In this document: positions 1 to 30,973 of the stretch, one piece after another
How positions within the stretch are numbered: the stretch's first letter is position 1
How the letters are laid out: every line of letters begins with the position of its first letter
Source of the DNA: a virus
DNA: 30,973 nucleotides
Reading direction: 5' to 3' (one strand)
IMG/VR virus record: IMGVR_UViG_3300006805_000103
Location: 1-30,973 of that record
The notes under the pieces: model-generated
The model's database searches: none
Told to the model about the DNA's origin: nothing
Seen by the model: the letters and a program-made list of their open reading frames with translations, nothing else
Made by a program: the position numbers and the translations under genes

Positions 1-3000
1 CCATTGCTGTGGCATCGCTGCATCCTGACAAGGGCAACCTGGCTGCCAATGAGCAGATCCTGACTCACGCTGCTCAGGGCAAGCTGAATCTGAGCCCCGA
101 TCAGCTGAACACGCTGAAGGCTTCGGTCACCCTGTTGCGTGCTCGTGCCAAGATGGAAGAGAAGATTGCTGCTTCCGGTACTCGTCGTGTCATGGATGTG
201 GTGTCCAGCCAGATCGTGGCCGGCAATGATCCCCTTCGCAAGGTGGCCAAGTCTGCCATGCAGCACACGCAGGAGATCCTGTCTGCCGTGCGTGGCCAGA
301 ACTCTGAATTGGCTACTGCCCGTCTGGAAGACTTCGGCAAGTTTGTTCAGCACATGCAGAACAAAGTGGCTGCTTTGAATACCCATTTTGAAAATGGCAA
401 CCCCAACGCAGATGGGGTGCAGTACCAACAATTGCAGCCCTCTGATCGTGACTTCAAGCTGTCCACGAAGGGCATGTTTGTCAACACCGGCAAGGGCAGT
501 TCCATCGACTTGGCCCAGTCTGCTGCCATCGAAGCTGAGATCCTGGCCGATGTCTACAACGGCCTGGTGGAGACCTTCCCTGAACTCGGTCAGCCTACTA
601 TCGCTGCAGTGCCTCTGAATGCTGCGCTGATTGGTGATGCTGAAACCTTGGCTCAAGGCTTCCGTGATGCACGCAAGACACCTGAGCCGAAGAAAAGCAC
701 TTCTCCTGTTGAGCCTGCTGTTTCAGCCGTTGAGGCAAATGTGCGTCGCATGACTGACGCTCAATTGAATGCGCGTTTGGAGAAGACGACAACCAATGAT
801 CCATTGTTCAGCGTTTTGGATGCTGAGATGACCCGTCGTGAAGATGCAGCTGTCAAGCAACTCAAGGAGTCCAATGATGCAGACCGAAATGTCGATGGTG
901 AGTCAAGTGCCGTGGTACCTGCACGAGATGTACGGGTGGCAGTTCGGGATGAAGCAGTCGATTCAACTCCTCCAGCAGCAAAGCCTGCTGACAAAGGACG
1001 AAGCGAAGCAGTTCCTCAAGCTGTGGAAAAAGGGCGGGACAGCGCCCCCGCACCTGTGGCCGAAGTGCGAGATCCTGTACCTGACGCAGTTGATGCCAGC
1101 AAATCGGCTACCCCTGTAGACGGTAGCTTCCGCATTGACATGACCTCTCTGAAGAAGTTTGGTGGTTTCCTGATCCAAGAAGCCCAACTCTTTGCGGAAG
1201 GTGATGGTTCCCAGTCTCCTTGGTTGACTGCCGACGGCAAGGTCATCGGTACTGGTCAAGACCACATCTCTTTTGCTGATGCTGTTTTGCCAAACGGGGC
1301 CGTCGCCTATGACGAGTTCATGCGTGCTACTGGTGCAATCCGAGCCGCATTCTTTAAGGACGGTGATGCAGGTTTTGTGGCCATGTTGCACACCTACGTT
1401 GGGCAAAAGCTGACCGACGCTCAATTGCAATTTTTGGCTCGCTTGAGTGAATCTCAGAGCAAGCTGACCATCATGCAGGGCGAGGCTGACGGTCTGGTCA
1501 ATCCTGATTACAAGCCAACCTCTTTGGCTGAATTGGGCTACAAGGCTCCTGCTGTGGCCGATAAAGAAGCAAATCTTGATCAAGCAGCCGAGGATGCTTC
1601 ACGCTATGACGATCTTGTTGATGGGTTGCTGGAAGCGAATGCACCAACAATCACCACTCCCCTGGATGATCTCTATGGAGAGAACAACTTTGCTCGGTCG
1701 AGCTTTGTCTACCCAGAAGAAGCCACGACCCGCTTGAGTGCCGAAGAGTCTCCCATCGCTGCTGTGCGTCGTGCACTGTCGAGCGAGACCCGCTTGACTT
1801 CTTTCCTCTCTGGTTCGCCCAAGCGAAACACCCTGACTGCTGAAGCTGCCTCTGCATACCAGCGTCTGCTCACGGATACCCTGGCACCGGTGGTCATGGC
1901 CATGGAACAGCAGTTGAACGCTTTCCTGGACAGCAACTATTCCAAGAGCATCCAGAAAACGATGCGGGACATCTTCCTGAACAACCTGGAAGTTCCTCAG
2001 AAATCTGGCAAGACTCTGATGGGTTCGGAGATGAACCGAACGGCTCGTGCCAAGGTGCTGAACCTGACTCAGCTGAATGCTGATGGTGCCTTGACTTACC
2101 AACCACAGATGCTTGAGCAAGCCTCTTTGGCTGCCATGCAGTGGCTGTTGTCGTCGGACTCCTTCACCAGTGTGATGGATGAGTCTGATGTGGCCCAAAT
2201 GACTGGCCTGTCTGAGACGGTTCTCCAGCGTAACCCTGAGCTGATTGAGCAGTTGACTGAAGGCATGAGCGTTGCTCAGGCCAAGGGTTCTCTGTCCATC
2301 AAGATCCGCAAGTACATGGGGCTGAAGTCGAAGAGCACCGCTGACACGGCCTACACCAACGGCATCATCAATGCGATGGCTGCTGAGTTGCTTCGTGCCA
2401 TGGCCTCTGCTGGACTGATCGAGATCAGTGCTGTTGAGTTGACTCCTGCTGAGCACGGCGTTCCGAAGAACAAGACGTTCAATCGCATCGTCGTCAAAAA
2501 GCTGGATGACAAGGATGCTCTGGCATCCTTCCAAGACGCCATCGAAGTGGCCTCCCTTGTTGAGCCCGAAGTCACCAACTACATCGGTGACGTGACCCCT
2601 GATGTTGCCGAACGTCAGATGAACAACAACGAGGTGGCCAACACCAAGAACCAAAAGGATGCAATGGGCAAGGAGCAGCAGACCATTTTCTTGCTGAACT
2701 TGCCTGTGATCAGCTTCTATGCATCGCTGGGCAAGGACAACTTGCTGGCCATGTTTGGGACTTCGTTGGATGATGAGGATGTGTTCAACGACACTCACCT
2801 GAAATCGGTGAAGAGCAAGAACAACTCTGTGACTGCAGCTTTCGATCACCTGTTCGGTGTTCTGGCTGATGTCAGCAACGTGGCCGAAACTGCAGGCACT
2901 GCTCTGGATCAAACCCCAATCCGCTACGCCTACAACATGAGCCGAGTGGGTCGCATGCAGATGCTTGGCAAGTACGGCCCACAAGCCAGCAAGCTGGTGC

Positions 3001-6000
3001 GTGAAGCTATCCTGCCTACCCGATCCACTTTGGATCTGTCCAACCAAAACAGCGAGACATTCACTGCCTACGGTTTGGGCCTGGCTCAAGCTCTCGGTAT
3101 CAAGGTGCACAACCAACCGGCCGACGTGTCTGTGACTGAGGTCATGGCCAAGCTGAATGGTGGCCTGGCTCCTGCAGTTGAGATGGTTCGTGAGTGGCTC
3201 TCGATCGTTGATCTGAATCGTCCTGCTGAGTCAGCTTCTGAGCTGACCGCAGACCAAGTCGCCCAGCTCAAGGATGCCTTTGCTGCTGCCGAGGCTGACC
3301 TCTCGATGGTTGGTCTGCACGCCCTTGTCGACTACGCCCGATACCTGGCCAGTGATGATCAATCAGCGTTTCAGACCTCGATCTACTTGGAAGCGGATGG
3401 TGTGACCAACGGTCCCATCAATGCCATGGCTCTGATGAGCATTGGCAACTTCACGCCAGCTTGGGTGGGCAATGTGTCCAAGGGTGGTCTGGCTTTTGGC
3501 CAAGCCACCACGATGGCTGAGATCCGCAAAAGCGACTCGAAGGATCTGTATCAGGCATCTACTGATGCAACTCGTGCACGTCTGTCTGAGCTTCGGGATT
3601 CCCTGAGCCAAGAAGGTACTGAGCAAATGGATCATCTGCTCAACCTGATGTCTCTGTTCAACGCTGATGTGATCTTTGACCCAGATGCTGAATGGGAAAA
3701 GGGTGCCTTGAATTTGAAACGAGGCATTGCCAAGAACCCATTGACCATCACGATCTACGGCTCAGGTCAGTCCGGTATCGCAGGCAAGCTGACCTCTGCT
3801 CTGGTCGATGAGATCTACGCACGCATGAGCACGCTGCTGCAAGCACAGAAGACCAACCCCAACATTTCTGTGGCTGACGCCATGTTCCCTGGTGATCTTG
3901 ATGCTGCTGACAAGCTGGCTCGTTTCAGCAAGTCGATTCAGGCATTGACCACCTTGGTGCCTGTTCGTGAGAAGGGCGTTTTGTTCTTCGATGGAGTCAG
4001 CCAGCCTGCTCGCAAGTTTGTGCCCAAGACTTTCAGTTTCACAGCCAGTGAGCTGGAGACAATGGAAGCCAACATGCTGGAGCTGTTTGTCAAGCCGATG
4101 CGTCAAGGCATTACCGACACGGTTGGTGCCCCCTTGATGGAAGCCGTGGCCACTCTCCGAGATGCTGCACAAGTGCAATCGATCTTCTTGGAAGCGATGT
4201 ACAAGCAACGCATCGACGAGAAGATGACTGAGAAGGAAGCCAACGATCCGACCTGGCGTCGTGGTGACTTCCTGAGCCAAGCTGAGCTGAACAAGATCAT
4301 TGCCGATCTCCGGAGCATTTCTCCTTTGGTTCAGACAGGGGATCAATCCTTCCTCATCACCAGCAAACAGACGCTTGACCTTGAAGGTCGTGATCTGGAG
4401 TTCGGTCGTGCACTGGACAACAGTCTGCGTCCTGACCCAGACATGTTTGGTCCCGGTCAAGCCGGTGTGCGTGCCATCCCGATGCTGACCATTGGTATGG
4501 GCGACGGCATGATGATGCAGCTGTTGGCCCTGCTGGGCTTGGAAGGCACGCTCAAGATCTTCGACGGTATGAACATGCCTCTGGACAAGATTCGTCAGTA
4601 CAGCGAGCAAGCCAATGCTGCTGTTTACGAATCATGGAAGGGCAACCCTCACGCTGAGATGCTGAAGACTTTTAAGACGTTCGTCGGTAAGGTCTCTGAA
4701 GCGACGATCACTCCAGCCATGGTCCCTGCATTGACTCAAACTTTGTTCTCGTCGGCTGAGCGGCGTTCGATGGCCAAGGCCAATGTGGTGCCCAGCAATG
4801 CAATGATCATGGAACGGATCAAGCAACTGCAAGGCAGTTTGGAATGGTCTGCCAAGAGCGTCGATGCACGGCACGCTGCTATCGAGTCTCTGCCCGTGTC
4901 GGTTGACCAAATGGCCGCTGCCGGAGCCCCACATACTAATGGCCGTCCTGCTTCTAGTCGCATGACGGTTGATGAGGTTGTGGCTGCTCTGAATAAGGCT
5001 TACGACGAAGCCATGAACGGGGGCGCAACACCGAAGGCTGTCGCCCCGGCCATTGAGAAGGTGGGCCGTGTTGCTGCTTCTGGCATTCGTGTGTTGTCGC
5101 CTACTGCCATTGAATCCCTGTCCCGGACAGACATGACTGACGCACAGAAGGCCGTGTACAGCGAGATCCGCCGATCCAACGCAGTCCGTGGCTACACGGT
5201 TGTGGTTGGTACTGCTGAGCAAGTCGATGCTTTCATTTCCGAGACGGGCCGTTCTCCTCGCCCATCTCAGGAAGTTCATGGCTGGATTCAGATTGCCGAC
5301 AAGACCATCTACATAATCAACCCATCAACTGAAACTTTGGTCCATGAGTTGGTGCATGCTGCTTCATATGGAGCCATTCTGGCCCACTATCAAGGTAAGA
5401 CAGTTGGTTCTGAAGTGGCTGCTGCTATCGGTCGATTGGAGACCCTGATGGCAGAGTTTCTTGAGACCGATGTCAGCCAGTTCGACCCAGCATTGCGTGC
5501 TGCCTACGAATCGGCTAAGGCTGCGATCTTGTCTGCCAATCTGGAATCGGATCAGTCTATTGCTCAGGCTAAGGCACTGAACGAGTTCATGGCTTGGGGT
5601 CTGACCAACGAGCAACTGACCAAGGACCTGAAGAGCAAGCCTGCTCCGGTCCTGGTGCGTTTGGCCAAAGGCATCGTTGCTGCGATCAAGTCTCTGATCT
5701 GGGGCAATAAGGCTGCACCCAAGGTAGCCGATGACTTCCTCAGCAATCTGCAGTTCAACTCTGGTGTGATTTTCCGCAGCCAGCCCAGCATTGCTGCCGT
5801 GGTTCGCAGCGGAGAGCTTCATCATTCGACCGCCTACGGTAGCTCCAATCGGATGGACAGCATTCGTCAGACGTTTGCTCAGAAGATCGTTGATCTGCTG
5901 AACACTGAGAAGTGGCAACGTGGTGTCAAGATGCGTCAGGTGGAGGTCTCCCAAGCTGTCCAAGAAGCTGTCATGGTGGGCCTGTCCTTCAACGCTCACG

Positions 6001-9000
6001 GGTTCCAGATGAACCAACAAGAAGGAACTACCTTCCGGATGGTGTTGGCTGCCCTGGCCACTGAAGCTGACATCGACGCAAACTCGATGGACCGTGCACA
6101 AGAGCTGTACACCCATGTTGCCAAGACCTTGATGGTCGAAGACTTCATGGCTGACCCATCTTCGTTGGATCCTCAGATGCGTTACGACGCACAAGAGAAG
6201 TACAGCGTGATCATGGGCCAGTACCTGACAACGAAGGATGCCAAGGGCCGCAGCTCACTGCTTCCAGCATTCTTGGCCTTGGCCACAGTGAACGATGAGT
6301 TCCGTGCGGTGCTGGCCAAGATGGCTCTGCCCAAGTTCGCCAAGAACATGGACGGTACTTTGGATTCGATCCTGAGCAATGCAGGTGGTACGGTGATGGA
6401 CTCTCTGAGCCGTCGCCTGGCTGGTGATGCCAAGAGCAAATCGGTTCGTGACTCGGTCGACAACCTGCTGGAGCACATCCGCAAGGAGGCTCAGAACGAA
6501 CAGACGTTCCTCGACCAGTACGCTTCGGTTTCTGGTGGCATCGTTGATCGTGGCAATGAGATCGTGACCAATGGTCTGCAGGCTGCCTCTGATGCACTCT
6601 TGGCCCGTGCTGATGCTGCCGAGAAGAATGCATCAAATGCCTTGGTGAAGGGTGGTGCTCGTCTCGCCAAGCTGGTGGCTCTGGTCGCCAGTGAGAAGAA
6701 CGGTGCCATCATCTCTGAAGGCATCTTGACCGCTACCAATGCCAAGAAGATGTGGGAGCCTCTGCGGACTTTCATCAGTGACATGGTTGGTCGGACTGCG
6801 TCCAATGCCAACGTGTACGACATGATCAAGGCAGTGCGCTCTGCAGTGCAGCAAACTCGTCAGCAGTTCCGTGACGGTGTGCCCCAGATCATCAACAGCA
6901 AGTTCAAGAAGAAGGTGACTCCTCAGCAGTGGACTGCCATGTTCAACACCCTGGCCAAGACTGACCTGGCTGTGCTTCGTGGTTCGATGCAGCATGCCGA
7001 CATTGCAGCCCTGATCTCTGATCAGGCTGCTCGTGATGCTGAGATCAACAAGCTGGAGGCTCAGATCCAGACATCGAACCCACGTCACTGGCCAATCCTG
7101 TCGGCCAAGATGAAGCAACTGGCTGTGTTCATGAACACCGGTGTTCCTGGTGTGAACCTGCTCCGCAATGCGGAAGCGATCGGTCGACTCCTTGGCGAGC
7201 AGAAGGCCAACAACTACAGCTTGCCCAATGCTGCTACCAAGGCTGCCATCGACAAGCTGGTGAGCCTCTACGCTCTGGACACTTTGCCTGAAGCGACCCG
7301 AGCCACAGTTTCTTCTTTGGTTCAAAGCGAAGCGGATGGCATCAACTTCGTGGTTGACTACTTGGTCGGTCAGCGCAAGGAAGAAGTTCGCAAGGCCACC
7401 GGCACTGCAATGCTGAATGCCTACAAGGGCTACATCCCTTCGGAGCAAGAAGCCGGGCTGTCCATGCAGATTGCCAGCGATGCTGAGTTTGCCAATCTCC
7501 GTGAGCTGGGCTACGTTCGTGTTGCCCCCTACAAGGGCAGCTCTGTCGAACTTGGCCAGGGCCTCAAGAGCTACTACTTTGCCCCGCTGTCTGGTCGTGC
7601 TGTGTTCAACCAAGGCATCATGCAGAACGTCCGCCACACTGCAGGTGGTGTTGATGCAACCTCTGGGTTCACGGTTGGCATGACTGCCGGTCGAGTTACC
7701 AGCAAGCAGCAGATCGCCCGTATCTTGGACCGCATGAGCCAAGAGAAGAGCACGGTGGAGACCTTCATGCCTGTGTACAACTCTGCCGGTGAGGTGGTTG
7801 CTCTGGAGCGGTCGGTTGATCCCAAGATCACTGCCAAGCTCAACAAGAGCACTGACCTGGCTCACATGATCGGTGTGTGGCGTGGTCGTCAAGTTGAAGA
7901 AGCCACCAGCCAGATTTACAACGAGCAGCTGATTGACAAGCTGAAGGCAATGTACGACGCAGACATGAAAGAGTCCTCTTCGAACAAAGCACAGTATGTG
8001 AATCTGTTGGACAGCAAGACGGCCAAAGAAAATCCAGTCATTGCGGATGCTGTCTCCTTGTTCACGAACGAAACCCTCGACTACATCCGTGAGAAGTTTG
8101 GTGAAGACTTCTGGGTCCGCCGTGACATGGTGCGTGATGCTGTTGGCGAGCGCTCTGCTTCTATCGGGGATCTGTGGAATGGTGTTTCGAACATGTCGAA
8201 AGACAATCGTGACCAACTTCGCAAAGCTCTGGTGGGTGCACTGGGCATTGACGCATTCCGCAAGGTCGTGACTGCTGAGCGTCTGCTGCAGAACTTCATG
8301 GCCGACATGCGGACACTGATCGTGGTCAAGTCGGTGATCGTGCCGGCCGCTAACTTCGTGTCGAACATCTATCAGTTGATCAGTCGTGGTGTGCCAATCC
8401 TCTACATTGCCAAGACCATGCCTGCCAAGCTGGCTGAGATCGACTCCTACGCCAAGACTCAGCTCCGTCAGATCGAAGCTGAAGCTGAGCTGCGGGCTGC
8501 CACTGGCAATGCTGTTGCTGAGCGGAAGCTGAAGACTGAGATCCAATCGATCAAGGATGCTCACAAGCGTATGAGCATCTGGCCTCTGATCGAAGCCGGT
8601 GAGTTCAGCTCCATCGCTGACGTGGGCATGCAGGCTGAAGATCTGGAGCTGACCTCCGGCAAACTGGCCTCCTACGTTGAACGTCTGGTGGACAAGCTGC
8701 CTGAGAGCGTCAAGACTGCCGGTCGTTACGCCATGATCACCAAGGACACTGCCCTGTATCGTGGTCTGCAGAAGTCGGTGCAGTACAGTGACTTCGTGGC
8801 CAAGGCGGTGTTGTTCGATGATCTGACCAAGCGTCAGAAGAAAACCAAGGCTGAAGCCTTGGCTCGGATCACCGAAGAGTTTGTGAACTACGATCGGTTG
8901 CCTGGTCGGTTCCGCAGCTACCTGGAGAACTCTGGTCTGCTGTGGTTCTACAACTTCAAGATCCGTTCGACCAAGGTGGCTCTGAGCACGATCCGGAACA

Positions 9001-9182
9001 ACCCTGTGCATGCTCTGATGTCGATGACACTGCCTGCCCCGGACTTCTTGGGTACGGTGGGCTCACCCATCAGTGACAACATCTTGGCCAAGTCCCTTGG
9101 TGATACTCTTGGTTCCTCGGTGGGCACTGACATGGCCTTCCGGGCACCGACGCTGAACCCCTGGATGAACATGATCCACTGA
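1..9182 (+). CDS. N4-type virion RNA polymerase (vRNAP), 5'-truncated
   Basis: Giant single-subunit RNA polymerase, packaged in the virion and injected to transcribe early genes. The frame is open to the left edge; the first possible start is GTG at 9, but the true start is probably outside. Residues are counted from that GTG. T7-family motifs appear in order: TxxGR-like SRVGR at 978-982; motif A ADGVTNG with catalytic D1130; motif B R1238-x3-K1242-x7-Y1250-G1251; motif C IFDGM with D1519. Spacing matches my recollection of N4 mini-vRNAP (D559, R666, K670, Y678, D951). About 1540 residues follow motif C, as in the 3500-residue N4 protein, so roughly 440 N-terminal residues are likely missing. 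Residues 225-372 are a Pro/Ala/Val/charged low-complexity linker. HELVH at 1779-1783 with NEF (E1859) suggests a zincin-like domain. The C-terminal region is unassigned; in N4 it is needed for packaging. Confidence 0.9.
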   Translation, partial: IAVASLHPDKGNLAANEQILTHAAQGKLNLSPDQLNTLKASVTLLRARAKMEEKIAASGTRRVMDVVSSQIVAGNDPLRKVAKSAMQHTQEILSAVRGQNSELATARLEDFGKFVQHMQNKVAALNTHFENGNPNADGVQYQQLQPSDRDFKLSTKGMFVNTGKGSSIDLAQSAAIEAEILADVYNGLVETFPELGQPTIAAVPLNAALIGDAETLAQGFRDARKTPEPKKSTSPVEPAVSAVEANVRRMTDAQLNARLEKTTTNDPLFSVLDAEMTRREDAAVKQLKESNDADRNVDGESSAVVPARDVRVAVRDEAVDSTPPAAKPADKGRSEAVPQAVEKGRDSAPAPVAEVRDPVPDAVDASKSATPVDGSFRIDMTSLKKFGGFLIQEAQLFAEGDGSQSPWLTADGKVIGTGQDHISFADAVLPNGAVAYDEFMRATGAIRAAFFKDGDAGFVAMLHTYVGQKLTDAQLQFLARLSESQSKLTIMQGEADGLVNPDYKPTSLAELGYKAPAVADKEANLDQAAEDASRYDDLVDGLLEANAPTITTPLDDLYGENNFARSSFVYPEEATTRLSAEESPIAAVRRALSSETRLTSFLSGSPKRNTLTAEAASAYQRLLTDTLAPVVMAMEQQLNAFLDSNYSKSIQKTMRDIFLNNLEVPQKSGKTLMGSEMNRTARAKVLNLTQLNADGALTYQPQMLEQASLAAMQWLLSSDSFTSVMDESDVAQMTGLSETVLQRNPELIEQLTEGMSVAQAKGSLSIKIRKYMGLKSKSTADTAYTNGIINAMAAELLRAMASAGLIEISAVELTPAEHGVPKNKTFNRIVVKKLDDKDALASFQDAIEVASLVEPEVTNYIGDVTPDVAERQMNNNEVANTKNQKDAMGKEQQTIFLLNLPVISFYASLGKDNLLAMFGTSLDDEDVFNDTHLKSVKSKNNSVTAAFDHLFGVLADVSNVAETAGTALDQTPIRYAYNMSRVGRMQMLGKYGPQASKLVREAILPTRSTLDLSNQNSETFTAYGLGLAQALGIKVHNQPADVSVTEVMAKLNGGLAPAVEMVREWLSIVDLNRPAESASELTADQVAQLKDAFAAAEADLSMVGLHALVDYARYLASDDQSAFQTSIYLEADGVTNGPINAMALMSIGNFTPAWVGNVSKGGLAFGQATTMAEIRKSDSKDLYQASTDATRARLSELRDSLSQEGTEQMDHLLNLMSLFNADVIFDPDAEWEKGALNLKRGIAKNPLTITIYGSGQSGIAGKLTSALVDEIYARMSTLLQAQKTNPNISVADAMFPGDLDAADKLARFSKSIQALTTLVPVREKGVLFFDGVSQPARKFVPKTFSFTASELETMEANMLELFVKPMRQGITDTVGAPLMEAVATLRDAAQVQSIFLEAMYKQRIDEKMTEKEANDPTWRRGDFLSQAELNKIIADLRSISPLVQTGDQSFLITSKQTLDLEGRDLEFGRALDNSLRPDPDMFGPGQAGVRAIPMLTIGMGDGMMMQLLALLGLEGTLKIFDGMNMPLDKIRQYSEQANAAVYESWKGNPHAEMLKTFKTFVGKVSEATITPAMVPALTQTLFSSAERRSMAKANVVPSNAMIMERIKQLQGSLEWSAKSVDARHAAIESLPVSVDQMAAAGAPHTNGRPASSRMTVDEVVAALNKAYDEAMNGGATPKAVAPAIEKVGRVAASGIRVLSPTAIESLSRTDMTDAQKAVYSEIRRSNAVRGYTVVVGTAEQVDAFISETGRSPRPSQEVHGWIQIADKTIYIINPSTETLVHELVHAASYGAILAHYQGKTVGSEVAAAIGRLETLMAEFLETDVSQFDPALRAAYESAKAAILSANLESDQSIAQAKALNEFMAWGLTNEQLTKDLKSKPAPVLVRLAKGIVAAIKSLIWGNKAAPKVADDFLSNLQFNSGVIFRSQPSIAAVVRSGELHHSTAYGSSNRMDSIRQTFAQKIVDLLNTEKWQRGVKMRQVEVSQAVQEAVMVGLSFNAHGFQMNQQEGTTFRMVLAALATEADIDANSMDRAQELYTHVAKTLMVEDFMADPSSLDPQMRYDAQEKYSVIMGQYLTTKDAKGRSSLLPAFLALATVNDEFRAVLAKMALPKFAKNMDGTLDSILSNAGGTVMDSLSRRLAGDAKSKSVRDSVDNLLEHIRKEAQNEQTFLDQYASVSGGIVDRGNEIVTNGLQAASDALLARADAAEKNASNALVKGGARLAKLVALVASEKNGAIISEGILTATNAKKMWEPLRTFISDMVGRTASNANVYDMIKAVRSAVQQTRQQFRDGVPQIINSKFKKKVTPQQWTAMFNTLAKTDLAVLRGSMQHADIAALISDQAARDAEINKLEAQIQTSNPRHWPILSAKMKQLAVFMNTGVPGVNLLRNAEAIGRLLGEQKANNYSLPNAATKAAIDKLVSLYALDTLPEATRATVSSLVQSEADGINFVVDYLVGQRKEEVRKATGTAMLNAYKGYIPSEQEAGLSMQIASDAEFANLRELGYVRVAPYKGSSVELGQGLKSYYFAPLSGRAVFNQGIMQNVRHTAGGVDATSGFTVGMTAGRVTSKQQIARILDRMSQEKSTVETFMPVYNSAGEVVALERSVDPKITAKLNKSTDLAHMIGVWRGRQVEEATSQIYNEQLIDKLKAMYDADMKESSSNKAQYVNLLDSKTAKENPVIADAVSLFTNETLDYIREKFGEDFWVRRDMVRDAVGERSASIGDLWNGVSNMSKDNRDQLRKALVGALGIDAFRKVVTAERLLQNFMADMRTLIVVKSVIVPAANFVSNIYQLISRGVPILYIAKTMPAKLAEIDSYAKTQLRQIEAEAELRAATGNAVAERKLKTEIQSIKDAHKRMSIWPLIEAGEFSSIADVGMQAEDLELTSGKLASYVERLVDKLPESVKTAGRYAMITKDTALYRGLQKSVQYSDFVAKAVLFDDLTKRQKKTKAEALARITEEFVNYDRLPGRFRSYLENSGLLWFYNFKIRSTKVALSTIRNNPVHALMSMTLPAPDFLGTVGSPISDNILAKSLGDTLGSSVGTDMAFRAPTLNPWMNMIH
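877..1119 (+). CDS. Candidate overprinted gene inside the vRNAP linker (80 aa)
   Basis: This frame is shifted by +1 relative to vRNAP and encodes 80 residues. An AAGGAG Shine-Dalgarno at 864-869 lies 7 bases before ATG 877; an alternative ATG is at 874. The product looks like a folded protein: four Trp, three Tyr, a Gln/Leu-rich central helix-like stretch, then LTKDEAKQFLKLW and a Pro/Trp/Cys tail ending in ANRLPL. In the same stretch the vRNAP frame is Pro/Ala/Val/Asp/Lys low-complexity, with repeated GTA, CGA and CGG codons that are less usual elsewhere in that gene. That is what is expected if the second frame is the constrained one. I do not recognise the product. Alternatives are a captured gene fragment now used only as linker, or chance. 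The function is unknown. Confidence 0.5.
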   Translation: MQTEMSMVSQVPWYLHEMYGWQFGMKQSIQLLQQQSLLTKDEAKQFLKLWKKGGTAPPHLWPKCEILYLTQLMPANRLPL

Positions 9183-9184
9183 CC

Positions 9185-9218
9185 AAAAAGAAAGCCCCTC
9201 ATGGGGCTTTCTTGTTTT
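9185..9218. terminator. Bidirectional intrinsic terminator between convergent genes
   Basis: An 11-bp stem, AAGAAAGCCCC (9188-9198) with GGGGCTTTCTT (9203-9213), has a TCAT loop. It has T-rich sequence on the + side and an A-run on the left giving U residues on the - side. It ends vRNAP transcription and also overlaps the stop of the convergent 62-residue gene. Confidence 0.9.
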
Positions 9219-9387
9219 TCATGCCGTATCGGTAGCCATTCTCGTAGCCCCATTTGAGGTCGCCTCTGGCACGATGGGCATTTTGTGTACCAGCAGGGAT
9301 CTCAACTTTATTGAGGTGTCGCAGCCAGTTGGGTGGGAGGCCGGCACGAGCATCGTTGACGCCCATCTGCCAGAGACTTGTGTTCAT
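9199..9387 (-). CDS. Small conserved-looking phage protein (62 aa)
   Basis: ATG at 9387 is preceded by GAGGAACCAAG, a good Shine-Dalgarno. This is the last gene of the leftward block, and its stop lies in the loop and stem of the bidirectional terminator. The protein is basic and Gly/Tyr/Trp-rich, with spaced motifs (WQMGVNDARAG near the N-terminus; WGYENGYRYG near the C-terminus). The spacing of aromatic-x-x-G-x-x-A/Y repeats loosely recalls ribosome modulation factor (RMF)-like short proteins, but this is an impression and not an assignment. A separate terminator upstream (9413-9438) suggests it is expressed by read-through or from its own promoter. Confidence 0.7.
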   Translation of the reverse strand: MNTSLWQMGVNDARAGLPPNWLRHLNKVEIPAGTQNAHRARGDLKWGYENGYRYGMKNKKAP

Positions 9388-9412
9388 CTTGGTTCCTCAA
9401 AGTTATATCCAG

Positions 9413-9438
9413 AAAAAGAAAAGCCCCCGAAGGGGCTT
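9413..9438 (-). terminator. Intrinsic terminator with UUCG loop
   Basis: Read on the - strand, AAGCCCC, TTCG loop, GGGGCTT is followed by TTCTTTTT. It lies directly downstream of the 148-residue gene ending at 9459 and separates it from the 62-residue gene. Confidence 0.88.
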
Positions 9439-9458
9439 CTCACATTGCCGATCAGAGA

Positions 9459-9905
9459 TCAGGCGTTCTTGGGACGGCTCAGGCCACCGAACAGGCTCTT
9501 GGGCTTTTCAGCCGGAACTTCTTCGGTGACGGCTTCTGCTGCACCGGCGACTTGCTCAGCTTGATCTTGCTGCACCGAGGCCGTTTCCTGGGCCATGGCT
9601 GCCTTTTCTTGAGCGTCCGGGGCCTGGGTAGCCAGATCAGGTTGCACTTCGCTGGCGAGCTTCATGGTAGGTGGCACAGCAACAGCTGCGGCAGGCTTGG
9701 TGCTCGTAGCACGGGAGATGCTGCCTGTGGGGATTGCGGTCGATTGGCCAGGCTCGACCAGATCGATCGTGGCAGTGATGCCGTTGACACCACGGGTGGC
9801 GGCCAGATCGATGCTGAAGGTGGTGCCTTCAGCCAGGGTCAGGCGGGAGGCGACGTAGTTGCGCAGGGCTTGTTCGACTTCGGTTTGGACGAGGATGATC
9901 TGCAT
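9459..9905 (-). CDS. Unknown protein with SSB-like KSLFG C-terminal tail (148 aa)
   Basis: I chose ATG 9905 because AAGGAG sits 7 bases upstream, inside the stop region of the preceding gene; the frame stays open further upstream without a good site. Residues 1 to about 60 (starting MQIILVQTEVEQALRNYV) look like a compact alpha/beta domain. The middle is an Ala/Thr/Gln/Glu-rich, probably disordered linker. The end, KPKSLFGGLSRPKNA, shares KSLFG with the C-terminus of the SSB two genes upstream (RKSLFGPKS). I do not recognise the N-terminal family. The shared tail suggests that both proteins bind the same partner, or that one tail was copied from the other. A terminator follows immediately. 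Confidence 0.8.
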   Translation of the reverse strand: MQIILVQTEVEQALRNYVASRLTLAEGTTFSIDLAATRGVNGITATIDLVEPGQSTAIPTGSISRATSTKPAAAVAVPPTMKLASEVQPDLATQAPDAQEKAAMAQETASVQQDQAEQVAGAAEAVTEEVPAEKPKSLFGGLSRPKNA

Positions 9906-9915
9906 GGGTTGCTCC

Positions 9916-10317
9916 TTAAATTGCAGGGTTGGTGGGTGTGAATGGGTGGATCGTGACTTCAACACGGGGCTTGTCTTTCTCAATACCCCCGAAGCTGTAG
10001 TTCACTTCTGGAAGGTAGTCAAAGCTATCGTCCGGGATCTTCCCCAGGTTTACGAGGGTGTCGCTGAAGAACTTGTCCACGATGGAACAGATGTTGCTGA
10101 TGTCACAGCGACGCTTTGTCCCAACAAAGAGTGTGTACTGCAGTCGACACCCAGGCAGAGTGGGCACATCTTTGAGGGCAGCTGCCACTACTTCCCCAAA
10201 GTTAACCTTAGCTTTGTTCAGAATCTGGAAGTGTGTGTTCCGATACTGATTCAGGTTCAGGTAGAAGACTCCCTCTTTCGAGACGGAGACTTTGAGGGGT
10301 AGCGACACCGTCCACAT
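9916..10317 (-). CDS. RusA-like Holliday junction resolvase (133 aa)
   Basis: Length and layout fit phage RusA-type endodeoxyribonucleases, which cut branched DNA in recombination and before packaging. The central segment reads CDISN, then VDKFFSDTLVNLGKIPDDS. This matches the family pattern of an acidic metal-binding cluster, a conserved Lys (DKF), and a later Asp pair after a short helix. One difference from E. coli RusA is that the second Asp of the D-x-D-N cluster appears as Ser here (D-I-S-N), so catalysis may use a slightly different acidic set. ATG 10317 lies 18 bases after the SSB stop. I see no strong Shine-Dalgarno, so translation is probably coupled to SSB. The assignment comes from motif recognition only and is moderately secure. 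Confidence 0.6.
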   Translation of the reverse strand: MWTVSLPLKVSVSKEGVFYLNLNQYRNTHFQILNKAKVNFGEVVAAALKDVPTLPGCRLQYTLFVGTKRRCDISNICSIVDKFFSDTLVNLGKIPDDSFDYLPEVNYSFGGIEKDKPRVEVTIHPFTPTNPAI

Positions 10318-10335
10318 AAGCTGTGCCCAGGCCGA

Positions 10336-11076
10336 TCAGGACTTGGGGCCGAACAAGCTCTTGCGAGGAGCTGCAGCAGCTTCGCCTGGCTTGGGCGGAG
10401 TGGTACGTGCACCACCGGCAGCGCCGTCCTTGATCGTGCGCTTATCACGGGTCTGGCCCTTGTTGCGTTCCAGCCAGGAATCCCAGAACTTGGCTTCGGT
10501 CTGGCCTTGGCGAGCTTCGGCCACGGTCAGCTTCTGTTCAGGATGGTAGACCTTGTCCGTCACGTTGATCTCACGAGTCTCGGCCGTGGGCACGTACTCG
10601 TCGCCAACCTTTTCGTTCTTGTTTTCCAGAACCTTCAGGATGCCCAGCGAGATGGGCTGGCCGATGGCGGCCACCAGCATGTCGACGCCCTTGGGCAGTT
10701 CCTTCTTGGCCTCGTAGTCGTAGAGCTTGATGGTGCGCTCTTCGAAGGCGGCTTCGGACAGGGGAGCACCGGTGGCGATCAGGCACAGGTCGTCGGCGAT
10801 GGTGAAGCCAGGCAGGGGAACTTTCTTGCTCCTGTCTTCCTTGTTCAGGAAGAAGTTCTCGCCCTTCTTGTTCGTGACCCAATAGGTCTCGCGGAACTCG
10901 GTGCCGCCGAAGTCGGCGATCAGGGTCAAGGATGCGGCACCGCCGTCGGACTTGCCGGCGTACAGGGCCTTGATCTTGCCGGTGTAGATGTCAGTTTCGA
11001 GGGGGCGGAAACCGCCCAGACGGTCTTGCGATTCTTCCAGACCGTCGCTTTTCAGATTGCCAAACAGAGCACTCAT
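10336..11076 (-). CDS. ssb: N4-type single-stranded DNA-binding protein (246 aa)
   Basis: Length (N4 gp45 is about 265 aa), position and sequence style fit N4 SSB, which coats ssDNA in replication and recombination. In N4 it also melts and recycles templates for vRNAP. The N-terminus reads MSALFGNLKSDG; a beta-rich core with many aromatics follows (for example TYWVTNKKGENFF), then TAEARQGQ and FWDSWLERNKG. The tail is Gly/Ala/Pro-rich and ends RKSLFGPKS. N4 SSB C-terminal residues are known to matter for its activities, so this tail is probably a protein contact site. It lacks the acidic DDDIPF tip of bacterial SSBs. The leader between 11077 and 11149 holds two hairpins. ATG 11076 has only a weak upstream AAAGG. 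Confidence 0.8.
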   Translation of the reverse strand: MSALFGNLKSDGLEESQDRLGGFRPLETDIYTGKIKALYAGKSDGGAASLTLIADFGGTEFRETYWVTNKKGENFFLNKEDRSKKVPLPGFTIADDLCLIATGAPLSEAAFEERTIKLYDYEAKKELPKGVDMLVAAIGQPISLGILKVLENKNEKVGDEYVPTAETREINVTDKVYHPEQKLTVAEARQGQTEAKFWDSWLERNKGQTRDKRTIKDGAAGGARTTPPKPGEAAAAPRKSLFGPKS

Positions 11077-11104
11077 GATGATGCTGCCTTTCTTTGCAGT
11101 TGGG

Positions 11105-11126
11105 AAATAAGGCAGAGAATTCTGCC
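11105..11126 (-). terminator. Weak hairpin, possible terminator before ssb
   Basis: On the - strand, GGCAGA, ATTC loop, TCTGCC is followed by TTATTT. The stem is only 6 bp, so termination would be leaky. It lies between the P-loop ATPase gene and ssb. Confidence 0.4.
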
Positions 11127-11140
11127 CCAGGTTCTACGGG

Positions 11141-11157
11141 ACGGTTAGCTTAACCGT
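11141..11157 (-). promoter_or_regulatory. Perfect 7-bp hairpin with three-base loop (vRNAP-promoter-like)
   Basis: On the - strand, ACGGTTA, AGC loop, TAACCGT. N4 vRNAP promoters are 5-7 bp hairpins with a three-base loop and a central purine, and this fits that shape. It overlaps the stop codon of the ATPase gene and precedes ssb. It lacks the A-rich stretch that I recall after N4 promoter hairpins, so the call is tentative. Confidence 0.3.
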
Positions 11158-11875
11158 AATACGCCCGCAGTCGTTTGAACACAAGGTCCATGTCGTTGTC
11201 GATGTACAGCTCGTTGCGGTTCCAAAGACCCATGGCTGACCGCATTTTGCTGCCGGCTGTTTCCTTGGTGACTCGCGTACAGAACACGTACTTGACGCCA
11301 TCTTCCTTCTCAGCATCAGTGATGGTGAGCAGATCGTTCTCGATGCCTTCCAGTTTCTTGACCGGGATCTGCATCGTGCGCAGGATGGTGGTGAAGTCAG
11401 CTTCAACGCCCACCTTGCCGACAGCACCCTTGACAGGAACCCGAGCCTCCATCATCTGGGACTGCTCGTTCAGAGACTCGTCCTCGTGAGCGAAGATGGT
11501 GTAGTTCTTCGAACCTGCCTTGATGGCGTGGATCAAGTCACGGTAGAAGTTACCGTACTCGCCCCATGCAGATTGGCCAGTCTTGGTCCCGGCGAATGGG
11601 GCCACGTACTGGCGTTCGAACATGTTCATCAAGAAGGTGATGGTGTCGAGCACCGCACCGGTGACGCCAGGTTCTGCTTCGATCTGAGCCACGTACTCAA
11701 TCACGTCCTTGGCGTCAGCGATTTCGACGCTCTGCATGAAGCGATCACGGAACGGGAGTTCCTTCAGATCGGCATTCAAGTAGACCATCGAACTCTGCGG
11801 AAGATTCCGGAGTGATGTCGACTTGCCGGTGTTGGGCTTGCCCATCACCATGACAATGTTTTTGTTCTGGGCCAT
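11150..11875 (-). CDS. P-loop ATPase, AAA_24/Sak4-like (241 aa)
   Basis: I chose ATG 11875 because AAAGGAA lies 7 bases upstream. A longer frame starts inside the primase stop at 11941 but gives an unlikely leader. The Walker A GKPNTGKST is at residues 12-20 and a Walker B-like VLDTI has D77. The compact RecA-like core fits phage AAA_24/Sak4-type ATPases, which bind ssDNA and promote annealing or recombination. It corresponds by position to the conserved N4 gene just upstream of SSB. The immediate neighbours are the helicase-primase and SSB, which supports a role on ssDNA at the fork or in repair. The exact activity is inferred. Confidence 0.7.
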   Translation of the reverse strand: MAQNKNIVMVMGKPNTGKSTSLRNLPQSSMVYLNADLKELPFRDRFMQSVEIADAKDVIEYVAQIEAEPGVTGAVLDTITFLMNMFERQYVAPFAGTKTGQSAWGEYGNFYRDLIHAIKAGSKNYTIFAHEDESLNEQSQMMEARVPVKGAVGKVGVEADFTTILRTMQIPVKKLEGIENDLLTITDAEKEDGVKYVFCTRVTKETAGSKMRSAMGLWNRNELYIDNDMDLVFKRLRAYYG

Positions 11876-11937
11876 TGTGATTCCTTTGGTTCCAGCGATT
11901 GATAACCAAAGAAAGGGATGACGGTGCACCCCCTTCT

Positions 11938-14094
11938 TCAACGTGCAGTGAAGCGCTTGGCCACGGTCACGAGGATCGTGCTATCCAATTCATCCTTGTC
12001 CAGAGGAGCATTGAGCTTGCCGTTGAACGCATGTACCTGATGGGTGACCTCAATCAGGTTCATGCCGTTGTCCACCAAAGCCAGTGCGTATTTCAGAATC
12101 TGGTTGTTGCGATTGCCGCTGGCAATGCGAGAGGCGAACCAACGCTCCAGGTTGTCCAGGGATTGGACTTGCTGGAAGTTCTTGGTGTACTCAGCATTCT
12201 TGCTGGTCTTGGGAATGAATGGCAGTGCATCCAAGGTCATGCCTTCGAGATTGAAATGGATCTCTCCATCAGCAAACGACTCCCACTTACGTGAGCGTTG
12301 GTTTGCAGACTCGTCAACCTTGAATGGCAGCCAGCCCACCACGTTCGTCATGAACTCCTTGTACTCATCAGCGTCGAGTGCAAGCTCGTAGTTGATGGGG
12401 AGCACCAGTCGGAAGCGATCACCGTAACCTTCGGTCTGGTGACGCTTCGTCGTGTAGATCATGTACTTGTAGTCCTTGAGCAGTTCACGAGCGAAAGCCA
12501 GATTGTGTCCTTCGTCCACATCGATCACGACAAGGTTGAAACCAACCAGGACATTTTCTTCAGCACGGTGGCCGGCTTTGAAGTGGTGATTGGCCCAGTG
12601 CATTCCTTCAGTTTGCACAAGCAATCCGAGTTGGTCGAATGGGACCTTCTCGCCCAGGTAGTTGTAGGCCCAGTGGTCGCTGTAGCTGATGAACATCTCA
12701 TCGAGATTGGTTTCCTTGAGCTTCTCGCCTCGGAAGAACTCGATGCCATCGACGAACGTCTTCTTGATGATGATGTGCTTCTTGTAGCCCCAGGCCGTGG
12801 CCAGGGTCATCATCTCGTTGCGTGCAGCATTGCCGCTCTTGTAGAACGGCAGGGCTTCCAGCAAGTCGGCGTGAGTGACTTCTTCGTCGATGCTGGCAAT
12901 GTACTTGGCCAGCTTCACGTAGGTCTTCTCACGGTTCAGGATGGATTGGAAAGCAGCACCACTTTCCTCCACCAACAGGATGGCCTGCATCAGGTGTTCC
13001 ATCTCGATCTCGCTGGAGCGATCCACGAATGCGTAGGCACCAGCCAGCTTCAAGGCTTTGAAGTAGCGATGCGAGATCTCGGCTTTGCGAATCTCTTCGT
13101 GATCGGCCATCAGATCAGCTGCCTTTTCGCAGGCGATCTTGTACTCCAACAAGCGAATGCCCACGGGCTCATCAACTGTCATCTTCCAGCCGAAGCGGGC
13201 AGGGTCAGCCAGATCATGGAAATGCATGGACCACTTGTCCACCACACTACTGTTGCCGGTTGAGATCAGCTTTTGGTAGATCTCGGTTGGCGTCATCGTG
13301 TTGAATGCCTTGCGGTCATGCTGTCCGATACCGAACAGACAACGACGTGCATAGCCGGTGTCAAGGAACGAATAGAACTGGTCTTCGGTTTGGCCACCAT
13401 CCAGCAGCTTGCTCGGGGTACCGAACAGCAGCATGTTGGTTGGCGTCTTGCCGTCGATCTCTTCACCACGGGTGTTCTCAGCCGTGTTCTTGGTGAGCTT
13501 TTGCTTCACCAAACCCTGGTCGTACAGCTCCAGGAACAAGGTCAACATGTCGGTCGCTTCGATCAGATTGGAACCGATCTCGTCGATCTGCAAATTGATG
13601 GATCCGCAGTTGGCCAAACGCAGCTTGTGGATCAGCTGCTTGACGGCCGGTGTGGTGCCGCTGTCGAACGTGAAGGGGAATGCACCAGCACGTTTGAACT
13701 CGGAGCTGACGCCATCAAATTCTTCTTGAGCATCGGTGCCTTGTCGTGCAGCACGATCGTTGGCGATTTCCCAGAGATGCTTCTCAGAAACCACAGGCAT
13801 GGTGTCTTCCATGAAGCGTTTCTTGAAGCCCTTGATGAGTTCGTTCTCCATGATGTTCACGGAGTGGCCTTTGCCGAAGCCTGATGTGGCCAAGGCAAGT
13901 GCGTAGATGTTCACTGGAACTTCACCACGATCCTTGGTCACAATGGTGGCTCGTTGGGAGCTGGCCAGCTTGCCCAGGAAGTAGCAGACTTCAACGCGGA
14001 AGAATCCACGATCGGTGTTGGTGGTCTTGTTGCACAAGACGTCGACAATCTCTGAGACTGCCGGGTGGTGGGTGACGCCGGTAAGGTCAATCAT
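11938..14094 (-). CDS. Fused P-loop helicase-like and AEP-type primase protein (718 aa)
   Basis: Two modules can be read. In the N-terminal part, ATSGFGKGHS (about 69-78) resembles a Walker A loop. NLQIDEIGS resembles Walker B; then NMLLFGTPS, and GYARRC as a possible arginine finger. This resembles DUF3987-type phage helicase domains. In the C-terminal part, VVIDVDEG gives D525 and D527, TTKRHQ gives H552, DRFRLVLP gives R560/R562, and VDES gives D594 before SRKW. That is the DxD...sxH...R...D layout of archaeo-eukaryotic-type primases. It probably primes and helps unwind DNA at the phage fork. It starts at an ATGA overlap with the upstream small gene, so the two are translationally coupled. 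Confidence 0.75.
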   Translation of the reverse strand: MIDLTGVTHHPAVSEIVDVLCNKTTNTDRGFFRVEVCYFLGKLASSQRATIVTKDRGEVPVNIYALALATSGFGKGHSVNIMENELIKGFKKRFMEDTMPVVSEKHLWEIANDRAARQGTDAQEEFDGVSSEFKRAGAFPFTFDSGTTPAVKQLIHKLRLANCGSINLQIDEIGSNLIEATDMLTLFLELYDQGLVKQKLTKNTAENTRGEEIDGKTPTNMLLFGTPSKLLDGGQTEDQFYSFLDTGYARRCLFGIGQHDRKAFNTMTPTEIYQKLISTGNSSVVDKWSMHFHDLADPARFGWKMTVDEPVGIRLLEYKIACEKAADLMADHEEIRKAEISHRYFKALKLAGAYAFVDRSSEIEMEHLMQAILLVEESGAAFQSILNREKTYVKLAKYIASIDEEVTHADLLEALPFYKSGNAARNEMMTLATAWGYKKHIIIKKTFVDGIEFFRGEKLKETNLDEMFISYSDHWAYNYLGEKVPFDQLGLLVQTEGMHWANHHFKAGHRAEENVLVGFNLVVIDVDEGHNLAFARELLKDYKYMIYTTKRHQTEGYGDRFRLVLPINYELALDADEYKEFMTNVVGWLPFKVDESANQRSRKWESFADGEIHFNLEGMTLDALPFIPKTSKNAEYTKNFQQVQSLDNLERWFASRIASGNRNNQILKYALALVDNGMNLIEVTHQVHAFNGKLNAPLDKDELDSTILVTVAKRFTAR

Positions 14095-14375
14095 GGTGCG
14101 TCCTCAATTCCTAAATCTTCTCTGGACACAAACAAGTTTGATAAGTCAGAGACAAAGGAAGTCAAAGTAATCGTTGTGGTGCCGTCAGAGTTCAACTTAC
14201 TTTTGGCCGCTTTGTTGATAAAATCAATAACAGCTTTTCTGCGCATTCGTTCTTCTGCTAATTTTTTACGAATTTCATATTGATCTGCTGCTAATCGGTT
14301 ATTCAACAGTTTTTGTTTAACTAACTGTTGCTCCAATTCTTTGATTTTTTGGATCTTGTAAAATAGACTCATCAT
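14091..14375 (-). CDS. Small AT-rich coiled-coil protein (94 aa)
   Basis: Both ends overlap neighbours by ATGA: its ATG 14375 overlaps the nuclease stop, and its stop overlaps the primase start at 14094. Residues 1-60 are a charged heptad-like helix (KIQKIKELEQQLVKQKLL, then EIRKKLAEERMRRK). Residues 60-94 look beta/loop (SDGTTTITLTSF). The DNA is clearly more AT-rich than either neighbour, with runs of T, which suggests recent acquisition or relaxed codon use. I do not recognise the family. Its tight coupling between nuclease and primase suggests an adaptor or oligomerisation partner for one of them; that is inference. Confidence 0.8.
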   Translation of the reverse strand: MMSLFYKIQKIKELEQQLVKQKLLNNRLAADQYEIRKKLAEERMRRKAVIDFINKAAKSKLNSDGTTTITLTSFVSDLSNLFVSREDLGIEDAP

Positions 14376-15388
14376 TCGAAGTACCTATCTTTCTGGCTAC
14401 AGATGGGGAATGCCTCGCAGTAGCCACAGCGTTTAGGCTCTCCAGGTTTGGTGATCAGAACGCCCTTGCCTGCTTTGGACGCCAAAAAAGATTTGGCATC
14501 CGTGGCATTCTCAAAGTTCTTCGTTGACCGGCCAGATGTCTTGGCCGGGTCAGCATAATACTTGTAGACAGGGTCGGAGATCCACAGTTCCTCATCGGTG
14601 CAGTGGGGGATGTCCTTCTCGTCTGCTTCGGCGTACTTGAGGAAGTCGGCCAGCTTTGCCTTGACCCAGTCATCAGTTTCCTGGACGGACATCAGAGGCA
14701 CGTCTTTGAACTTGCAACGGCTCTGCGGGTAGTTCGGATTCTGCTTGGCCATCATCTTCGACCAATCGGTGAAGATGAAGTTGATCCGGATGAAATTCTC
14801 GGTGATGCGGTCCACGCCCAGTGGCTGAGTGCACTCGGCATCTGCAAAGCCATTGGTGTTGAGCCACCGATAGATGCTGCCTTGCAGCTTGTAGTCATCG
14901 TCCTTGGTTCCGAAGAGCCAGGTCATGGCAGTCGTGGACTTGTTGTCGTGCACGATACCTTCGGCCACCATGTCGAACTTGCCACCGATGGTGAACTCAA
15001 TGCCACCCACCATGACCTTCTTGAATGCACGCTGTTCCAGGTAGACAGGAATGCTGTTTGGCTTCAAGTCAGCCACAGCAGGGTTCACCAACACACGATC
15101 GGTGACCGCTTTGGGGTAGCCCAGCTTCTTCAAGTTGGTATCTTTGCCGTTGATCCATGCTTTTTCGATGGAGTCATGCAAGGAGTGTCCCATAGCACGA
15201 GACACGTAATCCGCGAGATCCATCTCCTGTTCTGCGGAGGGCACTCGTCCAGGCAGAACCAAGTGACGAATTGGCTTCATCAACTTGGTGGCTGAGACGT
15301 AGTTGTTTGCCTTGACGTAATCGTATTCGTCATGGACCAGCCACACGGCCAGGGCAAGGGGGATGTTGCTGTTGTTCGTGATGTTCAT
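14372..15388 (-). CDS. RecB-family PD-(D/E)XK nuclease with CxxC-x5-C (338 aa)
   Basis: ATG 15388 has GGAG 6 bases upstream; another ATG at 15400 lacks one. The RecB-nuclease motifs are in order: GHSLHDSIE (H71, E75), GGKFD (D139), HDNKST (D148, K150) and LQGSIY (Q169, Y173). Near the C-terminus C321-x2-C324-x5-C330 matches the C-terminal triple-Cys arrangement of Cas4 and AddB iron-sulphur nucleases. The fourth, N-terminal Cys of those families is not evident, since the expected place reads KLMKPIR. It is probably an exonuclease in phage replication and recombination, at the position of the conserved N4 gene near gp42. A 10-bp hairpin lies in its leader. Confidence 0.8.
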   Translation of the reverse strand: MNITNNSNIPLALAVWLVHDEYDYVKANNYVSATKLMKPIRHLVLPGRVPSAEQEMDLADYVSRAMGHSLHDSIEKAWINGKDTNLKKLGYPKAVTDRVLVNPAVADLKPNSIPVYLEQRAFKKVMVGGIEFTIGGKFDMVAEGIVHDNKSTTAMTWLFGTKDDDYKLQGSIYRWLNTNGFADAECTQPLGVDRITENFIRINFIFTDWSKMMAKQNPNYPQSRCKFKDVPLMSVQETDDWVKAKLADFLKYAEADEKDIPHCTDEELWISDPVYKYYADPAKTSGRSTKNFENATDAKSFLASKAGKGVLITKPGEPKRCGYCEAFPICSQKDRYFE

Positions 15389-15411
15389 GGAACACTCCAT
15401 ATTGAATTGGG

Positions 15412-15442
15412 AGACCGCAGCCCAAAGAAAGAGCTGCGGTCT
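15412..15442 (-). repeat. 10-bp hairpin upstream of the nuclease gene
   Basis: AGACCGCAGC (15412-15421) pairs with GCTGCGGTCT (15433-15442) around an 11-base loop. There is no U-tract on either strand, so it is probably an mRNA structure or processing signal, not a terminator. Confidence 0.6.
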
Positions 15443-15446
15443 GGGG

Positions 15447-15758
15447 TCACGCTTTGCGTTCAGCTTTGCGCAGGATCCGGCCCGAGTAATGGACCATCTT
15501 CTGTGCAGCACGCAGCGGGGTGTTGCCCGCCTTGCCAGTGCCTTGACGAGCATTGGCAGTACGCCAGATCTCTTTGAAGATGTTCGCTTCATCAGGAGTG
15601 AGGGCAAGGGCATCCATGATGTCCTCACACTCAGCCTGGTAGGGAACCTGTTCTTCACGTTGGGGGTGATCCACCTTCACGAGGTAGTAGTTCACCCGAC
15701 CACCGGAGATCTCGCCTTCACTGCTCTTGTGAGCTGGTGTGTGCAGGGGTCCGGTCAT
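15447..15758 (-). CDS. Conserved small phage protein (103 aa)
   Basis: Overlaps the end of the upstream gene by 41 bases in another frame, and has no strong Shine-Dalgarno, so it is probably read by coupled initiation. The core has NYYLVKVDHP, VPYQAECEDIMDALALT and IFKEIWRTANARQG. I recognise this as a small domain that recurs in unrelated phages, with an aromatic beta strand followed by the PYxAECxDIxxAL helix and a basic C-terminal helix. The molecular function is unknown. A DNA-related role is plausible from the company of the polymerase and nuclease and from the basic tail (RILRKAERKA), but this is inference. Confidence 0.75.
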   Translation of the reverse strand: MTGPLHTPAHKSSEGEISGGRVNYYLVKVDHPQREEQVPYQAECEDIMDALALTPDEANIFKEIWRTANARQGTGKAGNTPLRAAQKMVHYSGRILRKAERKA

Positions 15759-16125
15759 CGTCAGCTTCTTGTGCCTGTTCGCCGTTGGCAGCAGTCAAGG
15801 CAGTGTCCAGTTCGGTGGATGCTTGCTGCAAGGTCATACCAGCAGGTGGCTGATTGAACTCGGCTTCCGAGAAGCAGCCCAGGTACGTGAGGCTCAGCAG
15901 CACCACATCCACGACTTGAACTTCCTTGGCATCGACGCCAGAGTTCTTGAAGAAGTTCAGCTGCAGGACTTGCTGAGCCTTGCCCAGGGAGCGTGCCGGC
16001 AGGTTGGATGTGTCGCTGATGAGCACGCCATTCAGAGGCACACTACCATGTTGGCCGGTTTCCTTGTTCACGAAGACGACATTGCCTGCGATCAGGAAGT
16101 GGTGTTTTTGTTCGACTTGGTCCAT
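15718..16125 (-). CDS. Conserved phage protein of unknown function (135 aa)
   Basis: ATG 16125 has AAAGGAG 5 bases upstream; the longer frame to 16224 runs into the polymerase gene and is unlikely. The N-terminal 90 residues are regular, starting with QKHHFLIAGNVVFVN, and contain SLGKAQQVLQLNFF and VQVVDVVLLSLTYLG. The last 40 are Gln/Ala/Asp/Thr-rich and probably disordered. The HHFLIAG...ALGKAQ-type pattern recurs in N4-like and other phages without assigned function. It sits directly downstream of the DNA polymerase C-terminal half. Confidence 0.78.
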   Translation of the reverse strand: MDQVEQKHHFLIAGNVVFVNKETGQHGSVPLNGVLISDTSNLPARSLGKAQQVLQLNFFKNSGVDAKEVQVVDVVLLSLTYLGCFSEAEFNQPPAGMTLQQASTELDTALTAANGEQAQEADDDRTPAHTSSQEQ

Positions 16126-16145
16126 GGGGACTCCTTTGTTTGGGC

Positions 16146-16880
16146 TCAGCCCATTGCTTTGATAACACATCGTCGGATCAGTTCCTCGGATGCGTCGATT
16201 GGAATCCCGATTTCCTCGCACCACGTTGGCCAGAAAATGGAGAGTTCACCTCCAAGTTTGACTTCGTCATGCTGGATGTCGGGATGGTCCTGCCACTGCA
16301 CAGCCTTCACGAGGTGCTCATTGGTGTACATGACTGCGTTGATGTCATCTCGGACAAGCATGTACTGGGCATCGTGAATGTGGGCACATGGCCGGATGTT
16401 GAGACGGTGTTCGGATTTGCGAACACCATCCATAAATTCTGCACTGGCTCGGCTATTCAGTAGACACCAAGATTGACCAAGAGCGTTGCCGGCCGTTCGG
16501 CCTTCTGCCTCAGCTTCATAAGGTGTCTTGCTGTTGCCACGGATCACCTGTTTCAGTAGTGGTGTGCGGAGACGCAAACCAAATGCTGCGGTGATGTAGC
16601 CATCCTTTGAAGCCTGATCCAGTTTGGCTTGCACCCAGGCATCACTCACCTTGTAGAGTTCGTGGTACCGAGCCTCCACCATCAATGCCTTTTCTTTGGA
16701 GAAGCCGCAATTCTTGATGAGGGTGATGTACGTGCCCTGGTAGGTCAGTGCAAAGGTTGGTGCCTTGCTGTCTTGTCGATGGGGCTTGTAGAGGTCCTGG
16801 ATCGAATTGATCTCAGCGACGTTGAAATCCCGAGGCGGGATCTCCTCTATCTTGGCTCCAGGCTTGAGTTGAATTTGCAT
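16146..16880 (-). CDS. DNA polymerase, C-terminal half (motifs B and C), 244 aa
   Basis: This carries the fingers and the second half of the palm of a family A (Pol I type) replicative polymerase like N4 gp39. Motif B is R35-x3-K39...TYQGT (Y47, G49), which binds the incoming dNTP. Motif C is HIHD, with D170 as second catalytic Asp. ATG 16880 has GGAG 6 bases upstream. An alternative ATG at 16931 overlaps the stop of the N-terminal half by ATGA and would read through the terminator stem. Alone this half lacks motif A and the exonuclease, so it must pair with the 716-residue product next door. The first 20 or so residues (MQIQLKPGAKIEEIPPRDF) are not polymerase core. Confidence 0.9.
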   Translation of the reverse strand: MQIQLKPGAKIEEIPPRDFNVAEINSIQDLYKPHRQDSKAPTFALTYQGTYITLIKNCGFSKEKALMVEARYHELYKVSDAWVQAKLDQASKDGYITAAFGLRLRTPLLKQVIRGNSKTPYEAEAEGRTAGNALGQSWCLLNSRASAEFMDGVRKSEHRLNIRPCAHIHDAQYMLVRDDINAVMYTNEHLVKAVQWQDHPDIQHDEVKLGGELSIFWPTWCEEIGIPIDASEELIRRCVIKAMG

Positions 16881-16892
16881 GGTTGCTCCAAT

Positions 16893-16921
16893 AAAAAGCC
16901 GCCCACATTTCTGTAGGCGGC
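16893..16921 (-). terminator. Intrinsic terminator between the two DNA polymerase halves
   Basis: On the - strand, GCCGCCTACA, GAAA loop, TGTGGGCGGC is followed by TTTTTATT: 10 bp including one G-U pair and a GNRA tetraloop. It lies between the stop of the N-terminal half and the Shine-Dalgarno of the C-terminal half. Confidence 0.85.
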
Positions 16922-16927
16922 CCCCTG

Positions 16928-19078
16928 TCATGAGGTGAAGTGGTCTTCCACATTCACGACAGTACCATCTGGTAGGGCGACAGTATCCCCTTGCACCAGA
17001 TAGATTACTTCGTCACCTTGGGTGACACGAAAAGCTCTCACACCTTCCACTTGTCGGATCAATGGCATCTCTGAACCAAAGTAGGCATAAGCACGCAGAC
17101 TGTGGCCGTCGTAGCCGTCGGTGTAAACCTTCAGCTTGTTCGGGTCCTTTGTCGTCAAGGCACTGATGCGGTCTTCGAGAGATGCGAAGTCCAAACCACA
17201 AAACAACCATCCAGGTGGTGCTTGGAAGCAGCTCTTGATGAGCTTGCCCAAATGGAGTTTGCCCTTCTTGATGAACTTGCCGGCTCCCATGGATTCCAGC
17301 AGCACCAGCACAGCAGCCACCAATGCGACTTCCACGTTGGCAGGGAGGTTCTGCAGGTTGGGCTCGCTTGAGCTGAGCCGACCAGACAAAGTTCCACCAA
17401 GGTTGAAGTTGCCGAACAGGTAGTGCCAGCCGTCAGGTCCGAGAGCAGCATTCTTCATCGCTGGGATGAACGATGTGAGGATCTTGTTCACGGCACCATA
17501 GTCGAGCATGGCTGCAAGGAACTCTCTCACCTCGGGAGTCTTGGCGTGATTGACCAAGGCTTCCAAAGTGTCACGATCAACCGAGGGTTGCTTGCTGTCT
17601 GTCAGCCCGATGACTGGCATCTCCAAGATGTCAAACAGGATCTCTTGAAGCTGTGGCCCAGAGTTGGGATTGAAAGTGATTTCCTTTCGGATCGCTTCAG
17701 AAGTCTGGCTTGCTGCCAGCATCTCCTGAACCGTCAACCGCTTCTTCTTCCATTCCTGGTTCTTCACCTCGGTGAATCGCTCAAGGCGGGTGTACTCGTA
17801 CTCCTGGATCAGCTTGCATTGGCGGATCGTATTCAGAGCATGGTCGTAAACCACGGTCAGAATGTTCTCTACCTTCAGGACTTGCTGCATGTTCAATGGC
17901 ATGCCAGTCAACTGCATCTGGATGATGTCAGTCGTCGCCGGCTTGAACAGACTTTGGTACACGTTCAGCTGTTGATCGTCGACCATTGTTTGGTAGTGCT
18001 TTTCGTGCACATACCAAGTGGAGAGGGCGTCGACCAAGTTGTACCGCAAGAGCTTTGGCAAAGGGATCTTCGTGATGTCCTTGATGTCATCGTCGTTCAT
18101 CGCGTAGTTGCCTGAATACTCCTGAGACTGATCCTTGAGGCCCAGTTTGTTGCCGGCACAGCTGTTGGTGGCCAGGTAGGTGATCAGCTTGGTGTCGTCC
18201 CAGCATCGCAGCATGACATCAATGCCTTCGAGCAAGCCTTCTGTGTCCAGCAGGTCTTTCATGTAGAGCTGATAGATCAACACGTACACGTCGAAGCTGA
18301 TGTTGTGCCAGATCATCTTCTTCAAATAACGATTGAAGAAGTTCTTCAGCAATGCACGCACAGGACCATTGGGCACATTGCGCCCATACGGTGCTTCAGT
18401 GGCACCATCGATCGGCTCGTAGTCCACGGCAAAGGCAATGCCTTCGTGTTTGTTCCAGGCCAATGCAATGCTACCAATGCCGGCCTTGTGATGCTTCAGA
18501 TCGAAGGCTTCAATGTCAGCAGTGAAGTCCACATTCATGGCCAGCAGCTTTTCCAAAGCAGCAGCGATTTCAGTTGGTCCGGATGGGTACTCTTCGTACT
18601 TGATGATGTCTGTGCCCGGTGCTTGGTAGCTGCCGGCGACGTGATCAAGCAGAGCATTTATGCCCTGCTTGATCTTTGCACGAACCTTTTCAGGATCGTA
18701 GAACACAGCCCGGTAGCTCGGGACGTAGACCACTTTCCATGGACCGAACACACAGTCCAACATGTAGCCCAGGTTTGCCTCAGTCTTGGCAGACTTTGTC
18801 AGCACCTTGAAATAGTCGCTGTCAGCAACGATCAGGTACTTGGCCTGGCTGTCTTGGAGCACAGGCAACAACTCGCTTTTGATGAATTGCTTCATCTCCT
18901 CGGCTGGCGTCTTCTTCTTGGTCTGGGAGTAGTGCAGGTCACAGACGAGCACGTCATCTTCTGGGATACCAAACGGAGTGAGATATTCCTTTTGGATCTC
19001 ATCCTTACGGATGGTTGGGACCAGAAACACCAGTGGGTAGGTGACCAGATCCTGTTGTGAGTAGAACAGCTGTCTCAT
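16928..19078 (-). CDS. DNA polymerase, N-terminal half (exonuclease and motif A), 716 aa
   Basis: ATG 19078 has AGGAG 6 bases upstream. Residues 1 to about 170 are an N-terminal extension. The 3'-5' proofreading exonuclease follows: Exo I DIE (D188, E190), Exo II HNISFD (N259, D263), Exo III YNLVD (Y346, D350). The thumb/palm contains SGRLSSSEPNLQNLP and motif A GLDFASLEDRIS with catalytic D630. The frame then ends after about 45 residues of non-core sequence (ending DHFTS), before motifs B and C, which are in the next gene. N4 gp39 is a single protein of about 870 residues; here the total is about 960 in two pieces. The two products presumably assemble into one active enzyme. Confidence 0.92.
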   Translation of the reverse strand: MRQLFYSQQDLVTYPLVFLVPTIRKDEIQKEYLTPFGIPEDDVLVCDLHYSQTKKKTPAEEMKQFIKSELLPVLQDSQAKYLIVADSDYFKVLTKSAKTEANLGYMLDCVFGPWKVVYVPSYRAVFYDPEKVRAKIKQGINALLDHVAGSYQAPGTDIIKYEEYPSGPTEIAAALEKLLAMNVDFTADIEAFDLKHHKAGIGSIALAWNKHEGIAFAVDYEPIDGATEAPYGRNVPNGPVRALLKNFFNRYLKKMIWHNISFDVYVLIYQLYMKDLLDTEGLLEGIDVMLRCWDDTKLITYLATNSCAGNKLGLKDQSQEYSGNYAMNDDDIKDITKIPLPKLLRYNLVDALSTWYVHEKHYQTMVDDQQLNVYQSLFKPATTDIIQMQLTGMPLNMQQVLKVENILTVVYDHALNTIRQCKLIQEYEYTRLERFTEVKNQEWKKKRLTVQEMLAASQTSEAIRKEITFNPNSGPQLQEILFDILEMPVIGLTDSKQPSVDRDTLEALVNHAKTPEVREFLAAMLDYGAVNKILTSFIPAMKNAALGPDGWHYLFGNFNLGGTLSGRLSSSEPNLQNLPANVEVALVAAVLVLLESMGAGKFIKKGKLHLGKLIKSCFQAPPGWLFCGLDFASLEDRISALTTKDPNKLKVYTDGYDGHSLRAYAYFGSEMPLIRQVEGVRAFRVTQGDEVIYLVQGDTVALPDGTVVNVEDHFTS

Positions 19079-19086
19079 CGTTGCTC

Positions 19087-19599
19087 CTAGCAAACCAGTC
19101 CTGCAACCGAGTAGGCTTGGATCAAAGGCAAGGCTCTCTCGTATGCACGCACAGCATACACATCACTCTCAATGAAGACAGTGTTGTTCTCCAAAGTTCT
19201 TTGGAGATGCGAGATCTGGGGAACCAAGTGGATCAAGCACTCAGGTAGCGAATTGCGAATGTCTTGTAGGTCATTGCAATTGATCAGAAGCGGGGTAAGC
19301 GCCTGCTTGATGCGAGCTTTGTCTCTCTCCAACTGTGCGTTGTCAGAATCAAACTGAGCCAGCTTATCGTGCAGCTCCAACGCCAAAGTAGGCATTGGGT
19401 ATTTGCTCAACACTTTTCTTTGAGACTCGTATCGTGGATCCAGATACCTCTTGCCGTGGTGCATGAACCCGAAGGATGTGTCTCCACGAAGGCTTCTGTT
19501 TGCATCAGTCAGCTCACTGACTGCTTTTCCCATTCGCTCATTGTCAGGCTGGAAGAGCTTGGCCACGATCATGTCGACCCATTCATGTGCGTTTTGCAT
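19087..19599 (-). CDS. Unknown protein (170 aa)
   Basis: ATG 19599 has AGGA about 9 bases upstream and lies 13 bases after the helicase stop; the frame extends further upstream, but only into the helicase gene. The protein is mostly alpha-helical by appearance, with a Leu/Asp/Glu/Lys-rich central region (LALELHDKLAQFDSDNAQLERDKARIKQ is helix-like over about residues 73-100) and a hydrophobic C-terminal third. No catalytic motif is visible. It lies between the helicase and DNA polymerase genes, so a replisome accessory role is possible but unproven. Confidence 0.75.
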   Translation of the reverse strand: MQNAHEWVDMIVAKLFQPDNERMGKAVSELTDANRSLRGDTSFGFMHHGKRYLDPRYESQRKVLSKYPMPTLALELHDKLAQFDSDNAQLERDKARIKQALTPLLINCNDLQDIRNSLPECLIHLVPQISHLQRTLENNTVFIESDVYAVRAYERALPLIQAYSVAGLVC

Positions 19600-19612
19600 T
19601 TCGATGATCCTG

Positions 19613-20911
19613 TTATTTGACCAGACCCCCGTATTTCGAGGCAAGCTCGCCGTAGAAGTAAATCCCGTGGCGAGCCCGGCTAACCGCGACGTAAAGCATA
19701 CGAGCCGCTTGGTTGGGGTTGTGGCAGGTGGAGATGTCCCCAAGGTCGATGAACACGTAGTCATGACTGCTCCCTTGAGATTTGTGCACCGTTGCTGCAT
19801 CACGAGGACGCAGGTCAGGGAAGTTGTTCTTCAGCTTGTAGTACATCGGCCAACGCTTCTGCTGCTGGTAGTGCTTGACCAGCTGATTGAAGTGGGCCTT
19901 GTCTTCAGGCAGCATCACGTCGTCATACGAACCGTGATAGTCCGTCGTCAACGTGGCTCGTCGACATTCCAGGAAGACATCAGCTTCGATTTCAACCATC
20001 TCAGTCAGCAGCGACAGATTGGAGATGGTGACCTCTTCTTCAACTGACAGCATGCAGGTACGCAAGGTGACAGCTGAATTGTTCACCAGACACTCACCCT
20101 CAACGTAGGTCGAGTTGATCTGGCGAATGGCACGAACATGGTTGTTGTAGTCCGTGACCCGACGATTGGTGTAGGCCAGAATGCGAGCATCGGCTAAGCC
20201 GTTGAGAAAGACCTCGTCGATCTTGGCTTCCATCTGGCCACTGTCGAGATGCTCGATGACGCCAGGCACCAATTGGATGGGGTAGAACTCGCCGGTCTCG
20301 ACGGTGTGCCGCATCTGCAAATTCAGATTCTGCAGGTGTGGGCAACCAGTTCGCATGGGCTCTGTCAGTTCAAAGAACGGCAGGTTCTGGTTGTAGATCG
20401 GGCTGATGGGTTCGTGTACCGGTGCCAACTGACAGTGGTCGCCGACGTACACGATCTTGCACTTGCTGGTGCCCTCACGGATGAAGGCCAGCAATTGGCG
20501 ATCGATCATCGAGCACTCATCAATGAAGATGATTGTGTTCTGGTGAACAACCCAGCTGTTGGACTTGGTGATCTCACTACGACCTGTGGCGTAGTTGTCC
20601 TTCACCTTGAGGTTGAAGAACGAGTGAGCAGTCTCTGCCGGCCGGCCAGTGGAATGGCTGAGCACGTCAACGGCCTTGTTCGTTGTGGCCGTCATTTGGA
20701 CGTTGGAGTATTCCGGATGCAGCCCCATCAGCTGACAGGTGTGCTCATAGCGGGGCATGATCTCGTCGATCCAGTAGCCCATCAGGAAGGTCTTGCCGAC
20801 ACCGCCAGGTCCGGAGATGTTCAGCTCACGATCGTTGCTGAACAGGAATTGAAAGAAGCCATCGGTGGCAGCTTGTTGACCCTTGTTCAGGGTTTTGGTT
20901 TCTTGAGTCAT
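19613..20911 (-). CDS. SF1B DNA helicase, Dda/RecD2-like (432 aa)
   Basis: Unwinds duplex DNA with ATP, most likely at the phage fork, matching the helicase near the polymerase in N4. Motif I GPGGVGKT is at residues 34-41. Motif II IIFIDECS is at 127-134. Motif III GDHCQLAPV is near 157-165. Near the C-terminus are TVHKSQGSSHDYVFID (motif V) and LYVAVSRAR (motif VI). Length is close to phage T4 Dda (439 aa). ATG 20911 is preceded by CCAAGAAAGACAACAC, a modest Shine-Dalgarno. The longer frame to 20980 would run into the upstream terminator and is unlikely. Confidence 0.88.
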   Translation of the reverse strand: MTQETKTLNKGQQAATDGFFQFLFSNDRELNISGPGGVGKTFLMGYWIDEIMPRYEHTCQLMGLHPEYSNVQMTATTNKAVDVLSHSTGRPAETAHSFFNLKVKDNYATGRSEITKSNSWVVHQNTIIFIDECSMIDRQLLAFIREGTSKCKIVYVGDHCQLAPVHEPISPIYNQNLPFFELTEPMRTGCPHLQNLNLQMRHTVETGEFYPIQLVPGVIEHLDSGQMEAKIDEVFLNGLADARILAYTNRRVTDYNNHVRAIRQINSTYVEGECLVNNSAVTLRTCMLSVEEEVTISNLSLLTEMVEIEADVFLECRRATLTTDYHGSYDDVMLPEDKAHFNQLVKHYQQQKRWPMYYKLKNNFPDLRPRDAATVHKSQGSSHDYVFIDLGDISTCHNPNQAARMLYVAVSRARHGIYFYGELASKYGGLVK

Positions 20912-20981
20912 GTGTTGTCTTTCTTGGTTCAGATGAAGTACGCCTGAGTATTCAAACTCAGCGAGCCATGACGGCCTCAAT

Positions 20982-21007
20982 AAAAAGAGGGACCCGAAGG
21001 TCCCTCT
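20982..21007 (-). terminator. Intrinsic terminator with UUCG loop
   Basis: On the - strand, AGAGGGACC, TTCG loop, GGTCCCTCT, then TTTTTATT follow the MazG-like gene. Downstream genes therefore need read-through or a new promoter in the 70 bases before the helicase start; I cannot identify one. Confidence 0.9.
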
Positions 21008-21026
21008 CTCAAGATGCTGATGTTGG

Positions 21027-21605
21027 TCAGACTTCGTAGAACACAGGTTCCTTGTAGCTGACGGACTTCAGGAACTTGTCCTTCGGTGCATCAGGTTGGT
21101 CGCTGGCCGACTTCATGACCATGACTGGGTACTCCCCTTCGAAGTACACATCAGTCACACCGCGTTCAGCGTGGAACTTGATGCTGGCTTCCTTGTCTGC
21201 TTCATCCTTGATGAAGCGGGTCATGACGCCCTCGATGACCGAGTACATGTCTTGGTCAGCGTCAATGCCCATCAGATGGTGGGCACCGTAGGCGAAGACA
21301 TGGATGTCGGTCAGGCCGTCACGGACGCCGTTGATGTTGATGCGGGCACCTTCTTCGGCTCCCTCGACACGCAGACTGTTCAAGGTCTTCTTGAACTGCT
21401 CTGCCGCAGCACTGGCTTGTTTCTTGTCAGCACCCAAGGCCACAAAGACCTCGGCCAGCTCATCGGCAATGTTCAGCGATTGCTTGGCGATGCGGTTCCA
21501 GTTGATGGCAGTGGCGAAGCCTTTGGGGTTGTTGAAGGCGTTGTTCATGTTGGCAACCAACATGAAGTTGGAGGGTCCATTGAGGACATGACGGTCACGG
21601 GACAT
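21027..21605 (-). CDS. MazG/HisE-like nucleotide pyrophosphohydrolase (192 aa)
   Basis: The helical all-alpha NTP pyrophosphatase pattern is visible. DELAEVF is the first acidic metal-binding helix. VRDGLTDIHVFAYGAHHLMG is the second, followed by ID...MYSVIEGVMTRF, as in phage MazG-like/HisE-like proteins. The C-terminal segment has DKFLKSVSYKEPVF, a common ending of this phage family. It probably hydrolyses a nucleoside triphosphate to monophosphate and so adjusts nucleotide or alarmone pools during infection; the substrate is unknown. ATG 21605 has AAGGAA 7-8 bases upstream and overlaps the end of the HTH gene by 11 bases. A strong terminator follows. Confidence 0.72.
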   Translation of the reverse strand: MSRDRHVLNGPSNFMLVANMNNAFNNPKGFATAINWNRIAKQSLNIADELAEVFVALGADKKQASAAAEQFKKTLNSLRVEGAEEGARININGVRDGLTDIHVFAYGAHHLMGIDADQDMYSVIEGVMTRFIKDEADKEASIKFHAERGVTDVYFEGEYPVMVMKSASDQPDAPKDKFLKSVSYKEPVFYEV

Positions 21606-21924
21606 TGTTTTTTCCTTGGTTCAGAAGGTGACGGGCATGCTCTTGTTTGATCAGCTGCCTCACGAAGTCCTTGATGGATGTCGTGTTGCTCAGCTGGTCA
21701 GCCAACCACTCTTGCTCGTCGGGGTTGAGTGAAAGGAACACGTCCTCCATGAAGGAGCGGCGTGTGTCAGCTGGTGGGATTTTCAGTGACTTCAGGCGAA
21801 GTGTGATGGTGGTAGGATGGCAAGCCAGTGCTCGTGCAATCGTCGCCAAGGACAGTCCAACACTGTTCAGGCGAATGATGTCAGCATCAGTGGCTTTGCG
21901 GTTTGCTCGAAATACAGAGGACAT
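21595..21924 (-). CDS. Helix-turn-helix protein (109 aa)
   Basis: Residues about 12-50 form a clear helix-turn-helix: DADIIRLNSVGLSLATIARA, then HPTTITLRLKSL as recognition helix, resembling a resolvase/sigma-type HTH. A C-terminal helical region (MEDVFLSLNPDEQEWLADQL, then IKDFVRQLIKQ) may dimerise. I prefer ATG 21924 because GGGAA lies 6 bases upstream; ATG 21936 (four residues longer) is possible. A perfect 13-bp inverted repeat sits 22-56 bases upstream of the start and could be its operator, giving autoregulation (inference). It overlaps the MazG-like gene, so both are probably cotranscribed. Confidence 0.78.
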   Translation of the reverse strand: MSSVFRANRKATDADIIRLNSVGLSLATIARALACHPTTITLRLKSLKIPPADTRRSFMEDVFLSLNPDEQEWLADQLSNTTSIKDFVRQLIKQEHARHLLNQGKNNVP

Positions 21925-21945
21925 GGCGATTCCCATCGTGGAAAG

Positions 21946-21980
21946 AGGTACCCTCAGTATAACTTGAACTGAGGGTACCT
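21946..21980. promoter_or_regulatory. Perfect 13-bp inverted repeat, possible operator
   Basis: AGGTACCCTCAGT (21946-21958) and ACTGAGGGTACCT (21968-21980) flank a 9-base AT-rich spacer, in the 69 bases between rIIB and the HTH gene. There is no good U-tract, so an operator or mRNA structure is likelier than a terminator. Confidence 0.55.
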
Positions 21981-21993
21981 TGGAAGTCGGGCA

Positions 21994-23682
21994 TCAGCCC
22001 AACAAGGCTTTCAGGGTTTCCCCTGCATTTTCAGGCAGACCCCAGACGGCCCAGCCTTTTTTGGCCTTCTTCTTGAAGTCCAACAGTTCCTGAGCTTTGC
22101 CTGGAACACCGGCCAGAGCCTCGTCCCACATGCCGGTGACCAGTTCGGTCTGGGTGATGGGACCTTTGGCGTCCAGCTTCAGTGCCTGATCATCACCGGC
22201 CTTGAGCTTGTTGATGGCACGGACATCGACAGGAACGTCACCACGACCCACACCAGCAGCCTCCAAGGGACTGGCTTTCTTGGCGGCAGTAGTTGCCTTC
22301 TTGACGGCCACCTTTCGCTTGGCTTTCTTGGCCTTCTTGGAGATGGTCTTGCAGACCTTCTTGACGGCTGATTTCGGTGCACCAGGCACATCCTTCAGTT
22401 CATCAGCCAGAGCTTCGATCTCTGGAGGATTTTTAGCCTGGGGCGTGTCCTCAGCTGCGACAGTTGGGCTCTCGACAGGTTCATCACCAGTCATGATTTT
22501 GGTGATCTTGATGTCAGTGCCTTTCTGGCCACAGATCTTGACAGTCTCGGTGATGCCGATGTGGTTGCCTGCAATGGCTTGGCCAAGCAGTTCTTCCCCA
22601 CCCTCAGCATCAGAGATAGGCCGGTTCGTGACGATGGCAGAAAACTGCATCTGGGTCAGTTCGGCGATGATGTGGTAGCCGCAGACGCGCATTTTGTTTG
22701 CGTCGTAGTTGGGCACGGCAATCACATCTTCTGGACGAACTTTGGCCAGCACCACCACATCACCACTGAAGCTGTTGATGTAGCCGCGACGTGCCACATG
22801 AAGGCCATTGGAGCACTCGTTGCGGCGGTTGTGATCCACCAGAGATGGATCCATGTGCACGTAAGAGCCTACTCGTTGAGTGACCTTCTTGGAGTGCACA
22901 TCCACATAACCATCACCACGGCGTTCGAGACGCTTGTAGATGATGATCGTGCCGTCATTGGCAATGGGCAGATCCCCACGTTCCATGAAACGCAACAGCT
23001 CATCAGGTGTGTGCTGACGTTGGCTACGGACAGCAGCCAGTCGTTCCAGGAAAATGGTCAAGCCCTTGGCATCGCCTTGCTTGGCCGCAGCTGCAAACTG
23101 GGATTTGATGCGTTCCACGCCAGTGACGATACCGCCCTTGGGCGTGATGGCCACAATGGTGTCTTCGTGTTTGGTGTGGTAGCTGTCGGTCCCGTCTTCA
23201 GTGCGATCGGAGGGGGTGCTGTTCTGGCCCTCGACCACAGGCCGCTGGGGAGCAACCTTCTGTTCGTTGAACTCAGCGGCAGCCACAGGGGTAGCATGCT
23301 TCAGGATCTCGGTCACAGCAGCCATGTTCTTGTCCACTTGGTTCTCACGAACACGGTCGGCAACAGACAGGTCACCGACAGCTTGTGGAGGGACCACAGC
23401 AGGGTCTTCCTTGGACTTGAACAGGCTTGCCAATTTGGACTTGGCAACACGGAACAGGCGAACAGCACTGTTGGACTTCTCTTCGAATTCCTTCCAGGTG
23501 TTCTCCACAGACAAATCCACGTCGGCCCAACCTTGGTTGGCCAGAAGCGGGGTGACGTGTTCCAGCAAGGGACGCAAGCGTTTGTCCCCTTGCAGCAGTT
23601 CGACGGTTGTGCCGTCTTGTTTGTACAGGATCGCCTTTTTGGTATCGACGATCACCGCAACAATGCGTGTCAGGTTGGTCAT
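21994..23682 (-). CDS. rIIB: rIIB-like protein with histone-H1-like insert (562 aa)
   Basis: ATG 23682 has AGGAG 6 bases upstream and starts 8 bases after the rIIA stop. The rIIB-type core is clear in about residues 190-370: GLTIFLERLAAV, LLRFMERGDLPI, GTIIIYKRL, CSNGLHVARRGYI and VVVLAKVRPEDVIAVP. The N-terminal 60 residues also look folded. T4 rIIB is about 310 residues; the extra length is a charged linker near 75-185 and a C-terminal extension. That extension includes a Lys/Ala-rich stretch like histone H1 (VKKVCKTISKKAKKAK and onward, roughly 440-470), then an ordered end. rII proteins are associated with the cell membrane and exclusion phenotypes in T4; the molecular role here is unknown. 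Confidence 0.85.
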   Translation of the reverse strand: MTNLTRIVAVIVDTKKAILYKQDGTTVELLQGDKRLRPLLEHVTPLLANQGWADVDLSVENTWKEFEEKSNSAVRLFRVAKSKLASLFKSKEDPAVVPPQAVGDLSVADRVRENQVDKNMAAVTEILKHATPVAAAEFNEQKVAPQRPVVEGQNSTPSDRTEDGTDSYHTKHEDTIVAITPKGGIVTGVERIKSQFAAAAKQGDAKGLTIFLERLAAVRSQRQHTPDELLRFMERGDLPIANDGTIIIYKRLERRGDGYVDVHSKKVTQRVGSYVHMDPSLVDHNRRNECSNGLHVARRGYINSFSGDVVVLAKVRPEDVIAVPNYDANKMRVCGYHIIAELTQMQFSAIVTNRPISDAEGGEELLGQAIAGNHIGITETVKICGQKGTDIKITKIMTGDEPVESPTVAAEDTPQAKNPPEIEALADELKDVPGAPKSAVKKVCKTISKKAKKAKRKVAVKKATTAAKKASPLEAAGVGRGDVPVDVRAINKLKAGDDQALKLDAKGPITQTELVTGMWDEALAGVPGKAQELLDFKKKAKKGWAVWGLPENAGETLKALLG

Positions 23683-23690
23683 GATGACTC

Positions 23691-26315
23691 CTAGTTGATG
23701 ATGAGTTTCAGAATGTCTTTGACTTTCGTCATGGCAGCTTGATCTCCCGAGTGCTTGGTGGAATACCTCTCCAAGTTGTCGTAGTCGAGCAACCCGATCA
23801 AAGGATTGGCGATGAGCTTGTCCAGGAACTCCTTGACCTCATCGCACAATTCAATAGCCCTCATGGTCTCTTTGGCTTCTTGGATCTCCTTTTGCGAATG
23901 GAACCGGTAATTGTCCTTGACGTTGCGCCAAACGACAATACGAAGTTGATCTTCGAAGGACAAGGATGTGAATCCAGGTACCAACGCGCACAGTTCGTTA
24001 TTGCACAACAGCATGCAATAGACTTTGCGGATCATCTCGCCTTCGTGGTAGCCCCCGCATTTGGAATGAATGTAGGCGCTTGCGCTCAACTCGTCGTACT
24101 TCATGAACTCCAGGATTTCTGGCTTCACAACGATTTCGTTGGCAATACGATCCATCAAAAATTTGCTGATGTCCATGGTGCCCTTTTTGATCTGACGGGC
24201 GTAGACCGCTTGGTTGTTGGTAACGGCTCCTTCTGAGCCCCAGAGTGCTGCAACTGTATAAGCCATAGCGGGGTTAAGAAGACCCGTTTCCTTGCGAAGT
24301 TCCTTGCTAGTCGAAACTTTCTCAATGAAGGTCGGCTCTGTGATGCGAACTGGGTCTGCTTCAGTGATCAGCATCTCAGTGTTGATGGCCTTGCTCAGAC
24401 CAACCATCAGAGCATCCATACGAACCAGACCAGCCCGCTTTACCTTCTTGATTGGTTCGGCTTTACCGTCAGCATTCTGAGCAATGTTGGATTTGCGGGT
24501 TTGCTGAGCAGATGCCAAACGATTTTGGTACTCATCCTCCTCATGAGGCAGTCGGCCAGTCAAGTTCATCAACTCAATGCCTTCTACGGAACCAAGCATT
24601 TCCAGGACGGCAGCCGTCTTATCCTTGATTCGTGGCAACTCAATCACGAAATATGAGCCGAATTGGAATGTGCCGTTGGACTCACTCGTCTTCAGCGTTT
24701 TCATGCGTCGGGTGATGACCTGTGCGTTATGGCATACCACCACAGTTGGCTGAATCAGATGAATCAAGTTGTGCGTATGGCACGGAACGTGCACTGCACC
24801 CAGACGTTTGCTCTGAATGACGTGTCGCTCACTGGTCAGACCATTGATCTTGTTGCTCATGAACGTGATCATGTTCGTCTTCAGATCAGGAACTGCAGCT
24901 TGCAGCTTTTGAACCAAAGGAACCATCACACGCTTTCGCCACCAGTTGGTTGCTGCGGTCTGTTCGCGCAATGCACCGCCACGCACGGTGTCTGTGTAGT
25001 ACCGATAGTAGATCTCTTTGGGATCTTGCAGCCAAGCCTTGGCTTTGCGTGCGGTGTTCTGCCAGGTGCTTGTCAAGCCACGAGGGATGGTCCCTGCAGC
25101 AACCATCCCATTGAGCATGCGGTTCATCACACTCAACCACTTGTTTGTCGGAAGTCTGCTGCCACTGCCGCTGTATCGCAGCAGAACTTCTAGCATGGCG
25201 AAGTCCTCAACAGAACTGAGGAACTTCTTTTCATGGATCTTGGGGATACCAGGCACATGCCAATTATCGATGCGCAGCTTGTCTGGCACAGACACGTCAG
25301 ATGAGATGGCAGCTGCATCAACGTGTTCGATGACCATTTCTTCATGTCGAACAGTCAGCTCACGGTTTTGCATGAGCTTGGCCAAGAAGTCAGACAGCAG
25401 CAGCTTCAAGGTGCTGACGGTCAGCTCACTCATGGTCAACGATTCTCGACTGGGCGTGATGCTGATGGTGTCGGGTTGTGCCATCAAAATCAGACGGCAC
25501 TTGTAGACCTGCTGCAACAAGTTGTGGGTCTTGTTGTAGACCATCTGGATTTCGTTTGTACTTTCTACTGGATAGATCACGTTGCCGTAGCGAACGTAGA
25601 TTCGATCTCGTGTCAGATGCTCAACAGGCAGTGTTGTGTGGGCCTGATCGTTGATCAACATGAAACCGTTTTCGGCCTTGGACAGGCCCAGAACCGGCAA
25701 CTGTTCCTCATTGAGCATGGCGAGGATGTCGCCGTTGAACACCACTTGGCGGACCAGGGAATTGATGCGGTAGTCGTTTGCATCGCCTTTCAGATCGATG
25801 GTGATCTGAATGCCGGACTCTTCCGTAGGGAATGCGGCAATTTTGGTGACGCTGGGCTTGCCCATCTTCTCAGCAGAGGACTTGCTCATGCTGTAGATGG
25901 TGCGAACGCCATCATGGTGGCTGACCACTTCAAAGTGATCGGTGTAGGCAAAGGGGCTTTTGCAGCCCAGGCCGAAGCCACCGGTTTGGCGGCCATCGTT
26001 CTTCTTGGTCGATGCACCGTACACGGCGTAGACAGGACCGATTTTGTCGTGGGGGATGCCACGACCGTAGTCACGAATGACCAACTTTTCCTTGTCCAGT
26101 GTGATGGTCAGCGGGCGATCGGTACGGCCGCTGTCGATGTGCGAGTCCCAGGCATTGCAAATGGTCTCACGGACCATGGCCAGAAGAGGATCCTTGTACA
26201 GCGACTGCGACAGGATTTGAAAGAATGCCGGATCATCAGAGATACCGAAACTGATGTTGTCAGAGCCGCCCAGCACAGCATGGGTGACGTGATCGGACTG
26301 AGTTGCAACTTGCAT
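23691..26315 (-). CDS. rIIA: rIIA-like GHKL ATPase (874 aa)
   Basis: ATG 26315 has AGGAA 8 bases upstream. The N-terminal GHKL (Bergerat) ATP-binding fold is unmistakable: N-box E50-TIC-N54-AW-D57, G1 D82-Y-G-R-G86, and G2 GGFGLGCKS at 112-120. The rest, over 700 residues, has no motif I can name. Size is near T4 rIIA (725 aa) but longer. rIIA and rIIB are adjacent and in the same order as in other phages, so they probably act together. In T4 loss of either causes rapid lysis and sensitivity to the lambda Rex system. Whether this phage uses them against host defence is inference. Confidence 0.9.
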   Translation of the reverse strand: MQVATQSDHVTHAVLGGSDNISFGISDDPAFFQILSQSLYKDPLLAMVRETICNAWDSHIDSGRTDRPLTITLDKEKLVIRDYGRGIPHDKIGPVYAVYGASTKKNDGRQTGGFGLGCKSPFAYTDHFEVVSHHDGVRTIYSMSKSSAEKMGKPSVTKIAAFPTEESGIQITIDLKGDANDYRINSLVRQVVFNGDILAMLNEEQLPVLGLSKAENGFMLINDQAHTTLPVEHLTRDRIYVRYGNVIYPVESTNEIQMVYNKTHNLLQQVYKCRLILMAQPDTISITPSRESLTMSELTVSTLKLLLSDFLAKLMQNRELTVRHEEMVIEHVDAAAISSDVSVPDKLRIDNWHVPGIPKIHEKKFLSSVEDFAMLEVLLRYSGSGSRLPTNKWLSVMNRMLNGMVAAGTIPRGLTSTWQNTARKAKAWLQDPKEIYYRYYTDTVRGGALREQTAATNWWRKRVMVPLVQKLQAAVPDLKTNMITFMSNKINGLTSERHVIQSKRLGAVHVPCHTHNLIHLIQPTVVVCHNAQVITRRMKTLKTSESNGTFQFGSYFVIELPRIKDKTAAVLEMLGSVEGIELMNLTGRLPHEEDEYQNRLASAQQTRKSNIAQNADGKAEPIKKVKRAGLVRMDALMVGLSKAINTEMLITEADPVRITEPTFIEKVSTSKELRKETGLLNPAMAYTVAALWGSEGAVTNNQAVYARQIKKGTMDISKFLMDRIANEIVVKPEILEFMKYDELSASAYIHSKCGGYHEGEMIRKVYCMLLCNNELCALVPGFTSLSFEDQLRIVVWRNVKDNYRFHSQKEIQEAKETMRAIELCDEVKEFLDKLIANPLIGLLDYDNLERYSTKHSGDQAAMTKVKDILKLIIN

Positions 26316-26329
26316 GATTGTTCCTGAAT

Positions 26330-26368
26330 GAAAATGAAATCGCCCCAACATCTTTCGATGAAGGGGCG
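26330..26368 (-). terminator. Probable intrinsic terminator upstream of rIIA
   Basis: On the - strand, CGCCCC, a 2x2 mismatch, CATC, GAAA loop, GATG, mismatch, GGGGCG, then ATTTCATTTTC. The broken U-tract makes it weaker than the others. It lies between the 85-residue gene and rIIA. Confidence 0.65.
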
Positions 26369-26385
26369 TTACCCACAAAACGAGT

Positions 26386-26643
26386 TCAGGGTAGATGTTG
26401 GTCGGCTGGGAAGATGAAGCAATGCGCAGATCCTGGCCATGGGGAGTATTTGTCAGGCACTTCCAGAAATCCGCAGATCGGAGCAGGTACTTTAGGCATC
26501 TCATCTGCTTTCACAACCACAAGGCCATTGATGGCACAGGCCATGTAGAAGTCTGCGATGTTGCCATTTATCGGCTCCGACATCATGAGCCTGTACGCAG
26601 GCTCGATTGCCAATCGTGCAGCGTTGTACTGATCAATGTTCAT
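26386..26643 (-). CDS. Small unknown protein (85 aa)
   Basis: ATG 26643 has AAAGGA 7 bases upstream and overlaps the previous stop by ATGA. It contains IADFYMACAINGLVVVK, an A/M-rich helix followed by NGL, which resembles WNGLFLMGLAMNGLDLIP in the gene just upstream. The C-terminal half has ICGFLEVPDKYSPWPG and ends Pro/Trp/His-rich. The two may be diverged tandem copies. The function is unknown. A probable terminator follows, before rIIA. Confidence 0.7.
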   Translation of the reverse strand: MNIDQYNAARLAIEPAYRLMMSEPINGNIADFYMACAINGLVVVKADEMPKVPAPICGFLEVPDKYSPWPGSAHCFIFPADQHLP

Positions 26644-26960
26644 GGCGAATCCTTTCGTGTGAATGCATCGATCTCGACGACCCAACTCAAGTCCCAATCC
26701 TTGCACTCTCCTTTTGGTTCTGGGGCGGCACGCCAGTACGGTTGCGGAGTGATGTCGAATGAAAACGGAATCAGATCTAAACCATTCATGGCAAGTCCCA
26801 TGAGGAACAAGCCATTCCAGGTTGCATCGTTTTCTTGCTTCCCAGCAAAGTCGTATGCTTGATTCAGCTTTTTTCGATAGACTTTCTGCAGCTCGACCAA
26901 CGCAACAAGCTCGTTGACTTGCTGGTCGTATGTGGTTTGCTTAGCCTGGGACATGCTCAT
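26640..26960 (-). CDS. Small unknown protein (106 aa)
   Basis: Start chosen at ATG 26960, overlapping the thyX stop region by 20 bases; ATG 26954 is also possible, and neither has a strong Shine-Dalgarno, so translation is probably coupled to thyX. Features are a helical N-terminus (VNELVALVELQKVYRKKL), the central WNGLFLMGLAMNGLDLIPFS and the acidic/Trp end CKDWDLSWVVEID. The central pattern resembles that of the 85-residue protein downstream. I do not recognise the family. Confidence 0.65.
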   Translation of the reverse strand: MSMSQAKQTTYDQQVNELVALVELQKVYRKKLNQAYDFAGKQENDATWNGLFLMGLAMNGLDLIPFSFDITPQPYWRAAPEPKGECKDWDLSWVVEIDAFTRKDSP

Positions 26961-27843
26961 TTGGCAACATCTTGCGATACTGCTTCCACCCAACAAAGTT
27001 GCCATGCAAACTTTGTTCCAACCAGCCATCGTCGTTGTCACCCTCATTGCGGAAGGTGTCGGGTTGTGCTTGATGCTCCGCAGGCGTGGCATGCAATGGT
27101 TGGGAGCCCACCAACTTGCCGTACAGCTCCAGATCTTTTTCAATGGGCTGTACTGAGCCACCGAATGCTCTGTAGCTTGTGCGTGCACATCTGGCCACAG
27201 AGATCTTGATCAATAAAGCATCCAACTCATGCTTGCTGGGCAATTGGCCATCATTTTTCAGATAACCACGAGCGATGGTGTAGTCGTCTTCCTGAATGAA
27301 TGGCAGATGCCAATCATCCGGTCCCAACAATTTTGGTGTGCTGTTGTCTCGTGCAGCCTTCATACGAACTACCAAGTCACGAATGGTTGGGTCAGCAGCT
27401 TCATGAATTCGCAGAGCAAAAAGGTTGTTGAATTCTGTGCCCGTGATCACGACATCGATGTATGTGTATGGTTCAAGCACGCGATTCACAACTTGCTTAT
27501 GCAAACCGAGGTCTGCCATGACTTGTGCGTTTTTGGCCGCACAAATGGCTGCAATCTTCCACTCCATCTCTGCACGTTTCAGCTGATCTCCTTCAAAAAG
27601 GGCACCAGCTTGCATACCCCCTTGGTTGGCGCCAAACTCCAATGGTCCCCAAGGGTTGGATTCAACTTGATCGATGATCGCTTGACTGGGCCGAGCACGA
27701 GAACTGCCGGCACACTTGCTCAGACTACGGTGAGTCATGAGTTCAGAATGAATGCCTCGCCAGTATCGAGCTTTGAAGGTGGTGATGCGTTTGCCGGATG
27801 TGCTGATGCTGTCGGCTACGACTTCGACTTGTGCGTGGTGCAT
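26941..27843 (-). CDS. thyX: Flavin-dependent thymidylate synthase ThyX (300 aa)
   Basis: Makes dTMP from dUMP using FAD and methylenetetrahydrofolate, supplying thymidine nucleotides for phage DNA. The ThyX signature RHR-x7-S appears as T37-H38-R39-x7-S47 (THRSLSKCAGSSRA); the first Arg is replaced by Thr, a variant I recall in other phage enzymes. Later, EFNNLFALRIHEAADPTIR is the conserved substrate-binding segment, with the N...R.H pattern. Length is somewhat above the usual 220-250 residues. ATG 27843 has AAGGAG 7 bases upstream; the longer frame to 28023 is ignored because it overlaps the membrane protein gene. The dCTP deaminase at 29176-29685 should feed the same pathway (dCTP to dUTP). 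Confidence 0.88.
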   Translation of the reverse strand: MHHAQVEVVADSISTSGKRITTFKARYWRGIHSELMTHRSLSKCAGSSRARPSQAIIDQVESNPWGPLEFGANQGGMQAGALFEGDQLKRAEMEWKIAAICAAKNAQVMADLGLHKQVVNRVLEPYTYIDVVITGTEFNNLFALRIHEAADPTIRDLVVRMKAARDNSTPKLLGPDDWHLPFIQEDDYTIARGYLKNDGQLPSKHELDALLIKISVARCARTSYRAFGGSVQPIEKDLELYGKLVGSQPLHATPAEHQAQPDTFRNEGDNDDGWLEQSLHGNFVGWKQYRKMLPNEHVPG

Positions 27844-28079
27844 GTTTGCTCCTTCGTATCGGGTTGATTGGATGTGATCGTCACTGCCTTTGCTGTCAGA
27901 TAGGCCAGTGAGATCCACTTGGCCACATTCAACAGGAAATAAGTGAGTAGTCCGACACCAAGTCCAACAAAGAATCCACCACTGATCATTGCAATGATGG
28001 CTGCAATGACAACGATGATCCAACGAAGGAACAGGGCGGCGACAACTACAGCGACCACCAGGAAGATGAAAATTTCCAT
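27816..28079 (-). CDS. Small membrane protein (87 aa)
   Basis: ATG 28079 has AAAGG 6 bases upstream. Residues 1 to about 55 are almost wholly hydrophobic, probably two or three closely spaced transmembrane segments: IFIFLVVAVVVAALF, then RWIIVVIAAIIAMI, then a Gly-rich GGFFVGLGVGLLTYFL. The C-terminal 30 residues are polar (ending TTHKSKS). It overlaps the thyX start by 28 bases. No holin or other family is recognisable from sequence alone; the position in the early/middle block argues against a lysis role and for a host-membrane modifier, which is inference. Confidence 0.75.
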   Translation of the reverse strand: MEIFIFLVVAVVVAALFLRWIIVVIAAIIAMISGGFFVGLGVGLLTYFLLNVAKWISLAYLTAKAVTITSNQPDTKEQTCTTHKSKS

Positions 28080-28100
28080 AGGTGCCTTTCGGTTGAAATT

Positions 28101-28153
28101 AAAAGAGCCCCAGCAAAGCAACACTCAGGCTAGAGAGTTGCCTTGTGGGGCTC
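28101..28153 (-). terminator. Long-stem intrinsic terminator after the tRNA-like cluster
   Basis: On the - strand, GAGCCCCACAAGGCAAC pairs with GTTGCTTTGCTGGGGCTC (one bulge, one G-U), followed by TTTTAATTTC. It would end transcripts of the tRNA-like region before the membrane protein gene. Confidence 0.8.
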
Positions 28154-28160
28154 AGTACAT

Positions 28161-28188
28161 GGCAAGTCACCGTTGCACTAGACTTGCC
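28161..28188 (-). repeat. 8-bp hairpin next to the tRNA-like 3' end
   Basis: GGCAAGTC (28161-28168) pairs with GACTTGCC (28181-28188) around a 12-base loop. It follows the ACCA end at 28194-28197 on the - strand and may be a processing or structural element. Confidence 0.5.
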
Positions 28189-28193
28189 GTGCT

Positions 28194-28236
28194 TGGTGGA
28201 CACCGGCAGGATTCGAACCTGCGATAGACCAACTCA
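28194..28236 (-). other. tRNA 3'-half-like element (T arm plus ACCA)
   Basis: On the - strand, T stem GCAGG, loop TTCGAAT, CCTGC, then CGGTGTCC and ACCA: a near-perfect tRNA T arm and encoded 3' end. No 5' acceptor strand (GGACACCG-like) or normal D and anticodon arms are found at the expected distance upstream, so a standard cloverleaf cannot be completed. Confidence 0.5.
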
Positions 28237-28314
28237 ATGAACAAGCACATCAAATCAAGGCCAGCCGTGGGGGAGGCAGGCCAGGTGACATGATGCGGTG
28301 CTGATTGAGCCAGT

Positions 28315-28345
28315 GTCTCTACCATCTGAGACCATCGGGCCCATT
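28315..28345 (-). other. tRNA D-arm-like element
   Basis: On the - strand, GATG, then GTCTC, loop AGATGGTA and GAGAC resemble a tRNA D arm. The following bases do not form a standard anticodon arm. It may be the 5' half of a decayed or interrupted tRNA whose 3' half is at 28194-28236. Confidence 0.35.
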
Positions 28346-28350
28346 GTGGG

Positions 28351-28435
28351 TGTCGGTACCGGACGTTACGTCATCCAGATCTCAGCATTGTTCCACCGTC
28401 GTGGTGCTGTGCTCTTACGTTTAAGCTATACCGAC
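28351..28435 (-). ncRNA. tRNA-like cloverleaf with enlarged anticodon loop
   Basis: On the - strand a full cloverleaf pairs: acceptor GTCGGTA/TACCGAC (7 bp, perfect), D stem GCTT/GAGC, anticodon stem CAGCA/TGCTG, T stem CTGGA/TCCGG, with A at position 73. The anticodon loop is 17 bases, not 7, and contains its own CCAC-GACG-GTGG hairpin. The T loop is about 10 bases and lacks TTCRA. It is therefore not a normal decoding tRNA. CCA is not encoded. It could be a tRNA mimic, a decayed tRNA or coincidence. Confidence 0.45.
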
Positions 28436-28451
28436 ATTGGTTTGATCTTTT

Positions 28452-28531
28452 GGGCATTGTAGGTGGGGCTCGAACCCACAAGAGGTCCCTTGTAACAGGG
28501 TCCCACGTCTACCAATTCCGTCACTACGCCC
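28452..28531 (-). tRNA. tRNA-like gene with irregular acceptor and anticodon stems
   Basis: On the - strand the 5' part (GTAGTGACGGAATTGGTAGACGT) is a typical leucine-like D region, and the T arm GTGGG-TTCGAGC-CCCAC is canonical. The acceptor GGGCGTAG pairs with CTAC...GCCC only if AAT is bulged on the 3' side. The anticodon stem pairs as GGACCC/GGGACC with an A-A mismatch around an 8-base loop TGTTACAA, so the anticodon cannot be assigned safely (TAC or GTT are possible). The variable loop is short, unlike leucine tRNAs. Confidence 0.5.
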
Positions 28532-28584
28532 AAGGCCGGTGATCAACCAGCCCACCTTGCAGGGATTGCAGCCCCTGCCGGGGT

Positions 28585-29127
28585 TTATTGGCGAGCGAAC
28601 TTCTCGCCCATGATCTCGACTTGATCAGGCAACGGCTGGCTGAAGTCCACCTCAATGTCGGCCGATGCATGCAGCAGCTTGACAATGGCCTTGCTGTCCT
28701 TGACCTGGTCCCAGTAGGCCGTGAACAGCAGCTTGTTGCTGTGGTTCAAGCGAATGGCATCGACACACATCCAACCAGGGGTGTAGTCCGTGGTGGGCGT
28801 TTCAGGCGACATGGCGAAGACGTAGCCGGCGTTCTGCAGCAGGTTGGCCACATGGAAGCGGCCAAAGATGTTCACGCCACGCAGGTCGATGATCTCGATG
28901 TCAGACAGGTCAGGCATGCTGCTTTCAGCAACGAATGCATCGACAGCTTCGATGAGGGCCTTGCCGAAGTTGCCCAGGGCTTCTTGGCTGGCCGTGGACC
29001 CGGTGTCTGCAGCTGGGGTTTCGACTTCAGCGGTCTCTTGTTGCACAGCCTTGGGCTTCGGGCCAGGCTTGCGACGAACGGTCTTGGTGGCCACTGGTGC
29101 AGCCTTCTTGGTGTAGGTACGGGGCAT
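28585..29127 (-). CDS. Unknown protein with AT-hook-like basic N-terminus (180 aa)
   Basis: ATG 29127 has AGGAG 7 bases upstream. Residues 1-27 are Lys/Arg/Pro-rich with VRRKPGPKPK, which resembles an AT hook (RGRP-type minor-groove binder) though it lacks the exact GRP core. A Thr/Ala/Glu linker follows to about 50, then an ordered domain with IEIIDLRGVNIFGRFHVANLL and YTPGWMCVDAIRLN. The fold is unknown. The layout, a basic DNA-binding tail plus a globular domain, suggests nucleic-acid binding; this is inference. It is the last gene before the roughly 500-base tRNA-like region. Confidence 0.72.
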   Translation of the reverse strand: MPRTYTKKAAPVATKTVRRKPGPKPKAVQQETAEVETPAADTGSTASQEALGNFGKALIEAVDAFVAESSMPDLSDIEIIDLRGVNIFGRFHVANLLQNAGYVFAMSPETPTTDYTPGWMCVDAIRLNHSNKLLFTAYWDQVKDSKAIVKLLHASADIEVDFSQPLPDQVEIMGEKFARQ

Positions 29128-29175
29128 GTGTGCTCCTGTTGGGTTGAGGGTGCTTTCCACAAAACAAGATTGCGG

Positions 29176-29685
29176 TTAGCGAGCAGGGACTGGTTTGTCC
29201 TCTTGGTTCTGGTACTTGCCTTCATAGGCTTTCGCAACGGAGATGCGGTGGAAGAGAACTTGAGCGATACCGGTTCCGGCCGGGATGAGCAAGTCATCCT
29301 CACCGTGGTACACCAACTCAAGTGTCAGGAATCCCTTCCACCCAGATTCGATCACGGTGTTGAACACCGAGAGACCACGACGAGCCCAAGTGGATTTGTC
29401 GTGGACCACGCCAACCAGACAGGGGGGCATGTCGAATTCTTCAATGGCTGATGCCAGTGTGAAACGACCGTTGGTCATCTCAACATTGCCATGTTCATCA
29501 GTCACTTTGACAACACGCACACGAGCATGGCCATTGAAGTGAGTAGTGAACTGGATCTGTTGTTTCAGACGTAGGTCATAACCAGCTTCAGTCAGGCCGT
29601 GCGAAGACAAAGAGCCCTTGACCTTCTCGCTCAACATGCCTTTGATGGGGCTGAGTGCGAGTAGATCAGAATCGTTGACGATCAT
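29176..29685 (-). CDS. dcd: dCTP deaminase (169 aa)
   Basis: Converts dCTP to dUTP (or dUMP in bifunctional forms), feeding thymidylate synthesis by ThyX. Family marks are HGLTEAGYDLRL near the N-terminus, STWARRG at 98-104 (nucleotide binding), GWKGFLTLE with the probable catalytic E123, and IPAGTGIAQVLFHRI at the end of the core. The length is a little below E. coli Dcd (193 aa). ATG 29685 has AAAGGG 6 bases upstream; the frame continues to 29715 but overlaps the previous gene. Whether it is mono- or bifunctional cannot be told from sequence. Confidence 0.88.
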   Translation of the reverse strand: MIVNDSDLLALSPIKGMLSEKVKGSLSSHGLTEAGYDLRLKQQIQFTTHFNGHARVRVVKVTDEHGNVEMTNGRFTLASAIEEFDMPPCLVGVVHDKSTWARRGLSVFNTVIESGWKGFLTLELVYHGEDDLLIPAGTGIAQVLFHRISVAKAYEGKYQNQEDKPVPAR

Positions 29686-29695
29686 GGCAGCCCTT

Positions 29696-29986
29696 TCAGT
29701 TGGCAGACCAGCCATTGCTGCGCTTCATGCGACGTTCACGCTTGGCCGCTGCAGCTTGCTGGATCTTCTCTTGCTCAGGCAAGCTCAGCTTGCTGTTGGA
29801 GCCGATGCGACGAGCAGGCGTGACTTCTGCCACGATGCTTTGCAGAACCTCGCTCAAGATCTTCTTGCGAGACTTGCGGACAGGCTGCACATCTGCAGGA
29901 GGATTTTTTTCCTTGGCTGCAGACTTGCCAGTGATCATGGCAGATGCGGCGGACAAGCCGGCTTTGACGCGATTGACGATGCTCAT
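29696..29986 (-). CDS. Small basic protein (96 aa)
   Basis: ATG 29986 has AGGAA 7 bases upstream and begins 8 bases after the metallopeptidase/VWA stop. The first 20 residues are an amphipathic helix (VNRVKAGLSAASAMITG). The middle has PVRKSRKKILSEVLQSIV. The end is strongly basic (AAAAKRERRMKRSNG). It is probably nucleic-acid or membrane binding by charge, but no family is recognised. Confidence 0.72.
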   Translation of the reverse strand: MSIVNRVKAGLSAASAMITGKSAAKEKNPPADVQPVRKSRKKILSEVLQSIVAEVTPARRIGSNSKLSLPEQEKIQQAAAAKRERRMKRSNGWSAN

Positions 29987-29994
29987 GGGGATTC

Positions 29995-30973
29995 CTATTT
30001 GATGTGGACCATTTGGCCAAAAGGCACGGTCGCACGAGGGTTGTTGTAAACGGCCCAGATGACTGGGACATCGATTGTCAATGGCTCCATGGGAGCGACC
30101 CACATATCCGAGAAAACAACGGCAACAGTGGGCTTGTGCTTCTCGATGAAGTCACGGACAGGGACCAGACAAGTGCCACCACGGCCGACAACTTTGATCT
30201 CATCAAATGGATCATCAGCAGCGAACTCATCGATCTTTTGGATGTGAGTGTCGAACTGCACGAGCGTCAGTTTCTGAGGATTGAGCTGTTCCTGGATGTA
30301 CTTCACTTCGCTATTGAAGCGAAGGATGTCATGGTCACTGATGGACCCCGACACATCAAGGAAGAACACGAGATGTTCCAGCCGACCATCATCGGTGAAC
30401 CGCGATGGTAGGTACATGTCTGGGTAGCGGCGATTGGGGCGAGCCCAGGTGTAGTCTTCATCGAGCATGTCGGTGAAGAACCTCATCAGGAGTTGCTGCC
30501 AGGGAATCACGGGTTCAAGGAAGTGCTTGAGAACTTCCTCAACATCACCAGGAATGTTGCCGGCTTGTCCAGACAGCTTGGCTTGTTGGACGGCCTGCAC
30601 CACAGTGTTGATGACCTTGTGCTCTTCTTCAGAAGTCAAAGGCTCCAGATCTCCTTCGCCATCTGGATCGATGCCTGCACCGAAGCTGCCGCCTTGAGGA
30701 GGCGGAACTTGGTTGGTCATGATGAGATCGTAGATCTCTTCTTCAGATAGCAGACGCTTGGCGTCCTGGTCGTAGGTGTGATCCTTCCAGCATTGCTCAA
30801 TGCCCACGAATGAGTTCTTCTCATTCTCCAGATCGTTGTTGATCCGGATGTCGCAGGCCCAGTTGAATTCCTTCTGGGAACGGGATCCCACCCGGAGCAT
30901 GTGCATGCGAGCGACGTGCCACAGCTCATGCTTCAAAACGGTGGCCCGAGTCTCACGAGTCAGGGCCATGAAA
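29995..30973 (-). CDS. Metallopeptidase-VWA protein (N4 gp25-like), 5'-truncated
   Basis: Open at the right edge; the first in-window Met is at 30969, but the family normally has more residues before the zinc motif, so the start is outside. From that Met: KHELWH (H14, E15, H18) is an HExxH motif. A Glu/Pro-rich linker follows near 90-115. The C-terminal von Willebrand A-like domain has FFLDVSGSIS, whose D205-x-S207-x-S209 gives a MIDAS metal site. Then come GRGGTCLVP (the Thr ligand) and VFSDMWV. This matches the DUF2201 arrangement of an N-terminal metallopeptidase-like domain plus VWA-like domain. In N4-like phages it lies beside a MoxR-type AAA ATPase, probably just right of this window. 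The role is unknown, perhaps chaperone or remodelling. Confidence 0.85.
   Translation of the reverse strand, partial: FMALTRETRATVLKHELWHVARMHMLRVGSRSQKEFNWACDIRINNDLENEKNSFVGIEQCWKDHTYDQDAKRLLSEEEIYDLIMTNQVPPPQGGSFGAGIDPDGEGDLEPLTSEEEHKVINTVVQAVQQAKLSGQAGNIPGDVEEVLKHFLEPVIPWQQLLMRFFTDMLDEDYTWARPNRRYPDMYLPSRFTDDGRLEHLVFFLDVSGSISDHDILRFNSEVKYIQEQLNPQKLTLVQFDTHIQKIDEFAADDPFDEIKVVGRGGTCLVPVRDFIEKHKPTVAVVFSDMWVAPMEPLTIDVPVIWAVYNNPRATVPFGQMVHIK

Follow-up and report, generated by a model that had tools for sequence, protein, structure and literature searches.

The virion RNA polymerase (vRNAP) gene at the 5′ end of this contig carries a single HExxH motif well downstream of the polymerase module, which raises the question of whether the motif marks a metallopeptidase joined to the polymerase in one chain and, if so, whether such a domain is new and what it may do. 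The window, that is, the whole stretch of DNA analysed, is a virus contig of 30,973 bases. Its vRNAP open reading frame (ORF; 3..9182, + strand), a homologue of N4 gp50, is open at the 5′ edge and covers the C-terminal 3,059 residues of the protein. PHROG 2206, ‘virion RNA polymerase’, matches ORF residues 2-3058 (E=0) from profile position 630 of 3406, which indicates that the gene is cut by the contig end; the two residue numberings in use, from a GTG codon and from the open 5′ edge, are therefore both arbitrary. Within the ORF, Pfam recognizes N4_RNAP_helical, vRNAP_dom, vRNAP_dom_2 and vRNAP_plug, and the nearest named phages by blastn are schitoviruses of Stenotrophomonas, Pseudomonas and Achromobacter. 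Judged by these sequence matches, the source phage is a schitovirus (N4-like). A sister virus, represented by two contigs, shares 81-85% of residues over the domain discussed below.

Elsewhere in the contig, a family-A DNA polymerase is split into two ORFs (16146-19093, - strand). The N part (16928-19093, -) stops about 43 residues past ...AYAYFGSEMP, in a tail that has no match (LIRQVEGVRAFRVTQGDEVIYLVQGDTVALPDGTVVNVEDHFTS), and the C part (16146-16931, -) begins from ...EINSIQD; a terminator-like hairpin with a T run lies between them. In Erwinia phage phiEaP8 the DNA polymerase is a single CDS of 2,697 bases. A sequencing error is unlikely to account for the split, because the split recurs in the sister contig IMGVR_UViG_3300050146_000027, where the stop falls at an identical position (96% and 93% identity for the two parts). 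Adjoining genes for rIIA-like (937 aa) and rIIB-like (562 aa) lysis inhibitors occupy 21994-26504 (-; PHROGs 2979 and 2886).

The HExxH motif of the vRNAP, HELVH (5343..5357, +), is in frame with the ORF and is the only HExxH among its 3,059 residues, where 0.02 would be expected from composition. In the numbering of protein P0001, which starts at the open 5′ edge, its histidines are H1781 and H1785 and its glutamate is E1782, which by homology would serve as two zinc ligands and as the general base, respectively; E1861 in the downstream block LNEFMAW (5583..5585, +) is the third zinc ligand by homology. The initial annotation had named H1779, H1783 and E1859, which are the same residues counted from the GTG at nucleotide 9. 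The motif lies C-terminal to the polymerase module in the same chain, the last part of that module (vRNAP_dom, PF21769; 4467..4922, +; residues 1489-1638, E 1.7e-41) being directly upstream of the domain. The distance from motif C, first put at about 260 residues, is about 280 if counted from the Asp of MGDGMMM (residue 1501), which we take to be motif C.

An AlphaFold2 model of the domain, built from 65 sequences (mean pLDDT 86, pTM 0.80), provides the fold that had been suggested as a check. A three-stranded sheet (model residues 76-80, 104-107 and 112-116) precedes a helix (120-140) that carries HELVH at 125-129 (block pLDDT 92-96 or better), in keeping with the helical context originally proposed for the motif; after an insert of helices, a later helix (195-212) carries the glutamate at 205 (block pLDDT 96-98), so that LNEFMAW does offer a candidate for the Glu ligand anticipated from it. 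The order beta-beta-beta-helix(HExxH)-...-helix(E) is the core given for these metallopeptidases (MPTases; Iyer et al., 2017, PMC5512222), and in the model the domain shows two features of the gluzincin type, the HExxH helix after a three-stranded sheet and the putative Glu ligand in a later helix. In a Foldseek search N4 gp50 came first (9pnr and 9pnt, E about 1e-12), and lethal factor entries came next, with E values from 0.05 upwards. By structural alignment the best solved match was likewise N4 gp50 9pnr/9pnt (Z 13.7, 199-202 residues, 4.4-4.5 A), with model residues 31-270 set against N4 gp50 2124-2348; lethal factor chains followed at Z 5.4-7.3, a level at which the tool warns of a merely common arrangement and which is inconclusive alone, and then IrrE (3.7) and collagenases (3.6). 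The alignments to zincin folds span both the HExxH and the Glu helices. The span first assigned to the domain, 5262-5640, covers its core, and the region matching solved N4 gp50 is larger, about 5061..5780 (+).

Pfam searches with the window's own domain sequence returned no peptidase family that covers it; among relatives there were two weak matches to DUF5700, a ‘putative zinc dependent peptidase’, and one weak match to a SprT-like family. A match to ‘Autoinducer binding domain’ (residues 1707-1757, 5121-5273) reached 23.9 bits against a cut-off of 23, was found in 0/64 other relatives and is probably due to chance.

Conservation of the site was followed through several sets of relatives. 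A tblastn search with the 310-residue region reached 200 phage records, the weakest at E 1e-6; 74 loci came from a viral contig collection, and a profile search yielded 80 of 152 confirmed loci. In an HMM alignment, His, Glu, His and Glu are kept in all 188 loci that cover the region (some contigs were fetched repeatedly, so that these loci are not all independent). In an alignment of 78 sequences that includes N4, the only invariant columns are E1777, H1781, E1782, H1785 and E1861; the mean column identity, calculated for the 65-sequence set, is 29%. The 78 sequences take in LIT1, KPP21, Littlefix, phiA41, P184, Pylas, TR2, EcP1 and marine roseophages and reach Litunavirus, Luzseptimavirus, Cbunavirus, Efbeekayvirus, Rhodovirinae and others. 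Many of the viral contigs were fetched with patterns that included ALNEFMA(W), and HE[LM][IV]H was among the patterns of one such scan. Since some scans had relied on the second conserved block as a pattern, a set of loci retrieved solely through the polymerase part was examined as well; these loci and the tblastn ‘phages’ matches are samples without bias for HExxH, and both agree with the pattern-fetched sets on that motif. Among the loci fetched by the polymerase part, HExxH is present in 19/19 that are long enough, as is the Glu, in a block ~80-90 residues after HExxH (NEYMAW in L099). Contig L075 is without the HExxH part only because it is cut there. Degenerate copies of the site were sought in the most divergent relatives found (Pylas, TR2, EcP1, Litunavirus, Cbunavirus and Efbeekayvirus), and all of these keep H, E, H and E, which leaves a pseudoenzyme reading unsupported. 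The two questions that the initial annotation had posed about conservation are thus answered positively: HExxH is kept in every schitovirus vRNAP checked, and N4 itself has both HELVH and LNEFMAW.

The invariant E1777 (5331..5333, +) lies four residues before the first His of HELVH and is as constant as the catalytic residues (78/78 aligned sequences). We know of no role assigned to a Glu at this position; its role is probably structural.

From the fold and the conservation, the feature is almost certainly the zincin-like MPTase domain conserved in the vRNAPs of Schitoviridae, equivalent to C1 of N4 gp50. The domain as such is already known. Iyer et al. (2017, PMC5512222) named a zincin-like MPTase domain in the N4 vRNAP, reached the lethal factor family by HHpred, described N4-like RNAPs as ‘always fused’ to such a domain and proposed autoprocessing or cleavage of host proteins; a 2021 review restated the domain and extended it to Cbunavirus (PMC8472413), and the cryo-EM preprint of Bellis et al. 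(2025, PMC12633501) delimits it as C1 (N4 gp50 2124-2375) with a conserved HExxH. The initial annotation is supported as regards the domain itself (fold, HExxH, downstream Glu and the motif in N4) and was wrong in presenting it as undescribed for N4 gp50, since the same functional ideas had been published in 2017. That remark holds only in a narrow sense: in the literature found on the N4 vRNAP there was no report of measured peptidase activity or of bound zinc, and a search of the cryo-EM preprint by terms gave no mention of zinc or another metal in the maps (PMC12633501).

If the site functions as its residues suggest, one zinc ion would be coordinated by both HELVH histidines together with the second-helix Glu, and water activated by the HELVH Glu (E1782) would cleave a peptide bond. 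The domain travels in the capsid with the polymerase and is injected together with it. The N4 vRNAP is packaged unprocessed (PMC5512222) and purified gp50 shows no reported degradation (PMC12633501), which argues against constitutive self-cleavage. Because the packaged and purified protein is full-length, the most likely role would be regulated proteolysis during or after injection, with the vRNAP itself or another injected or host protein as target.

Whether the domain is an enzyme at all has to be weighed against the possibility that the HExxH site binds zinc without proteolysis, serving the C-terminal domain as a structural clasp or in a regulatory role. In N4 this C-terminal domain is packed against the polymerase and has an inhibitory effect on transcription, with C1 contacting the polymerase by a salt bridge (PMC12633501), and encapsidation requires it (unpublished data cited in PMC4496689); the lack of proteolysis in packaged and purified vRNAP points the same way (PMC5512222, PMC12633501). 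The general base, however, is invariant in 78/78 sequences. A non-catalytic relic or a structural zinc site would not need this Glu, and its invariance argues for a working enzyme and against a purely structural zinc, which makes the clasp rather unlikely. Another kind of HExxH enzyme, such as an alpha-ketoglutarate-dependent HExxH hydroxylase, is named beside zincins as a context of HExxH in the N4 preprint (PMC12633501), but the structures that rank next to N4 in the fold comparison are zincins of lethal-factor type, IrrE, collagenases and M1 peptidases, and gluzincins are the group that has its third-ligand Glu on a later helix (PMC5512222), so that this alternative is very improbable. HExxH alone is a weak motif and could arise by chance in a helix that holds no metal; given the expectation of 0.02 in the ORF and the presence of the motif in every relative, such a coincidence is refuted by conservation and has practically no probability.

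The domain is thus probably a catalytically active peptidase, a prediction drawn from its conserved residues. That it acts on a host protein in particular is clearly less likely, and activity confined to the post-injection period and directed at a protein of the host or of the ejectosome can be put forward only tentatively. If such a post-injection peptidase exists, every schitovirus would deliver a protease along with its polymerase, an idea that dates from 2017. An active domain would join the very few non-polymerase enzymes that phage capsids are known to bring into the cell, and would do so in every schitovirus checked. With all four catalytic residues fully conserved, the prediction of 2017 becomes sharper: mutating the general base alone should give N4 a phenotype.

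Among solved structures, the nearest unrelated fold is the catalytic domain of anthrax lethal factor, a zincin, which aligns over about 155-175 residues at about 9% identity; this is a distant fold relation only and does not imply a shared function. The MPTases of polyvalent proteins (P1 DdrB, ArdC and TraC1; PMC5512222) likewise combine the core sheet with an HExxH helix and a Glu helix and are delivered with the invading element, but they occur in fusions different from the vRNAP, and DdrB is cleaved prior to packaging whereas the N4 vRNAP is not (PMC5512222). The closest known system is C1 of N4 gp50 (PDB 9pnr, 9pnt and 11gp), which occupies the same place between the polymerase and the C-terminal region. 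N4 gp50 2116-2412 is homologous to the window's region (phmmer E 5e-62; tblastn 41.5% identity, E 8e-65), and its HELVH and LNEFMAW are identical. Apart from the 5′ truncation that the contig end imposes on the window's gene, the two differ only by ordinary sequence divergence, and the window thus adds a further member to a known domain of schitovirus vRNAPs rather than a new kind of system.

Follow-up and report, generated by a model that had tools for sequence, protein, structure and literature searches.

Two separately started genes encode the halves of an N4-type phage DNA polymerase, a split that very likely originated from a homing endonuclease cassette

The viral DNA analyzed here (the window, 30,973 nucleotides) carries the family A DNA polymerase of an N4-like phage in two adjacent genes, divided between motifs A and B. 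Each half ends at the junction in a short non-core tail, and the best reading of the sequence is that the window is a derivative of a tail-endonuclease-tail cassette from which the endonuclease gene would have been lost. The features on which this reading rests are as follows.

16928..19078, minus strand: ORF1, N-terminal half of an N4-type family A DNA polymerase, 716 aa, ATG at 19078, stop TGA at 16930-16928; holds the 3'-5' exonuclease, the thumb and motif A (D630)
17162..17197, minus strand: motif A (GLDFASLEDRIS) in ORF1
17057..17119, minus strand: core segment between motif A and the split (DGYDGHSLRAYAYFGSEMPLI) in ORF1; the second split site, used by other Schitoviridae (KVY^TDGYDG), is immediately upstream of it
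16931..17056, minus strand: N-tail, the 42 non-core residues of ORF1 (RQVEGVRAFRVTQGDEVIYLVQGDTVALPDGTVVNVEDHFTS), homologous to the N-tails of endonuclease-bearing splits
16881..16927, minus strand: intercistronic spacer, 47 nt, with a hairpin and a GGAG Shine-Dalgarno (SD); contig L061 has an HNH homing endonuclease gene at the equivalent position
16898..16921, minus strand: hairpin GCCGCCTACA-GAAA-TGTGGGCGGC, 10 bp with a GAAA loop, followed by TTTTTATT (16897-16890) with T5; terminator-like
16146..16880, minus strand: ORF2, C-terminal polymerase half, 244 aa plus stop, ATG at 16880
16812..16880, minus strand: C-tail, the first 23 residues of ORF2 (MQIQLKPGAKIEEIPPRDFNVAE), non-core
16740-16778, minus strand: motif B (RQDSKAPTFALTY) in ORF2
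16362-16382, minus strand: motif C (HIHDAQY) in ORF2

Judged by domain content and gene context, ORF1 and ORF2 together are one Schitoviridae (N4-like) family A polymerase. The Pfam profile DNA_pol_A (PF00476) is cut at position 199/200, with ORF1 covering 19-199 and ORF2 covering 200-335 (the ORF2 score of 33.7 bits lies just below the curated cut-off of 34.3), two phage polymerase families (phrog_17 and phrog_2573) match across the halves, and identity to the N4 polymerase is 57% and 72% for the two halves. The neighborhood is N4-like, with genes for a virion RNA polymerase, SSB, primase, exonuclease and helicase. No second DNA_pol_A match was found in the window record, nor a second family A polymerase in the 75-kb near-identical record L003, which has the same two halves. 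The original prediction, a family A N4-type polymerase split so that D630 lies in the first gene and motifs B and C in the second, is borne out, as are the 10-bp GNRA-loop hairpin with U5 between the genes and the second gene's own GGAG-ATG (within TTGGAGCAACCATG); the extra residues, put at about 45 and about 20, measure 42 and 23. The ORF2 frame is also open upstream, through the hairpin, to an ATG lying on the ORF1 stop (ATGA overlap, 16931-16928). Since this upstream start is not conserved in the related contig L002, ORF2 more probably begins at the SD-ATG at 16880.

The same split position, with conserved tails, is found in the contigs L002 and L003, which belong to two data sets and have an identical stem-loop and nearly identical tails, and in four more divergent contigs (L005, L049, L173 and L174) with recognizable tails and differing spacers, from 27 nt (L005) to 634 nt (L174). 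An assembly or sequencing error, which the original prediction named as its possible undoing, might be suspected from the different frames of the window halves and from a one-base T-run difference against L002. However, L002 also has the stop, the other contigs have junctions with conserved tails and separate starts, and none of these relatives bears a sequencing-error signature; error as a general explanation is refuted by the L002 stop and the independent split contigs, and its probability is negligible. That the polymerase is truly split into two separately started genes is, in our view, beyond reasonable doubt. An HNH endonuclease gene is absent from the junction in the window, L002, L005, L049, L173 and L174. 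In L174 (1457-2090) an extra 132-aa ORF, not recognized as an endonuclease, lies between the halves after the hairpin, and in L005 (1496-2179) and L049 (4683-6116) a collagen-like repeat-rich ORF stands directly 3' of the second half, a gene order that differs from that of the window. A rough tree of the polymerase core interleaves split and intact genes, which is consistent with repeated gain and loss; only this interleaving was used, the rows for L081, L017 and L090 having been poorly extracted.

The original prediction had left it to an alignment with intact N4-like polymerases whether the flanking residues are a known insertion; they look like tails of a cassette type, and the split very likely traces to an endonuclease insertion. 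In that alignment the tails fall in the loop between AYFGxxMP and INSI, which spans about 8-10 residues in intact N4-type polymerases. At exactly the window's split site, homologous tails enclose an HNH endonuclease gene in L061 (HNH_3 match, E=5e-10), and the N-tail of this contig matches a tail model built without L061 at E=1.6e-12. The polymerase of L061 (2200-4660) seems to consist of three pieces, and two distinct HNH endonuclease genes are present, the first within motif A, the second at the window's site; the last piece has a frameshift at a C-run near 4022 that may be a sequencing error.

A second split site lies about 18 residues upstream (KVY^TDGYDG) and is used in Pylas, Pollock, VEc25, AlfredRasser, others and about 10 metagenomic contigs. 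These loci carry a related HNH endonuclease between N- and C-tails of their own; the endonucleases of Pylas and L061 are 56% identical over nearly their whole length. VEc25 and N4 form a before/after pair at this site: flanks that are 97.6 and 98.2% identical enclose 702 bp in VEc25 and 7 bp in N4, and the 702-bp insert consists of N-tail, endonuclease gene and C-tail in overlapping reading frames. With flanks so nearly identical, both tails must have arrived together with the endonuclease at the upstream site. There the evidence for tails arriving with the element is direct; at the window site it consists of N-tail homology and L061. The N-tails of the two sites are collinear across 40 columns, and a profile comparison between them scores 25.7, whereas the best of 300 column shuffles reaches 17.1; for the C-tails, homology between the two sites is not significant (106 of 300 shuffles score as well).

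The tails themselves look like protein. Between the window and L002 their pN/pS is 0.27 (N-tail) and 0.14 (C-tail), values that come from few sites, and at the upstream split site it ranges from 0.06 to 0.52, so that purifying selection supports the view, taken from sequence comparison, that the tails are almost certainly translated. The same tails were found in no other split gene among 77 endonuclease-bearing viral loci, in none of the ZC08 interrupted genes, in no other split gene when the upstream-site (site-II) N-tail was run by tblastn on cultured phage records, and in no other gene of the genome collection. A tail match in HenuGS (E=3) was examined and not accepted as real.

Two orders of events are conceivable. 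The 47-nt spacer shows no endonuclease remnant, so in the window lineage the gene might have been split before an endonuclease arrived, or without one. The gene might have been split by insertion of a hairpin-bearing spacer, with endonucleases invading later, an order that has been raised for phage 25 versus 44RR (PMC2988022). The same order of stop, hairpin, SD and ATG is seen at the untranslated spacer of 44RR gene 43, and a strong hairpin stands at every endonuclease-less junction examined. A bare spacer would not, however, bring tails, whereas the N-tails of the endonuclease-less junctions are homologous to those of the proven cassette, and L061 has its endonuclease at exactly the window's site; we regard the spacer-first order as unlikely. 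It is highly probable that the window split originated from an endonuclease cassette, and the window probably descends from an endonuclease-bearing locus, without being an endonuclease-bearing member itself.

If the gene was broken by such a cassette, the question arises whether its product is rejoined by splicing. The tails could be an active or decayed split intein, with the halves joined now or formerly by protein trans-splicing as in fractured genes, where the two halves likewise have an endonuclease between them in relatives; a split PolB with a putative split intein and HNH has been described in MIJ3. Inteins are frequent in the weak Foldseek list for a structural model of the isolated tails (9hth, 6bs8, 6rix, 4o1r; prob up to about 0.6, E 0.5-0.9), but none of these matches is significant. 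Intein splicing uses an N-terminal nucleophile, a C-terminal His-Asn and a +1 Cys/Ser/Thr. The N-tail start has no conserved Cys/Ser/Ala nucleophile, the C-tail end has neither His-Asn nor +1 Cys/Ser/Thr, and the two tails together (about 65 residues) are below the size of a Hint domain; searches of Pfam, NCBIfam and PDB sequences gave no significant intein or Hint match to them. A split intein is thus quite unlikely. Still more doubtful is a self-splicing intron that encodes the endonuclease, of which the window would be a degenerate form. The Pollock announcement does term the interruption intron-encoded, and the Pylas polymerase is annotated as a join, but neither the window nor six endonuclease-bearing loci gave an Rfam intron match at the gathering threshold, the insert sequence next to each half is conserved as protein in that half's frame, and the window halves each have their own stop and start around a spacer of just 47 nt. 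Since neither intron nor intein was found, splicing of either kind is unlikely.

We propose instead that the cassette which broke the gene in the fingers, between motifs A and B, had an HNH homing endonuclease gene between coding segments for the N-tail and the C-tail, and that the endonuclease gene was later lost in the window lineage, leaving a short hairpin-bearing spacer. The two halves would be translated separately from a common message and, once folded together, would act as a single enzyme. At the junction the tails may make up a small clip, rich in beta strands, on the fingers domain, aiding association without protein or RNA splicing. This overall explanation (cassette split, endonuclease loss and reassembly of separately made halves through their tails) we hold to be likely; a role of the tails in reassembly, taken by itself, is somewhat more probable than not. 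A joined model of L002 has a family A fold (pLDDT 86) whose best PDB matches are phage G20c Pol I and Klenow-type enzymes, with strands in both tails (pLDDT about 75) and a disordered stretch for the untranslated spacer, and the smaller isolated tail model (from L005) shows the same strands at low confidence (pLDDT 59 overall); both models join the tails artificially in one chain, the TGA stop being read as Trp. A broader idea is that tag, endonuclease and tag form one recurring mobile unit that carries its own association tags and, with neither intron nor intein, can break essential genes at further positions; the tags would stay essential after endonuclease loss, locking the gene split, and the hairpin would be repeatedly selected. 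We give this idea slightly less than an even chance.

Known split systems offer instructive comparisons. In the Schitoviridae Pollock, VEc25, AlfredRasser, SP5M and Pylas, the same gene is split between motifs A and B, with a homologous N-tail and a related HNH family. These phages are split about 18 residues upstream, keep the endonuclease, have overlapping ORFs and mostly lack a strong hairpin, whereas the window has the other site, no endonuclease and a hairpin spacer. The NrdA-a/MobE/NrdA-b locus of Aeh1 is likewise an essential replication enzyme split by an HNH endonuclease, with non-core tails on both halves and no intron or intein; its activity reportedly depends on the tails. Both enzyme and endonuclease differ from those considered here, and the Aeh1 NrdA tails have no convincing sequence similarity to window-type tails. 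The reassembled Aeh1 enzyme is active (PMC2988022), and the nrdA-a/mobE junction also has a hairpin; a paper cited in PMC2988022 deals with a hairpin that sequesters the mobE ribosome binding site. By analogy, the window may work like an Aeh1 NrdA-type locus, its tails reassembling the enzyme. The replicative polymerase of Aeromonas phages 44RR2.8t and 25 also occupies two adjacent genes (gp43A/gp43B), and the phage 25 halves co-purify and are active (PMC2988022). In 44RR2.8t the spacer of genes 43 and 43B (L182:2173-2221) has an 8-bp hairpin directly after the first stop, a layout like that of the window; gp43A/gp43B is, however, a family B polymerase, and its tails show no obvious relationship on inspection by eye. 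Split inteins in fractured genes share the arrangement of halves and endonuclease; the window differs from them in having no splicing residues, tails that are too short and no significant intein match.

The junction hairpin deserves separate consideration. The junction folds at -26.2 kcal/mol (z -3.06), and a custom scan lists its hairpin among 10 terminator-like sites across 31 kb, although it is absent from the list of a generic terminator scan. Its 24-nt stem-loop is identical in the window and L002 despite differences at 34-43% of flanking and core synonymous sites, and so it looks constrained. A strong hairpin occurs at or just after the ORF1 stop in all five independent endonuclease-less junctions (window/L002, L005, L049, L173 and L174; z about -3.1 to -5.3), whereas endonuclease-bearing junctions mostly have none (exceptions are L023, L026, L046 and L083, with z below -3). 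No relative of the window's hairpin-bearing type turned up among the cultured phage records searched. The hairpins of L173 and L174 share the same loop, and their stems differ at two base pairs, one being swapped (C-G/G-C) and the other changed from C-G to U-G. In the window a G+C-rich 10-bp stem is followed by T5, as in an intrinsic terminator, and termination with partial read-through is possible there; from this the original prediction derived different amounts of the two subunits. The hairpin recurs at every endonuclease-less junction, but a U-run follows it in the window, L002, L005 and L174 and not in L049 or L173, so that the constant feature of the junction is a hairpin and not a terminator, and unequal subunit amounts are not established. 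We are somewhat doubtful that the hairpin lowers ORF2 expression through termination. It may attenuate ORF2, stabilize or process the message, or separate two translation events, and the phage's own RNA polymerases may not obey a terminator-like hairpin. Other strong terminator-like hairpins of the window lie at 21009-20984 (minus strand), 9441-9418 (minus strand) and 9188-9213 (both strands), the last just after the virion RNA polymerase gene, which ends at 9182.

A hairpin between the halves of one protein also recalls recoding, of which the hairpin-assisted bypass in T4 gene 60 is an example. In L002 and L005 both halves share a reading frame, interrupted by a single TGA, and stop readthrough, or bypass across the hairpin gap, might give some full-length enzyme. 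But in the window, L049 and L173 the two frames differ, the gap varies between 27 nt (L005) and 634 nt (L174, where it includes another ORF), and an ORF2 SD-ATG is present in the window, L002, L005 and L049. Recoding is therefore very improbable.

The original prediction considered a split N4-type family A polymerase unusual. This did not hold: about 19 cultured phage records have a closely related HNH endonuclease inside this polymerase gene, the Pollock paper mentions the interruption, and endonuclease-split N4-type polymerases are already in GenBank. Functional split phage enzymes have also been tied to endonuclease insertion before, for Aeh1 NrdA and phage 25 gp43 (PMC2988022). In the open-access collection of papers that was searched we found nothing published on the second split site, on descendants that lack the endonuclease, on N-tail homology across sites or on junction hairpins in N4-like phages. 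The Aeh1 work did not settle whether such assembly tails arise by chance in a single insertion or come with the mobile element. Homologous N-tails at two sites of one essential gene, the N4/VEc25 pair and descendants after endonuclease loss all bear on this question, which is testable in cultured E. coli phages. The polymerase case suggests one route to multi-subunit replication enzymes, the tails may offer short natural association tags, and the endonuclease-bearing relatives illustrate how a virus can survive when one of its essential genes is broken by a selfish one. Several Schitoviridae polymerase annotations may be misleading; in Klebsiella phage Pylas (L026:2186-5466) the annotated spliced join runs around the HNH gene, with no detectable intron RNA. 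Finally, N4-type polymerase genes are also interrupted elsewhere, around N4 residues 353 and 530-554, in L068 (1346-2077) and L074 (1480-3530), where other ORFs lie between the parts.
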